Source of the DNA: Acidobacteriaceae bacterium
GTDB taxonomy: Bacteria; Acidobacteriota; Terriglobia; Terriglobales; Acidobacteriaceae
Reading direction: 5' to 3'
NCBI GenBank assembly: GCA_030041435.1
Contig: JASHNW010000050.1
Coordinates: 1 to 64,000 of the forward strand
DNA: 64,000 bases
Positions 1-64,000 of this stretch are shown piece after piece. Below the pieces are notes generated by a model that had not been told where the DNA came from, ran no database searches, and saw only the letters and a program-made list of their open reading frames with translations. Numbering within the stretch: the stretch's first letter is position 1; the number at the start of each line of letters is the position of its first letter. Both the position numbers and the translations under genes were made by a program.

Positions 1-312
1 ACGGTGACGCCGACGACGCCGACGTCCTGCCGCATCGACGTTTGCGGGGCGTGGAATGTGCTGTACAACGTGCCCTTCATGACGTCGATTCTGAGGTTTT
101 TCGGCAACATGTTCGTGCGCCAGGATCAGGTGACGATGATCCAGCAGGCACAAGGGCTGCGGTACGATCCGCCGCTGATGCTGATCGACGACGCGGACAA
201 ACCGGCGAAGTGGTACTTCGCGCTGAAGCAGGCGCGGCTGGAATCCACGCGGACCGGCGAGCCGATGAAGCATCCGATGCCGGGGCCGGTGACGCTGCGG
301 TGGAGAAGCTAG
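1..312 (+). CDS. Rieske-type aromatic ring-hydroxylating oxygenase, C-terminal fragment
   Basis: The reading frame is open at the left edge, so only about the last 103 residues are visible. They resemble the C-terminal part of Rieske (2Fe-2S) oxygenases of the vanillate O-demethylase or phenylpropionate-dioxygenase alpha-subunit type: a segment with the words FVRQDQ, GLRYDPPLMLIDDADKPAKWYF, then a short basic tail ending at TAG. The Rieske cluster and mononuclear iron ligands would lie upstream, outside the window. The substrate cannot be judged from this part. The ATG-like start at position 4 is only an internal codon of this frame. The family assignment rests on recognised wording, not on catalytic residues, so it is moderate. 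Confidence 0.6.
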   Translation, partial: TVTPTTPTSCRIDVCGAWNVLYNVPFMTSILRFFGNMFVRQDQVTMIQQAQGLRYDPPLMLIDDADKPAKWYFALKQARLESTRTGEPMKHPMPGPVTLRWRS

Positions 313-352
313 GAAGCGGCCAGCGGTGAGACGGTCGGCTCAGGAGCGATCA

Positions 353-412
353 GCAATAAAACGGATTGCGATAAAACGGTCAGCGACGAGGCGGACAGCG
401 ATAAGGCGGTTA
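353..412. repeat. Four degenerate 15-bp tandem repeats
   Basis: Four head-to-tail 15-mers (353-367, 368-382, 383-397, 398-412) follow the pattern GCrAyrArrCGGwyA. They lie in the gap between the oxygenase stop and the 3' end of the glycosidase gene on the other strand. The rest of this gap (313-504) shows no gene. Confidence 0.6.
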
Positions 413-504
413 GCTTGAGACGATCCGGGCATCAGCGTGGGTATTGAGCGCGCCGGACCCATGCCAGACGTTCCCTTGCTAACCGGCCCATAGCTGACCG
501 GCTC

Positions 505-3042
505 TCAGCTGACTCTGAGCCCCAACTCTTCTGCCAGGTTCGCGGCTTCGTGCCCGCCGTTGCCGTTGGCATCTTCGGTGACAATTCGATCGACGGAAAT
601 GTTCATCTGGCGACCCAGTTCCTTCCACTTCTCGAGCGACTCATCGGCGGGCGGGTGCTCGCGGATGTGGCGGAAGGCGTCGTACCAAAGGTTTTGTGCC
701 TGCCACAGATTCAAATCGAAGGGCATCTCGCGCACCGTGCGCGCCACCAGCAGCGCGTCGTCGAGGCGCTGCGTATCCTGGGGATTCGCGTGCAGCGCGA
801 CCATCACCCGCTTCATCTTCTCATCGGCCATGAAGCTGAGCAGCTTTGTGTCCAGCGCGATCTGGTCCGCGTGCGCGAGCCCCAGCCAGGAGCGCGCCGC
901 CAGTGCGTCGACCGGGTCGCTCTCCAGCGCCTTCCGCAGTCCCGCGTTGATGGCGAAGGTTGCCGCCAGCGTCAGCGCCTCCGGACGCGGCAGCCCGGTC
1001 TGCGCGAGGAAGTGCAGCAGCGAGGCCTGATTCTCGTAGATAGTGGAGAGGCTGTTTTCAACTTCCGCGATCGTGCCGCGCAGCAGGATTTCCAGAATGC
1101 GTTGCTGCTCGTCGCGGAAGAGCGACAGGATGGAGTAAGTCTGGCCGTCGAAGTGCCGGTCGAAGCTGCGCACCACTTCGGGAAAATCCGCACGCGTCAC
1201 CGCCATCCTGGCCTCGGCCACGAACTTCGCGTACGCCTCGGCCTCCTGCGGGTTCCAGCTCTTCACCGCCGCCGTGATGTTCTGGTCGCCGAAGTGCAGG
1301 ACTGCGAACTCCACGGTCTCGGCTGCTTCCGTAATCTTCGACGCGACCAGCGCCTGACCGATCACCATGCGCACTCGGCCCGACGTCGCCGCTTCGTAGC
1401 CGAGCCGGCGCACGGTGTAGGAGAACAGCTCCGCCTCGTCGGGATAGCTGGTGAAAACAGAGCTGATGGCATAGTGGGCGGCCACCTGCTGCAGACCCAC
1501 CTGCATGGGACGAATGCGGCGGTTGTAAATTGCGGCGCCGTCCCGCTCCTCCGCCACGTTGCTCTTTGCCTCGCGCAGCCGGGCGACAAACTCGACTTCC
1601 AGGGCCGCCGCCCGCGGGCCGAATAAATGCGCCGCCAGCTGCAGCACGCGGCTCGCGTAGGCGATAATCTGCACCGTCTCGATGCCCGAGATGTCGTCGA
1701 AGAACCAGCCGCAACTGGTGTACATCAGCATGGCGTGGCGCTCCAGTTCCATCAGCATCAGGGCGCGCACCCGCTCTTCGTCCTTCAGCACGCGTTTGGC
1801 GTGGAAGGCGAGAAACGCATCGCGCGAATCGCGCGAGCGGTCGAGCACCACGCCGATGTAGCCGTTGCGCGCGTCATCGGGATCGTTGAACAGCGCGCCG
1901 GCCGCATTCCGGACCATGGGAGCGACCGAGTCGCGCAGCCAGTCCAGCGCTTCCCGCAGCGGGGCGCGCCATTTCTGGTTCCAGCCCGGCTTGCCGCTGC
2001 TGCAGCCGCAGCCGGAGCGCCAGCGTTCGACCCCGTGCGCGCAGCTCCACGAGGTGTTTTCCACGATCTCGGCTTCCCAGTGCGGCGGATGCTGAGCCAG
2101 GAACTCCCCGTAATTCGTCAGCCGGACGCCCCCGTCTTTGCTGCCCTGCTCCTCAGCCCAGTGCAGCAGCCAGGCGAGCGCCATTTCGCCGTAGCGATGA
2201 TGGTGCCCGTAGCTTTCCCCGTCCGTGGCCACGTGCACGATCTGCGCCCGAGCGGCGTCGGGCTTAAATCCGCCCATCAGCCGCTGCGCGAATCCCTCCC
2301 CGCTGTTCAGCAGGCCTTCAAAGGCAATGGCGCGCGATCGCGGTCCGTCGTAGAAGAACGCCGCGAGGCTGCGGCCTTCGCGGGTTCGTATAAGATACGG
2401 CCGGGTCGTATCGACGGAGGCATCGGGAGTCTCGGTCCAGGCCGCGGAAGCGCTCTTCGCTGTGCCCGCTTTTGCCAGCGGCCGGATGCGCGCGCACTGG
2501 TGGGGCGCGAGCAGCACGAAACGGATGCCGTGCTGCGCGAGCAGGTCCAGCGTATCGGAATCGACCGCCGTCTCCGGCAGCCACATCCCTTCCGGGAGCC
2601 GCCCAAAACGATGTCGGAAGTCCGCAATGCCCCAGTGGATCTGTGTGATCTTGTCGCGCCGGCTCGCCAGCGGCAGGATCACGTGGTTGTATGCCTGCGC
2701 CATGGCCGATCCGTGCCCCGAGTAGCGGTTCTGGCTGCGCCGGTCCGCCTGCACGATCGCGCGGTGCACGCGCGGCGCATTTTCCTCCAGCCACGACAGC
2801 AGCGTGGGCCCGAAGTTGAAGCTCATGTGCGCGTAGTTGTTCAGGATGCGGATGATCTGATTCTGCCGGTCGACGATGCGCGCCGCGCTGTTCGGCGCAT
2901 AGCACTCCGCGCTGATGCGCTTGTTCCAGTCGTGATACGGCGCAGCCGATTCCTGCGCTTCGACCGTCTCCAGCCAGGGATTCTCGCGCGGCGGCTGGTA
3001 AAAGTGGCCGTGGACGCAGATGGTTCGCTCGCTGCTGCTCAT
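505..3042 (-). CDS. Glycoside hydrolase family 57 protein with DUF3536 domain
   Basis: An 845-residue protein with an N-terminal GH57 domain followed by the DUF3536 region that usually accompanies it. GH57 landmarks are visible: HGHFYQPP at residues 11-18 (motif 1), WLPE at 154-157 (the glutamate is the expected nucleophile) and TDGESYGHHH at 273-282 (the aspartate is the expected acid/base). GH57 members cleave or transfer alpha-glucans, but characterised activities vary and the substrate here is unknown. There is no signal peptide, so it probably acts in the cytoplasm on storage glucan or trehalose-type polymers (inference). It is divergent from tatA with a 123-bp gap. The second half is rich in helix-forming residues and has no motif I can name. 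Confidence 0.85.
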   Translation of the reverse strand: MSSSERTICVHGHFYQPPRENPWLETVEAQESAAPYHDWNKRISAECYAPNSAARIVDRQNQIIRILNNYAHMSFNFGPTLLSWLEENAPRVHRAIVQADRRSQNRYSGHGSAMAQAYNHVILPLASRRDKITQIHWGIADFRHRFGRLPEGMWLPETAVDSDTLDLLAQHGIRFVLLAPHQCARIRPLAKAGTAKSASAAWTETPDASVDTTRPYLIRTREGRSLAAFFYDGPRSRAIAFEGLLNSGEGFAQRLMGGFKPDAARAQIVHVATDGESYGHHHRYGEMALAWLLHWAEEQGSKDGGVRLTNYGEFLAQHPPHWEAEIVENTSWSCAHGVERWRSGCGCSSGKPGWNQKWRAPLREALDWLRDSVAPMVRNAAGALFNDPDDARNGYIGVVLDRSRDSRDAFLAFHAKRVLKDEERVRALMLMELERHAMLMYTSCGWFFDDISGIETVQIIAYASRVLQLAAHLFGPRAAALEVEFVARLREAKSNVAEERDGAAIYNRRIRPMQVGLQQVAAHYAISSVFTSYPDEAELFSYTVRRLGYEAATSGRVRMVIGQALVASKITEAAETVEFAVLHFGDQNITAAVKSWNPQEAEAYAKFVAEARMAVTRADFPEVVRSFDRHFDGQTYSILSLFRDEQQRILEILLRGTIAEVENSLSTIYENQASLLHFLAQTGLPRPEALTLAATFAINAGLRKALESDPVDALAARSWLGLAHADQIALDTKLLSFMADEKMKRVMVALHANPQDTQRLDDALLVARTVREMPFDLNLWQAQNLWYDAFRHIREHPPADESLEKWKELGRQMNISVDRIVTEDANGNGGHEAANLAEELGLRVS

Positions 3043-3165
3043 GCTGTCTCTGCTCTACAGTAATGCACCCGATGCGGCTCCTGCTCCACCACCTTTTATC
3101 GGCAGGTGCCGGGTGTGCGACAATAGGTCCATGCGGAGGTGTGCGTACCCTCCGGGAGAAACATT

Positions 3166-3384
3166 ATGCTGGATCGGCTTCTGCAACCCGAACACCTCAT
3201 CGTTATCCTGCTGATCGCCCTGCTCATCTTCGGGCCGACCAAGCTGCCCGGCCTCGGCAAGGGATTGGGCGAGGCATTCCGTGGCTTCAAGGAAGGCATC
3301 AAGGGCACGCCCGAGCCGGATACGACCACCAGGCAGGAGAACACCGCCGCGAAATCTGAGACCGCCACCCCGCCCGCCAAGTAA
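3166..3384 (+). CDS. tatA: Sec-independent protein translocase subunit TatA/TatE
   Basis: A 72-residue TatA/E protein: a short polar N-terminus, one hydrophobic segment (about residues 9-21), the hallmark FGPTKLPGLGKGLGEAFRGF hinge and amphipathic helix, then an acidic/Thr-rich tail ending in lysine. TatA oligomers form the membrane pore through which the Tat system exports folded proteins; one candidate Tat substrate is the lactonase-like protein at 46184-47353. The ATG at 3166 is chosen because GGGAGA lies 6-7 bases upstream; a GTG at 3139 would add nine residues without a better ribosome-binding site. No tatB or tatC is adjacent, so it is a stand-alone copy. A hairpin terminator follows. 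Confidence 0.92.
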   Translation: MLDRLLQPEHLIVILLIALLIFGPTKLPGLGKGLGEAFRGFKEGIKGTPEPDTTTRQENTAAKSETATPPAK

Positions 3385-3415
3385 AGCCTGCCGCGCGGGT
3401 TGCCATCGTTTCGCG

Positions 3416-3439
3416 AAGCCGCACCTCCCGGTGCGGCTT
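3416..3439 (+). terminator. Hairpin terminator after tatA
   Basis: A perfect 10-bp stem (AAGCCGCACC / GGTGCGGCTT) with a TCCC loop, 31 bases after the tatA stop. The tail is C/T/G-rich rather than a clean U-run. Confidence 0.65.
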
Positions 3440-3457
3440 CTGTGCGTCTGTGCCCTG

Positions 3458-3724
3458 GAGGCTATTATTAACTTTCGCGCGGCCGGCGTTGCGAGGGAAA
3501 ATCGGGCCAGACGAAGCCGAGCCCGAAGGCTGTGGCGGGTCCACCGTCGAGGGCGAGAATGAAGTATGGCCCGATTTTTCCCGTAACCCTGTGGGCGGGG
3601 GCCCATTTTCCCCATTTCGTCGTCGCTCGTCGCTAAGATGCACCCGGCATCTGTCGCTCCTCGCTCCTCGAACTGAGAAAAATGGGCTCCCAGCGCCGGT
3701 CGTGGGAAAGTTAATAACAGCCTC
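3458..3724. mobile_element. MITE-like palindromic element with 31-bp inverted ends and two internal hairpins
   Basis: The ends 3458-3488 and 3694-3724 are imperfect inverted repeats of 31 bp; both read GAGGCTrTTATTAACTTTC from the outside in. Inside are two further inverted pairs: 3495-3509 with 3567-3582 (GGGAAAATCGGGCCA against TGGCCCGATTTTTCCC) and 3597-3613 with 3675-3691 (GGGGGCCCATTTTCCCC against GAGAAAAATGGGCTCCC). The whole would fold as one basal stem carrying two arms. It contains no convincing reading frame. Its right end touches the stop codon of the neighbouring gene at 3724-3726. It may be a non-autonomous element moved by a transposase elsewhere, or a transcribed palindromic repeat. 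No second copy was noticed in this window. Confidence 0.7.
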
Positions 3725-4575
3725 TACCTGCGAATCTTAGCCGCGATGGCGTCGGCGTCAAACCCGTCGGCCGGCAAGGGAACGTTGTACGCGGCCTTGA
3801 AGACGAAGCGCTGCTGCGTCATGTCGCCGTTGTGATACCGCGTGATGGCGAAGGGCGTGGGCAGGCCGTCGATGTTGTGATAGTCGTCGTATTCCTCCAC
3901 TTCCTCGTTCCGGTCGTGGTAAGCCGGGTCGCGCCAGTACCAGGTGCGCCGCAACGGCAGGTGCGTATCGGCGTCCATCTGGATGGTGATGGAGTCGTTG
4001 TCCACATTGATCAGCGTTACCTGGATGGCCAGATGCCGCTCGGCCAGCGACCGCCCTTCATAGAGCAGAACCGTATTGGGGTCCTTTAGCCACTGCCTTA
4101 CCGCCACCTCGATGGAGCGATCGCGGCGGCGAATGGCTTCCCCGCACGGATCGCTGTCCATGGGGCCCGGCTGCAGCGTTTTCTTCCCCTTGTACGTGAT
4201 CTCCCAGCACTGCTTCCCGGTGAAAATCTGCACCCAGTTTTGCCGATCGTGCTTCTTATCGTCCAGGTCCAGCCGTTCTTCCGCCGGCGTCCTCCAGTCC
4301 CAGTACTGGATATTCTCCCCAGTCGGCTTGCCTTGATAAAAGGCGGCGATCCGCCCCTCGGTGTAGGCGTTTTGCACATTCAGCCAGCGGTCTCCACCCA
4401 AAGCTGCCACCATGGCATCCAGAGCAGCGCGGGCCTTCGTGGTGCCGGCATCGTCAGAGGGGCTGGCGGGCGGTGTCGCAGATGCAGCCGGTGGAGCATC
4501 CGCCGCCGGTGTCGCGATTTGCGCGTGGACGGCAAGGGCACAGCAGGCAAAAAAAACAACCGGGATCTTTCTCAT
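3724..4575 (-). CDS. Exported protein of unknown function, possibly lipoprotein-sorting-like fold
   Basis: A 283-residue protein with a clear signal peptide (MRK then a hydrophobic stretch to about residue 18, AQ cleavage), an Ala/Pro/Ser-rich linker to residue about 45, then a domain beginning with a helix (ARAALDAMVAALGG) and continuing with alternating beta-strand sequence rich in W, Y and D. That layout resembles the LolA/LppX-like or outer-membrane lipoprotein-sorting folds common as uncharacterised acidobacterial exported proteins; I cannot prove it. The start ATG lies two bases after the stop of the upstream dehydrogenase gene, so the two are probably co-transcribed and translationally coupled. 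The stop codon is formed at the very edge of the palindromic element at 3458-3724. Confidence 0.6.
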   Translation of the reverse strand: MRKIPVVFFACCALAVHAQIATPAADAPPAASATPPASPSDDAGTTKARAALDAMVAALGGDRWLNVQNAYTEGRIAAFYQGKPTGENIQYWDWRTPAEERLDLDDKKHDRQNWVQIFTGKQCWEITYKGKKTLQPGPMDSDPCGEAIRRRDRSIEVAVRQWLKDPNTVLLYEGRSLAERHLAIQVTLINVDNDSITIQMDADTHLPLRRTWYWRDPAYHDRNEEVEEYDDYHNIDGLPTPFAITRYHNGDMTQQRFVFKAAYNVPLPADGFDADAIAAKIRR

Positions 4576-4577
4576 GG

Positions 4578-5372
4578 TCAGCCGATCAGGACAGCCCCTC
4601 CATTAACATTGACGATCTCTCCCGTCATAAAGCCAGCAAGCGGCATGCATAAAAAGAGGATGGGCCCGGCAATTTCCCAGGGGTCGGCGACCCGGCCCAG
4701 CGGAATCCCCCCAAAAACCTTCTCGCGCGTCCGTGGATCGTTCAGCGCAGGCGCCGACATATCCGTCGCCACCCATCCCGGAGCGACGCAGTTGACGCGG
4801 ATGCCCCAGGGCGCCAGCTCCGTTGCCAAACCCTTGGTCATGCTGATGATGGCGCCTTTGCTGGCGGCATAGTCGGCGTGAAACGCCTCCCCCCGCTGGC
4901 CGGCCGTCGAGCTGACCAGAACGATGTTTCCGGCCGCCGTGCCGGGCGCCGCCGGCGCCTGCTGCTGCATTTGGCCGGCGGCCGCCTGAATGAGGCCGAA
5001 GACGCTGTCGAGGTTGATGGCGAGGGTCCTGCGCCACTGGCTCTCGGGCATGGTGGCGATGGGCTGGTCTTGCGCTTCCCACACGCCATGGTTAGCCACC
5101 AGAATGTCGATCCGGCCAAATCTTTCCGCGGTGCGGCGGACCAGTGTGCGGCCGTCTTCCGGCGTTCGCAGCTCCTGCGCGAAAGCCGTGCAGGTTCCCG
5201 GGCCTCCGCATGCGGCTGCCAGCGCCTCGGCCCTCTCGCTGGCGGCGCGGTAGCTGAACGCCACCCTGGCCCCCGCCTCGTGAAACAGCCGGACCGCCGC
5301 CGCGCCAACCCCGCGCGAGCCCCCGGTGATGAGGGCAACTTTGTTTTCGAGGGAAAGCACGACTCCGGCCAT
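4578..5372 (-). CDS. Short-chain dehydrogenase/reductase (FabG-like)
   Basis: A 264-residue classical SDR. Visible features are the Rossmann cofactor motif TGGSRGVG (residues 16-23), VANHG at 92-96 in place of the usual NNAG, N120, a serine pair at 154-155, and YAASK with Y168 and K172 completing the catalytic tetrad. The C-terminus ends in VNGGAVLIG as in FabG-type 3-oxoacyl-ACP reductases. Whether it serves fatty-acid synthesis or another NAD(P)H-dependent carbonyl reduction cannot be told; the atypical Asn-His-Gly and lack of fab neighbours argue against housekeeping FabG. It leads a two-gene unit with the exported protein downstream (2-bp gap). Confidence 0.88.
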   Translation of the reverse strand: MAGVVLSLENKVALITGGSRGVGAAAVRLFHEAGARVAFSYRAASERAEALAAACGGPGTCTAFAQELRTPEDGRTLVRRTAERFGRIDILVANHGVWEAQDQPIATMPESQWRRTLAINLDSVFGLIQAAAGQMQQQAPAAPGTAAGNIVLVSSTAGQRGEAFHADYAASKGAIISMTKGLATELAPWGIRVNCVAPGWVATDMSAPALNDPRTREKVFGGIPLGRVADPWEIAGPILFLCMPLAGFMTGEIVNVNGGAVLIG

Positions 5373-5413
5373 GGAGTTAGCCTAACGGATTCCCGTCCGC
5401 CTGGCGGATGGTC

Positions 5414-6385
5414 TCAGGATGCAAGCCTTGCCGCCAGCCTCGCCCGCACCGCGTCGTCGATGAACGCCGCCCCCAGCGCCTCGCGATTGCAGGCCGCCAG
5501 CTCCGCGGTGTCCCAGGCGAAATGCTCGCGCAGCCGCGTATATTCCTGCTCCAGCGTCACGTTGGTGATGGTGCGCGTGTCCGTGCTGATGCCGAGGGAG
5601 ACGCCGGCGCGGAAAAGGCGGTCGACGGCGTGCTCCGCGTAGCTGGCCGAGGCGCGGGTCTGGACATTGCTGCTGGGGCAAATTTCCAGGTGGATGCGCT
5701 CGCGCCGCAGATGCTCCACCAGCGCCGCGTCTTCGATGCTGCGCACACCGTGGCCGATGCGTGATGGGGCAAAGGCGCGCAGCGTCTCCCACACGCTGTC
5801 GGCGCCGCGCGCCTCACCGGCATGAGCCGTGCGCGCCACACCGCGTTCAGCCGCATAGCGGAAGGCCGGGACGTGGGCATCGACCGGGAAGCCCGCTTCG
5901 TCACCGGCGATATCCAGCGCCACCACCCGGCTGCCCCGAAATTGCTCGACCAGCCGCGCTGTCTCGAGGCTCTGCTCTTCGCTGTAGTGCCGCAGGGTGC
6001 AGAGAATCAGCCTCGCCTCGACGCCGGTGGCCGCGATGCATTCCTCTGCAGCGCGATCGACGGCTTCGACCACAGCTTCCGCAGTAAGTCCGCCCAGCAG
6101 GTGCAGCAGCGGCGCGAAGCGCAGCTCCGCATAGATCACACGGTCGGCCGCCAGTTGTGCAAAGACGTCCTCTGTTACCAGTCGCAGGGCATCGCGGCTC
6201 TGCATCAGTTGAAATCCGCGCGGGGCGCGGGTCAGGAAATCGGCCAGGCTTGCGCACTGCGGCGGCGCGACAAATTCCGCGTCGTATTCCTCACGCGAGA
6301 TGGATGGATCGAGGCGGGAGACGGCGCTGTAGCTGAGTGAGCAGTCAAGGTGCAGGTGCAGCTCAACCTTCGGCAGGCGGATCAT
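5414..6385 (-). CDS. Adenosine deaminase family protein
   Basis: A 323-residue metal-dependent hydrolase of the adenosine/AMP deaminase family, which deaminates adenosine (or a related aminopurine nucleoside) in purine salvage. Zinc and catalytic residues are all in place: H10 and H12 in HLHLD, HAGE at 188-191, H212 in GHG, CPSSN at 236-240 and D269 in STDTRTIT. One oddity is Cys15 where the family normally has Gly (HLHLDGS). The protein is cytoplasmic with no signal peptide. It stands 41 bp upstream of the SDR gene on the same strand, so it may share its transcript. A later gene for an exported nucleoside hydrolase (59344) is the only other nucleoside-metabolism gene here. Confidence 0.87.
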   Translation of the reverse strand: MIRLPKVELHLHLDCSLSYSAVSRLDPSISREEYDAEFVAPPQCASLADFLTRAPRGFQLMQSRDALRLVTEDVFAQLAADRVIYAELRFAPLLHLLGGLTAEAVVEAVDRAAEECIAATGVEARLILCTLRHYSEEQSLETARLVEQFRGSRVVALDIAGDEAGFPVDAHVPAFRYAAERGVARTAHAGEARGADSVWETLRAFAPSRIGHGVRSIEDAALVEHLRRERIHLEICPSSNVQTRASASYAEHAVDRLFRAGVSLGISTDTRTITNVTLEQEYTRLREHFAWDTAELAACNREALGAAFIDDAVRARLAARLAS

Positions 6386-6949
6386 GCGTCAGAGTATCAG
6401 GCTGTGCGGTCTTCTGCGTCGCGCCGGCTAAACGTGGAAACGCAAACGGCACTGCGAGGGCGTGGCGGGCAGCCGTTCCCCATAACAGTAAACAGGGTGC
6501 CCGTCGTCCAGGAGAAAGGAAGAATTTCCCGCTCCGCGTAATTCCTGCACGTTCGAACTGCGGGCGATCCGTCGGCGCCGCCAGAGAGTCCGCGTAAGGC
6601 ATAGATAACATTAGTGACCCAGGTATCAAAAGTTGTATTGACCCGGTCGCACAGATCGGCCTTATGCTTGCTAAAGTAGGCGGGATAACCAAGAAACAAG
6701 CGGCCGATTCGGGATGAGCACGCGCCAGTGCAACCCATCGGCCCCGTGACTCTATCCGGTTCCCGAGCGACACAGGCGCTATCCTCGCGGGGAACGAACG
6801 CACGATTGCGGGGAGTGAAGCAGTTGCTCGGAGGCAGTTTGTCGGCGGGCGTGGAGATCGAGCACACCGCTGCAGCAGCATCTCGCTGCGAGAAGCTGTC
6901 GCTGCGCGCTGCGCCGGACACTTGTCGCCGCGGCCCATACGATTTATCG
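6386..6949. other. Intergenic stretch with no convincing gene
   Basis: 564 bp between the divergent adenosine deaminase and lipoprotein genes. Open frames occur on both strands, including one reading through to 7257 on the minus strand, but none shows recognisable protein sequence. The part 6595-6715 is clearly more AT-rich than its surroundings and is the likeliest place for the two divergent promoters. Confidence 0.4.
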
Positions 6950-7912
6950 GTGCTCCGGAGCACCGCGCTGCTTGCCCTGGCGGCTGGCGGCCTTTGCCTG
7001 GTCTTAGCAGGTTGCGGGACAGCGGCTGCTCCGCAGGTTAAGGCGTCCCCGCCCTCCCCGCCTTCTTCTCTGCAGAGCCTGTCCTGCACCACGAACCCGG
7101 TGAGCGCTCCCGGGACCGATGCCTGCACCGTTACGCTCAAGTCCGCGGCCGGTTCTGCCGGAGTGACGGTCACTCTCGCCAGCAACAATGCCATCGTGCA
7201 GGTGCCCGCGACGGTGACCATCGCGGACGGCGACAGCAGTGCCGGTTTCACAGCCACGGCGTCCGCCGTCAGTTCGCTCCAGACTGTGGGTTTGACGGCA
7301 GTGCTCGGCAGCCAGACGCTGAGCTATTCGCTGCAGGTCCGGGACGCGGCGCCCGCGCTGGCCGTGGACGCGAGCAGCGTGGCCTTCGGCAATGTGACGC
7401 TGAATTCGCCGAAGACGCAATCGGTCATCCTCAGCTCCACGGGCGGATCCGCGCTGACGATCGACTCGGCGACGCTGGATGGCAACGAATTCAGCGTCTC
7501 GGGCGCCACTTTCCCGGTTGTGCTCCAGCCGGGGCAGAGCGTCACGCTCGAGCTCGCCTTCACTCCAACCGTGCTGGGCGCAGCAACCGGCAGCGTGGTG
7601 ATCGCCAGCAATGCGGCTTCCGGCGCGACCACAACGATCGGCCTCACCGGCACCGGGGTGGCGCTGGCATACCAGGTCGATCTCGCCTGGCAGGCCCCGG
7701 CCAAGTCAGCGGATCCGATTGCTGGCTACAGGATTTACCGCGCCGCCGGCAGCGGAGCGTACGTGTTGCTGAACTCGTCGCTGGATGCCGCGACCAGCTA
7801 TATCGATGCCACGGTCGAGAACGGCGTCAGCTACGATTACTACGTGGAAAGCGTTGACGGTTCGGGCATGGCCAGCGCGCCTTCCAACACCTTCGCCGTC
7901 ACCATCCCTTAG
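6950..7912 (+). CDS. Lipoprotein with choice-of-anchor D and fibronectin type III-like domains
   Basis: The chosen GTG at 6950 gives a 320-residue protein opening with a textbook lipoprotein signal (VLRST, hydrophobic core, lipobox LAGC). It continues with a Ser/Ala/Thr-rich Ig-like region, a choice-of-anchor D (ASPM/SPD-2/Hydin-like) segment near the words FGNVTLNSPKTQSV and LTGTG, and a final fibronectin-type-III-like module (LAWQAPAKSADPIAGYRIYR to TFAVTIP). Such proteins are cell-surface or periplasmic adhesion/scaffold modules in acidobacteria; no enzyme signature is present. The open frame begins at 6728, but the extra 74 residues would bury the signal peptide, and no clear ribosome-binding site decides the start. 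Confidence 0.7.
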   Translation: MLRSTALLALAAGGLCLVLAGCGTAAAPQVKASPPSPPSSLQSLSCTTNPVSAPGTDACTVTLKSAAGSAGVTVTLASNNAIVQVPATVTIADGDSSAGFTATASAVSSLQTVGLTAVLGSQTLSYSLQVRDAAPALAVDASSVAFGNVTLNSPKTQSVILSSTGGSALTIDSATLDGNEFSVSGATFPVVLQPGQSVTLELAFTPTVLGAATGSVVIASNAASGATTTIGLTGTGVALAYQVDLAWQAPAKSADPIAGYRIYRAAGSGAYVLLNSSLDAATSYIDATVENGVSYDYYVESVDGSGMASAPSNTFAVTIP

Positions 7913-8003
7913 CATCTCCTCATGCTGGCGGCAGCCGGGCGTCGCAGTTCGGTTCCGCACCGGAGCCGCGGGATTGCCGCGCTGATAAACTGGCCTTCTG
8001 ACT

Positions 8004-9377
8004 ATGTTTGAGAATCTTTCCGAGAAACTGCAGCGCGCCTTCAAGAATCTTCGTGGCCAGGGTTCGGTCAGCGAAGAGAACATGCAGGAAGCGCTGCGCG
8101 AAATTCGCGTGGCCCTGCTCGAAGCCGACGTGAACCTGAACGTCGTGAAAGAACTGATCGAGCACATCCGCGAGAAGGCCCTCGGCCAGGAGGTGCTGAC
8201 CTCGCTGTCGCCGACCGAGCAGGTCATCAAGATCGTGCGCGACGAGTTGGTGACGATCCTTGGCAAAGACACAGCGCGCTTCCAGTTCGCCTCGCGGCCC
8301 CCTACCGTGATTCTGATGGCCGGCCTGCAGGGCTCCGGCAAAACAACCACGGCGGGCAAGCTGGCGGCGTGGCTGCAAAAGGGCGGGCACCGGCCCATGC
8401 TGGTTTCCGTCGACGTCTATCGCCCCGCTGCGCGCGAGCAACTGCGCGTGGTTGCGCAATCGATCAAAGCCAACATCTTTCAGGGAGACCTGAAGGGCGA
8501 AGCGCCGGGGGCTCGGCTGGTGGAGCGCCTCGCGAAAGAAGCGCGCCGCGAAGCCGTAATCACCGGCTGCGACACGCTCATCGTCGACACTGCGGGCCGC
8601 CTGCACATCGACGAGCAGCTGATGGACGAGATGGCGATGCTCAAGGCGCTGCTCGCGCCCCAGGAGATCCTCTTCGTCGCCGACGCCATGACCGGCCAGG
8701 ACGCGGTCAAGTCCGCCGAGGCCTTCCACAAGCGGCTCGCACTCACCGGTACCGTTCTCACCAAGATGGATGGCGATGCCAGGGGCGGCGCGGCGCTGTC
8801 CATTCGCCACGTAACCGGCCAGCCCGTCAAATTCATCGGTACCGGCGAAAAGCCGGACGCCTTCGAGCCGTTTCATCCCGATCGCATTGTCGGGCGCATC
8901 CTCGGCATGGGCGACATCATGTCGCTCATCGAGAAGGCCGAAGAGAAGCTCGACAGAAAAAAATCGGAAGAATTTGCGCGCAAGGCGCTCTCCGGCGACG
9001 GGTTCTCGCTCGAGGACTTCCGCGATCAGCTCCGCCAGATTAAAAAGCTGGGGTCGCTCGAATCGATCCTCAAGATGCTGCCCTCGGTCGGCCCTCTCGC
9101 CGGCATGCAGCAGATGGCCGGCCAGGTGGACGAGAAGCAGTTTACGCGCGTCGAGGCCATCATCAATTCAATGACGCAGAAAGAACGCGACCACCACGAG
9201 ATCATCTCCGGCAGCCGTCGCAAGCGGATCGCCAACGGGTCGGGAACCACGGTGCAGGAAGTGAATCAGCTGCTGCGCCAGTACGCGCAGATGCGCAAGA
9301 TGTTCAAGGGCATGGGCAAGGGCGGCATGCTCCAGCGGCGCGCCATGGGCATGCTGGGTGGCATGCGCGGACGTTGA
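8004..9377 (+). CDS. ffh: Signal recognition particle protein Ffh
   Basis: A 457-residue SRP54-type GTPase with the three expected parts: a helical N domain (1 to about 90), a G domain and a Met-rich M domain ending in GKGGMLQRRAMGMLGGMRGR. GTPase motifs are GLQGSGKTTT at 107-116, DVYRPAAREQL, DTAGR at 195-199 and TKMDGDARGG from 253. With 4.5S RNA and FtsY it delivers nascent inner-membrane proteins to the Sec translocon. Length and motif order are normal. It converges on the MerR gene, and a short direct repeat lies between the two stops. No rpsP/rimM genes follow it, unlike in many bacteria. Confidence 0.97.
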   Translation: MFENLSEKLQRAFKNLRGQGSVSEENMQEALREIRVALLEADVNLNVVKELIEHIREKALGQEVLTSLSPTEQVIKIVRDELVTILGKDTARFQFASRPPTVILMAGLQGSGKTTTAGKLAAWLQKGGHRPMLVSVDVYRPAAREQLRVVAQSIKANIFQGDLKGEAPGARLVERLAKEARREAVITGCDTLIVDTAGRLHIDEQLMDEMAMLKALLAPQEILFVADAMTGQDAVKSAEAFHKRLALTGTVLTKMDGDARGGAALSIRHVTGQPVKFIGTGEKPDAFEPFHPDRIVGRILGMGDIMSLIEKAEEKLDRKKSEEFARKALSGDGFSLEDFRDQLRQIKKLGSLESILKMLPSVGPLAGMQQMAGQVDEKQFTRVEAIINSMTQKERDHHEIISGSRRKRIANGSGTTVQEVNQLLRQYAQMRKMFKGMGKGGMLQRRAMGMLGGMRGR

Positions 9378-9390
9378 TTTCCGCCTGCTT

Positions 9391-9427
9391 GAACAGGCTT
9401 CCAGCTTTATTCGAACAGGCTTCCAGC
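9391..9427. repeat. Short direct duplication between ffh and merR-like gene ends
   Basis: GAACAGGCTTCCAGC occurs at 9391-9405 and again at 9413-9427, a 22-bp offset. The second copy encodes the last residues of the MerR-like protein, and the first lies just beyond its stop codon. Confidence 0.7.
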
Positions 9428-9889
9428 GCGCGATTCCACCGCCTGGGCTTTGCGTTCCCCACGCGCCGGTGTATTGGAGAGAATCCCCAGCAACTCGTTT
9501 AATTCCCCGCGCAGCTTCTGCAGCTTCGCTTCCACCTGGCGGGGTTGCGGCGGTTTTTCCGTCGCCGGCTGCTGCGCTGCCTTCACTTTGTCCGCGGCCT
9601 GCTGCGCCAGAACCTGCCGTGCGCCGGCAATCGTGTAGCCCTCGTGGTGCAGCAGGCGGCACACTTTGATTGCCATCTCCACGTCGCGCTTGCGGTACAG
9701 GCGCTGGCCGGTGCCGCTCTTGTTGGGTCGCATCTGCGGGAATTCGGTTTCCCAGAAGCGCAGCACGTAGGTCTCCACCCCGCAAAGCTTCGCCACTTCG
9801 CCAATGCGGAAGTACAGTTTGTCGGGAATCGGCCCCTCGTGCGGGGCGCGGACTTCGCTGGCGTGCTTCGGCATTGCGCGTTTCGGCAT
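9407..9889 (-). CDS. MerR family transcriptional regulator
   Basis: With the ATG at 9889 the protein has 160 residues. The DNA-binding domain reads KLYFRIGEVAKLCGVETYVLRFWE followed by GQRLYRKRDVEM, the winged-helix pattern of the MerR family, most like the small regulators often found near ihfA in other phyla. The C-terminal half is a Gln/Ala-rich then coiled-coil segment (RQVEAKLQKLRGELNELLGIL) for dimerisation. No metal- or ligand-binding cysteines are seen, so the signal is unknown. A GTG at 9946 would add 19 residues; neither start has a strong ribosome-binding site. It is downstream of the OYE gene on the same strand. Confidence 0.85.
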   Translation of the reverse strand: MPKRAMPKHASEVRAPHEGPIPDKLYFRIGEVAKLCGVETYVLRFWETEFPQMRPNKSGTGQRLYRKRDVEMAIKVCRLLHHEGYTIAGARQVLAQQAADKVKAAQQPATEKPPQPRQVEAKLQKLRGELNELLGILSNTPARGERKAQAVESRAGSLFE

Positions 9890-9985
9890 AGCTGACTGGG
9901 TCCGTCCGAAGCCACCCGGATCGGCTCCGGGCCGGGGCTCATGCACGCAGTATAGGCCACCCGCGTGCGCTTCAGGGAAGAGGAA

Positions 9986-11107
9986 TCAACTTGTGTTACC
10001 AATGGGCTTACGGGCGGTTGCTCCGCGGGGAGCGGCGCGCAGATATTGCGTCGGCCACGCCACCGTTTCTCCCAGCGCGGCGGCCGCATGCAGGGGCCAG
10101 TACGGATCGCGCAGGAATTCGCGCGCCATAAACACCAGGTCCGCCTGGCCGGTTCGCACAATGTGCGCCGCCTGCGCCGGATCGGTGATCATGCCCACCG
10201 CGCCGGTCAGAATGCCGGTCTGGTTGCGAATCGCCTCCGCGAACGGTGTCTGATACCCCGGCCCCATCGGAATCTGCGCGCCCGCGACGTTGCCGCCCGA
10301 CGATGCATCGATCAGATCGACGCCGTGATCGCGCAACAGCGCCGCCAGCCGGACCGAATCTTCCAGGGCCCAGCCGTTGTCCACCCAGTCCGTCGCGGAA
10401 ATGCGGACGAACAGCGGACGCTCGCGCGGCCACACCTCGCGGATCGTATCGGCGACCTCCAGCAGCAGCCGGGCGCGATTCTCCAGGCTGCCGCCGTAAG
10501 CGTCGCTGCGATCGTTGCTCACAGGTGAGAGAAATTCCTGCAGCAGATACCCGTGCGCAGCGTGGATCTCAATCACATCGAAGCCGGCACGATCTGCACG
10601 GATGGCGGCATCGCGGAAGGTCAGGCGCACCCTCGCGATCCCGTCCAGATCCAGTTCGCGCGGCTGCGGATAAGTCGCGGAAAAGGGAATCGCGCTGGGC
10701 GCGACCACTTCCGTCCACCCGCCCGCCTCCGGAGCAACCGTACCCTCGCCCAGCCAGGGAACCTGGGTGCTTGCCTTGCGTCCGGCATGCGCCAGCTGGA
10801 TGCCTGCCCGCGCTCCCTGGCTGTGCAGAAATGTCACAATGCGCCCCAGCGGCGCAATGTGTTCGTCCTTCCAGATCCCCAGGTCCTGCGGGCTGATGCG
10901 CCCTTCCGCCGCGACCGCCGTCGCCTCCGTGAAAACCAGCCCCGCGCCGCCAACCGCGCGGCTGCCGAGGTGGACCAGATGCCAGTCCGAAGCGAAGCCG
11001 TCTTCGCTCGAGTATTCGCACATGGGAGAAACCACGATGCGGTTGGCAAGAGTTACCGAGCCGATCGTGATCGGCGAGAGCAGATTTGCAGGGCTGGGTG
11101 TGCTCAT
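9986..11107 (-). CDS. NADH:flavin oxidoreductase, Old Yellow Enzyme family (YqjM/XenA type)
   Basis: A 373-residue FMN-dependent ene-reductase. The start ATG at 11107 gives the expected N-terminus (LLSPITIGSVTLANRIVVSPMCEYSS, including the YqjM-type cysteine). Downstream are HAGRKAS, the active-site HAAHGYLLQEFLSP followed by NDRSDAYGGSLENRARL, and the phosphate/FMN-binding GMITDP region near the C-terminus. Such enzymes reduce activated C=C bonds of enones and xenobiotics with NAD(P)H; the natural substrate is usually unknown. It is cytosolic. The frame extends to 11299, but those 64 extra residues are low-complexity and unlike any OYE. Confidence 0.93.
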   Translation of the reverse strand: MSTPSPANLLSPITIGSVTLANRIVVSPMCEYSSEDGFASDWHLVHLGSRAVGGAGLVFTEATAVAAEGRISPQDLGIWKDEHIAPLGRIVTFLHSQGARAGIQLAHAGRKASTQVPWLGEGTVAPEAGGWTEVVAPSAIPFSATYPQPRELDLDGIARVRLTFRDAAIRADRAGFDVIEIHAAHGYLLQEFLSPVSNDRSDAYGGSLENRARLLLEVADTIREVWPRERPLFVRISATDWVDNGWALEDSVRLAALLRDHGVDLIDASSGGNVAGAQIPMGPGYQTPFAEAIRNQTGILTGAVGMITDPAQAAHIVRTGQADLVFMAREFLRDPYWPLHAAAALGETVAWPTQYLRAAPRGATARKPIGNTS

Positions 11108-11453
11108 CGCAAGCTTTGGATGTAAACCGTGCCGATTCGTCGCGCCGCAGCTCGTCCTGGCCGCGGACTCCATGCGCAAACAAAAGAGGCTCCGCGTGGA
11201 ACGAAGCCTCTGCCGAGTGCCAGAACGCGGCTGAGGGCCGGTTGGTCGTTGCCTCCGTCGGAACCCTTCTCCCAAAGATTCCTGGAAACCGCCAGCCATC
11301 TACTACATCCTGGCAAGTAGCCGTCAAGCCATCAATATCTTGGGGCCTCATTGCGCCTGTGTCAAGCATATTCCTGGAAATCTTTCAGGCTCTTCTTTCC
11401 TGCATCCCGAATCAAGACACGCAATTGGAGCCCGGATCATGGTCCCGGCACCC
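11108..11453. other. Gap without gene between OYE and glycosyltransferase genes
   Basis: 346 bp upstream of the OYE gene. A weak 6-bp hairpin (GAGGCT ... AGCCTC, about 11188-11213) is the only structure seen. No reading frame here is convincing; it presumably holds the OYE promoter. Confidence 0.35.
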
Positions 11454-13076
11454 TTACTTTCCCGCGTTGTCCAGTTGTTCCTGCTCGGCCATGTATTGCC
11501 GGCGGTCAGGCGGAAGCGGATAGAGCCGGTAAAGGATCAGCAGATCCCTATCCGGGTCGTCGAAGGCTGGGAACGACGCGACCTGCTCGATCGAATACTG
11601 CGTTTCCAGGTCTGCCTCGGTGCCGGGATCCAGCTCGTTCCAGGCCGCATACCAGGCCGGATCATAGACATGGATGCGATACGGCAGATCCCATGTCCCG
11701 TAATCGTCGCACAGCGACGGAAGGTGGGTCATCAGCCGGATATCCTCGCCGCTGACGGAAAGCAGCCGCCGGTTGGGCGCGGGGTGGGCGTCGATATACC
11801 GCGCCAGATTGTTCGCCGCGTTCAGCCAGGTATATTCGGGATGGCGCGCGTAGCCCACGATCCCGAGCGCTCCGGCAACGCACACGCCGGCGGTCACCGC
11901 CAGCGCGCACGCTCCGGTTAGGCGCAGCGGCAGAGCCCTGGCTTCGTTCACCAGATCGGCCGTTCCCAGAGCCACCAAAAACGCGACCGGGTAAATAACC
12001 ATCTCGTAGTAGCGCGGCTGCGGGTGGTTTTGCATGCCGGCGAAGAAGATGGTTCCGGCGGCCGCCAGCAAGGACGCGATTGTCAGCGGATGGCTGCGGA
12101 ATGGAGCCGGCGCGCTCGCTGCAGCCGCGGGCGCGCGGCGCGGAAGCCAGCCCACCAGCAGCACTGCGGCAGCGGTCAGGCACAGTACCGGCGATATCCA
12201 CAGCGTCCCATGCAGCGCGTACCAGTAGGCCGCGATATGGCCGCCGAGCGTCGTGGGCTGGGGCCAGCGGTTCACTGCGAAGAAATACTGGTAGTCGGCG
12301 CGATAATGCGGCCGCACCAGCAAAAAGTACCAGACGCACCACGGGCCTGCAGCCGCAGCTGCGGTCACCGCCACAGCAGTGAGGGACGCGCGCCGGCGGA
12401 AGCCACAGGCTTCGATAACGAGGAAGAGCGTCGACGGCGCCAGCAACAATCCGTTGGTCTTGGTCAGCACGAGCAGGCACAGCAGCATGCCGATCGCGCC
12501 GAGCAGCAGGCTGCGCCGCCAGCCGGACGCGCGGGCCAGGCGCAGAGCCAGCATCCACGAGAGCAGCAGCAGGCTCATCGCCAGCGGCTCCAGAATCGCC
12601 AGGCGGCTGAAGGCGTAAAGAAATGGACTCGCCGCCAGAATCGTCACCGCCAGCAACGCCACCCAGCGGGCCGAGCGCGTGCGCACGATGCAATAGCTCA
12701 GCAGCAGATTCAGGCCGAAGGCCGTCAGCGCTGCAGCGCGCGCCGCGGCGAGGCTCACCCCCGTCATGCTGAAGACCGCTGTCAGCAGCAGCGGCCATAC
12801 CGGCACCGCGACCGCGGGATTGAAATCCCCGCGCAGGTACCAGTGCCCGCTCAGGATATAGCGCGCCGCCGCGCTGCCGTACCAGCCCTCATCGGTGTAT
12901 TTCGCGTAATCCATCCACGGCGAGTTGTTGGGAAAGTCGGCGAGCACGTGGACGAAGTGCAGCAGAAAAAGCGCGAGGATGGCGGCGATCCACAGAGTGT
13001 AGACGACGCGTGCCCGGGTGCCCGCATTCTTCATGAGAGCTGAAGCGCTCCCTCGCTGCACTGCTTCCGTCAGCAT
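11454..13076 (-). CDS. GT-C fold membrane glycosyltransferase (GT39/ArnT-like)
   Basis: A 540-residue polytopic protein with about ten or more hydrophobic helices. The first periplasmic loop carries MDYAKYTDEGWYGSAAAR, matching the acidic D-E motif of PMT/ArnT-type (GT39/GT83) enzymes that use polyprenyl-phosphate sugars on the outer face of the inner membrane. The C-terminal roughly 110 residues form a soluble periplasmic domain. The acceptor (lipid A, protein or other glycan) is unknown. An alternative start at the ATG of 13034 would remove 14 residues. It lies downstream of the S53 peptidase gene on the same strand but is separated by a hairpin terminator. Confidence 0.75.
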   Translation of the reverse strand: MLTEAVQRGSASALMKNAGTRARVVYTLWIAAILALFLLHFVHVLADFPNNSPWMDYAKYTDEGWYGSAAARYILSGHWYLRGDFNPAVAVPVWPLLLTAVFSMTGVSLAAARAAALTAFGLNLLLSYCIVRTRSARWVALLAVTILAASPFLYAFSRLAILEPLAMSLLLLSWMLALRLARASGWRRSLLLGAIGMLLCLLVLTKTNGLLLAPSTLFLVIEACGFRRRASLTAVAVTAAAAAGPWCVWYFLLVRPHYRADYQYFFAVNRWPQPTTLGGHIAAYWYALHGTLWISPVLCLTAAAVLLVGWLPRRAPAAAASAPAPFRSHPLTIASLLAAAGTIFFAGMQNHPQPRYYEMVIYPVAFLVALGTADLVNEARALPLRLTGACALAVTAGVCVAGALGIVGYARHPEYTWLNAANNLARYIDAHPAPNRRLLSVSGEDIRLMTHLPSLCDDYGTWDLPYRIHVYDPAWYAAWNELDPGTEADLETQYSIEQVASFPAFDDPDRDLLILYRLYPLPPDRRQYMAEQEQLDNAGK

Positions 13077-13198
13077 TCATCCATTGTCGGGCAGATGAAA
13101 GGCAGTATACAAACAAGTGCAGCGCAAGCCCGCCAGGGCGCACGGAAAGGCTTGCACAATCGAAAAATTTCAGTGGTTCACGACTGGCTTCAACGCAC

Positions 13199-13226
13199 CA
13201 CGGCCCTCCCCGGAAGGAGGGCCGTG
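13199..13226 (-). terminator. Hairpin terminator after the S53 peptidase gene
   Basis: A perfect 11-bp inverted repeat (CACGGCCCTCC / GGAGGGCCGTG) with a 6-base loop, 13 bases beyond the stop at 13239. There is no U-run on the minus strand, so it could equally act on either strand or stabilise the 3' end. Confidence 0.6.
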
Positions 13227-13238
13227 CCGGTAGTGGAG

Positions 13239-16200
13239 TTAGTTGACTGTGAGAGTGAACGTGGTGCTCCCCGTGGTGCTGGCAGGATCGTTGCCTGTTC
13301 CGCTTACGGTGAAGGTGTAGGTGCCGGGGGTGGTTGCGTTGCTCGTGCTCGTGCCGCTGCTTCCGCCGCAGGCTGAGAGACCGCCCAGAATGCCGAGAAG
13401 CACGATCAGGCCCAGCATCGGCCGCCAGCTGCGCCGGCGGGCGGGGATACCGAAGAAGACAAGCAGGGCCAGAGCAATGCCGCCAGTTGCGCCCTTCCAC
13501 CCCGGGAATCTGCCCGCGGGACCGGACTGCGATTCCAGGGCCGACGTGGTGGTGATCGTTGCAGTTCCCGAACCGCTCGGGGCGCCCGAGGCATACGTGA
13601 TGGTTCCTGTTACCGAACACGTCGGCGGGCTGGTCGGATTCGATACGCTGCTGCCGGTAAGCGAGCAGGAGCTCAGAGTCACCGTGCCGGAATAATTGGT
13701 GGTGCTCGTTTGGCCGGTGATGGTGGAGGTGGCCGTGCCTCCGGGTGCAACGGCCGAGGGCGTTGTGGCTGCCAGCGCGTAGGTGGTCTGTGTCACTGTG
13801 ACAGAGGCTGTACCTGTGGTGCCGCCATACACAGCGTCACCGCTGTAGGTGGCCGTCAGGGGGTCGGTTCCGGCGCTGACGCTGTTGGCGGGAATGGTGA
13901 TGGAGGCGGTGGAGCTGGTCGCTCCTCCGACAAGCGCTGTCGCGCCGGAGCTATAGCTGCCGCTGCTTAGCGTGACGGATCCTGTGGGCACCGGAGAACC
14001 AGAGCTGCCGCTCACAGATATCGCTACGCTCAGGCTCTGGTTGGTGTCGATGGAAGTCTGAGCTGGAGTCACCGTAACGGTTGGGATGAGGCCGGACCCA
14101 CCCTTGATAACGATGGTGGCCGAGCCTGTGGCTCCTCCGTACGTGGTGTTGCCGCTGTACGTCGCGGTCAGCGTATCGGTGCCGACCGCAAGGGTGTTGG
14201 CGGGAATGGTAATGCTGGCCGTGCCCGCGCTGGACAACGTAACTGCCGTGGAGCTGTAGGCGCCGCTGGCGAGGGTGACGGTTCCGGTTGGGGTGGTCGA
14301 GCCGGCGGACGGTCCGCTGACAGTTACAGTGACGGTTACGGAGTTAGCCACAATGTCGCTGGTGGGAGCAGTAACCGTGACGGTCGGGACAGACGCCGAA
14401 ACCTCCACGCTCTCCGTCTGGCTGGTGGAGGCGTAATTGGAGTCGCCGCTATAGGTAACAGTGAGCGTATCGGTCCCCGGCGCCAGGTTGCCGGCAGGGA
14501 TCGTGATGCTGGCGGTGCCACTGCTCGACAAAGACTGGGTGGCGCTGTACCCTCCGCCAGACACAGTGATGGAACCGGTCGGGGTCGCGCCGGCGCCGGT
14601 CACCGTTACCGCAATCACGAGACTGACGCCCGAGCCCAGCGTAATCACGCCCGAAGAGGCGGCGGGTGTAGTCGTTATGGTCATCGTCGCCGTGGCGGTG
14701 CCCGCGTCGGAGACCCACGCGTTCACGACATTCCCCACGTTGAGGGACCCGAGGCCGGTGGCCAGGTTGAAACCGGCGGGCTCTCCTGCGTTGAAAGCGA
14801 CGCCGCTGGAGTTGCCCGAGGTAACCACGCTCGAGCTGGTGAGCGTGCCGACGGTGTCCCCGGTGTTAAGCGCGGTGCAGTTGGGGGACACAATGCCTGT
14901 GTATTGGGTGGATTCTACCCACTCCCCGGTTTGGGGGTCGTAGACCGTTCCGCCGATGGGGGCGCCATTATCGCAGGGCATCGCGTTCGTGCCCTGGTCG
15001 ATGCTGTGGAAGTAGCAGCTGCTTCCCGGCGGACCCTCCGCACTGCAGTCGGCGTAGTCCTGTTGGGAGGCAAGCTTATAGAGTTGCGCGTTTGGAAGAC
15101 CCTGCGCCGCGCCGGCCTTCTCATTGATCAGAGCCATGATGCCGGCCATCGCCGGTGAGGCAAAGGACGTCCCGCCGAATTCTTCTGCCGTGTTTTCCGA
15201 CGTGTCGGTGTAGGTGCAGCTTCCGACGGCCGAGATGCAGACCAGGTAGGCGCTGTCCAGCGCGCCATCTCCGGCGAAGAAGCTGACGTCGGGCAGGTCA
15301 CGCACGCCGTCGCCTGGAATGCCGGTGACGCCCGTCTGCCAGGACGGCTTTTGCCAGCCGTCGTTAGTCAGCGCGATGGAGCCGTTGGCCGTTCCCGTAC
15401 TGGTGGAGCCGGTGGTGCAGGTGGGAGCGTTGGGATCTGTGTCCTCGGTGTTAACCACGCAGTTGCTCGCGCCGCCGCTGCCGCCGACCGTGTCGATGAA
15501 GGTCGCAAGCATGATTCCGTCGCTCGCGTAAATGCTCGCCCAGTTATTCAGAACAAAATTGCAGGCGCCCTCAGCGTTGGTGGGGGCGGTAACGCCGACA
15601 AGGGGAGCAACGCTGTTGAGGTACGCGGCCAGGATCGGGTTTTCGCAGGTATCGTTCCAGGGAATCTCCGGGACGTAACCGGCCGCGCTTTCGTAGGGCT
15701 CAGTGGTGGTGTTATTCGAGGTGTTCCAGTAAGCCGGGGAGCCCTGACTGGTGCTGGAGGTCGGGCACCCGACGACATCCCCGCTGGAATTCAGCGTTGG
15801 CTTGCACCAACTGAAGTCCGTGCCGCCCACGGCTACGTTGTAGGGGGTGGAAGCAATGCCGCTGACCGAGAGGCCGTACTGCGCCGGATAAGGGTTCCCG
15901 ATGGCATCGCCGCCATCGTCGCAGGAAGGCGAACCGGAATCCCCGGTGGCGACGAAGACCGAAATTCCTTCGGCGGCAGCCGATTGCCACAAATCGTAGT
16001 AGGCGACATTCTCGGCGGTGCCCTGGCCCAGCTCGCACTCGCCGTAGCTTACGTTGAGGATCTTGGCCGTGATGTTTTCAACGACATATTGAGCTGAGTC
16101 ATAGACTGAATCAACGGTTCCAGCAGCGTTCTGGCCGGTGACGACCAGATCGATCTGAGCATTCGGCGCTGTTGCGCCCGACCATTCGACGTCAATGGTG

Positions 16201-17318
16201 TTTTCCTCGAGGTCGCCGATGCCGCACACTGCGGTTGAGCTGGTGCTGGTGCACTCCGTGGCCAGGCCGTTGGTGTCGATCTGTGCAGGTGCCGACCCAG
16301 CCGGCAGGCCAAAGGTGCTGCGGAAAGTGCTGACGTCGCTCAGATCGATGTCGCTGGTTCCGGCGATGGCAATGGTCTGTCCGGTGCCCGTAGTGCCCGT
16401 GAAGTTGCTCCCCCACAGCGGCGCGACGTTGTAAATGGTGGCAAAGTCCCAGGGTGACACGTCCTCTTCCAGATAGGCGTTGGTGCTGGTGGTGGAGGGC
16501 ACGTTAATCCCAAAAAGCGGGCGGGGGCCGGCGGAGTTGAGGGCTGCGGCCCTGGCCGCCGCGGCGGATGAAGCAAAGGTGAAGCCGGAGGACAGGACTG
16601 TCGAGCTTGTGGCCGAGGCGTTGGTGACCCGCTGCCACCCACCCAGTGCGCGGTTGAATGTCACCCTTTCTCCGGCGGTGTGCATCGGGTGCGGCAGGAA
16701 GTTGTGAAGCGCCTTTACACCCACCACTACCGGCGCGAGGGCGATGGGGATCTGCGGATCGGTCATGTTTCCGATGTGCGGAACGCCCCTGACTACCAGG
16801 TTATGGATCTGAGTATGGAAGGCGCTCTCCGCCTGTCCGGCGGTGCCGCTGAAACGGATGGCCATCCGGTCGGGCGTCACTTTGGTGACAGCAAACCCCT
16901 GAGAGTTGAGCCAGCCGGTGATGGTGGCAATATCTGCTTCAGAAGGCCCGAAGCGCTGGCCAATTTCAGCTGGCGTGAGCCATTGGTGATAGTTCGATGA
17001 GCCGCGGTCGTATTCGCTGGCAACGTATTGGTCGAAGGCGGCCTGCTGCTCGGGGCTTCGGCTCAGCACCAGGGTCAGGTCCGGCATAGGCAGATTAGCG
17101 CTCACTGGGCCGCGGTCATTTTTCGCGATCGCGTAAGGGCTGGTGTTGCCATGAAGCGTGACCAGCTGATCATTATCGACTGGTTCGACAATCCTGACCG
17201 AAGCCGCAGTTTGAGGGACATGCGACGGGCTGGCCTGCGCCGCAAGCGGGGCGACGAGGGCAAGTCCCAGCGCGGCGCAGCCGAGGGAGCGAACGGGGAA
17301 AACAATCGTGCGAAACAT
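13239..17318 (-). CDS. S53 family (sedolisin/pro-kumamolisin) peptidase with Ig-like repeats and membrane tail
   Basis: A 1359-residue secreted protein. Order: signal peptide (1 to about 29), pro-kumamolisin activation domain (about 35-205), S53 catalytic domain (about 285-760), roughly four Thr/Ser/Val-rich Ig-like (Big_3-type) repeats (about 860-1260), then two C-terminal hydrophobic segments separated by ARRRSWR and a last Ig-like scrap ending in FTLTVN. The catalytic pair E372...D376 (EENTID) and S718 in GGTSFASP fit an acid-active serine-carboxyl peptidase. The tail suggests retention in the cell envelope. The start is the ATG at 17318, with AAAGGA six bases upstream; the frame runs on to 18011, but that extension has no protein character. 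Likely a surface-attached scavenging protease. Confidence 0.9.
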   Translation of the reverse strand: MFRTIVFPVRSLGCAALGLALVAPLAAQASPSHVPQTAASVRIVEPVDNDQLVTLHGNTSPYAIAKNDRGPVSANLPMPDLTLVLSRSPEQQAAFDQYVASEYDRGSSNYHQWLTPAEIGQRFGPSEADIATITGWLNSQGFAVTKVTPDRMAIRFSGTAGQAESAFHTQIHNLVVRGVPHIGNMTDPQIPIALAPVVVGVKALHNFLPHPMHTAGERVTFNRALGGWQRVTNASATSSTVLSSGFTFASSAAAARAAALNSAGPRPLFGINVPSTTSTNAYLEEDVSPWDFATIYNVAPLWGSNFTGTTGTGQTIAIAGTSDIDLSDVSTFRSTFGLPAGSAPAQIDTNGLATECTSTSSTAVCGIGDLEENTIDVEWSGATAPNAQIDLVVTGQNAAGTVDSVYDSAQYVVENITAKILNVSYGECELGQGTAENVAYYDLWQSAAAEGISVFVATGDSGSPSCDDGGDAIGNPYPAQYGLSVSGIASTPYNVAVGGTDFSWCKPTLNSSGDVVGCPTSSTSQGSPAYWNTSNNTTTEPYESAAGYVPEIPWNDTCENPILAAYLNSVAPLVGVTAPTNAEGACNFVLNNWASIYASDGIMLATFIDTVGGSGGASNCVVNTEDTDPNAPTCTTGSTSTGTANGSIALTNDGWQKPSWQTGVTGIPGDGVRDLPDVSFFAGDGALDSAYLVCISAVGSCTYTDTSENTAEEFGGTSFASPAMAGIMALINEKAGAAQGLPNAQLYKLASQQDYADCSAEGPPGSSCYFHSIDQGTNAMPCDNGAPIGGTVYDPQTGEWVESTQYTGIVSPNCTALNTGDTVGTLTSSSVVTSGNSSGVAFNAGEPAGFNLATGLGSLNVGNVVNAWVSDAGTATATMTITTTPAASSGVITLGSGVSLVIAVTVTGAGATPTGSITVSGGGYSATQSLSSSGTASITIPAGNLAPGTDTLTVTYSGDSNYASTSQTESVEVSASVPTVTVTAPTSDIVANSVTVTVTVSGPSAGSTTPTGTVTLASGAYSSTAVTLSSAGTASITIPANTLAVGTDTLTATYSGNTTYGGATGSATIVIKGGSGLIPTVTVTPAQTSIDTNQSLSVAISVSGSSGSPVPTGSVTLSSGSYSSGATALVGGATSSTASITIPANSVSAGTDPLTATYSGDAVYGGTTGTASVTVTQTTYALAATTPSAVAPGGTATSTITGQTSTTNYSGTVTLSSCSLTGSSVSNPTSPPTCSVTGTITYASGAPSGSGTATITTTSALESQSGPAGRFPGWKGATGGIALALLVFFGIPARRRSWRPMLGLIVLLGILGGLSACGGSSGTSTSNATTPGTYTFTVSGTGNDPASTTGSTTFTLTVN

Positions 17319-17754
17319 GGCCATCCTTTGGGTAATTGAGAGAGGGGTGTTCCCGCGCCCGAGATTCCTGGGGCGCGACGCGGCAAGCCGACTCGCCGCA
17401 GCATGCATACCGGCGGGAACCATCATAATCCCGCCCGGCTCGCTGCGGTCTTCCGGCATCGGGAGGATTTTCATCGGGCAGCCGCCCGCAGCCCCGTGCA
17501 ATTTGGCGGCTGCCTCGGCAGTGGAGAGGATATTCAAAATGGAGCCCGTCCGAACGCCGCTGGCGCGGGGAAGAAGCACAGGGCGCTGCGTATGCTTTAG
17601 ACCGGAATCCCGCAGATAAGTTGCGCGGATTCGAAAAGTAAACAAGCTTCGGGCGAAATCGGCGGCCATTCCTCCGCGAGCCATGCGGCGTTGCGGCCGC
17701 GGCGAATCCACGCTCCTGCGCGATACGTCAGCCTGCCATCCGCGTCCACGGACA
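17319..17754 (-). promoter_or_regulatory. Hairpin-rich leader of the S53 peptidase gene
   Basis: 436 bp with no separate gene. Inverted repeats stand out: 17477-17486 with 17505-17514 (GGCAGCCGCC / GGCGGCTGCC, perfect 10 bp) and 17412-17418 with 17429-17435 (GGCGGGA / TCCCGCC). They would lie roughly 90-200 bases upstream of the start codon. I could not match a known riboswitch consensus. The promoter is presumably upstream of these stems. Confidence 0.4.
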
Positions 17755-18384
17755 CTAGTCGGAGGGCTGGCTTGCTTCGCGCAGCACCAGCCATTTGCCC
17801 TGCTGATCGTAGTGAACCGTAGCGGATTTCTCCAGCCGCGCGTCCTCGATCCCGTCGTGGTCGAATTGCGCCTCGCCGTGCAGCTGCCGCGTTGCCTGCA
17901 AATCTGCGGCGCTCCGCAACGAGATCCCCCAGGCCGAGCCAAGCATCGAGCTCCCCGGCTCCGCGCCCAGCCATGCCGTGTCCGGCTGCGAGCGCATGGC
18001 CACGGGAGCATCGAACTGCCCCGACAGGAAGACGTACAGTGTGGTTGTGCCGTTGACCGAGCAAAGTGCCGCCCAGTCGCTGCTGCCCGCCGCCCGGAAC
18101 GCCCCGTGTATCACATTCTCCGGCGCCTGCGCCTCAAAGCTTTGAGGGATCATGCATTGGCGCCGGATGAGCTGGCTGCTTACCGCATCCGGCAAATCCG
18201 GAAACGACGTCAGCGGAAGCAGGCGGATGCGGTAGGATTCGGTGTCGCCCCTGGGTGACGGCAATTCGCCGCTTTCAATGCGCTCTGCATTCTCGGCCGC
18301 GCCGCCCGGGGCAACCGGAAAGCTGGCCTGCCAGCCGGCGGCCAGCACGCCGGCGATCGCCGCCCCTGCCAACCCGAGGTTCAT
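17755..18384 (-). CDS. Membrane-anchored or exported protein of unknown function
   Basis: Not recognised. With the ATG at 18384 the protein has 209 residues: a hydrophobic N-terminus (NLGLAGAAIAGVLAAGW) that is a signal peptide or single anchor, then a mixed soluble domain with three cysteines and an acidic C-terminus. The start overlaps the stop of the upstream gene as ATGA (18381-18384), a classic translational-coupling arrangement, so the two products probably work together. The frame extends to 18426, but the coupled ATG leads directly into the hydrophobic segment and is preferred. Confidence 0.6.
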   Translation of the reverse strand: MNLGLAGAAIAGVLAAGWQASFPVAPGGAAENAERIESGELPSPRGDTESYRIRLLPLTSFPDLPDAVSSQLIRRQCMIPQSFEAQAPENVIHGAFRAAGSSDWAALCSVNGTTTLYVFLSGQFDAPVAMRSQPDTAWLGAEPGSSMLGSAWGISLRSAADLQATRQLHGEAQFDHDGIEDARLEKSATVHYDQQGKWLVLREASQPSD

Positions 18385-19082
18385 TTTGATCCAAGAATAT
18401 TCGGGTACGAGTTCTCGTCCAGCCAAGCGGCCGCTGCGCGCAGCTGATCGTGGAAGTACCCCACACAGCCGTTCGGCAGGCGCACCACAAAACTCGGAGC
18501 CCGGAAGTCGTCCACTTCCGCAATCGGCGAGATCGCCTCGAAGAACACGCCCGGCGACGGCTCCGCATCGGAGGGCGCGCCCTGCACGCCCACAACCAGC
18601 CCTTCGCGAAAGCAGTAATGCAGCCCCACGGCGCGCTGATCGAGCCGCAGAAACGCCGGCTGATACCGGGCCAGCCGCAGATACGCATCGAACATGGCCA
18701 GCGCTCCGGTGATTTCATCGGCGTCGGCCAGCACGCAGGCCGCCCGGGCCCCGTCGCTGATCCAGATCTCAATGCCCTTGGCGAAGCTTGCCACCAGAGG
18801 ATCGCTCTCCGGCTGCACCTCGCCGGACACCTGTTCCTGATCCTCGCCCGCCGTTGCTGCCGGCGACGGATTCCCGGGCTCCTTCGGAGGATTGTTCAGA
18901 TCCACCGCCAGCACGGCCACGATGCGGAAGCGATTGCGTACCTCCGCGTCGTCGTACCCTGCAACCTCCGCGACATGATTGCGGCGGAGCACCGCTGCGC
19001 CCGCTTTTTCCATCAGGCCGCGCAGGCGGGTCGCTGCCTGGGGGAGAAGGTCGGCCGCGACTTTCAGCTCGAGACAGGGCAT
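18381..19082 (-). CDS. Cytoplasmic protein of unknown function
   Basis: Not recognised; 233 residues, no signal peptide or membrane segment. It opens with a hydrophilic alpha/beta region, has a Pro/Glu-rich linker near residues 65-95 and then a domain with regular strands (GIEIWISDGARAACVLADADE, AVGLHYCFREGLVVGV, PSFVVRLPNGCVGYFHDQL). It is the first gene of a two-gene unit; its TGA overlaps the ATG of the exported partner by four bases. It is divergent from the membrane-protein gene at 19224 across a 141-bp gap that must carry both promoters. Confidence 0.6.
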   Translation of the reverse strand: MPCLELKVAADLLPQAATRLRGLMEKAGAAVLRRNHVAEVAGYDDAEVRNRFRIVAVLAVDLNNPPKEPGNPSPAATAGEDQEQVSGEVQPESDPLVASFAKGIEIWISDGARAACVLADADEITGALAMFDAYLRLARYQPAFLRLDQRAVGLHYCFREGLVVGVQGAPSDAEPSPGVFFEAISPIAEVDDFRAPSFVVRLPNGCVGYFHDQLRAAAAWLDENSYPNILGSK

Positions 19083-19223
19083 CCTTACCTCGCATCGATC
19101 TCTTCACTGCCACGTTATATGCAATGTTATCCGTTGCCCAGCCATTTTTCCCAGGGGAACATCATCGGAAAACGGTATTCTGTGGCCGAATATTCACCCG
19201 CCCGGACGGAAAGGGAAATCGCT

Positions 19224-20216
19224 ATGCGCAGGCCGGTTGGCGTCACCGTTGCGGCTGTCATTCTTGGCATCATGGCTTTCTTCGGAGCAGCTCTCATGCT
19301 GCTCGCCCTGGTCTTCTCCCTGTTCGTTCACAGTCCTCTCATCGCCCGCGCCCTGCGTCCCATGGTCGCCGCCGCAAATGCGCTCGGGCTCTGCTTCTTC
19401 CTCTATTGCGGGTGGACCGTGGTGGATCTCTTCCGGGTGCGCCGCTGGGCCAGAATCTCCGTCGTCGTCATCGGCGCCCTCATGTTCCTCACCTCCGCGG
19501 TTGCCGCGATCGGCGTCCTCATGGTCCGGCCTTTCGTCCCCCTTCCTCCCGGTACGTCGCCGGCGCAAATGTCCCACGTGTTCTTTGCCATTGCCGCGTT
19601 CTACTCTCTCTTCTGCCTCGTCGGATTGTGGTGGGTGGTGTATTTCAACCTGGCGCATGTGCGGGCCGCTTTCTCCGCATCGCGGCTGATCGTCACCCAT
19701 CCCGATATCCTGCCGCCGGGCGGCGAGGCCATCTTCCCGTCCGGCGCAGCAACTTCGGGATGGCGCATCGTCATTATTGTGTGGGCGGCGCTGCTGTTCT
19801 GCGGAGTGCTGGGCCTGCCCGTCGTGCTGCTCATGCATGCGCCGCTCTTTCTCTTTGGCGCAACCATCGCCGGGCCGGCCGAGGCCGGGCTCGTACTGCT
19901 GTTCGTCGCCGTCGAGATCTATACCGGCATCGGGTTGCTGCGGAAATGGCGAGCCGCCTGGTACGTGGCCCTCTTGTGGCAGGTCTATTCCGTGGTCTAC
20001 TTCCTCGCCCTCCTCATTCCCGGCGTGGAGTCGCGCTTCGTCGCTTATGAGCGGCAATTCATGACGCAATGGTCGCTGGCCGGGACCACCCCGTACTCGG
20101 CTCCCCTCATCGATCTGGGACCTTTCATGGTGTTAGGCATGATTCTCGGCGGCGTGGTCGTGGTGGTCTGCACCATCGCCCTTTTCGCCAGGAAAGAGGA
20201 TTATTTCGGCGACTGA
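19224..20216 (+). CDS. Polytopic membrane protein of unknown function
   Basis: 330 residues with eight or so hydrophobic helices. Two helix-rich halves flank a short soluble loop (about residues 150-180: SASRLIVTHPDILPPGGEAIF). There is no transporter or enzyme motif I can name. The ATG at 19224 is preceded by AAGGGAAA; the open frame runs back to 18450, but that part is antisense to the 18381-19082 gene. The C-terminus ends in a lysine/acidic cap (ARKEDYFGD) typical of a cytoplasmic tail. Confidence 0.7.
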   Translation: MRRPVGVTVAAVILGIMAFFGAALMLLALVFSLFVHSPLIARALRPMVAAANALGLCFFLYCGWTVVDLFRVRRWARISVVVIGALMFLTSAVAAIGVLMVRPFVPLPPGTSPAQMSHVFFAIAAFYSLFCLVGLWWVVYFNLAHVRAAFSASRLIVTHPDILPPGGEAIFPSGAATSGWRIVIIVWAALLFCGVLGLPVVLLMHAPLFLFGATIAGPAEAGLVLLFVAVEIYTGIGLLRKWRAAWYVALLWQVYSVVYFLALLIPGVESRFVAYERQFMTQWSLAGTTPYSAPLIDLGPFMVLGMILGGVVVVVCTIALFARKEDYFGD

Positions 20217-20324
20217 CGCTGCCCTGGTTTGACACCTGAACCCGGCAAAATTAGCGTCAGAGAGGATGCGGGCGTTTCTTTGCGCGAAATTTTTCTTCGC
20301 GCCCCGCCGGAGTGATCGGCTTCC

Positions 20325-21734
20325 ATGCGACTCGGAATCGTCATCATGGCTGCGGGCAAAGGCACGCGGCTCAAATCGAAGCGCCCCAAGGTGCTCCATG
20401 AGATCGGCGGCCGCCCGCTGCTCCGCCACGTCATCGCCGCCGCCGTGCAGGTGGTCCCGCCGCAGGACGTCCTCGTCATCGTCGGCCACCAGGCTGAAGC
20501 TGTCGCAGCCGCCGTGCGCGACACCGGCGTGCGCTTTGTCCTCCAGGCAGAGCAGCGCGGCACCGGCCACGCCATGCAGTGCGCCGAGCAGGCCACCGGC
20601 GACTACGACGAGCTCATTGTCCTCTCCGGCGACGTGCCCCTGCTGCGCGTCGAAACCATCCTCGCCCTGCGCGACTTTCATCTGCGCGAGCAGGCGGCGA
20701 TGACGCTCCTCACGGCTGCGCCCGATAATCCTTTCGGCTATGGCCGCGTTCTGCGCAAAAGGCCGGGCGCTCCTGAGGTCGCCGCCATCGTTGAGCAGAA
20801 GGCGCTCACCCCGGCGCAGCAGAGCGTGCGCGAGATCAACTCCGGCATCTACGCGTTTCGCCGGGCCGCGCTCTATCCGCATATCGGCCAGCTGCGCGCC
20901 GACAATGCCCACCGCGAGCTCTACCTAACCGACCTGGCTGGCATTCTTGCCGATGCCGGCGAGCGGGTCGTTGCCATCGAAGCCGCCCAGGCTACGGAAG
21001 TTCTGGGGGCCAATACCATCGCCGAAATGATGGACCTCGACCGCGAACTTCGCCTCGCAACCGCGCGTCGCCTCATGTCCGAGGGGGTTACTATCTTTCG
21101 ACCCGAGACCGTCACCATCGACTCCGCCGTCGAGGTGGGTCCGGACACCGTTCTCGAGCCGTACGTCCAGCTCCTTGGCCAGACGCGCATCGGCAGCGAC
21201 TGCCGTATCCGCTCCTACACCGTGATCGAGAACACGACGGTCGGCGATCACGTGGTCATCCAGCCCTCCTGCGTGATCGCGGATTCCGCCATCGGCAAGG
21301 GCGCCACCATCGGCCCCTTCGCGCGTCTCCGCCCCGGCTGCCACATCGGCGAGGGCGCGCATATCGGCAATTTCGTCGAGATGAAGAAGACCCGCATGGG
21401 CGCCGGATCGAAAGCCAATCACCTCAGCTATCTCGGCGACGCGCAGATTGGATCGGGGGTCAACGTCGGCGCCGGCACCATTACGTGCAACTACGACGGT
21501 GTGAACAAATACCAAACGCTGATCGAGGATGGCGTCTTTATCGGCAGCGATTCCGCACTCGTTGCGCCCGTCATAATCGGTGCGGGAGCCTACGTCGCAG
21601 CAGGCTCGGTCATCACGGAAAACGTGCCCGCCGAAGCGCTCGCTCTCGGCCGCGCCCGCCAGGTCAACAAGCTGCACTGGGCAAAGAATCTTCGCGCCCG
21701 CCGCGAAGCGCGCAAATCCGAACCGCCCAAGTAA
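20325..21734 (+). CDS. glmU: Bifunctional GlmU: GlcN-1-P acetyltransferase / GlcNAc-1-P uridyltransferase
   Basis: 469 residues with both halves intact. The N-terminal pyrophosphorylase has LGIVIMAAGKGTRLKSKRPK and KVLHEIGGRPLL; the C-terminal left-handed beta-helix carries hexapeptide repeats, NFVEMKKTRMG and the catalytic histidine in KANHLSYLGD, then NVGAGTITCNYDG. It makes UDP-N-acetylglucosamine, the common precursor of peptidoglycan and lipopolysaccharide, in the cytoplasm. The start ATG at 20325 sits directly before the nucleotide-binding motif, as in the family. Its usual partner glmS is not adjacent. Confidence 0.97.
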   Translation: MRLGIVIMAAGKGTRLKSKRPKVLHEIGGRPLLRHVIAAAVQVVPPQDVLVIVGHQAEAVAAAVRDTGVRFVLQAEQRGTGHAMQCAEQATGDYDELIVLSGDVPLLRVETILALRDFHLREQAAMTLLTAAPDNPFGYGRVLRKRPGAPEVAAIVEQKALTPAQQSVREINSGIYAFRRAALYPHIGQLRADNAHRELYLTDLAGILADAGERVVAIEAAQATEVLGANTIAEMMDLDRELRLATARRLMSEGVTIFRPETVTIDSAVEVGPDTVLEPYVQLLGQTRIGSDCRIRSYTVIENTTVGDHVVIQPSCVIADSAIGKGATIGPFARLRPGCHIGEGAHIGNFVEMKKTRMGAGSKANHLSYLGDAQIGSGVNVGAGTITCNYDGVNKYQTLIEDGVFIGSDSALVAPVIIGAGAYVAAGSVITENVPAEALALGRARQVNKLHWAKNLRARREARKSEPPK

Positions 21735-21809
21735 GGCATGAGCATAAGGTTGCCCGCTGGAAGCTGAGTTCTTTCCCCGCCCGGCGCGCCCGCACCTCGC
21801 CGCCGTGGT

Positions 21810-22346
21810 TCAGGCTGCCTGCTGGCCGTCCTCGAGCATCGCCGCCAGTTCCGAGCGCAGGCGCAGGCGGGCCGTCAGCGCCGTCCGCAGGATGGAAGCT
21901 TTGCCCTTGTGCAGCAGCCCGGCGATCTGATCCGCCGCGTAGCCTTCCACATCCATCAGCAGAAACACCAGCCGCTCATTCGCCGGCAGGCAGCGAATCG
22001 CTTCTTCCAGATCGGCGCGCTGGATGTTGCGCCCGCCGGGCAGGACAGCAACCCCCGGAACGAAAACCAGTTCCCCGTCCTCCAGCACCATGCGCGCCTT
22101 CAGCCGCTCGATCAGCGCCGCGTCGATCATCGCCTGATCCGGCTCCTCGGCCTGGCGAAAGGCGGAAATGAAAGTTCCGCGCAGCAGATCTTCGGCTTCG
22201 ATCTCGCTGCCCGTCATGTAATAGGACACCGAAAACACACGATGCCGATGGCTCTCGTAAACGTCGCGCTGCCGGTCCTCAAGGCTCTCCCGCGACATCT
22301 CGCGCGCCGTCACTCTGGCAAAGTGCCTGTCAAGGTCAAATAGCAT
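21810..22346 (-). CDS. RNA polymerase sigma-70-like (ECF-type) protein
   Basis: 178 residues. Residues about 25-65 (RQRDVYESHRHRVFSVSYYMTGSEIEAEDLLRGTFISAFRQ in part) look like sigma region 2, including the conserved helix with AEDLL. Residues about 115-170 (LEEAIRCLPANERLVFLLMDVEGYAADQIAGLL) look like region 4 with its helix-turn-helix. That is the short ECF layout. The linker is unusually rich in Val and Gly, and region 4 ends in KASILRTALTARLRLR in place of the usual VKSRLHRARRALR, so promoter specificity or even activity is uncertain. No anti-sigma gene is adjacent. It is divergent from the HD-GYP regulator. Confidence 0.75.
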   Translation of the reverse strand: MLFDLDRHFARVTAREMSRESLEDRQRDVYESHRHRVFSVSYYMTGSEIEAEDLLRGTFISAFRQAEEPDQAMIDAALIERLKARMVLEDGELVFVPGVAVLPGGRNIQRADLEEAIRCLPANERLVFLLMDVEGYAADQIAGLLHKGKASILRTALTARLRLRSELAAMLEDGQQAA

Positions 22347-22641
22347 GAAGGGATGCCGTGCCCCTGGGGAGAGTCTCCAGCAGTTGGAAGCTTACCACGC
22401 TCGGCGGTGAAGATGCGCTGAACCCCCCATCGGGATGCCATGGCGTACTTTGGCGCTTTCTTTTTCACCGGCAGATGCGCCCAGGCCGGGATAAGGAGCC
22501 CGCCGTGCACCACTTTGGTAACGCTGTGCCGGATTGTTGCCATTCCGGAGAATCGGCCAGGGTAGGATAGATCGGGAATCGTTCGGCTCCCGATTTATTC
22601 CTAATGAAGGTTGTTATCGGGCCTCCGGGCCTGGAGGGGAA

Positions 22642-23748
22642 GTGGCCTCAGAGCGGATCCTGATCGTCGATGACGAACCCTACGTTCGCACTCTGATGGC
22701 TGCCATGCTGGAGAGGTCCAATTACGCCACCGTGCTGGCTGCCGACGGACTGGAAGCCATCGAGCACGTCGAACAGGATCCTCCCTACGACCTGATCCTC
22801 TCCGACATTGTCATGAGCGGCCTTGACGGGATCGGCCTGCTCGAGCGCATCCGCCAGGTCCATCCCGACACTCCCATGGTCATGGTCACGGCGATCCACG
22901 ATGTGGGAGTCGCCATCTCCGCCATGCGCAAGGGAGCGTACGATTACCTCCTCAAGCCCTTCGAGAAAGAGCAGCTCCTGGTCACCGTGCGCCGGGCCCT
23001 GGACTACCGCCGTCTGGTCCAGCAGAACCACGTCTACCGCCACAATCTCGAGCAGCTCGTCTCGGCGCGCACGGAGATGCTCCGCCAGGCCATGGCCGAC
23101 CTCGAGCGCTCCTACGACATCACGCTCGAGGCGCTGGGCGACGCTCTCGACCTCAAAGACGCCGAGACCGAAGGCCATTCGCGCCGCGTCACCGCATATA
23201 CCATCGCTCTCGCCCGCCATTGCGGCGTGGAACTGGCCCAGACCCGCGTCGTTGCCCGTGGAGCGTTTCTCCACGACATCGGCAAAATGGCCATTCCCGA
23301 CGCCATCCTGCTCAAGCCCGGCAAGCTCGACCCCGAAGAGCAGTCCATCATGCGCGAGCACTGCGCGCGCGGCTACCAGATCCTGCGCAAGATTCCCTTC
23401 CTCGAAGAAGCCGCCGAGATCGTTTACAGCCATCAGGAGTTTTACGACGGAAACGGCTACCCGCGCGGCCTGCGCGGAGAGCAGATCCCGCTGGGTGCGC
23501 GCATATTTGCTGTGGCGGATACACTGGATGCAATCACTTCCGATCGCCCCTACCGCAGAGCGCGCAGCTATCAGGTCGCGCGCAAAGAAATCGAGCGCTG
23601 CGCAGGCACCCAGTTCGACCCCAACGTCGTCGACGTCTACCTTGGTCTGCCGGACAGTCTGTGGGAAGACCTGCGCGCGGAAATGACCCGCCACCCGCGT
23701 TTCTCCCCGCTGTCCTTTGCCGGCTCCATCGAAGATCTGAATGTGTGA
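22642..23748 (+). CDS. Response regulator with HD-GYP output domain
   Basis: 368 residues from a GTG at 22642, chosen because GGAGGGG lies just upstream and the REC domain begins at once (ERILIVDDE). REC spans 1 to about 120 with phospho-acceptor D55 (LSDIVM). A short helical linker follows, then an HD-GYP phosphodiesterase domain with H211-D212 in HDIGK, a later HQEFYDGNGYP and the GARIFAVADTLDAITSDRPYR block. HD-GYP proteins hydrolyse cyclic-di-GMP (some cGAMP) and lower its level on phosphorylation of REC. No cognate kinase is adjacent. The earlier open frame to 22534 is not needed. Confidence 0.93.
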   Translation: MASERILIVDDEPYVRTLMAAMLERSNYATVLAADGLEAIEHVEQDPPYDLILSDIVMSGLDGIGLLERIRQVHPDTPMVMVTAIHDVGVAISAMRKGAYDYLLKPFEKEQLLVTVRRALDYRRLVQQNHVYRHNLEQLVSARTEMLRQAMADLERSYDITLEALGDALDLKDAETEGHSRRVTAYTIALARHCGVELAQTRVVARGAFLHDIGKMAIPDAILLKPGKLDPEEQSIMREHCARGYQILRKIPFLEEAAEIVYSHQEFYDGNGYPRGLRGEQIPLGARIFAVADTLDAITSDRPYRRARSYQVARKEIERCAGTQFDPNVVDVYLGLPDSLWEDLRAEMTRHPRFSPLSFAGSIEDLNV

Positions 23749-23787
23749 TCGTAATCTTGTGTAATATTCGACCCAGGAGCGATTGCC

Positions 23788-24066
23788 ATGCCGGTTTTGG
23801 ACGACAAGATTGTCGCAGGTAAGTTGCTGTCCATGCCCAGGTGGAAGCTGGAGAACGGCGAACTGGTCTGCCGTTTTGACTTTTCAAACTTCGTCGAAGC
23901 CATGCAGTTCGTCAACGGAGTAGCGGAACTGGCCGAGGGCGCCGGCCACCATCCCGACATCGACATCCGCTATAACAAAGTCCGCCTCGCCCTGATGACC
24001 CACGATGCGGGAGGCCTCACCGAGCGTGATTTCGACCTCGCCGCGGCCATCGATACGCTGATCTGA
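23788..24066 (+). CDS. 4a-hydroxytetrahydrobiopterin dehydratase (PCD/DCoH)
   Basis: A 92-residue protein with the pterin carbinolamine dehydratase signature: FVEAMQFVNGVAELAE, then GHHPDIDIRYNKVRLALMTH and GLTERDFDLAAAID. It dehydrates 4a-hydroxytetrahydropterin made by aromatic amino-acid hydroxylases, or in bacteria supports molybdopterin and folate-like pterin recycling. The length is normal. CCAGGAGCG lies before the ATG. It follows the HD-GYP gene by 39 bp on the same strand and may share its transcript, although there is no functional link. Confidence 0.93.
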   Translation: MPVLDDKIVAGKLLSMPRWKLENGELVCRFDFSNFVEAMQFVNGVAELAEGAGHHPDIDIRYNKVRLALMTHDAGGLTERDFDLAAAIDTLI

Positions 24067-24115
24067 CGGGTCGCGGCGTCGAGCCGGCAATCTCCTCCCG
24101 CATCCAGCGCAACTT

Positions 24116-24328
24116 TTATTCCGTTTCCACGTCTGCATACACAGTGGGCTGATGGTCCTCAGGCTCAGGCTGGCGCAGTCTGGAAAGCGATTTTCGGTTC
24201 CAGAAAACCACAGCCAGGCCACCCAGAAGCGCCGACACTCCGACCAGCAAGCCGGTCTTGAGAACCAGGAATCCCGGACGGGGTGGCCGACTGGAGGGTG
24301 ATTCAGCAGGGGGCGAAGAGGTCGTCAT
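24116..24328 (-). CDS. Small single-pass membrane protein, unknown
   Basis: 70 residues: a Pro/Ser-rich N-terminus, one hydrophobic helix (about residues 20-43, FLVLKTGLLVGVSALLGGLAVVF), a basic stretch and an acidic tail. No family is recognised. Convergent with the preceding dehydratase gene. The N-in-Pro/C-basic arrangement is credible for a real small protein but there is no decisive evidence. Confidence 0.45.
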   Translation of the reverse strand: MTTSSPPAESPSSRPPRPGFLVLKTGLLVGVSALLGGLAVVFWNRKSLSRLRQPEPEDHQPTVYADVETE

Positions 24329-24731
24329 CGAAGTTCACCAGGCAGAGGTAAAGCATTGAAAAATGGTGCTGCGGTTCTGGGAAAATATTAAATCGTGTAG
24401 AAGCCTTGTACGAATCGCACCTTTGGGTTACAGTATTTGGAAAGAGGGAAGCAGCATTTATCTCCTGTTCGGATGAAAAATAAATCGCTGCAGCAGGGCC
24501 GCAGCGGCATCTGATATAGAGAAGGGTTTTTGAGCTGGAACCGGCGACACAGAATTCCCGGCTGGCTCGCGAAGTTTACAAGTTGCGTCACTGGCCTCCC
24601 GGCACGAACAATTGACCGTTCGTGCCGTCTTTTTTGTCTATTTTCAGCCATACGGACTTTCATTTCTTTCCCAGCGCCACTCTTCACCCGTCTCCCTGGC
24701 CGTCCTATACGATAAACCTCTGGAGCGCCCT
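24329..24731 (+). ncRNA. Candidate structured RNA or long leader, AT-rich, ending in a strong terminator
   Basis: 403 bp without a protein gene. Its first half is unusually AT-rich. A strong hairpin forms between 24451-24461 (GCAGCATTTAT) and 24480-24491 (ATAAAT-C-GCTGC, one bulged C). A second pairing is possible around 24531-24573 (GAGC...CCGG...CCGG...GCTC). The region ends at the intrinsic terminator 24601-24637, about 95 bases before the GTG of the CYCXC gene. It could be a free small RNA or an attenuated leader of that gene. I found no match to a riboswitch consensus I know. Confidence 0.35.
24601..24637 (+). terminator. Strong intrinsic terminator
   Basis: A perfect 9-bp stem GGCACGAAC / GTTCGTGCC (24601-24609 and 24618-24626) with an 8-base loop, followed by GTCTTTTTTG. 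This is the best factor-independent terminator in the window, and no protein gene ends just before it on this strand. Confidence 0.9.
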
Positions 24732-25217
24732 GTGAAACGTGTCCTCTCCAGTCTTGCCCTGGCCCTCTTGGTCATCGCCGTTTATGCCATTCCCGTTAGC
24801 ACGCTGCCTGCCAATGCCGTGCATGCGCAGTGGACCGACCCTCAGGACGACATCCCGGCCTATCATTCCCAGGCCCCGGTCAAGGGCCAGGCTCTCCCTC
24901 CCGTGCTCTCCGGCAGCCAGCTCACCGGCCCGTTCTTCCGCGAGAAATGGCAAGTCGAGGTGTACAGGCAAGCCGCCGAGATTCCAAGCGTCCTCTACCA
25001 GCTGCCGTGCTACTGCCGCTGCGACCGCGCCCTGGGCCACTCCAGCCTGCACAGCTGCTTTGAAGGCACCCACGCCGCCGTCTGCGCCACCTGCGCTCAG
25101 GAAGGCGCCTACGCTTACAAAATGACCAAACTCGGCTGGACGCCGCGCCAAATCCGCGAGGGGATCGAAAAGAAGAAGTACGAGTCGATCGATCTCGACG
25201 CCCTGGGCCGGAGCTGA
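24732..25217 (+). CDS. CYCXC-motif protein, exported
   Basis: 161 residues from the GTG at 24732 (GGAG six bases upstream). A signal peptide or anchor occupies residues 1-31. The diagnostic CYCRC motif is at 93-97, followed by GHSSLHSC (H103, C109), H114, C118 and C121, the invariant Cys/His set of the CYCXC family. The conserved ligands point to metal or haem binding outside the cytoplasm; the biochemical role of the family is not established. The next gene starts eight bases after its stop, and a strong terminator lies 95 bases before it, so leader attenuation is possible. Confidence 0.8.
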   Translation: MKRVLSSLALALLVIAVYAIPVSTLPANAVHAQWTDPQDDIPAYHSQAPVKGQALPPVLSGSQLTGPFFREKWQVEVYRQAAEIPSVLYQLPCYCRCDRALGHSSLHSCFEGTHAAVCATCAQEGAYAYKMTKLGWTPRQIREGIEKKKYESIDLDALGRS

Positions 25218-25225
25218 TCGGCCTC

Positions 25226-25870
25226 ATGCGCGCCGGCTCGCCGCATCTCCTGCCCGGCATAAAACGCCTGCCGCAATTCCTGCTGTCCGCTGTCGCGCTC
25301 GCTCTGGCTGCCGCCGCAGCCTCGTCGGGAGCCGACCGGCGGCCGGGTCCGTATGTCCTTCCCTGTACGGGCATTACTTTGTCCGCCAGCTATCTCGCCG
25401 AGGCCGCTCCAGGGCAGGGGCCCGGCTTCCTGTTCCGCATTGATAATCGCACCGCGCATGAGATCCGGCTTGCGCAGCCGGTTCCGTCCAGCACGCACTG
25501 GTATGCGAACGTCGGCAATCGCTGGCTGTGGCGAGCATCGGCGGGTCGCGGCGGTGCGCTGGTCAATGCGTTGCTGCCCGCAGGCCCGATGTTTGCCTGG
25601 CAGCCGGGCCCACTGGACTCCGGCCGCTCCTATCTCACCATTCCAGCGCACGCCTCGCAGCAGTGGACCGAGGCGATGCTCGATAACCTCGCGATTGCTT
25701 ACCGCCCCAGCTGCCCCATGTGCAATTACCCCGGCGAGACACACTACCAGGCGGTCTTTGCCTACGCTTACCTGCCCGGTCCCGGCGAGCATGTGCCCGG
25801 CCTCCTTCGCTGCGGACTTCGCTCCGACCCCGTCCCCATGCCTCCGCAGGGCGCCGCCCCCGCTCATTAA
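25226..25870 (+). CDS. Exported protein with a CxxC motif, unknown function
   Basis: Not recognised; 214 residues. A basic N-terminus and hydrophobic stretch (residues about 16-33, FLLSAVALALAAAAASS) form a signal peptide. The mature part is beta-rich and carries PSCPMCNYPGE near residue 165, a CxxC motif that could bind metal or act as a thiol pair, and two further cysteines. It lies eight bases downstream of the CYCXC gene and is very likely co-translated with it, suggesting that the two act on the same extracytoplasmic metal or redox process (inference). Confidence 0.6.
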   Translation: MRAGSPHLLPGIKRLPQFLLSAVALALAAAAASSGADRRPGPYVLPCTGITLSASYLAEAAPGQGPGFLFRIDNRTAHEIRLAQPVPSSTHWYANVGNRWLWRASAGRGGALVNALLPAGPMFAWQPGPLDSGRSYLTIPAHASQQWTEAMLDNLAIAYRPSCPMCNYPGETHYQAVFAYAYLPGPGEHVPGLLRCGLRSDPVPMPPQGAAPAH

Positions 25871-26005
25871 TATTTCGCCGTTGCCGCATCTCGCGCCGCC
25901 TGGCTCTCGTCTCTCCGCGTGAACAGCTTCGTGCCCGGGTTCGCAGCAGCCCAGAGTGCCTCGGGTTCGAACAGGAAGACCACACGGAGGTATCCACACA
26001 CTCTC

Positions 26006-26461
26006 ATGCGCAACCAACTTCTCACCATCGCTCTCAGCGGTCTGCTCGCCTGCAGCGCGACATCCGCTCTCTACGCCCAGGACAACAGCGCTCCGCCTCC
26101 ACAACAGGGTCAGTGGGGCGGCGGCCATGGCCGCGGCATGATGGATCCCGACAAACAGCTCGAACACATGTCGAAGCAGCTCGACCTCACCGCCGACCAG
26201 CAGAGCCAGATCAAGCCCCTCCTGGTCGATCGCCAGCAGAAGATGCAGGCCCTCTTCCAGAACCAGTCGCTCTCCCGCGAAGATCGCCGCAGCCAGATGA
26301 TGGCCATCCGGCAGGACACCAACGCGAAGATCGAGGCCGTTCTCACCGATCAGCAAAAACAGAAGTTCGAGGCCATGCAGGAGCGCATGCACGAGCACCG
26401 CGGAGGACAGAATCCCGGTGGCGACGGTGGCGCGCCCCAGTCTCAGCCCCAGCCTCAGTAA
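26006..26461 (+). CDS. Spy/CpxP-like periplasmic protein (LTXXQ motif)
   Basis: With the ATG at 26006 the product has 151 residues: a signal peptide ending ALYAQ (residue about 24), a Gly/Gln-rich spacer, then helices with LDLTADQQSQIKPLL and MQALFQNQSLSREDRRSQMMAIRQDTNAKIEAVLTD, the repeated LTxxQ pattern of Spy/CpxP chaperones. Related proteins bind unfolded periplasmic proteins or modulate envelope-stress kinases. The tail is Gly/Gln/Pro-rich. The open frame begins at 25919, but the extra residues precede the signal peptide. A clean hairpin terminator follows. Confidence 0.78.
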   Translation: MRNQLLTIALSGLLACSATSALYAQDNSAPPPQQGQWGGGHGRGMMDPDKQLEHMSKQLDLTADQQSQIKPLLVDRQQKMQALFQNQSLSREDRRSQMMAIRQDTNAKIEAVLTDQQKQKFEAMQERMHEHRGGQNPGGDGGAPQSQPQPQ

Positions 26462-26476
26462 TCCCACGACCGCAGA

Positions 26477-26507
26477 AAGCCGCCTGGTTCCCTCAGGCGG
26501 CTTCCTG
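26477..26507 (+). terminator. Hairpin terminator after the Spy-like gene
   Basis: A perfect 10-bp stem AAGCCGCCTG / CAGGCGGCTT (26477-26486 and 26494-26503) with a 7-base loop, ending in CTTCCTGCCTT. It closes the CYCXC to Spy-like group. Confidence 0.7.
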
Positions 26508-26574
26508 CCTTGCGCCGCCTGGTGCGACCGATGTGCCCCTTCGATAATCTTGTATTTGTCAGGAGGATTTACGA

Positions 26575-27129
26575 ATGGCGCGCACTGAATCAGCCATGCT
26601 CGAACTGGGCACCCAGGTCCCGGCCTTCAGCCTCAGAGACGTCCGCGACGGCAGGAGCCACAGCACCGCAACCCTGGCCGGACCGAGTGGCCTGCTGGTC
26701 ATGTTCATCTGCGCCCATTGCCCGTTCGTCAAGCATGTGGAGCAGGAGCTGGCCCGCCTGGGCTCCGACTATCGCAACTCCGGCGTCGGCATCGCCGCCA
26801 TCAGCAGCAACGACGCCGACAATTACCCCGACGACGCGCCGCCGAGCCTGGCCGAACAGGCCCGGCGCCTGGGCTTCACCTTCCCCTACCTGTATGACGA
26901 CACCCAGGACGTGGCTCGGGCGTATGACGCCGCCTGTACGCCGGACTTCTTCCTGTTCGACACCGCGGGCAAGCTCGTCTACCGCGGCCAGCTCGACGGG
27001 AGCCGCCCGGGGAACGGGGTTCCCGTCACCGGGAAGGACCTGCGCGCGGCCCTCGATGCCCTCATCGCCGGCAAACCCATCAGCTCTGACCAGCTGCCGA
27101 GCATCGGCTGCAATATCAAGTGGAAGTGA
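26575..27129 (+). CDS. Thioredoxin-fold peroxiredoxin-like protein (AhpC/TSA)
   Basis: 184 residues, no signal peptide. The redox site is CAHC at 46-49 within MFICAHCPFVKHVEQEL; later come AAISSNDADNYPDD, the cis-Pro region (CTPDFFLFD) and GKLVYRGQLDG. This is the pattern of the AhpC/TSA-like thioredoxin family proteins of unknown substrate found widely in soil bacteria. The dicysteine suggests thiol reduction or peroxide handling in the cytosol. A strong AGGAGG lies nine bases before the ATG, implying high expression. It is separated from the Spy-like gene by a terminator. Confidence 0.87.
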   Translation: MARTESAMLELGTQVPAFSLRDVRDGRSHSTATLAGPSGLLVMFICAHCPFVKHVEQELARLGSDYRNSGVGIAAISSNDADNYPDDAPPSLAEQARRLGFTFPYLYDDTQDVARAYDAACTPDFFLFDTAGKLVYRGQLDGSRPGNGVPVTGKDLRAALDALIAGKPISSDQLPSIGCNIKWK

Positions 27130-27359
27130 AAAGACTGCGGCGCACTGGCCGAGCCGAGGCAACCGGAAGTGATCGTTGTTTTTTGAGCCCTTTTGTCATG
27201 GCTGCGGCAGCACAGCCGTGTCGTTGGTGTTGAACAGGAAGCTGGTCACGATCCACCCCTTCCCGTTGCGGGTCGCGGACCCTCCCCGTCGCCGACTGCT
27301 GTGTTAGTGTGGGGTTAATGCTGTTCCGGGGCGTGTGGTGCGTCCCAGCGCTCCAGCGC

Positions 27360-27704
27360 ATGATGCCGCCTTCGCCCAACCTGGCTCCTCCACCGTCTGC
27401 TCCAGACCCCGCCGTCCCTTCCGCCGGTCCGGCCCCCTCGTCGGCTCCCCTTGCCCCTGCCCGCGGCCACCACTGGCTGCAGCGCGCCGATCTCTTCCTC
27501 GGCGTGATGGTGCGCTTGTACCTCGGCCTCATCCTCGTCTTCCTGCCGTGGACGCGGCTGTGGACCTTCAACCGCTTTTTTCTCTACTACACACCCCTGG
27601 CCCACATCACCGCGACCGGAGCGGTGCGCGGAATGGTTTCCGGCCTCGGACTGCTGAATCTGTGGATTGCCATTTCCGAAGCGGTCCATTACCGAGAAGG
27701 GTGA
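27360..27704 (+). CDS. Small membrane protein with Pro/Ala-rich N-terminus, unknown
   Basis: About 114 residues from the ATG at 27360; a GTG at 27309 and ATG at 27318 are alternatives. The first 35 residues are Pro/Ser/Ala-rich, then two hydrophobic helices (GVMVRLYLGLILVFLPW and GMVSGLGLLNLWIAIS). No family is recognised. It ends 19 bp before the LOG-family gene in the same direction, so the pair may be an operon. Confidence 0.55.
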   Translation: MMPPSPNLAPPPSAPDPAVPSAGPAPSSAPLAPARGHHWLQRADLFLGVMVRLYLGLILVFLPWTRLWTFNRFFLYYTPLAHITATGAVRGMVSGLGLLNLWIAISEAVHYREG

Positions 27705-27723
27705 TCCGCACACAAGAGCCACT

Positions 27724-28650
27724 ATGCCCCGCAAGCCGCCCAACCCGCTCGAAAACGCATCCCTGGCGTACGAGAACGATGCCTTCCTGAACAGTCCGGA
27801 TGGCCGCATCATCCGCATCCTGGCCGAGTATTCCGAGCCCCTGGCGCGCTTCCGCCGCGAGCGCATCCAGGACACCGTGGTCTTCTTCGGTTCCGCTCGC
27901 TTTCGAGCCCTCGATGAGGCAAACCGCGAGCTGGAGCTGCTGGAGAATACGGGCTCGCAGCAGCCCGCTCCGGAAGAGGAGCAACCGGCGCGCCAGCCCA
28001 TCCAGGAAGAAACCAGCGAATTGCGCCAGCGCCGTGCCCAGTCGGCCGTGGAGATGGCCCATTACTACGAAGACGCGCGCCGCCTCTCCTTCCTGCTGAC
28101 CCAGTGGGCGAAGGACCTGAAGTCGCGCCGCAGCCGCTTCGTCGTCACCTCCGGCGGAGGGCCGGGGATTATGGAGGCCGCCAACCGCGGCGCCTGGGAG
28201 GCCGGCGGCAAATCGGTCGGGCTCAACATCAAGCTGCCCTTTGAACAGATGCCGAACCGGTACATTACTCCTGCGCTCAACTTCGAGTTCCATTACTTCT
28301 TCATGCGCAAGTACTGGTTTGCTTACCTCGCCAAGGCGCTGGTTGTCTTTCCCGGCGGTTTCGGCACTCTGGACGAGATGTTTGAAATCCTCACCCTCTC
28401 GCAAACCCAGAAACTGGCCAAGAAGATCACCGTGGTGCTCTACGGTTCCTCCTACTGGCGGGACGTAATCGACATGGACGTGCTCGTTGACAAGGGCACC
28501 ATCTCACCCCGGGACCGGGAGTTGTTCCAGACCGCTGACGATCCCCAGCAGGCGTTCGAGATCCTGCGCGAGGGGCTCACCCACAATCATCTGGAACCGG
28601 AATCGGCTCGGGAGGCTGATTTGCCCGAGATCGCACAAACCCGGCGATGA
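27724..28650 (+). CDS. LOG family protein (lysine-decarboxylase-like Rossmann fold)
   Basis: 308 residues from the ATG at 27724. The family signatures SGGGPGIMEAANRGA and PGGFGTLDEMFE are both present. LOG enzymes hydrolyse nucleoside-5'-monophosphates to the base and ribose phosphate (cytokinin activation in plants; AMP and similar in bacteria). A long insert rich in Glu/Gln/Pro (about residues 70-105) separates the first strand (VVFFGSARF) from the rest, longer than in most short LOG proteins but seen in the larger TIGR00730-like group. It is cytosolic. Probable partner upstream is a small membrane protein. Confidence 0.85.
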   Translation: MPRKPPNPLENASLAYENDAFLNSPDGRIIRILAEYSEPLARFRRERIQDTVVFFGSARFRALDEANRELELLENTGSQQPAPEEEQPARQPIQEETSELRQRRAQSAVEMAHYYEDARRLSFLLTQWAKDLKSRRSRFVVTSGGGPGIMEAANRGAWEAGGKSVGLNIKLPFEQMPNRYITPALNFEFHYFFMRKYWFAYLAKALVVFPGGFGTLDEMFEILTLSQTQKLAKKITVVLYGSSYWRDVIDMDVLVDKGTISPRDRELFQTADDPQQAFEILREGLTHNHLEPESAREADLPEIAQTRR

Positions 28651-28750
28651 GAGTTAAGATTTTGTCAGGTGCGGCCCGCTTGCAGCAACCCGGCCCATCC
28701 CCGCAAGATATTGTCAGACAGGGCTTTTTAGAGTACCGCATACCTCAAAG

Positions 28751-28760
28751 GTAACGTTAC
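28751..28760. promoter_or_regulatory. Perfect 10-bp palindrome, possible operator
   Basis: GTAACGTTAC, lying 107 bases before the PHP-like start codon in a 216-bp gap. The same gap has two copies of AAGATwTTGTCAG. Either could be a regulator-binding site; only the symmetry supports it. Confidence 0.3.
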
Positions 28761-28866
28761 TTCGCTGATACTTTGCCTCATTTGACCTCTCATTTTTGGC
28801 CTCGTAATGCCCCGTTCATGGTGCATGCAGAATACTGATGCCAGCAGAACCACCTGGGAGGATTCC

Positions 28867-30036
28867 ATGACCGGACTCCGCCGCATCTCGTACCTCTGGA
28901 AGGAAGCTGCAGCCGCTCAGGCGTACTCGACCGCCGTTTCGCTGCACAGCCACACCAACCAGTCGAAGGAGACGCTCGACTTCCTGGCGAATTTAGGGAA
29001 CCAGTACCCGCTGCTGCGCCCCCTGATTACCCGCTCCGAGCGCCGCTCCCGCGAATGGCATGCCACGCCGGTCAACTACGCAGCGGCATACTGGACGCCG
29101 CCCCTCACACCGAAGCTGGCTTTCGACCTGGAGAGCAGCCAGATTGCTGAAAAACTTGGCCTCATGCCCCTGGTTTCCATTACCGACCACGACACCATCG
29201 CGGCTCCCATGCTGCTGCGTACCGTGGCTTCGGCCCGCCACATCCCGGTTTCAGTGGAGTGGAGCGTGCCCTGCGGCGGCGATCAGTCGTTCCATCTCGG
29301 CATCCACAACCTGCCCAGCGACCAGGGCGCTGTTTGGATGAAGACGTTCGAGCAGTACACCGCCCATCCGCATGAGAACCGCCTCACCGAGATCCTGGCC
29401 GCGCTGCACCAGCTGCCCAATGTGCTGATCGTCTTCAACCACCCCATGTGGGACCTCTACCTGATTGGCGCCGACAAGGCGATGCAGCGGGTGCAGGACT
29501 TCCTCAGGGCGAATCACGAATATGTCCACGCCTTCGAGCTGAATGGGCTGCGCGACTGGAAAGAGAATCGCGCGGTGAAGCGGCTGGCGCAGCAGTGGAA
29601 CAAGCTGCTCATTTCCGGTGGCGATCGGCACGGCATGGAACCGAACGCCAACGTCAACCTGACCAGCGCCGGGAGCTTTACCGAGTTTGTGCACGAGATC
29701 CGCTACGAGGGTCGCAGCCACGTCCTGTTTATGCCCCAGTATGCGCAGCCCTGGAAGCATCGCATCCTGCAGTCGACCCTGGACGCGATTCGCGACTACC
29801 CCGATTTCCCCCAGGGTTCGCGGGAGTGGGATGAGCGTGTCTATCACCCGGACGTGAACGGCGTGCCGCGGCCGCTGCGCGAGCTGTGGCCCGGCGGCTC
29901 GGCTCCGGCTTGGATGAGCTTCATCATTCGCGCAGTGCGGCTCATGGGCAGCCAGCCGGTTTCCGGCGGCCTGCGCCTGGCCTGGAGCGAGTCACAGGAG
30001 CGGAATTTCGGCCTGGGCGAGGAAGCAGTCAGCTAG
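28867..30036 (+). CDS. PHP-like metal-dependent phosphoesterase family protein
   Basis: 389 residues from the ATG at 28867, chosen for GGGAGG five bases upstream. PHP-like landmarks are an N-terminal HSHTNQSKE, ITDHDT, an NHP in VFNHPMWDL and GGDRHG near the C-terminus, which would build the trinuclear metal site. PHP phosphoesterases act on nucleic-acid ends, histidinol phosphate or small phosphoesters; the exact substrate is unknown. The stop codon TAG is completed by the first base of the adjacent IS630 copy, but the same TAG would have existed before insertion, so the gene is intact. Confidence 0.72.
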   Translation: MTGLRRISYLWKEAAAAQAYSTAVSLHSHTNQSKETLDFLANLGNQYPLLRPLITRSERRSREWHATPVNYAAAYWTPPLTPKLAFDLESSQIAEKLGLMPLVSITDHDTIAAPMLLRTVASARHIPVSVEWSVPCGGDQSFHLGIHNLPSDQGAVWMKTFEQYTAHPHENRLTEILAALHQLPNVLIVFNHPMWDLYLIGADKAMQRVQDFLRANHEYVHAFELNGLRDWKENRAVKRLAQQWNKLLISGGDRHGMEPNANVNLTSAGSFTEFVHEIRYEGRSHVLFMPQYAQPWKHRILQSTLDAIRDYPDFPQGSREWDERVYHPDVNGVPRPLRELWPGGSAPAWMSFIIRAVRLMGSQPVSGGLRLAWSESQERNFGLGEEAVS

Positions 30037-31116
30037 TGTCCCGAGTCATTCATTGAGATAACTAATGATGGCTGTGCGTCTGCTGGGGCGGGAGCGAAGC
30101 CATGGGACGAGGACGCCAGCTGCCGGTGCTGAGGTTGACAGAAATTGTGATGCGCGCCGCGGAGGGTGGTTCGGTTGCGGCGATCGCCGGCGAAGTGGGG
30201 ATTTGCCCCGCCATGGTGCGGAAGTGGTGGCACCGGTTCGACGCGGCTGGGTCGATGGCCTGCTCGAATGAGCCGCGTCCCGGCCAGCCCCGCAAGCGCT
30301 CCGACGCGGAGATCGAACAGGTGATCGTGCGCACGCTGGAGAGCAAGCCGCCCGCTGCCGCCCACTGGTCGACGCGCACCATGGCGCGGGCCACAGGCCT
30401 TAACCAGACCGCGATCAGCCGCATCTGGCGCGCCTTTTCTCTGGCCCCGCATCGTTCCGAGACGTTCAAATTATCCAAAGACCCCCTGTTCATCGACAAG
30501 GTGCGCGACATCGTGGCGCTTTAGTATGAATCCTCCGTAGCGGGCGCTGGTCCTGTGCGTGGATGAAAAGAGCCAGATCCAGGCGCTGCATCGCACGGCC
30601 CCGCTGCTGCCCATGGGGCCGGGGCGGATCGAGTGCCGCACCCGCGACTACCAACGGCACGGCACCACCGGCCTGTTTGCCGCGCTGAATACGAAAACCG
30701 GCCGGATCATCGGCCAGACCCGGCAGCGTCATCGTTCCCTCGAGTTCCGCAACTTTCTCGACACCATCGAGAACAACGTGCCCGAAGAACTGGACGTTCA
30801 TCTCATCATGGACAACTACGGAACGCACAGGACGAAGTCGATTCACAACTGGCTGGCCAAACGCCCCCGCTTCCATGTCCACTTCACGCCCACCTCCGCC
30901 TGCTGGCTGAACCTGGTGGAACGCTGGTTCGCTCTGCTCACTCAACGCCGGCTGCGGCGCGGCGTTCATCGCTCCACCAGAGAACTGAAAGCGGCCATCG
31001 ACGACTTCATCGCGCACCACAACCGCGACCCGCAACCCTTCATTTGGCACAAATCCGCGGACCAGATCCTCTATTCCGTCGCCAGGTTCTGTCAACGAAT
31101 TAATGACTCAGGAGAC
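30036..31116 (+). mobile_element. IS630-family insertion sequence, 1081 bp, with TA target duplication
   Basis: The ends are inverted repeats: reading inwards, GTGTCCCGAGTCATTCATT on the left and GTCTCCTGAGTCATTAATT on the right, 16 of 19 bases matching. TA lies just outside both ends (30034-30035 and 31117-31118), as expected for the IS630/Tc1/mariner mechanism. The internal gene is a broken DDE transposase. The insertion lies between two convergent genes whose stop codons it re-forms. Confidence 0.92.
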
Positions 31117-31119
31117 TAG
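30102..31119 (+). pseudogene. IS630 transposase, interrupted by a 1-bp shift and a nonsense codon
   Basis: Part 1 (30102-30524) carries the helix-turn-helix region (AIAGEVGICPAMVRKWWHRF). Part 2 (from about 30526 in the +1 frame, open from 30541) has the catalytic domain with all three acidic residues: CVDEKSQ, LIMDNYGTH and NLVERWF. Part 1 ends in TAG at 30522; the homologous wording LNPPxRALVLC shows one extra base near 30522-30528, and the second frame has its own TAG at 30538. CTT-TAG resembles a +1 frameshift site, but the second stop would still end translation, so the copy is judged dead. Its final stop, TAG at 31117, uses the TA duplication and a host G. Confidence 0.88.
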
Positions 31120-34100
31120 AAGAGGATCTTCAGCGCAAGCTGCGTGTTATACGGCTCCCCGGAGCCAATGCCCGGCGCGCCATACGACACGCCGATGGTC
31201 GATGTGCTCCAGCCAAACGAGGAACCGTAGCCAAGGTTTGCCAGTGGCTGCGCCAGGTTGGTGCGGTTGAAGACGTTGAACATCTCCACGCGGAATTGCG
31301 CCTTAACGCGCTCTTCCCAGATCGGGACGTTCTTGAGCAGCGACAGATCCACGTCGCCGAAGCCGGGGCCGGAGACCTGGTTGCGGCCCAGATTGCCGTA
31401 ACTGCCGTAGTTGGGAACGGTAAAGCTCGAGGGGTTGAGGTATTGCGCATAAGAATGCTGCTGCACGGAGCGGTTGTTGTTGAGAGCCGGCCCCGAGATG
31501 CTGGCGCGGTCCTCGTTTTCGCCGGTGCCGCTGTTGTCCTGGCCGGTGAGCACGTTGACCGGCTCGCCGCCCTGGAACTTGAGGATGCTGTTGACTTCCC
31601 AGCCGTGGGTCAGGAGCTTCGGTCCGTGTGAGTAAGCAGGGATCGCGTAGTTGAGATAGCCGGCGAAGTGGTTGCGGATATCATACTGGGAATTGCCCCA
31701 GTCGCCGGCCAGATTGAGCGAATTCTGCGGCAGAATGTTGAACTCAGTCGAGTCGTCGAGGTTGTGACTCCACGCATAGGCGAACTGGCTGACCAGCCCG
31801 TGCCACGAACTGCCGCGCAGCGTAACCTGTAGTGCGTTGTAACTGGAGGCCGCAGCAGAGTTGAGCTGGTTGATGATGCTGAAGTTGGGGTACTGGCTGA
31901 AGTACGGACGCGACGCCTGCTGAGCCGTGAACGTGTTTCCGTTCACGGTGACGGTGGCAGGATTCTGGTCCTGACCCAGCCCGGACTGGTTGATATCCTG
32001 CAAAACGAGGTTGTGCCGACTTAGCGTGCCCACGTAGCCGACGTTCAGCTGCCACGCCCTGCCCAGGCTCTGCTCGACGTTCAGGCCGAAGATCTCCGTG
32101 TAAGGCGTTTTGAAGTTGCGGCTGGCCGAGTAGATCGAGACAATGTTGCTGCCCGTGGGCTGACCCTCGGCGGGCGTGAAGATCGGCGTGGTCTGGTTGT
32201 AGGTCCAGACGGGCGTCGGAGAACTGGGCGCGCCGAGCACGATGGACTCGTTAGGCTCGCTGCCGATGGGGTTGTTGTTGACGCCGCCGGCGCCGTTGTT
32301 GGGAATGCCGATGTTGCCGAAGAAGGCCTGACCGGCCGGCTGGTCGAAGAAGATGCCGAAGTTGGCGCGCAGCACCGTGCTGGGGCGGACCTGATACGAG
32401 AAGCCGATGCGAGGCGAGAAGTTGAGCTTGTTGCTGGCGTAAATGTAGTTCAGCGATCCGCTGCCGCCGCCGGCGATGACCAGTCCGCCGTTATTGGGGT
32501 CGAAGATGGAGAGGTTCGGACCGTTGGTATAGAACGGCTGCTGGAAGTCGTAGCGGAGCCCGTAATTGACGTTCAGCTTCGGCATCACCTGCCAGGAGTC
32601 TTCCGCGAACAGGGTTCCGGTGTGCGTGTAAATGAAGCGCTCCTGCGTGCCCAGCACAATGCTGGACTGGTCGGAGTAGCCAGCCATAAAGTCGGCGAGA
32701 TTCAGGATGTTGCTGTCGGTGATCGTTGAATCGTTCGCCCACGGCCCCTGAATGCCGCTGGTCCCGAAGTTGAAGGCGCCGCGGGCGCCCCAGTTGTAAT
32801 ACAAGTCGATGTAGGCGCGGCGATACTCCACACCGTAGCGGATCTGGTGCTTTCCGACGGTCCAGGAGAGCGTGTCGGCGATCTGTCCGGTGATGTCGTT
32901 GCGGCCGGAGGTCGGCGTGACGCCGATCGAGTCGAAGCCGTTGATGGCGAGCTGCGGAGCGCCGGAGAGAGTCGCGCCGGAATTGAGGCCGGCCAGGGTG
33001 AGGGGATTCTGGCTGTGGTCGGCATCGGCAAAGTCCTGCGTGAAGTAGCTAACGCCGGCCGCGACCTGATTGGTAAGAGTGGGACTGATGCTGTAATTCC
33101 ACACCGTGTCGTAGTTCGAGATGTGCGAGGGCACGGTCTGGAAGTACTCAGGCAGATAGGAGCAGACAAAGATGCAGTCAGGAGCGTCGGCATAGCCCTG
33201 GCCGAAGTAATAGCGTGCCGACAGGTGGCTCTTCTCGCTGAAATTGTGGTCGAGATGGACCACCGCGTTGTGGCTGTAGCCGCTCTCCGGCGCGTTGCTG
33301 GAGTAGTTCCCGGGCGTGGCGGAAAGGTTGGCGATCACGCTCGGATCCCACAGGGTGCTGAGGATATTCTCCGAGACCTGGCTGGGCTGGACGTTGTATT
33401 TGCTCAGCTCGGCGAGCGCCAGCGCCTGATAGGCGGGCGAGGGCTCGGTGACGGTATTGGCTTCGCCAATGGTGAACTTTTGCTCCTCGTAGGTGAGGAA
33501 AAAGAAGGTGTGGTCGCGCCAGATGGGCCCGCCCAGCGAGGCGCCGTAGTTCTGGTTGCGCAGCGGCTGCTCCGGCGTTCCGGGAGCGATGAACGGCGAG
33601 GTTACGGCCAGCGCTTCGTTCCGGTTGTAGTAGTAGGCGGAGCCGTGAAACGAATTGGTGCCTGACTTGGTGGTGACGTTCAGCGTTCCACCCGGGCTGC
33701 GGCCGGATTCGCTGTTGCCGTTGGTCTGGAGCGAGTACTCGTCGAGCGCGTCAACGGGATAAACGACACCGGCGATGCCGCTGATGCTGCCCTGATTGAC
33801 GGCATCGATCTGCAGATAGAGGTCGTTGTTGTCGGTGCCGTCGATGGTGTAGTTGAGCTGATCGCTGCGCGTGCCGTTGACCGAGCCGTTGTTGCCGTAG
33901 CCGCTGAACGAAGCGGCGGTGCCAAGAAGCTGCGTGAAGTCGCGGCCGTTCAGCGGCACGTTTTGAAGCGCCGCCGAATCGAGAGTCGTGGTCTGCGTGA
34001 CGGTGGTAGTGTCGAGCGAAAGGGCGTCGGCAGCGACCTGGACGGTGGTTGCCTGCTGCGCCACGCTCAGCTTGACCGGAAGCGTGTAGATCTTGCCGGC

Positions 34101-34406
34101 GAGCACCGCCACGCCATCGACCTGGGTGGTCTGGAAGCCGGCAGCGACCACTTTGACGGTGTAGGAGTCGGCCGGCAGGTCGGCGAACTCAAATTCTCCG
34201 GCGGCCGACGCTACCGTATCGCGGACCACTCCGGTGGCCACGTCGGTGGCGGTGACTTTTGCGCCGGGAACGACCGCGCCTGAGGGGTCGGTGATCGTGC
34301 CGTTGATGCTGCCGCGAAAAGTCTGGGCCAGCGCGGGCGCGGAGACGAGCAGCAGCACAACGAGCAGGGCCGGTAAAGCCTGCAGCCGAGTTCTGTTTCT
34401 TTGCAT
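31116..34406 (-). CDS. TonB-dependent receptor, Oar-like, with carboxypeptidase-regulatory domain
   Basis: 1096 residues from the ATG at 34406 (AGGGGG seven bases upstream). A signal peptide ends at ALAQ (about 28), then a carboxypeptidase-regulatory-like beta-sandwich (about 30-115; SINGTITDPSGAVVPGAKV), a plug (VPLNGRDFTQLLG, YTIDGTDNND) and a long 22-strand-type barrel ending in ALKILF with the C-terminal Phe needed for outer-membrane insertion. Oar-like receptors import large ligands or mediate adhesion; the ligand is unknown. The stop codon is re-formed at the IS630 junction, leaving the protein full length. No TonB/ExbB genes are near. Confidence 0.92.
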   Translation of the reverse strand: MQRNRTRLQALPALLVVLLLVSAPALAQTFRGSINGTITDPSGAVVPGAKVTATDVATGVVRDTVASAAGEFEFADLPADSYTVKVVAAGFQTTQVDGVAVLAGKIYTLPVKLSVAQQATTVQVAADALSLDTTTVTQTTTLDSAALQNVPLNGRDFTQLLGTAASFSGYGNNGSVNGTRSDQLNYTIDGTDNNDLYLQIDAVNQGSISGIAGVVYPVDALDEYSLQTNGNSESGRSPGGTLNVTTKSGTNSFHGSAYYYNRNEALAVTSPFIAPGTPEQPLRNQNYGASLGGPIWRDHTFFFLTYEEQKFTIGEANTVTEPSPAYQALALAELSKYNVQPSQVSENILSTLWDPSVIANLSATPGNYSSNAPESGYSHNAVVHLDHNFSEKSHLSARYYFGQGYADAPDCIFVCSYLPEYFQTVPSHISNYDTVWNYSISPTLTNQVAAGVSYFTQDFADADHSQNPLTLAGLNSGATLSGAPQLAINGFDSIGVTPTSGRNDITGQIADTLSWTVGKHQIRYGVEYRRAYIDLYYNWGARGAFNFGTSGIQGPWANDSTITDSNILNLADFMAGYSDQSSIVLGTQERFIYTHTGTLFAEDSWQVMPKLNVNYGLRYDFQQPFYTNGPNLSIFDPNNGGLVIAGGGSGSLNYIYASNKLNFSPRIGFSYQVRPSTVLRANFGIFFDQPAGQAFFGNIGIPNNGAGGVNNNPIGSEPNESIVLGAPSSPTPVWTYNQTTPIFTPAEGQPTGSNIVSIYSASRNFKTPYTEIFGLNVEQSLGRAWQLNVGYVGTLSRHNLVLQDINQSGLGQDQNPATVTVNGNTFTAQQASRPYFSQYPNFSIINQLNSAAASSYNALQVTLRGSSWHGLVSQFAYAWSHNLDDSTEFNILPQNSLNLAGDWGNSQYDIRNHFAGYLNYAIPAYSHGPKLLTHGWEVNSILKFQGGEPVNVLTGQDNSGTGENEDRASISGPALNNNRSVQQHSYAQYLNPSSFTVPNYGSYGNLGRNQVSGPGFGDVDLSLLKNVPIWEERVKAQFRVEMFNVFNRTNLAQPLANLGYGSSFGWSTSTIGVSYGAPGIGSGEPYNTQLALKILF

Positions 34407-35251
34407 GTTGTTCCCCCTTTGAAGTGAAGCAATTGGTCCGAGCCGCGACGAAGAGGTCTGCAAGCCCGATTAGATTTGCTTATTGAGTGGGTGTGATTGA
34501 ACCCGAGGCTGCGACAAAGCAACACTGACAGGCACAACTCATCACCAACTGAACGGCGACTGTGCTTAAGCGCAGTTAAAACCGACGGCGGATCTAAAGC
34601 CAACTAACGGCGCAGACTCAGGCACACTGAAGTCGTCAACGGGGACAACAACTACAGGAGATTGCGACCGTGATCCACATAAAGTGGGACGATCATACCA
34701 CAACCTCGAACGAATGGTGTGCGGAGAGGGGTGAACGGCGAGGCTAACTCATCAGGAATCCGTTTTTCGACCGAGAACCCCGGCAGTTATACCGCATCGA
34801 TGCCCAGCACCAGGGCAGCGGACGTGTTCCGGAAGGATTCCCGGCATGCATGCGAGTCCCCTGTCCAGGACAGGCACAGGTGTTCCGGGCACATGCAGAG
34901 TCCGGGAGCGGCGCGGCGAGTGGAATCGGCTCCTTCCCGGAAAGCGCGCAGAGCACACAATGCGGATCGACCGTTTGCCTTTCTGCACACATAGCACAGT
35001 CATCGGCCGCATCGATTTTGACATCCCCTGGCACGATGAAGGCGTGAGAGAAATCGCGGCGAGCGCGCTCCACAAAGGTTCACGAGAAGTTGCTGCCGGC
35101 AACTCCAGGTTCGGAATTGCACACAATCATCCGTCCAGCCAAATGAGCATCCCTGAGCGGTGCGAACGCCGATGTCAGGGACTGCCGCAGAAAGATTCGC
35201 CACCGGCCGTGCCTGAAAAAGACGCAACATGACACGACCCCGGCAATATTG
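34407..35251. other. 845-bp stretch with no convincing gene
   Basis: Frames of 60-130 codons occur on both strands but none has recognisable protein sequence, a good ribosome-binding site or clean termination. Two symmetric sites stand out: ACTGTGCTTAAGCGCAGT at 34559-34576 (near-perfect 18-bp palindrome, about 155 bases before the TonB receptor start) and CCTGTCCAGGACAGG at 34860-34874. The first is a plausible operator for the receptor gene. Confidence 0.4.
34559..34576. promoter_or_regulatory. 18-bp near-palindrome upstream of the TonB receptor
   Basis: ACTGyGCTTAAGCrCAGT symmetry, one mismatched pair, located in the AT-richer promoter region of the receptor gene at 31116-34406. Regulator unknown. 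Confidence 0.35.
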
Positions 35252-36703
35252 TCAGCTTGCTGCGAGGACCGGGATGCACAATGTGACACAGGTTCCATGA
35301 CCGAACTGACTGCTGATCTCTGCACGGCCGCCGTGAAGAGTCATGATGCTCTGCACGATTGCCAGACCGAGGCCCGTGCCACCCGAAGCTTTGGAGCGCG
35401 AGGGGTCGACGCGGAAAAAGCGATCGAATACCCTGGGCAGCGCTTCGGCTGGGATTCCAACACCCGTGTCGGAGACCTCGATGCGAATCGCTGCGCCTTC
35501 GGCCCGGGCGGCCAGAGTCACCGTCGCACCCGTCGGGCTGTGCGCAATGGCGTTTGAGACGAGGTTGCTCACAGCCCGCAACATCAGAGCTCGATCCAGT
35601 TCCGCGGTCAAAGGCTCCGCGCCCTCGTCTGCAAGCAGCGACAAACCTCCGTCCGAAGCGGACGCTTCATAGTAATCGCGGACCGCGCCGAGCAACTTGC
35701 CGACATTGACGCGCTCGCGGCGCAGCTCCGTCAGAGGACTCTCGGCACGCGCAAGAAACAGGAGGTCGCCGATCAGCTCGGAAAGCCTTACGGCTTCTTC
35801 CAGCGTCGACTCAATAACCTCACGGTACTCCTTCACATCTCGTGCACGCGCCAGCGCCACCTCAGATTCGCCGCGAATATTATTCACCGGCGTTCGCAGG
35901 TCATGCGCAATGTCGGCCGAGAACCTCGAGATCCGTTCGAACGATTCTTCAAGACGGTCCAGCATCTCATTGAAGGTCCCTGCCAGCGATGCCAGCTCTG
36001 ACGGATAGCCTTCCGCCCGGATACGTTCACGCAGGTTCGTCGACGTGATGCTCCGCGCTGTCGCCGCGATCTCTTCTACGGGACGGATGCCGTGACGCGC
36101 AATCCGGTAGCCCAGCAGGGGGAACAGGACCGAGCTGGCCAGCAGGATGGCCCAAAACCACCACCGATAGCGCAGCAGCAACTCTTCTTCCTGAGAGATG
36201 TCGATGGCGATCTGAATCGTATCGCGGCGAGCCGGCGAGGAGCCTGACCAGGCCATTGCGCTGGCGACCCGGAACCCCCGTCCATGGAACCCCGTCATCG
36301 AAACGGAATGTTCAGGCCGGTTGCGGGTTTGACGGATGAGTTCCGCGACATCCAGCTGTTCGGCCATCCCGGGCGTCGTCAGGATCGGCACGCCACGATC
36401 GTCCAGAAGGCGAATGTAAAACTGCTGGTACCGGCGGGCAGCAGTTTCCAGTTCAATCTCCTCCCGCAATGCGTCCCGGTCATTGGGGCGCTCTCGCAGG
36501 ATGGTGCGGAGCACGTGCAGCTTGTCGGCCAGAAACAGTTCCGTGCTCCTGTCCAGCTCCGTGCGCAGGACGATGTAGAGGCTGGCCGTGGCGAGTAACA
36601 CCAGCGACAGGCCCACCAAAGAGTAAGCAACCGTCAGTCGAAAGGCCAGCGTCCTTCGCGGGCGCGATGCGGCCGGCGCGTTAAGCCGCGGCTTCAAGAA
36701 CAT
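35252..36703 (-). CDS. Sensor histidine kinase, CusS-like
   Basis: 483 residues from the ATG at 36703 (a GTG at 36715 is possible). Two membrane helices (about 20-45 and 175-200) bracket a periplasmic sensor of about 130 residues; a HAMP domain follows ([17 protein letters not shown]), then H267 in [19 protein letters not shown]-box [18 protein letters not shown] and [10 protein letters not shown]. The domain order fits the heavy-metal sensor kinase group (CusS/IrlS), though metal-binding residues in the sensor loop are not obvious. The gene overlaps the upstream regulator by 23 bp and is the last gene of a receptor-regulator-kinase unit. Confidence 0.92.
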
Positions 36704-37355
36704 AGCCGGCCCCACGGACAGTGTGGATGAGTTTGAGGGGAAAAGGGTCGTCCACTTTGCTGCGCAGCCTTCGAACGTTCACGTCCACAACGTTGGTGTC
36801 GCTGTCGAAGTTCATGTCCCAGACCATCTCGGCGATCAGCGTGCGGGAGAGGACTTCGCCGGCGCGCCGCGCCAGCAGGCTGAGCAGGAGAAACTCCTTT
36901 GCAGTCAGCTCCAGCTTCTGGCCGGCGCGAGTCGCGCGGTGGCGCAACAGGTCGATTTCGAGGTCGGCCATGCGCAGGGTTTCCCGGATACGCGGGGGAG
37001 CCCGGCGCAACAGCGAACGCACTCTGGCCAGCAGTTCAGAGAATGCAAAGGGCTTGATCAGGTAATCGTCTGCCCCCATCTCAAACCCCCGCACCCGGTT
37101 GTGCACCGCATCCAGAGCGGTGAGCATCAGAACCAGCGCTTTGCGGCCTGCCTCACGCAGGCGCGCGAGCACCTGCCACCCGTCCAGCGCAGGCAGCATG
37201 ACATCGAGAATGATGAGGTCAAAATCCACTTCGAGGGCCAGGTGCAGGCCCTCCAGGCCGTCGGCAGCGACGTCCACGACGTAGCCAGCTTCGCTGAGCC
37301 CCTTCCTCAGGAACCTGGAAGTCTTGACTTCATCTTCGATGACCAGGATCTTCAT
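36681..37355 (-). CDS. OmpR/PhoB-family response regulator, CusR-like
   Basis: 224 residues: REC (1 to about 118, phospho-acceptor D51 in [10 protein letters not shown] in IKPF) and a C-terminal winged helix ([48 protein letters not shown]). It closely follows the CusR/CopR heavy-metal regulator wording. The gene starts 27 bp after the stop of a TonB-dependent receptor and overlaps the kinase gene, so receptor, regulator and kinase are probably one transcript and the pair may control that receptor in response to its ligand. Confidence 0.95.
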
Positions 37356-37382
37356 CAGGTACCTCCGTCGATCGCTCGGAGA

Positions 37383-40300
37383 CTAGAACTTGAACCGCAG
37401 CGCGAACTGGATCTCGCGCGGGGTTCCCGACCCCACTGGGGTTACCGGCGATATCGTGTTTACCGTGTTGATGATGCTGCCGAATCCCGTGGTGTTCGCT
37501 GGGTTAAAGGTGGACTGTGGCTGACCCAACTGCGGGTGATTGAAAATGTTGTAGAACTCCGAGCGGAATTCCAGCTGCGCGCTTTCCCGCAACGGAATCG
37601 TCTTGCCGGCTCCGAGATCGATCTGCCACGTGCCTGGCCCTCGAACCAGGTCGCGTGGCGCAGTGCCGAATTCGCCAGCCGGGGTGGCGAACGCGGCGGG
37701 GTTAATCCAGTCCGCAATGGTCCTGCCCCGTGGCGGCGTGAGCGAAACGCCCGGAACCAGGTCGGGACGCTCCGTGCCGGAGGCCCCATCCGGCGCGGTG
37801 TAGCTGCCGGGCATCAGCACATTCACCGGGAAGCCGGTCCGAGCCAGGGCGGTCGTCGTAAATTCCCAGTTGCCCGCAATAGCGCTTGCGATACCGCGCG
37901 CATTCAGCATCGGCGCACCCATGCCGAAGGGCAGCTGATAGACCGCATTGCCATTGACCACATGGCGGGCGTCCCAGGCGCCGCTCGCGCGATCGCAGGC
38001 CAGGCATAAGGGGTTCTGTGGCGACACTTCATCGCCATCGCCGCTGCCGTTGGAGCCGTTGTCGATCTCGTGCGACAGGGTGTAATTGGCGGTGACCAGG
38101 AGGCCGCGGGAGAACGAACGCCGCATTGCCACGGAGAGACCGTTGTACGAGCTCATGCCGACTGAGCCGCGCCAGCCGATGGCGGGAGCAAAGGCCGGAT
38201 ATTGCGCAAGCCCGCTGGCCGGATCGATCAGGTTCACCACGTTGGTATCCAGCAGATGCACGCCGTGGCTTCCCAGGTACGAGACCGTGCTTACGAAGTT
38301 CGCCGGCAGCTCCCGCTGCGCCGAGAAGCTCCACTGCTCAACGTACGTGTCCCTGCGGTCCCGCTGTTCGGCATTCGGTGAGAGAGTTCCGGCACCGAAT
38401 ACCACCGGCCAGGTAAGCGGAGAGTTCGAATTGCCTGTGGCTGAATAGGACGGCACTTCGTTTTTTGCGGGCAGATTCTGATCGTCCAGCTGTCCGTCTT
38501 CGTGGTAGATTCCGAATCCGCCCCTCAACACCGTCTTGCCACGCTTCCACGGCGTCCAGGCGAAAGCCACACGAGGATCGATATCGCCGTAGTTCTGCCG
38601 GCCGAAGCTGGCTCCCACTCCGCAGAAGCCCCGCCGCCCGCAGGTGGCAAAGTCGAAGGGGTTGGCCTTCCCGTGCTCCTCGTCGAAGAGATCGAAGATA
38701 GTGTAGCGCGCGCCCAAGTTCAGGACCAGACCGGGCCGCCACTTGTACTCGTCCTGCGCGTAAAAGAAGTAATCGTTCTTGCGCAGATCGTTGACCGGCA
38801 AGGCGCCCGTCAGGCTGGCTTTCTTGACTACGTTCTCTGCGAGATTCTCGGCCGTGGAAAACGTAATTTTTCCGTGTTGCCCGTATTCCTGGTTCAATTG
38901 AATGCGGCGGAACTCCACTCCGGCTTTGAAGGTGTGCCGGTTATGAGCCCAGGTCAGGTTATCAATCCCCGAAAACGAGTTGCCCACGTAAATGCTGGCG
39001 TATTCGTAGTTCTCGGTGACGAACCCCGGCCCCGGCCCGGTCGCAATCGCAATCTGGTAGACAATCCCGGAGTCGCTGTAGTTGTACTGGTTATCGGTGG
39101 AGCGATTGAAGCCTGCCTCGGCCTCGTTCACGAGGTGGGGATCGAAGACGTGCAGCAATTCCAGCACGCCATTGACCGGCGCGGAAACCTTCTGCTGCAA
39201 GTCCGTCGCGGAAGCCGAAAGCGGCTGCGTATCGACCGAGCGGTCGTAGCTGAAGCGCAGAAAGCCCGTTGTCTTCACTGAGAAGTGCTGGTCGAGGCGC
39301 AACATCGCCGAGCTCTCGTTGACCACCTGCTGGCATTCGCAGGTGAGCAGGTCATAGTCCATGTAGTGCGGGTCGCTCGGGTCGGTCGCTGGCGTCCAGG
39401 GCGTCACAATTCTCTTTGGACCGGCACCGGGGAATCCGTTGACGATCGCATACACGGGCGAGCTGCTGGGAACCGCTGCTTTGAGCGACGGGCTCGGCAC
39501 GTCGCCGCTCACCGGATAGCCCCAGTTCTGCCGATAGGCTTCGGAAGCGAGGTAGAAAAAGGTCTTGTCGCGCACGATGGGGCCGCCCAGCGATCCGCCG
39601 AATTGGTTCAGGCGCAGCGGCTGCTGAGCTTCGCCGTCGGAGGCCCACGCAGGCAGCGGCGCGTCAAAAATGTTGTTGCGCAAGTACTCGAAGAGACGCC
39701 CGTGGAAGCGGTTGGTGCCCGAGGGCGAGCTAACGTCCAATTGGGCGCCGCCCGTCGCACCCTCCTCGGCGGTTGCCATCAGCGTATCGACGCGGAATTC
39801 CGCGATCGCGTCCAGGGGAATGGCGAGCCGCACCCACTGGCGCTGTGTCTGATTGACGATGTTGGTGGCATCGACGCCGTCGTAGCTGAAGTTGCTGTCG
39901 TCGAGGCCGCGTCCGGCGAAGCGAATCGTCCGTTGGTTGCTGCCGCCGGTGTCGATGGCGCCGGGGACGAAGGCCGTCAGCGAGGCCCAGTTGCGCCCAT
40001 TGAGCGGCAATTCATTCGCCTGCTCGCTCTCGATCAGGCCGGTCACCGCGCTGGTGTTATGGTCCATGAGCGCAGATGCACGTGTGACTTCCACGCGCTC
40101 TTCGCCGCCCTCGACCTGCAGCGTCGCATCGAGGGTGCGCGTCCTGCCGATGACCTGTTCCACATCGACAAACTCCAGCTTCCTGAACCCCTCGTGCTCG
40201 AAGGTGACGGTATAGATGCCCACCGGCAATTGGGGAATGCTGTAGTTGCCACCGGCATCCGAAATGGTTTCGCGGTGCAGTGCGGTCGCGCCTTCGACTG

Positions 40301-40493
40301 CCGTGATGTGCGCCTGCGGCAGCAGACGGCCGGAGGAATCGGTGACCGTGCCGCTCAATGCGCTGCGGTCGAGCTGAGCAAAGGAGAGACCGGAAAGAAG
40401 AAGCCAAAAACTGAGCCCGATCAGGGCGCGAAGGCTTCGCAGCGCACCGAGCCTGCCGATGAATTTGGGGTAGTCATTTAACGGGCGATGCAT
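37383..40493 (-). CDS. TonB-dependent receptor in operon with a two-component system
   Basis: 1036 residues from the ATG at 40493 (GGGGG seven bases upstream; the frame to 40586 is not needed). A signal peptide or anchor ends SFAQ (about 40), then a carboxypeptidase-regulatory-like domain (SALSGTVTDSSGRLLPQAHI, about 45-125), a plug (ELPLNGRNWASLTAFVPGA, FSYDGVDATN) and a barrel ending QFALRFKF. It is Oar-like as in other acidobacterial receptors, but only about a third of its residues look alike with the 31116-34406 copy by eye. Only 27 bp separate it from the regulator gene, an arrangement that suggests ligand uptake tied to its own sensing. Confidence 0.92.
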   Translation of the reverse strand: MHRPLNDYPKFIGRLGALRSLRALIGLSFWLLLSGLSFAQLDRSALSGTVTDSSGRLLPQAHITAVEGATALHRETISDAGGNYSIPQLPVGIYTVTFEHEGFRKLEFVDVEQVIGRTRTLDATLQVEGGEERVEVTRASALMDHNTSAVTGLIESEQANELPLNGRNWASLTAFVPGAIDTGGSNQRTIRFAGRGLDDSNFSYDGVDATNIVNQTQRQWVRLAIPLDAIAEFRVDTLMATAEEGATGGAQLDVSSPSGTNRFHGRLFEYLRNNIFDAPLPAWASDGEAQQPLRLNQFGGSLGGPIVRDKTFFYLASEAYRQNWGYPVSGDVPSPSLKAAVPSSSPVYAIVNGFPGAGPKRIVTPWTPATDPSDPHYMDYDLLTCECQQVVNESSAMLRLDQHFSVKTTGFLRFSYDRSVDTQPLSASATDLQQKVSAPVNGVLELLHVFDPHLVNEAEAGFNRSTDNQYNYSDSGIVYQIAIATGPGPGFVTENYEYASIYVGNSFSGIDNLTWAHNRHTFKAGVEFRRIQLNQEYGQHGKITFSTAENLAENVVKKASLTGALPVNDLRKNDYFFYAQDEYKWRPGLVLNLGARYTIFDLFDEEHGKANPFDFATCGRRGFCGVGASFGRQNYGDIDPRVAFAWTPWKRGKTVLRGGFGIYHEDGQLDDQNLPAKNEVPSYSATGNSNSPLTWPVVFGAGTLSPNAEQRDRRDTYVEQWSFSAQRELPANFVSTVSYLGSHGVHLLDTNVVNLIDPASGLAQYPAFAPAIGWRGSVGMSSYNGLSVAMRRSFSRGLLVTANYTLSHEIDNGSNGSGDGDEVSPQNPLCLACDRASGAWDARHVVNGNAVYQLPFGMGAPMLNARGIASAIAGNWEFTTTALARTGFPVNVLMPGSYTAPDGASGTERPDLVPGVSLTPPRGRTIADWINPAAFATPAGEFGTAPRDLVRGPGTWQIDLGAGKTIPLRESAQLEFRSEFYNIFNHPQLGQPQSTFNPANTTGFGSIINTVNTISPVTPVGSGTPREIQFALRFKF

Positions 40494-40851
40494 AAAGCCC
40501 CCGGATAAGGTCGGATTGCGGATGGGATACAGACGGAGCGTGTGTCGTGGATCTTCACGCGCCGGTCGCGGGCATCGAAGGCGCAATCCGAATTTTCAAG
40601 TTGAACCCGATGGAAACGCAGCTGTTGGGTTGGATGGTTGGAAACGGGCATAACAGGCAACTCTGCCGTAAGGGAAAGACGCGAGCCGTTGAACGTGTGA
40701 GCTCTGATCGTGTCGAGCGAGATGCGCCTGTAAACAGCAGCGGCGCGAAGAAAGCCGATGACAATCGTGTAATGCAGCCGCTGCTATTGTTGCATTACGC
40801 CGGGGTGAAGGTTCGGTCAAAAGCTGATGCCCCCGCGCCAGGTGGTCCGCT
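40494..40851. other. Divergent promoter region, no gene
   Basis: 358 bp between the receptor operon and the sulfotransferase. No convincing reading frame or strong hairpin was seen; it should hold two divergent promoters. Confidence 0.4.
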
Positions 40852-42582
40852 ATGTCCCAGTCTCCAAACCCAGCCGCAACGCAGCAGGCGGCGCCTCTGC
40901 TTGCATTGGCTGCCAGACTGTTCCGGGCTGGGCAACCAGTCGATGCGATTGGGCCATTGCGCGATGCAGCACGGATGGAGCCGTTCAACGCGACCATCCA
41001 GCACGATCTGGGCCTCGCCTGCCTCGAGGCCGGCAACGTATCGGACGCAATTGCAGCGCTGCAGCGGGCCGTCGCTAGCAACCCGCGCTATGCCGATGCT
41101 TATTTCCGCCTGGGAATCGCCCTCGAGAAGCTCGGCGACATGAGCGGGGCGATCGTTGCCTACGACCGTGCCACGCAGCTGCGCCCGTCCCTGACCGAGG
41201 CGTGGTTTCGCGCCGGGGCTTTGGTCTACACCCTGGGACATCGCGACGAAGCGATCGGCTGTTTCCGCCGCGCGGGGGCGACCGGGGGGCAGACCAGCTT
41301 CGGACGCCTGGGCAGGGCGCGCGCATTGCTGACCGAGGGCCGCAATCAGGAAGCCGAAAAGGTGCTGCGGCAGACGCTGGCGCTCGATCCGAAGAACGCC
41401 ATGGCGCACGATCTGCTGGGCAATCTGCTCTCTGAGTTCGGGCACTTCGATGAGGCGCGCGACTGTTTCGAGCGCACGGTTGCGATCGCGCCGCTGCTGG
41501 CAGGAAGCTATTACGAACTGGTCCGGTGCCGCCCCGTCACCAGCGCGGACGACGGTCTGGTGCAACGGATGGAAGCCGCGCTCGCCACGCCAGGGCTGGA
41601 CGGGGCGCAACGTCTGCGGGTTCACCTCGCGATCGGCAAGGCGGCAGACGATCTTGGCGACTACGCGCTGGCCATGCAACATTTCGACGCTGCAGACACG
41701 GTGCGCCGGATCACCGCGCCGTTCGACTCCGCCGCGTTTTCCATGGAGATCGACCGCCTGATTGCGCGCTGCACGCCCGATTGGATCGCACGGGCATGCG
41801 AACTCGGCAGCAGGGATGCGACGCCGGTGCTGATCATGGGTATGCCGCGGTCCGGCACAACTCTCGTCGAGCAGATCATCTCCAGCCATCCTGAGGTCGG
41901 GGCCGGGGGCGAGTTGCATTACTGGAACGGGCGCGGGGCCGCATGGCACGGTTGTGGCGCGGCCGGGACCGAGGCGCCGTTCCCCGCCATGGCGGCAGAT
42001 TATCTCGGCGTGCTGCGCGCAATCGCGCCGGCGGCGGCGCGAGTAACCGACAAAATGCCGTTCAACTTCCTCTGGGCCGGGCCGATCCACCTCGCATTCC
42101 CGCACGCAACGATCCTCCATTGCCGCCGCGCCGCCGTCGACACGGCGCTCTCGATCCATCAGACTCATTTTCATCCGAGCCTGCCATTTCCGACCGGGGG
42201 CGCCGAACTGGTCGCGTATTTTCACTGCTACCGGCGGCTCATGGGCCATTGGCGGAGTGTGCTGCCCGCGGATCGCTTCATTGAGGTCGATTACGAGGAG
42301 CTAACGCGTGCGCCTGAACCCGTGATTCGGCGAATCATCGCGGCCTGCGGTCTGGCCTGGCACCACGCCTGCCTGCTTCCCCAATGCAACCCGCGCCGTG
42401 TGCAAACCCCCAGCAAATGGCAGGCGCGGCAGCCCATCAGCCGCAGCTCCGTCGGGCGCTGGCGACACTACGAACCGTGGCTGGGGCCTCTGCGCGCACT
42501 CGTCGACGATGGGCCGGAATCGGCGCGGGTCTCGCCCGATAACGATGAGGCTAAAGCAGCCTGCGTCACCGCACCAGGATGA
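40852..42582 (+). CDS. TPR-repeat sulfotransferase
   Basis: 576 residues, no signal peptide. Residues about 15-275 are tetratricopeptide repeats (for example PFNATIQHDLGLACLEAGN, PRYADAYFRLGIALEKLGD). Residues about 320-560 are a sulfotransferase: the 5'-phosphosulphate loop PRSGTTLVEQII, then VTDKMPFNFLWAGPI and the 3'-phosphate region with HCRRAAVDTALSIHQTHF. Such fusions sulphate proteins or glycans with PAPS and are commonest in alphaproteobacteria and planctomycetes. Its wording is close to those proteins, so lateral gain is possible. Its neighbours (a receptor operon behind, a phosphoesterase ahead) give no clear substrate. Confidence 0.85.
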   Translation: MSQSPNPAATQQAAPLLALAARLFRAGQPVDAIGPLRDAARMEPFNATIQHDLGLACLEAGNVSDAIAALQRAVASNPRYADAYFRLGIALEKLGDMSGAIVAYDRATQLRPSLTEAWFRAGALVYTLGHRDEAIGCFRRAGATGGQTSFGRLGRARALLTEGRNQEAEKVLRQTLALDPKNAMAHDLLGNLLSEFGHFDEARDCFERTVAIAPLLAGSYYELVRCRPVTSADDGLVQRMEAALATPGLDGAQRLRVHLAIGKAADDLGDYALAMQHFDAADTVRRITAPFDSAAFSMEIDRLIARCTPDWIARACELGSRDATPVLIMGMPRSGTTLVEQIISSHPEVGAGGELHYWNGRGAAWHGCGAAGTEAPFPAMAADYLGVLRAIAPAAARVTDKMPFNFLWAGPIHLAFPHATILHCRRAAVDTALSIHQTHFHPSLPFPTGGAELVAYFHCYRRLMGHWRSVLPADRFIEVDYEELTRAPEPVIRRIIAACGLAWHHACLLPQCNPRRVQTPSKWQARQPISRSSVGRWRHYEPWLGPLRALVDDGPESARVSPDNDEAKAACVTAPG

Positions 42583-42893
42583 AGATAAGGTCCACGAAGC
42601 AGAGTCTGCTGACACAAGAACTGCGCGCGTAATAATCCGCGATTGAACCTGCTCGTGCATGCCTCACGAAGAGAGTGACAAAAGTGCAATGTTGCCGTCA
42701 CGCTGCTGTGCGGCACGCGCTTTTAGCCTCGGTCCGTGGCGCAGTTCGTCCGCGCCCACACTTCCCAAAACCCGTTCCAGATTGTCGCAGAGAATTGATG
42801 ACCTCTATGTGCACGGAGCGCCGGTCGTATGTCCGCAGGTATCCCACGGCCGCGCGTTCCTGCGGGATGACAAACCCAAAGGAGAAACGCACG
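42583..42893. other. Leader of the phosphoesterase gene, no gene seen
   Basis: 311 bp. The phosphoesterase frame extends back to 42675, but that part lacks protein character. No strong hairpin or palindrome noted. Confidence 0.35.
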
Positions 42894-45755
42894 ATGTCTC
42901 GAAAAACGTCTCGAAAAAGCGCGCGCAATCATTCTCGGATCAACCGTCTGCGTCCGCTCGCCGGCCTGCTGGCGACGGGGCTGGCAGTTCCGGGGCTGGC
43001 CTCGGCTCAGTCGCGGGAGTTCCCGACGTACGTCACCGGCCCGCAGCCGAACGGCTCGTGGGTCGTGAGCGACGGCCAGGTCATCACCCCGGCCGGCACC
43101 CAGGTGGACCTCGGCATCCGGGTCCGGGCGAAGGCCATCGCACTGAATCCCAATCTCCGCACCCACACCGCCGCTGTCCTCACCATGGGTACGTCGACGG
43201 CCGATGGCAACGGAGCCGTCGAAGTGTTCGACACGCGCACCGGCGAAGTCATCGAGAACTACGTCCCGTTCGCAAGCGATCCAAGCGGCAGCTACAGCGG
43301 CATCACCTATTCGGCGGACGGCAAGTACCTGGTGTTCAGCCAGGACTCGAGCCACGTCACCATCGCCAACGTTTCTGCCGAGGGCTTGCTGGACGACGAC
43401 GCCCAGGTCAGCGTGCCGCCGAACAATTCGCTCATCCAGTGCTTCCCGAACAGCCCGCCGGCGGCTTACGCCAATCCCTGCGGCTCGTTCTATACTCCGA
43501 GCACTTCCTATCCAGGCGGGGTCGCGGTTTCAGAGGATGGCAAGAGCGCCTACGCCCTGCTGAACCAGAACGATACGCTCGCCAAAATCGACCTGACGGC
43601 GATGCCGCCGGTCGAGGGGAAACAGACCCGCGTCGGCAACGCGCCGCACAGCATCGTGATCAGCCGCGACGGCACGACCGCCTATGTCAGCAACGAGGGG
43701 GGGCGGGCCGCTACCGAGGCGGACTTCCAGATCAACTCTGCCGGTACGGAAATCGTCGCCGACCCGGAGGTTGGGGCGGCGATCACCGGCACCGTATCGG
43801 TGGTTGACCTGTCCACGATGAAAGTCAGGGCTACCATCCCGACCGGTCTGCATCCGACGGGAATGGCATTCTTCGGACAGGATTTGCTGGTTGCCAATAC
43901 CTACAGCGACAGCATCTCGGTCATCGACACGACCAACAACGAGGTGGTGCGGACGATCGACCTTGGGCTGCCGATCGGAGTGCCCGGCACCGGCCAACCG
44001 GCCAACGGCGCCGCGCCGGACTCGATCGCAGTCGACGCCGGGAAAGGCGTAGCCTACGTCGCGCTTTACCATGCCAACGCGATCGCCGTCGTCGACCTCA
44101 GCCGCCACGCGACGAATCCCGTCATGGGCATGATCCCGGTAGCCTATGCGCCGGCATCGGTTGTGCTGGACAAGGCCGATAACGTGCTCATCGTTGCCAA
44201 CGACAAGGGCATCGGCGCGCGTGATTCGTTCGAGTGCGACTACGGCGTGTGCGACTACAACACCCACCAGGACAATGGCACCGTCAGCATCGTTCCCGTG
44301 CCCAACAGCGCGACCCTGGCGGATATGACAAATCAGGTCTTCGTCAACGACCACTGGGATCTGACCAAAAACATCAACTCTGCCTCCGGTGGCAGGCCGG
44401 ATGCCATGCCCGTCGCCATCCCCGCTAAGATCGGCGATCCGTCGCTGATCAAGCACGTGTTCCTGATCATCCGTGAAAACCGCACCTACGATCAGATACT
44501 GGGCGACGTGGCAGCCGGCGATGGCGACCCCTCCCTGGCCGTCTTCGGCGGCAAGGACACGCCCAACGTCCACGCGCTGGTGAAACGCTTCCCGCTCTTC
44601 GACAATTTCTACGACCCCAGCCGCCAGTCGGCTGACGGTCACCAGTGGATCACCGAGGGCGTGGCGCCCTACGCCGACGACATCCAGTCGCCCGACTGGG
44701 TCCGCAGCTACCCGGGCGGGAACGCGGGCGACGCGCTCGCCTACCAGAACAAAGGCTTCCTGTTCTCTGAAGCGGCGGACGCCGGATTGCCGGTGAAGAT
44801 CTACGGCGAATACGTCGAGAACGATACCTTCAAACAGCCGAACGGGTCGACCAGCGAGCCGAGCTGGAGCCAGTTCTACGCCGACGCGCAGAAGTTTGAG
44901 GCTGGGCTCGAGCCGACCCTGTACTACCAGAACACGGTTCAGGCAGAATCCTCTGTCCCGGCTGTGTACGACCACCTCATCACGAACTTTCCGCAATTCG
45001 ATCTGGGCATCCCCGACCAGTTCCGCGTCGATATCTGGAAGCAGGACTTCGGAAACGACGTGAAAAACGGTACAGTGCCTGCGCTGAGCATCCTGTGGAT
45101 CATGTGCGACCATACCGGCGGGCCGCCTACTCCAGACGCCGAACAAGCCGACAACGACCTGGCCATTGGCCGCATTATCGACACCGTCAGCCACAGCAAC
45201 GTCTGGTCCACATCGGCGATCTTCATCGAGGAAGACGACTCGCAGAACGGCGTCGACCATGTCGACGGTCACCGCAGCCCAGGCTATATCGTCAGCCCGT
45301 ACGCGGTGCAGAATGGCCCCACCGACCACACCTATTACACACAGGTCAACATGACGCGGACGATCGAGCAAATCCTCGGTCTGCCACCCATGAACCAGTT
45401 CGACCTGGTGGCGTCGCCCATGCGGACGGCCTTCGTAGACGACCCGCCCGCGGACAATCTCAAGCCGTGGACGCACGTGCCGAACGAGGTCCCGCTGACC
45501 CAGGGCGTTACAGAGAGCGCAGCCAGCACAACGGGCAGCCCTGCGGTCAAGGCCCTCAGGGCGGCCTGGCTCCAGAAGAAGGCAGAGATCTTCGCCGGCA
45601 AGCTGACCAGGCCCGACTCTGAAGACCCTGACACCGTCAACCACCTGAACTGGTACGAGTCCACCGGGTTCACGCGGCCGTATCCGGGCGAGAAGACGGT
45701 TCGGCCCCCGAGCGACTTCAACAACCCGGCACCCGCCGGGGACCTGGACGATTAA
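42894..45755 (+). CDS. Exported YVTN beta-propeller / phosphoesterase fusion
   Basis: 953 residues from the ATG at 42894 (AAAGGAG nine bases upstream). The N-terminus MSRKTSRKSARNHSR then a hydrophobic core ending LASAQ is a long basic signal peptide. Residues about 40-480 are a YncE/YVTN-type beta-propeller with repeated words such as VVDLSTMKVRATIPTGLHP and SISVIDTTNNEVVRTIDLG. The rest is a PF04185-type phosphoesterase, with E528 in IRENRTYDQILGD and EEDDSQNGVDHVDGHRSPG near the end. That family includes acid phosphatases and phospholipases C. Likely role: extracellular phosphate scavenging. The stop overlaps the end of an IS66 remnant. Confidence 0.85.
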   Translation: MSRKTSRKSARNHSRINRLRPLAGLLATGLAVPGLASAQSREFPTYVTGPQPNGSWVVSDGQVITPAGTQVDLGIRVRAKAIALNPNLRTHTAAVLTMGTSTADGNGAVEVFDTRTGEVIENYVPFASDPSGSYSGITYSADGKYLVFSQDSSHVTIANVSAEGLLDDDAQVSVPPNNSLIQCFPNSPPAAYANPCGSFYTPSTSYPGGVAVSEDGKSAYALLNQNDTLAKIDLTAMPPVEGKQTRVGNAPHSIVISRDGTTAYVSNEGGRAATEADFQINSAGTEIVADPEVGAAITGTVSVVDLSTMKVRATIPTGLHPTGMAFFGQDLLVANTYSDSISVIDTTNNEVVRTIDLGLPIGVPGTGQPANGAAPDSIAVDAGKGVAYVALYHANAIAVVDLSRHATNPVMGMIPVAYAPASVVLDKADNVLIVANDKGIGARDSFECDYGVCDYNTHQDNGTVSIVPVPNSATLADMTNQVFVNDHWDLTKNINSASGGRPDAMPVAIPAKIGDPSLIKHVFLIIRENRTYDQILGDVAAGDGDPSLAVFGGKDTPNVHALVKRFPLFDNFYDPSRQSADGHQWITEGVAPYADDIQSPDWVRSYPGGNAGDALAYQNKGFLFSEAADAGLPVKIYGEYVENDTFKQPNGSTSEPSWSQFYADAQKFEAGLEPTLYYQNTVQAESSVPAVYDHLITNFPQFDLGIPDQFRVDIWKQDFGNDVKNGTVPALSILWIMCDHTGGPPTPDAEQADNDLAIGRIIDTVSHSNVWSTSAIFIEEDDSQNGVDHVDGHRSPGYIVSPYAVQNGPTDHTYYTQVNMTRTIEQILGLPPMNQFDLVASPMRTAFVDDPPADNLKPWTHVPNEVPLTQGVTESAASTTGSPAVKALRAAWLQKKAEIFAGKLTRPDSEDPDTVNHLNWYESTGFTRPYPGEKTVRPPSDFNNPAPAGDLDD

Positions 45756-46120
45756 GCCAAGCCGCAGTAACACTGGCCATCGTAAGTCAGCAGGCGCACT
45801 GACGTTCCCCGCCGGCTGCGGAAGATGAAACCGCAGCCGGAAAAGGGGTTCTCTGCGAGCTTCTCCACACAGAACCGTGCCAATGAATCGATCCCCTTGC
45901 GTCCGTCTGCAGTCTCAACCGCCACCAGCACCCGCATCTGCGGCGTGATCCGGATCACGCCTGCAACCTGCCGCCACGCTCGCAACAGCGCACTCCAGTC
46001 CGGCGCGGGTGCTCCCTTGCGTTGCACCCGCATTCGCCGACTGGGCCAGGTCTCGAACTCTATGCTGCATTCACCCGTGAAGGTGTGGCCGCCGCCGGCC
46101 AGTTCTATAAAACTGGCTGG
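45752..46120 (-). pseudogene. IS66 family accessory protein TnpB remnant
   Basis: The minus-strand frame reads RKGAPAPDWSALLRAWRQVAG, RITPQMRVLVAV, GRKGIDSLARF, LAENPFSGCGFIFRSRRG and LLTYDGQCYC, the wording of IS66 TnpB (Orf2). It stops right after the DGQ motif instead of continuing about 20 residues, and the N-terminal part (to about 46120) is in frame but has no good start. No terminal repeats or TnpC transposase were seen, so this is a decayed fragment left between the 3' ends of two genes. Its stop overlaps the phosphoesterase stop by two bases. Confidence 0.75.
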
Positions 46121-46183
46121 CGACGAAAGCAGAATCGATCGCAGGGTGACCCCTGCCCATTGTTTTTCGATGAATTCTGGGCC

Positions 46184-47353
46184 TTATGCGAAGACCAGGC
46201 ACTGCGGCTTCGCCAGCGGGAAGTTCTTTCCCGTCTCGGCCACTTTGCCGGTTTTGCTGTCGCGCGCCAGGATGGTGATGTTGTCCGATTCCTGATTGGC
46301 GATCAGAAGCCATTTCTCCGTCGGGTCGAGCGCCAGGTGCCGCGGAACTTTGCCGCCGCAGGAGCCGCGCGCCAGCAGCGTCAGTTTGCCGTCTTTGGGA
46401 TCGATGGAGAAGCTGCACAGGCAGTCGTAGCCGCGATTGGTGGCGTAAGCGAAGCGCCCGGTGCGGTCGATGACGATGTCGTCACCGGTGCTGGTGGGCC
46501 CGTGATAATCCGCGGGCACCAGGCTGATGCTCTGGACCATGGTCAGCGTCGCCTTGTCGGCGTGCCAGTGGAGAACGTCCACCTCGGAGCCCATTTCGCA
46601 GACGCAGTAGACGAAGCGGCCGTTGGGGTGGAAGCGCAGCGCGCGCGGCCCTGCGCCCGGTTGTGAACCCCACTGCGCCGGGTCGCTGGGGGTGAGTTTC
46701 GCGTTGCGGTTATCGAGGTGGTAGATGTGGATACAGTCGAGGCCAAGGTCGTTCACCAGCAGGAAGCGGTCGTCCGGCGAGACGGTGACGCGGTGGGCGT
46801 GAGGACCCTCCTGGCGGTCAGCGTTAGGGCCGTGGCCCTTGTACTGAAAGTGGGAGACGGGGTCGCTGATCTGGCCGTCGGAGTTGAGGTAAAACGAGGT
46901 CGCGCTGCCGCTGTTGTAATTGGCGCAGAACAGGTTGCGTCCCAGGTGATCGACCGAGACCATGCAGGTTCCGGTTCCGAGAGCGCGCATCTGATTGATG
47001 GGCTTCAGCTTCGCGCCAGCATGGTCGATGGAGAAGGAGCTGACTGCGCCGCTGGCCTGGCCCTCGAAGCTCTCCAGCTCATTCGCGGCGTAGAGAAACC
47101 GGTCGTCAGGGGAGAGCGCGAGGAAGGTGGGGTTGTCGCAGGCTGCCGCCAGCTGCTGCGATTGCAGGTCGCCAAGGGCGGGATCCCAGCGGTACGAGTA
47201 GATGCCCTGGCTAGTGCTGCCATCGATGGTCTGCGTTCCCACGAAAAGCAGGCGCCGTTTAGACTCCTGCCCGGCCCGCGACCACCACTGCTGGGCAACG
47301 GCCGGTGCGACCGCTGCCCCCTTCAAAAATTCTCTTCTGTTGAGCATGCCCAT
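46184..47353 (-). CDS. Tat-exported lactonase-family beta-propeller (6-phosphogluconolactonase-like)
   Basis: 389 residues from the ATG at 47353 (an ATG at 47347 or TTG at 47377 are alternatives). The N-terminus MLNRREFLKGAA is a twin-arginine signal, so the folded protein probably leaves by the Tat pathway. The remainder is a seven-bladed propeller of the PF10282 lactonase family (GTQTIDGSTSQGIYSYRWDP, LSPDDRFLYAANE, DNITILARDSKTGKV, KPQCLVFA). The cytosolic relatives hydrolyse 6-phosphogluconolactone; exported ones have unknown substrates. It is divergent from the giant kinase and ends 64 bp from the IS66 remnant. Confidence 0.83.
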   Translation of the reverse strand: MGMLNRREFLKGAAVAPAVAQQWWSRAGQESKRRLLFVGTQTIDGSTSQGIYSYRWDPALGDLQSQQLAAACDNPTFLALSPDDRFLYAANELESFEGQASGAVSSFSIDHAGAKLKPINQMRALGTGTCMVSVDHLGRNLFCANYNSGSATSFYLNSDGQISDPVSHFQYKGHGPNADRQEGPHAHRVTVSPDDRFLLVNDLGLDCIHIYHLDNRNAKLTPSDPAQWGSQPGAGPRALRFHPNGRFVYCVCEMGSEVDVLHWHADKATLTMVQSISLVPADYHGPTSTGDDIVIDRTGRFAYATNRGYDCLCSFSIDPKDGKLTLLARGSCGGKVPRHLALDPTEKWLLIANQESDNITILARDSKTGKVAETGKNFPLAKPQCLVFA

Positions 47354-47519
47354 AGTCGAAGACCCATCATCGCTCAAAAAGTATGAGATATGGCGACTTC
47401 CGGCTCGGCGGCCGTTTTTTTTGAAGGGAATTTCGGGCGGTGGCTTGACTTGATCTTGCGAGGCAACCTTTTCCGGGATTTACGGCATCCATTGAACGCT
47501 CCTTTTCAGACTGTTTCCA

Positions 47520-47544
47520 GGATTCGCGGCGGTCCCGCGAATCC
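47520..47544 (+). promoter_or_regulatory. Hairpin in the leader of the HAMP-array kinase
   Basis: A perfect 9-bp stem GGATTCGCG / CGCGAATCC with a 7-base loop, 45 bases before the start codon. It may stabilise the long message or regulate translation; a terminator is less likely because the gene follows at once and there is no U-run. Confidence 0.4.
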
Positions 47545-47589
47545 CCTGGCAGGAGTCCAGGTGTTATCCAAAACCTCAGGAGATGCTCC

Positions 47590-53328
<5,739 letters not shown>

Positions 53329-53347
53329 CGCGGGCTCGGAGAAATCG

Positions 53348-54937
53348 ATGACGGCAGACGAGAAAGTCAACATCCTGATGGTGGACGACCAGCCGGCCAA
53401 GCTGCTCAGCTATGAGGTCATCCTGGCGGAGCTGGGCCAGAATCTGATCAAGGCCACATCGGCTAAGCAGGCCCTGAATGCCTTGTTGAAGAACGACATT
53501 GCCGTGGTTCTGATGGATGTGAGCATGCCGGAGCTGGACGGCTTCGAGCTGGCAGACATGATCCGCGAGCATCCGCGGTTCGGCAAAACGGCCATCATCT
53601 TCATCTCCGGAGTCCATCTCACCGACACCGACAAAATCAACGGCTACCGCCGGGGCGCGGTCGATTACATCTCCGTCCCGGTGATTCCCGAAGTGCTGCG
53701 CGCCAAGATAGGAGTTTTTGTTGAGCTGCACCGCAAGAGCCGCGAGCTGGAACAGCTCAACACTGACCTGGAGCGCCGCGTGTCCGAACGCACCGAGGAG
53801 CTGCGCCTGAGCGAAGCGCATCATCGCGAACGGGCCGAACTGCTGGAGCTGGCCACCGAAGCCATCATCGTGCGCGACATGAAAGGGGCCATTCGCTTCT
53901 GGAACTCCGGGGCGGAGGCGCTCTACGGCTGGCGCCGCGAAGAGGTGATCGGCCGCAACCTGCACCACCTGCTGCACACGATCTTCCCGGTATCGCGGGA
54001 AGAGACGGAACACACGCTGCAGTCCTCCGGATCGTGGAACGGCAACCTGACGATGCGCACCAGGGACGGGCGCGAACTCATCGTCGCCACGCGCAAGGTG
54101 CTCAACCGGGAGGGCGATGCGATCCTCGAGATCCAGCGCGACATCACCACCCAGATCCAGGCCGAAGAGGCCCTGCGCCAGACGGAAAAACTGGCCGCCA
54201 TGGGACGCGTGGCCGGCATTATTGCGCATGAGATCAACAACCCGCTGGAAGCCATCACGAACGCGTTCTATCTGCTGCGCAATCATCCCTCACTCGACGA
54301 AGAGGCGCACTATTACGCCTCGCTGGCCGAGCAGGAGCTGCAGCGCGTGGCGCACATTACGCGCCAGACGCTGAGCTTTTACCGCGACTCGAAGCAGCCC
54401 ATCGCGGTTTCCGTGCCCGATCTGCTGGATAACGTGATCGAGTTGCAGCAGCGCGCCATCGTCCTGAACCACATCGCGCTCCAGAAGCAATACTCCGCGC
54501 AAGGCATGGTGCGCGGGTTCCCGGGCGAGCTGCGCCAGGTGTTTCTGAACCTGATTGGCAATGCCATCCAGGCCATGCCGGACGGGGGAACGCTGCGCCT
54601 GCGCGTGGCCGATGCCACCGACCCGGAAACGCAGCGCCGCGGCATTGCCGTCTCCGTGATCGACACCGGCGCGGGCATCCGTCCGGAAGATGCAAAGCGG
54701 ATATTCCAGCCATTCTTCACTACAAAATCCGCCAAAGGCACAGGGCTTGGCCTGTGGATCAGCCGGGGCATCGTACAGAAGTACGAAGGCAACATCCGGT
54801 TCCGCACGCTTCGCTCCGGCTCGGGCATTTACACGTGCTTTCGTGTCTTTTTGCCCGCGGGCGGCGAGTTTGCCTCAGGCGACTCGGCCCGGGACCAGGA
54901 AATCTCCGCGAATTCTTCGGTGCGCGCGATCGCCTGA
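53348..54937 (+). CDS. REC-PAS-histidine kinase
   Basis: 529 residues, soluble. A receiver domain (NILMVDDQPAKLLSYE; D near 58 in VLMDVSMPELDG) at 1-125, a helical coiled linker, a PAS domain (about 165-280: ATEAIIVRDMKGAIRFWNSGAEALYGW), HisKA with H294 (IIAHEINNPLEAI), and an ATPase domain (NLIGNAIQAMPDGG, DTGAGI, GTGLGLWIS). It has no transmembrane part. It starts 19 bp after the giant hybrid kinase with GGAGAAA before the ATG, so the two are co-transcribed. Its N-terminal REC may accept phosphate from the partner (inference). A hairpin terminator overlaps its end. Confidence 0.93.
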   Translation: MTADEKVNILMVDDQPAKLLSYEVILAELGQNLIKATSAKQALNALLKNDIAVVLMDVSMPELDGFELADMIREHPRFGKTAIIFISGVHLTDTDKINGYRRGAVDYISVPVIPEVLRAKIGVFVELHRKSRELEQLNTDLERRVSERTEELRLSEAHHRERAELLELATEAIIVRDMKGAIRFWNSGAEALYGWRREEVIGRNLHHLLHTIFPVSREETEHTLQSSGSWNGNLTMRTRDGRELIVATRKVLNREGDAILEIQRDITTQIQAEEALRQTEKLAAMGRVAGIIAHEINNPLEAITNAFYLLRNHPSLDEEAHYYASLAEQELQRVAHITRQTLSFYRDSKQPIAVSVPDLLDNVIELQQRAIVLNHIALQKQYSAQGMVRGFPGELRQVFLNLIGNAIQAMPDGGTLRLRVADATDPETQRRGIAVSVIDTGAGIRPEDAKRIFQPFFTTKSAKGTGLGLWISRGIVQKYEGNIRFRTLRSGSGIYTCFRVFLPAGGEFASGDSARDQEISANSSVRAIA

Positions 54938-54959
54938 GGCGCCCCGCCAGGCGATTTTC
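54929..54959 (+). terminator. Hairpin terminator after the kinase pair
   Basis: A perfect 8-bp stem ATCGCCTG / CAGGCGAT (54929-54936 and 54949-54956) followed by TTTCT. It overlaps the TGA stop at 54935-54937. Confidence 0.6.
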
Positions 54960-55020
54960 TGCCACACACACGCGCGCGACGCGGTACAGTGGTGGTCGTC
55001 GGGCATTTGCCCCGTCCCCT

Positions 55021-56187
55021 ATGGCCACTGTCTCCGTGGAACGTCCAGCCGCAACCGCTTCGGCGCGCATGATCTCTCTCGATGTGCTGCGCGGCATCAC
55101 CATCGCCTTCATGATCATGGTGAACAATAATGGCGGCCACGCATACTGGCCGTTCGAGCACTCGGCATGGAACGGCTGGACGCCCACCGATCTTGTCTTT
55201 CCGACGTTCTTGTTTCTGGTCGGCGTCACCACGGTGTTCTCCATTGAGTCGCGCCTCAAACGCGGCGAATCTGCTTCGTCTCAGGTCTCGCACATCATCC
55301 GCCGCTTTGTGGTGCTCTTCCTGCTGGGCCTGTTCGTCAACGGATTTCCCCGGTTTCCCTGGGCGCACCTGCGGATCTACGGTGTGCTGCAGCGCATCGC
55401 GATCTGCTACCTCATTGCCGGGATCATGTGGCTCGCCGTGCGCCGCTGGCCGCGCCGGGTCGCCACCCTAACCGGCATTCTCGCGGTTTGCCTCGTCGGC
55501 TACTGGATCCTCATGCGTTTTGTGCCTGTACCTGGCTACGGCGTCCCTGGCCGCGATATTCCCCTGCTCGACAAGGACGCCAACCTGGTCGCGTGGCTCG
55601 ATCGCCACATCTTTGCCGGGCGGCTCTATGAGGGCACGCGCGACCCGGAAGGCCTGCTGAGCGACATTCCCGCGCTCGCCACGACGCTGCTCGGTATGTT
55701 GACCGCCATCTGGCTCCGTACCACCCGCTCCATCGAGCGCAAATGCGCGGGGCTCCTGGGCGCCGGCGTGGTCTGCATTCTGCTGGGCGAGCTCTGGAAT
55801 CCCTGGTTTCCCATCAACAAGAAGCTGTGGACCAGTTCCTACGTGCTGTTCGCGGGCGGCTGCTCGCTGGTGGTGTGGGCATTTTGCATGTGGTTCATCG
55901 AAATCAAAGGATGGAAAAAAGGCTGGACAGGTTTCTGGCTCGTCTTCGGCATGAACGCCATCGCGGCCTATGTGTTCTCCGAAGCTCTGGCCAGCCTGCT
56001 GTGGGCTGTTACCTTGCCCGCCGGCCCCGGCGCGCATAGCAGCCTGGACCTGTGGCTCTACTCGCGGGTATTCGCTCCCATTCATCCCCCCGGCGTGGCC
56101 TCCCTGCTCTATTCAATCGTCTTTACTCTGGTCTGCTGGCTGCCGGTATTGGTCCTGTACCGGAAGAAGATCTTCCTCAAAGTCTAG
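55021..56187 (+). CDS. Membrane acyltransferase, HGSNAT/DUF5009 (NagX-like)
   Basis: 388 residues from the ATG at 55021, with ten or more hydrophobic helices. The first loop carries SLDVLRGITIAFMIMVNNNGG and FEHSAWNGWTPTDLVFPTFLFLVG, the catalytic-histidine region of heparan-alpha-glucosaminide N-acetyltransferase (HGSNAT) and of bacterial NagX/YeiB relatives that acetylate amino sugars or carry acyl groups across the membrane. A short helix-poor loop lies near residue 180-215. The reading frame extends back to 54754 but overlaps the kinase 3' end. Its neighbours do not tell the substrate. Confidence 0.8.
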   Translation: MATVSVERPAATASARMISLDVLRGITIAFMIMVNNNGGHAYWPFEHSAWNGWTPTDLVFPTFLFLVGVTTVFSIESRLKRGESASSQVSHIIRRFVVLFLLGLFVNGFPRFPWAHLRIYGVLQRIAICYLIAGIMWLAVRRWPRRVATLTGILAVCLVGYWILMRFVPVPGYGVPGRDIPLLDKDANLVAWLDRHIFAGRLYEGTRDPEGLLSDIPALATTLLGMLTAIWLRTTRSIERKCAGLLGAGVVCILLGELWNPWFPINKKLWTSSYVLFAGGCSLVVWAFCMWFIEIKGWKKGWTGFWLVFGMNAIAAYVFSEALASLLWAVTLPAGPGAHSSLDLWLYSRVFAPIHPPGVASLLYSIVFTLVCWLPVLVLYRKKIFLKV

Positions 56188-56271
56188 GCAAACCCGGAGA
56201 GATCCAGCCGGTTGCTTCCATCTCTGCCGATTCCCTGTATTCTGTTCCTACTTCCTGCCCCGGAGGAGTTC

Positions 56272-56973
56272 ATGGACACCCACGCGTTTCAGCAGCAGCT
56301 TGACCAGCGCATCGCGCAGTACGACCTGCTTTGCCACCCTTTTTACCAGGCCTGGAGCGCCGGCCAGTTGTCGCGCGAAGATCTGCGCTGGTATGCAGCG
56401 GAATACTTCCATCAGGTGAACGGCTTCCCGGCTTGCCTGCAAGCCTTTGCGGCGCGGCTCGACGACGGACCGATGCGCCACGCTGTGCTGGCGAATCTGG
56501 CCGACGAAGAAGGCCGCGATTCGCAGAGCGGGGGCGGAACGCCTCATCCCGAGCTGTGGCTGGACTTTGCCGAGGGCATGGGCGCGGATCGGGAAGCGGT
56601 CCGCGGCTCCGATTGCTGCCAAGCGATGGGCGATCTGACCTCCCACTTCCAGAGGGTCGCCAGCACGGGGACGCCGGAGGCGGCTCTTGCCACCTTCTAT
56701 GCATTCGAGTCGCAGGTACCGCGCATCGCGCAGGAGAAAGCGCGTGGTTTGCGCGAGGCCTATGGCGCGGATGAGGGAACCTGCCGCTACTTCACGCTGC
56801 ATGCCACCGCCGACGTTCACCATGCCAACGTGTGGAAGCAGCTGCTGGCGCGACGCGTGGAAGCCGATCCGCAATGCGCCGAAATGGCGCTGGATGCGGC
56901 CGAAGCCGCGGCGCATGCCCTGTGGACGGCACTCGACGGCATCGAGGAAGAACGGCTCGCGCGAGCCGCCTGA
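56272..56973 (+). CDS. CADD/TenA-like di-metal oxygenase (candidate p-aminobenzoate synthase)
   Basis: 233 residues from the ATG at 56272, GGAGGAG seven bases upstream. The fold is the TenA-like helical bundle of Chlamydia CADD, which makes p-aminobenzoate by self-sacrifice. By eye-alignment the diiron ligands are kept: E80, H92, E146, H177, D181, H184; Y25 and K156 match the CADD tyrosine and lysine (Y27, K152 in the chlamydial protein) thought to supply the atoms. F145 replaces the tyrosine next to the third ligand. The E80-H92 loop is longer than in CADD. No thiamine genes are adjacent, which disfavours a TenA role. Activity is inferred, not shown. Confidence 0.75.
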   Translation: MDTHAFQQQLDQRIAQYDLLCHPFYQAWSAGQLSREDLRWYAAEYFHQVNGFPACLQAFAARLDDGPMRHAVLANLADEEGRDSQSGGGTPHPELWLDFAEGMGADREAVRGSDCCQAMGDLTSHFQRVASTGTPEAALATFYAFESQVPRIAQEKARGLREAYGADEGTCRYFTLHATADVHHANVWKQLLARRVEADPQCAEMALDAAEAAAHALWTALDGIEEERLARAA

Positions 56974-57106
56974 CCAGCGCCAACTGGCTCGGTCCGCCGA
57001 TCAGGCGCGAGCGAAGAGCACGGAAGATGGGTCTCGTCCGCCGAGGAGCTGCGCCGCATTGCACCGCAGCGCGGTACCCGCAGAAACCGGATAAACTTGC
57101 CCTGAC

Positions 57107-59278
57107 ATGGGACAATTCCGAAACTTTGAAGTTGCGGTGTTCCGTCGTCTCCACAGGGACCCGCCAGCGGGATTCGTGCATCGCGCGGCCTTCTGGCTGT
57201 TTCTCGCGTATTTCGCGCTCTCCATTCCCGGATGGCTGCCGGGCGTTACGGGCGTGGTGTTTCGCACCCTGGCGAGTTTTGACTTCTTCCTTCTCATTCT
57301 CTTTTGCCTTCCTCTGCTGTGGCGCTATATCTTCCAGCGCCTGCTGTGGAAGGTCCGCAACCGGCTGATCGTCACATATCTGCTGATGGGCCTGACGCCG
57401 GTGGTGCTGTTCGTCACCCTGGCGCTGCTGCTGCTCTACGTGTTCTCCGGGCAGTTCGCCATCTTTGCCGCCACCAGCGTCATCAACGACGAGCTGGCGC
57501 ATATCGCGTCGACGAACGGCAGCGTCGTCATGCACATTGCGCATGCGCTCGACCAGAATCCCGGTATCCGCGGGCTGAGTATTCCTGAGGCTTCCGCCGA
57601 TCCCTCCGATCAGGAATACACCGGGCTGACGGTTGCCGCATTCCACGACGGCCGGCCCGTCGGGCTGTTGCCCGCGTCGGTCGAAGCGCACGACATCCCC
57701 TCTCGCCCCCCCTCGTGGGTGCCGGCGGCCTTTCGCGGCATCGTGCTTGATCACGGCAGGCTCTCACTGCGTGCGGTCGATACGCAGGTGCTGAATGGGC
57801 ACACCACCATCGCCATCACCAGTGTTCCGCTGGAGAAGGAAAACGTCGAAGCCATTGCCCGGGATCTGGGCCAGGTGAGCATCTATCCCGGCGTCCGGTT
57901 TGGAGAGGATCAGGGCGCGCCTCCGCCCCGATCGACCCCGAAGCTCTCCATGACCACGCCGGCCAAAAGCGGAGCCCACGTGGATGTGGGCGGCGAGAGC
58001 CTCGAGGACGCCAGGCGGCTGGCCATTGTGGGCGGCACGCTGCCACCGCCGCAGCATTTCTACGACGTGCCCGTCGGCTTCGCGGCGCCACTCGCCACCA
58101 GGGAGTGGACCACAGGCAGGCAGGAGGGCATTTCCGCCGAGGTCATTTCCCGGCCTTCGCTGCTCTACAAGCGGCTGTTCATTACCTCCCTCGACGTTGG
58201 GAATTTTGTCCGCGACGGACTGATCGCCATCGCCATCGCCTTCGGCGTTCTGGAGCTGCTGGCGTTTCTGGCGGCCGTGCGCCTGAACCAGACCATCACG
58301 CGCTCCGTGCACGCTCTCTACGAGGCCACGCTGGCCATCGACGGCGGCAACCTGAGACACCGCATCCAGGTAAAACGCAGGGACCAGCTGGGCGCTCTCG
58401 GACGCTCGTTCAACTCCATGGCCGCGTCGCTGGAGCGGCTGCTCGCCGAGCAGCGCGAGAAGGAGCGGCTGCAGAACGAGCTGGCCATTGCGCAGGAGGT
58501 GCAGGCCAATCTGTTTCCGCGCGGGCGCATCGCACTGCCCATGCTGGAGCTGTACGGTGTCTGCCTGCCAGCGCGCACGGTGAGCGGCGACTACTACGAT
58601 TTTCTCCTGTTCGGCGAGACCGGGCTGGGCATGGCACTGGGCGACATCAGCGGCAAGGGCATCTCCGCGGCGCTGCTGATGGCCACGCTGCACTCCGCAG
58701 TGCGCGCCTATCGCTTTGCCGGGGAAGAGCTCCTCACCGAGGCCGCGGTCGCGCTCGCCAACCCCCTGACGCACGAGGCCGGCGCGGAGGAAGTGGAGTG
58801 CGCCGAGCTCTTCGAGCAACCAGCCAGGATTCTGGCGCTGCTCAATCGCCATCTCTATCGCAGCACCCAGCCGGAAAAATACGCTACGCTCTTCCTCTCG
58901 CACTACGACGGCATCACGCGCAGGCTGGTCTACTCCAACGGGGGACATTTGCCGCCGCTGCTGCTGCGCGCCAACGACACGGTCACGCGCCTCGATCGCG
59001 GCGGTTGCGTAGTGGGCCTTCTGGACGATTTGCACTGGGAGCAGGGCGTCGAGTATCTCGGCTCCGGCGACATCCTCATCGCCTACAGCGACGGTGTTAC
59101 TGAGCCCGAAAACGACTTTGGCGAGTTTGGCGAATCGCGCCTGCTCGAAATCGTGCGCCGCCACCGCCATCTGAGCCTCGATGCCATCTCCGAGCAGGTG
59201 ATTCAGACGCTGCGCACGTGGATCGGCGGCCAGGAGCAGCCGGACGACGTGACGCTGGTGCTGGCGCGCCAGCGCTGA
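57107..59278 (+). CDS. Membrane HAMP-SpoIIE serine phosphatase (RsbU-like)
   Basis: 723 residues. Helices near 25-45, 52-75 and 85-120 (LIVTYLLMGLTPVVLFVTLALLLLYV in part), a large periplasmic domain of about 250 residues, another membrane helix near 365-390, a HAMP domain (RLNQTITRSVHALYEATLAIDGGN), then a PP2C/SpoIIE phosphatase with YYDFLLFGETGLGMALGDISGKG and DILIAYSDGVTEP. Such enzymes dephosphorylate anti-sigma-antagonist proteins to switch on stress or envelope responses (RsbU partner-switch). No RsbV/RsbW genes are adjacent, so its target is unknown. Confidence 0.9.
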   Translation: MGQFRNFEVAVFRRLHRDPPAGFVHRAAFWLFLAYFALSIPGWLPGVTGVVFRTLASFDFFLLILFCLPLLWRYIFQRLLWKVRNRLIVTYLLMGLTPVVLFVTLALLLLYVFSGQFAIFAATSVINDELAHIASTNGSVVMHIAHALDQNPGIRGLSIPEASADPSDQEYTGLTVAAFHDGRPVGLLPASVEAHDIPSRPPSWVPAAFRGIVLDHGRLSLRAVDTQVLNGHTTIAITSVPLEKENVEAIARDLGQVSIYPGVRFGEDQGAPPPRSTPKLSMTTPAKSGAHVDVGGESLEDARRLAIVGGTLPPPQHFYDVPVGFAAPLATREWTTGRQEGISAEVISRPSLLYKRLFITSLDVGNFVRDGLIAIAIAFGVLELLAFLAAVRLNQTITRSVHALYEATLAIDGGNLRHRIQVKRRDQLGALGRSFNSMAASLERLLAEQREKERLQNELAIAQEVQANLFPRGRIALPMLELYGVCLPARTVSGDYYDFLLFGETGLGMALGDISGKGISAALLMATLHSAVRAYRFAGEELLTEAAVALANPLTHEAGAEEVECAELFEQPARILALLNRHLYRSTQPEKYATLFLSHYDGITRRLVYSNGGHLPPLLLRANDTVTRLDRGGCVVGLLDDLHWEQGVEYLGSGDILIAYSDGVTEPENDFGEFGESRLLEIVRRHRHLSLDAISEQVIQTLRTWIGGQEQPDDVTLVLARQR

Positions 59279-59343
59279 ACGAGACGGTTCCTCGATTTAC
59301 TCTTATGACAAATCGCTTCGCTGCTCGGTCAGGAGACCGCATC

Positions 59344-60339
59344 GTGAAACTTGTACCCGCAAAAATCGTCGGTGCCGCCGTCGCGCTTACTGTTGTGCTC
59401 GCTCCGATCCACAGGGCCGTCGCCCAGAGCGCGCAGGCCGCGGCTACGCCCGAGAAGGTCATCCTCGATACGGACATCGGCGACGACATCGACGATGCCT
59501 TCGCGCTGGCCCTGCTGCTGTCGAGCCCGAAGGTGCAATTGCTGGGCGTGACGACGGCATGGGGCGACACGGATCTGCGCGCTCGCCTCGTCGCGCGCTT
59601 TCTGGCGGAAACAGGACACGACGACCTTCCCGTGGCTGCCGGTCCCGCCACGCACGCCAGCTCGACCTTTTCACAACGCCGTTATGCGGAAAGCTATCCG
59701 GACGAGAAATGGGCGAACGGGGCCAGTTTCATTCTCGACCAGATTCGGCGCTACCCCGGGCAAATCACTCTCATCTCCATTGCGCCGTTCAGCACGGTGG
59801 CGGCGGCGATCGACGCCGATCCGGCGACGTTCCGCCAATTGAAGAGGGTGGTCATCATGGGAGGTTCGATCCATCGCGGCTACGGCGACCTGGGATATCT
59901 GCCCGACCACGGACCCGAGCCCGAATACAACATCTATTCGGATATTCCGGCTGCGCGGAAGCTCTTCGATGCGGGCGTATCGCTCTACGTGATGCCGCTG
60001 GATTCGACGCAGCTGAAGCTGGACGAAGTGCTGCGCGCGACGCTCTTCAGCCAGGGCACGCACACGACGAATGCGCTGAGCGAACTCTACGAGCAATGGA
60101 CGGCGTCTACGGGCAGCCCGACGCCGACCCTCTTTGACGCGATGGCGGCTGCGTATGTGCTGGAGCCGTCGCTGTGCCCGACGCACCCGATGCATATCCG
60201 TATTGACGACCAGGGTTACACGCGCGCGGAGCCGGGCACGCCGAACGCGAATGTTTGCCTCGATTCAGACTCCGACCGCTTCTTCCACTTCTACATGCGA
60301 ACGGTGCTGGGCGGGAGCGGACAAGCCGCAAGCCACTAA
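59344..60339 (+). CDS. Exported nucleoside hydrolase (inosine-uridine preferring family)
   Basis: 331 residues from the GTG at 59344, chosen because AGGAG lies eight bases upstream and the signal peptide (KLVPAKIVGAAVALTVVLAPIHRAVAQ in part) begins at once. The ATG at 59305 has no such site. The mature enzyme opens with ILDTDIGDDIDDAFAL, the calcium-binding DxDxxxDD motif of nucleoside hydrolases, later MGGSI and FDAMAAAY. It splits ribonucleosides into base and ribose in the periplasm. Export is a departure from the usual cytosolic members. Converges on cutC. Confidence 0.85.
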   Translation: MKLVPAKIVGAAVALTVVLAPIHRAVAQSAQAAATPEKVILDTDIGDDIDDAFALALLLSSPKVQLLGVTTAWGDTDLRARLVARFLAETGHDDLPVAAGPATHASSTFSQRRYAESYPDEKWANGASFILDQIRRYPGQITLISIAPFSTVAAAIDADPATFRQLKRVVIMGGSIHRGYGDLGYLPDHGPEPEYNIYSDIPAARKLFDAGVSLYVMPLDSTQLKLDEVLRATLFSQGTHTTNALSELYEQWTASTGSPTPTLFDAMAAAYVLEPSLCPTHPMHIRIDDQGYTRAEPGTPNANVCLDSDSDRFFHFYMRTVLGGSGQAASH

Positions 60340-60364
60340 AGCGGGACCACCGGTAAATTGCGGC

Positions 60365-61132
60365 TCAGTTCGGAGATTCGCCGGAGAAAGTCGCGAGCAC
60401 GGAATGGATGCCGCGCACATCGTCTTCGCTGACCAGAAAGCGCTCGTATTCGCCGGAGCGCGCGCCGATGCTGGCGAGGGAATTGCCGTTGCGGGCGCCA
60501 TCAGGCAGAGTGGAGTTCAGCGACGTGTGCACGTCGCGGACGCCGGTAGCCTCCACCAGCAAGCGCACATTGTTTTCGCGGATGCCGCCACCGGCCATGA
60601 CGCGGGTGCGTCCGCCGGCCTGCCGGCGCAGCTGTGCGATGCGGCTGACGCCCTGCATGGCGTCGGCCTCGCCGCCCGAGGTGAGAACTCGCTCGACGCC
60701 GCAGGCAATCACTGCTTCGAGAGCGTGGTCCATGTCGGCGGCGAAGTCAAAGGCGCGGTGAAAAGTCACGCGCATGGGCCGCGCCAGATCGACGAGGGAG
60801 CGGGTGCGGTCCACGTCCACGTGGCCTTCGGCGGTGAGCAGGCCCAGAGCGACACCGTTTGCGCCCAGGTCCCGGGCGCTGCGGATATCCTCGCGCATCA
60901 CGGCCAGGTCGCGATCGCTGTAGCAGAAATCACCGCCACGCGGGCGGATCATCACAAAGACGTCGATGGGAACTGCGGCGCGCACGGCGCGGATGAGCCC
61001 AGCGCTGGGCGTGATACCGCCTTCCTCCAGGGCGCTGCATAATTCCACCCTGAGCGCGCCGCCGCGCGCAGCAGCCATCGCCGATTCTACCGAATCGACG
61101 CAAATCTCCAAATCCACGGTGCCTATATTCAC
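60365..61132 (-). CDS. cutC: Copper homeostasis protein CutC
   Basis: 255 residues, cytosolic TIM-barrel of the CutC family: DLEICVDSVESAMAAARGGALRVELC, LEEGGITPSAGLI, VFVMIRPRGGDFCYSD, RVTFHRAFD, RVLTSGGEADA, MAGGGIRENNV and HTSLN. The family has been linked to copper tolerance, though its biochemical role is debated. Start, length and motifs are normal. It converges on the nucleoside hydrolase with a 25-bp gap. It is about 24 kb from the Cus-like two-component genes, so no operon link is visible. Confidence 0.93.
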   Translation of the reverse strand: MNIGTVDLEICVDSVESAMAAARGGALRVELCSALEEGGITPSAGLIRAVRAAVPIDVFVMIRPRGGDFCYSDRDLAVMREDIRSARDLGANGVALGLLTAEGHVDVDRTRSLVDLARPMRVTFHRAFDFAADMDHALEAVIACGVERVLTSGGEADAMQGVSRIAQLRRQAGGRTRVMAGGGIRENNVRLLVEATGVRDVHTSLNSTLPDGARNGNSLASIGARSGEYERFLVSEDDVRGIHSVLATFSGESPN

Positions 61133-61220
61133 ACAGATTCCGGACTCCCGGCCAGAACCCGGAGCCTCCCTGGGCGGAGACTCCGGATAGTCAGAAACCC
61201 TTTTGCCCAGCCGTCAGAGT

Positions 61221-61242
61221 GAGGCAGCGTGAACGCTGCCTC
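61221..61242 (-). terminator. Hairpin terminator after the last TonB receptor
   Basis: A perfect 9-bp stem GAGGCAGCG / CGCTGCCTC with a TGAA/TTCA tetraloop, 34 bases beyond the receptor stop on the minus strand. There is no strong U-run. Confidence 0.6.
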
Positions 61243-61276
61243 AGGGTCTTCCCGGGTTCCATTCGCCGCTCGCGGC

Positions 61277-64000
61277 TCAGAAATTGATCTGCGCCGTGAG
61301 CTGAAGGGTGTGCGAATCCCACAGCGAAATGTTGCCCAACTGCTGATTCGGAATGAGCGACCCGAAGTTACCCGCGGATACATTGGAACTCGGGAACACC
61401 TGACCGACATAAGGCGAGTGCCAGGTCCCGCCGAGGTTGAAGATATCGGCCCGAACCAGCAGAGCTCTGCCCTCGCCGAAATCTGTGTTCTTGCCAAAGT
61501 TGACGTCAAAGTTCTGGATGTACGGGCCGCGCTCCGGGCTCTTGTTGGTGTTTCCGTAGCGCCCGAGCTCCGGATTCGAGTATTTGCTGGTGTCGAAGTA
61601 CTCCGTCAGACTCCTGTGGAAATTGGCGCTCGTGTGGAACGTCGAATTGGCGTTGTATCGCCCTCCGTAGTATTCGCCCATCTGATCGGCCGACACGCTC
61701 GCGCCGATGTTGAAGGGCAAGCCGCTGCCCAGCTGATAAATGCCGTTGGTTGTCCAGCCGGCCGTCAGCCAGTTCAGCGCTCGTCCACTGAAGAACCGCG
61801 GTACCGCGTAGGTATAGGTGGCTACAAGCCGGTGTGTCTCATCCGAGGCTGCCAGCCCGTATTCCTGATACGGATGCTGCGGATCCTGAATGAGGCTTGG
61901 CTCGCCGTAGATGTTGTTGATGCCGGACGTGACGTCCATGGTCTTTGAGTAGGTGTAGTTCACGTGATAGGTCAGGCCGCGCCACGCGCGTTCGATGAGC
62001 TGGGCCTGCAGCGCGTTGTAGGTGGACTGGAAGCCGTTGATGTTCGCGTAGAAATACGGCGGCATGTTCGGCCAGGGCTCGCGCGTGTCGATGGGCTGCA
62101 TGTTCGGATCGGCGAGGCAGGCTGCGGAAGCCTGCGAAATATCAACTGTCGAATTGCAGGGATCGCCCGCCAGGCGCGGCGGCGCTGCCGCTCCGATGAT
62201 GTCCTGGCTCGGCTGGCGCAGGCCGTGATCGCCCACGTATCCGATATCGATCAGCAGGGACGGCGTCAGGGAATACTCGGTATCGAACATCCACTGCTCG
62301 TCGTAAGGGTTGTGATTTTCTGGCCAGTTGGTCTGGTTGTAGGGGAATTCCCAGCCAGGCGTCTCGAACAGCGAATCTGCACTGATGGGTGGCGCCCACA
62401 GATTCGCCAGGACCGCCGTGGACTGGGTTTCGGTTCCGGTCGGGGAGGGATAGGTAGCCGCCGTCTCGTTATAGAGGCTATTCTTGTCGAACTGCGTGCC
62501 GTCGTAATACCGGTTGTACAGTCCGTAGAAGATGCCGAACCCTCCGCGGACAACCAGCTTCGGCATCGCCTGATAGGAGAATCCCAGGCGCGGGGCGAAG
62601 TCCTTGTTGTCGATCGGAACCAGTGTGCTGCTGGCGCCGCATTGCAGGAAGTTCATGTTTGGAGTGCCCTTCGCCGCCTTGATCGACGACAGGATGGATT
62701 GAGTGAAGCTGCAGTTCGCCCAGACATACTGCCCGCCATTATTGGGATTGAATGCAAACCCGTCGTTATGGGCGCTGTGGAAGTTGGGTGGCCGCTCCCA
62801 GCGCAGGCCGGCGTTCAGCGTCAGGCGATTGCTGGCGCGGTAGTCATCTTCAAAATAGAGGTTCCAGTTATTACCCCAGAGGATGTAGTCGTCGGTTCCG
62901 ATCGGCGGCGGCCCGGTTGCCCCGCTGGTATCGCCGAGGACAAAGTCGGCCACCGCATTGCCCTGATACGGTGCGGTTGACGAGTACGCACCGTTGCTGG
63001 CATAGGGCTGGCCGGCCCAGCCGGGCACAAGCGCCGTGAATTCGCCGTTGAAGCCGACCGAGCCCGTGCCGAGATAGTTGTCCAGTTCGAAGAGCTGCAC
63101 GCGGCGGAAGTCGATTCCGTAATTCAACGTGTGCTTGCCGCGCACCATCGTAACTGTGTCGACGCCCTGGTAGATGTTGTCGGCATAGGTCGTAGGCTCG
63201 CCACCCCCGATGCAGTAATAGTTGAACAGGCAAACGTTGGGAAGGTCGAACGTGACTGGGTTCGAAGCCGTGTTGGCGAGTCCAACGTCCGCTGACAGAT
63301 TCGGGCCGTAGGCCGTGGTTACGCCGGTGAGGAAGTGGTCGCGGCTGTAGCCCAGCGTCGCCTGATTCAGCGTATCGGCGCTGAAAGTGTGCGTCCACGT
63401 GCCGCCGAAGAGCTTGGGCCGGGTATATGTGGTGCCGCCCTGGCCGAACGAGATGCTGGTGTTGACCTGCGAAAGGCTGCCCACGTTCGCCGTCAGGAAG
63501 ACGTGGTCGTTTGCTCCAAAATACTGGTCGATGCGCCCCGTTCCGACTCCCTGCTTCTTTGTGTTTGAGGTGTCAACCAGATAGTTGGCGCAGCCGGTGA
63601 GCAGGTGCTGTTCTTCTCCGCAGCTCGGGGTATTCTGAACGGCCCAGTAGGCGGCGATCTTTGCCGCCACCGGGTCAATCGCGGTGATCTTGTTGTTCGG
63701 AAAGGGCTGGCGAATGACCGGCGAGTTGGTTGGGCTCAGCGGCAGGTTCGAGTTGTACGCAGGGTTCGGTACCGTCGTGGCCGGGTTGTAGATCGGGAAC
63801 GGCCAGCCGCTGAAGTCGCCGCTCAGCTCCGCGGCCAATGGCGAGAACACGGGGCCGGGAATCGTGACCCTCCTGTAGAGGCCCTCGTCGTAGCTCCCGA
63901 ACCAGAAGGTCTTGTTCCGCCCATCGTAAACCTTCGGAATCCAGAGCGGCCCGCCCAGAGTCCCTCCAAACTGATTCTGGTGGAACGGCGGGCTCAGCGA
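61277..64000 (-). CDS. TonB-dependent receptor, Oar-like, N-terminus outside the window
   Basis: About 908 residues are visible in a frame that stays open to the right edge of the window. The outermost visible words (NQFGGTLGGPLWIPKVYDG, RNKTFWFGSYDEG) are the plug/barrel boundary of acidobacterial Oar-like receptors, and the barrel ends QLTAQINF. The signal peptide, carboxypeptidase-regulatory domain and plug lie upstream, beyond 64000. The ATG-like codon at 63850 is internal. Ligand unknown. It is the fourth outer-membrane or surface scavenging system in this window (three receptors and one surface protease). Confidence 0.9.
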   Translation of the reverse strand, partial: SLSPPFHQNQFGGTLGGPLWIPKVYDGRNKTFWFGSYDEGLYRRVTIPGPVFSPLAAELSGDFSGWPFPIYNPATTVPNPAYNSNLPLSPTNSPVIRQPFPNNKITAIDPVAAKIAAYWAVQNTPSCGEEQHLLTGCANYLVDTSNTKKQGVGTGRIDQYFGANDHVFLTANVGSLSQVNTSISFGQGGTTYTRPKLFGGTWTHTFSADTLNQATLGYSRDHFLTGVTTAYGPNLSADVGLANTASNPVTFDLPNVCLFNYYCIGGGEPTTYADNIYQGVDTVTMVRGKHTLNYGIDFRRVQLFELDNYLGTGSVGFNGEFTALVPGWAGQPYASNGAYSSTAPYQGNAVADFVLGDTSGATGPPPIGTDDYILWGNNWNLYFEDDYRASNRLTLNAGLRWERPPNFHSAHNDGFAFNPNNGGQYVWANCSFTQSILSSIKAAKGTPNMNFLQCGASSTLVPIDNKDFAPRLGFSYQAMPKLVVRGGFGIFYGLYNRYYDGTQFDKNSLYNETAATYPSPTGTETQSTAVLANLWAPPISADSLFETPGWEFPYNQTNWPENHNPYDEQWMFDTEYSLTPSLLIDIGYVGDHGLRQPSQDIIGAAAPPRLAGDPCNSTVDISQASAACLADPNMQPIDTREPWPNMPPYFYANINGFQSTYNALQAQLIERAWRGLTYHVNYTYSKTMDVTSGINNIYGEPSLIQDPQHPYQEYGLAASDETHRLVATYTYAVPRFFSGRALNWLTAGWTTNGIYQLGSGLPFNIGASVSADQMGEYYGGRYNANSTFHTSANFHRSLTEYFDTSKYSNPELGRYGNTNKSPERGPYIQNFDVNFGKNTDFGEGRALLVRADIFNLGGTWHSPYVGQVFPSSNVSAGNFGSLIPNQQLGNISLWDSHTLQLTAQINF

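Follow-up and report, generated by a model that had tools for sequence, protein, structure and literature searches.

The ends are what usually define a MITE. MITEs related to IS5-family insertion sequences (ISs) are short, non-coding and intergenic, with IS-type terminal inverted repeats (TIRs) and a TA-type target duplication, and the 267-bp element at positions 3458-3724 of the window (the whole stretch of 64,000 nucleotides that was analysed) resembles them in all of these respects, but it has an interior unlike that of the IS, two homologous hairpins, and a core that occurs phylum-wide with changing ends. The elements RUP, NEMIS, Bcr1, ERIC, Nezha and EFAR, likened here by description only, are similar in size, in their 15- to 30-bp TIRs, in location near genes and in stable secondary structure according to the accessible part of PMC3733652, but that part makes no mention of a core whose ends can be exchanged. 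REP sequences and GTAG-tagged palindromes with RAYT, the REP-associated transposases that the same partial source reports in Acidobacteria, are also palindromic extragenic repeats. A REP, however, is a RAYT-linked palindrome of 20-40 bp with neither TIR nor TSD, whereas the element has 267 bp, two TIRs, a TA duplication and a DDE-type partner, features that lend no support to the REP-like family offered by an earlier, sequence-only reading. TIMEs, which are derived from Tn3, are likewise non-autonomous inverted-repeat elements moved in trans, but the accessible part of PMC4133298 gives them Tn3-type ends and the ends of the element are of IS5 type. No description of this element family was found in the literature collection that was searched for acidobacterial MITEs.

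The element is a MITE, very probably one that is mobilized by an IS5-type transposase and in which a paired-hairpin core persisted through several replacements of the ends. The other suggestion of the sequence-only reading, a MITE, is borne out by the copies, matching ends, TA-type flanks, empty site, patchy spread and cognate IS described below.

Structure and insertion site of the element

The repeat search and flank survey delimited a complete MITE copy with type-A ends on the forward strand (3458-3724). Its left TIR (GAGGCTATTATTAACTTTC, 3458-3476, forward strand) has one mismatch to the family end and its right TIR (GAGGCTGTTATTAACTTTC, 3706-3724, reverse strand) is the exact family end, so that 18 of the first 19 bp match between them. 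The 31-bp inverted outer ends previously noticed pair at 27 of 31 positions, compared to a maximum of 22 for the best 31-bp inverted match when the region was shuffled 30 times by mononucleotides, and belong to a wider pair of 38 nt (3458-3495/3687-3724, 84%). Between the ends lie a left hairpin arm (3489-3588, forward strand) and a right hairpin arm (3591-3695, forward strand) that matches the right-arm model R1 and has a conserved apex, TCGTCGCTCGTCGCT...GTCGCTCCTCGCTCCTCGA. The two inner pairs that had been drawn by eye were recovered, one as the left-arm stem 3495-3512/3564-3581 (89%) and the other at 3597-3619/3669-3691 (83%). The predicted RNA fold of the element has an energy of -147.7 kcal/mol (z = -7.4), which none of 200 dinucleotide shuffles equalled. 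The open reading frames listed across the element are mechanical and none is gene-like, in keeping with the earlier statement that it has no coding frame. The element matched no Rfam 15 family with E up to 1 or at the gathering cut-off, and nothing in the plasmid and phage collections.

On its right, the element is flanked by the TA of a target duplication (3725-3726), and on its left by TG (3456-3457), which is presumed to be a decayed TA and is part of a TG..TA arrangement found in 8 of 87 copies. The right end had been said to abut a stop codon, and does so exactly: the TA at 3725-3726 joins position 3724, the last base of the element, to form the TAG stop of a 283-aa gene on the reverse strand (3724-4575). 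The neighboring gene was located in ten same-genus genomes, of which nine cover the site (the contig of G011 ends too early), and all nine lack the element between tatA and the exported gene. In the seven relatives in which both stops were found, 74-143 bp separate the stop of tatA from that of the opposing gene, and the spacing here is 339 bp, the sum of 72 and 267. The relatives are only about 70% identical at this locus, so the empty sites that the sequence-only reading had looked to are present at nine same-genus loci but are not base-exact. A terminator-like hairpin 3' of tatA (GAAGCCGCACCTCCCGGTGCGGCTTC, 3415-3443, forward strand) lies outside the element and is present in most of the same-genus genomes with the empty site; its conservation where the element is missing means that tatA does not need the element as a terminator. 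The proposal of a structured RNA that ends the converging transcripts of tatA and the exported gene is disfavored by this hairpin of tatA's own and by the lack of an Rfam match, and the strand asymmetry expected of such an RNA is absent overall.

Copies, target sites and partner insertion sequences

The multiple copies with matching ends that had been foreseen number about 23 in the genome of this soil bacterium: 23 places, near-full or partial, were found with E below 1e-47, besides solitary ends. Eleven of the 23 match the element along its entire length at 91-100% identity, copies that are full-length and equally long are 91-98% alike, and one (G000:C61:48681-48949) is 96% identical to the element at 3458-3724. 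With at most three mismatches allowed, this genome has 63 occurrences of the end pattern GAGNCTGTTATTAACTTTC and none of the reversed control pattern. Shortened derivatives consist of the left arm only (G009:C86, G001:C20), of the right arm only with type-B ends (L127, L128) or with type-A ends and an insert (G000:C105:10026-10235), or of two ends back to back as palindromes of 50, 54 and 63 bp.

TA or short target duplications had also been expected, and TA..TA flanks were found in 51 of 87 delimited copies, most others, like the TG..TA of the window copy, being one base off. The commonest contexts of the 87 are CTA..TAG and CTA..TAA, i.e. YTA/G...C/TAR, and YTAR is the published target motif of IS5 (PMC10359306). 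Among TA-flanked ends with enough flanking sequence, 45 of 120 make the TAG stop of an open reading frame of at least 80 codons, compared to 11% of control TAGs, which are all the TAGs in the flanks of the elements (p 5e-14); 40 of the 87 elements (approximately 46%) have at least one end that forms the TAG stop of such a neighboring frame. The enrichment fits a TA target within YTAR combined with selection against insertions inside genes, and need not be targeting of stop codons, because YTAR contains TAA/TAG and insertions in genes are selected against.

The cognate element of the type-A ends is an IS of 898 bp in the same genome (G000:C29:115212-116109), the ends of which match those of the element (TTA/GAGCC..GGCTC/TAA). 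Its reading frame of 281 residues matches PF13340, PF01609 and the IS5 family model NF033580 (212 bits versus a cut-off of 110). Stretches identical to this IS also run up to the ends of four other contigs, the pattern that a recently active repeat would leave by interrupting the assembly, and homologues that are 83-84% identical are present in G003 and G009. A decayed remnant of the type-A IS, approximately 75% identical and with one matching end, was also observed (L104, G000:C34:9775 region). The element and the 898-bp IS have essentially just their ends in common: the matches between them are 11-14 bp long and all but one are terminal, and the interior of the element is not that of an internally deleted IS. 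The genome G018 contains ISs of 762 and 832 bp with type-B ends (GGGCGTATCGACATAT), flanked by TA..TA and with ends matching at 17 of 18 positions; their transposase belongs to the same NCBIfam family as that of the type-A IS and is 24% identical to it over 83 N-terminal residues. Searching for PF13340 in genomes that have copies with C, A2 or F ends revealed no partner IS for these ends: G042 has one IS with type-B ends, the transposase match in G116 is interrupted by a stop and has no clear IS ends, and PF13340 transposases are absent from G168, G177 and G196. The complete genomes G168:C1 and G177:C1 nevertheless contain four and ten core copies, respectively, so some copies are orphaned or served by another enzyme.

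From these sequence comparisons, the element would be mobilized in trans by an IS transposase. In the proposed mechanism, the DDE transposase of an IS5-type IS, here the 898-bp IS, would bind the ends of approximately 18 bp and insert the element at the TA of a YTAR-like site that in many cases is a stop codon, where the terminal G of the element would restore TAG.

The hairpin core and its distribution

In 34 diverse copies, changes on both sides were found in 32 of 56 core pairs, a covariation that none of 500 shuffles reached; 96.3% of cells pair, and sliding the pairing collapses the signal. A covariance model of the right arm only also matches left arms on the opposite strand (for example L260, E 2e-9; L267, 4e-7; L032, 1e-4). 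Both arms therefore derive from a single hairpin and are homologous in inverted orientation, which accounts for the common core that had been seen in the inner pairs. The right arm of one copy (L186:7603-7869) is inverted with respect to the other aligned copies and, once turned round, shares 96% identity with a relative, evidence that the inverted repeats allow an arm to flip. Mismatched cells are GT in 39 cases and AC in 28 (27 versus 13 in the left arm, 12 versus 15 in the right arm); GT is not clearly above AC, and thus no RNA strand is singled out.

The right-arm model matched 20 of 150 Acidobacteriaceae genomes; these represent 11 of the 79 genera and have 1-26 copies each, a patchy distribution. 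The right-arm pattern was found at 80 loci in named genomes, mostly of Acidobacteriaceae and including Silvibacterium bohemicum and Acidicapsa dinghuensis; the matches in Streptomyces, Flavonifractor and a few others were rejected as chance, their core scores being near background. The phylum sample yielded full-length, weaker matches to the right-arm model in other families of Acidobacteriota. Most of those inspected have two arms and a length of approximately 260-300 bp; their flanks are of TA type and their ends differ greatly, GTACTGCTCCCCGGAAATAAG and GTGCTCACTTCCATAAATACGG being examples, and TTA..TTA flanks were seen in two of four delimited copies with GTGCTCACTTCCATAAATACGG ends. The apex of the arms is kept in these families and the ends are unrelated. 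Phylum-wide, the identity of the stems falls to approximately 0.61, and 15 of their 16 pairs show compensation; the identity of the apex is approximately 0.80, a value biased upward by the inclusion of the apex in the search model.

The stems might covary merely through copying of one arm onto the other by foldback template switching, with an interior that is neutral filler. This is a possible account, though it is rather to be doubted than accepted: it would suit arms that are inverted homologues, the flipped arm of L186, mismatches that are nearly strand-symmetric, stems and loops that are equally conserved within the family, and the existence of arm-deleted and end-only derivatives, but neutral filler is at odds with the greater conservation of the apex than of the stems across the phylum, though the apex had been used to build the search model. 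A core that is a functional structured RNA, acting in 3'-UTR stability or attenuation, spread by IS ends and kept by the host for what it does as RNA, is unlikely. The strong covariation of the stems and the apex conserved at the phylum level would agree with such an RNA, as would the 40 of 87 insertions directly at a stop, which would be in a 3'-UTR; however, the near balance of GT and AC mismatches clearly favors no strand, most Acidobacteriaceae genomes are without the element, and tatA is already followed by a terminator-like hairpin outside the element and Rfam offers no match.

Another hairpin of approximately 41 bp, CCGGGG[TC]CCCC followed by a variable palindromic stem and GGGGTGG, is nested variously in longer MITE copies (L014, L016, L020, L148, L152, L169, L202, L206, L231) and also occurs at G000:C15:45144-45180, C117:145952-145988 and other places. 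The sequence of its stem varies widely while self-complementarity is kept, and its strict pattern is found 12 times in the genome of the window and not at all with the reversed control. It looks like an independent small palindrome family.

Replacement of the ends

Relatives keep a core of approximately 212 bp, and the ends around it fall into no fewer than five classes: A (GAGSCTGTTATTAACTTTC), A2 (GAGCCTGTTATGCCCTTTT-like), B (GGGTGTATCGACATATA), C (GGGCCTGTTAACACTA and variants) and F (GGGTGTGTCATCAAACTCC). The spacing between end and core is 27-28 bp in those classes in which it was read. Left and right ends are always of the same class, and no copy combines a well-matched end of one class with a well-matched end of another. 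The five classes, defined beforehand by the ends, require 11 changes on a tree built from 97 cores, compared to a minimum of four, and the well-supported branches of this tree alone force at least four changes for A, three for B and three for C; a single clade is rejected for A (AU p 0.0086) and for B (AU p 0.0168). The core of L195, which has B ends, is 93.7% identical to that of a C-ended copy and 87.8% identical to that of the nearest B-ended one, and the nearest-neighbor cores of L162 (B) and L211 (A), 88.8% identical, belong to one MAG. The end classes thus come out polyphyletic when the cores are compared, and therefore ends have been exchanged. Gradual divergence of the ends along with their transposases, with no exchange, is very unlikely: the GRGCCTGTTA-like start of A, C and A2 ends and their near-constant offset of 27-28 bp from the core would accord with it, but it conflicts with the polyphyly of the classes and with the dissimilar A and B ends on the sister cores L162 and L211. 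Another MITE of approximately 190 bp (L126, G007:C6:2434-2624; L134, G004:C91:2805-2999) has type-B-like ends, GGCTGTATCGACATATAG, and an unrelated interior; thus, type-B ends serve more than one interior.

According to the preferred model of a kept core with replaced ends, the interior would be an inverted pair of homologous hairpins that persisted while the ends of other IS5-type elements came in, so that one chassis could be mobilized by different transposases. The likeliest route of replacement would be recombination that replaces one end, after which the new end is copied through the palindrome onto the opposite one; such copying would also keep the arms complementary. The persistence of the hairpin core may be explained by a role at the level of nucleic acid. 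A tentative extension, which could well prove wrong, is that the core is a selfish chassis distributed throughout the phylum, a pair of apex-conserved hairpins functioning as structured DNA or RNA that repeatedly captures the ends of different DDE transposases.

The new feature here is that the ends can be exchanged on an interior that is folded and stable. The elements form a large natural collection of stop-codon insertions together with a covarying hairpin, and the repeat family could serve for masking or as a marker in the annotation of Acidobacteriota genomes. An interior that is itself a stable lineage would illustrate how non-autonomous elements can persist after any one transposase is gone.
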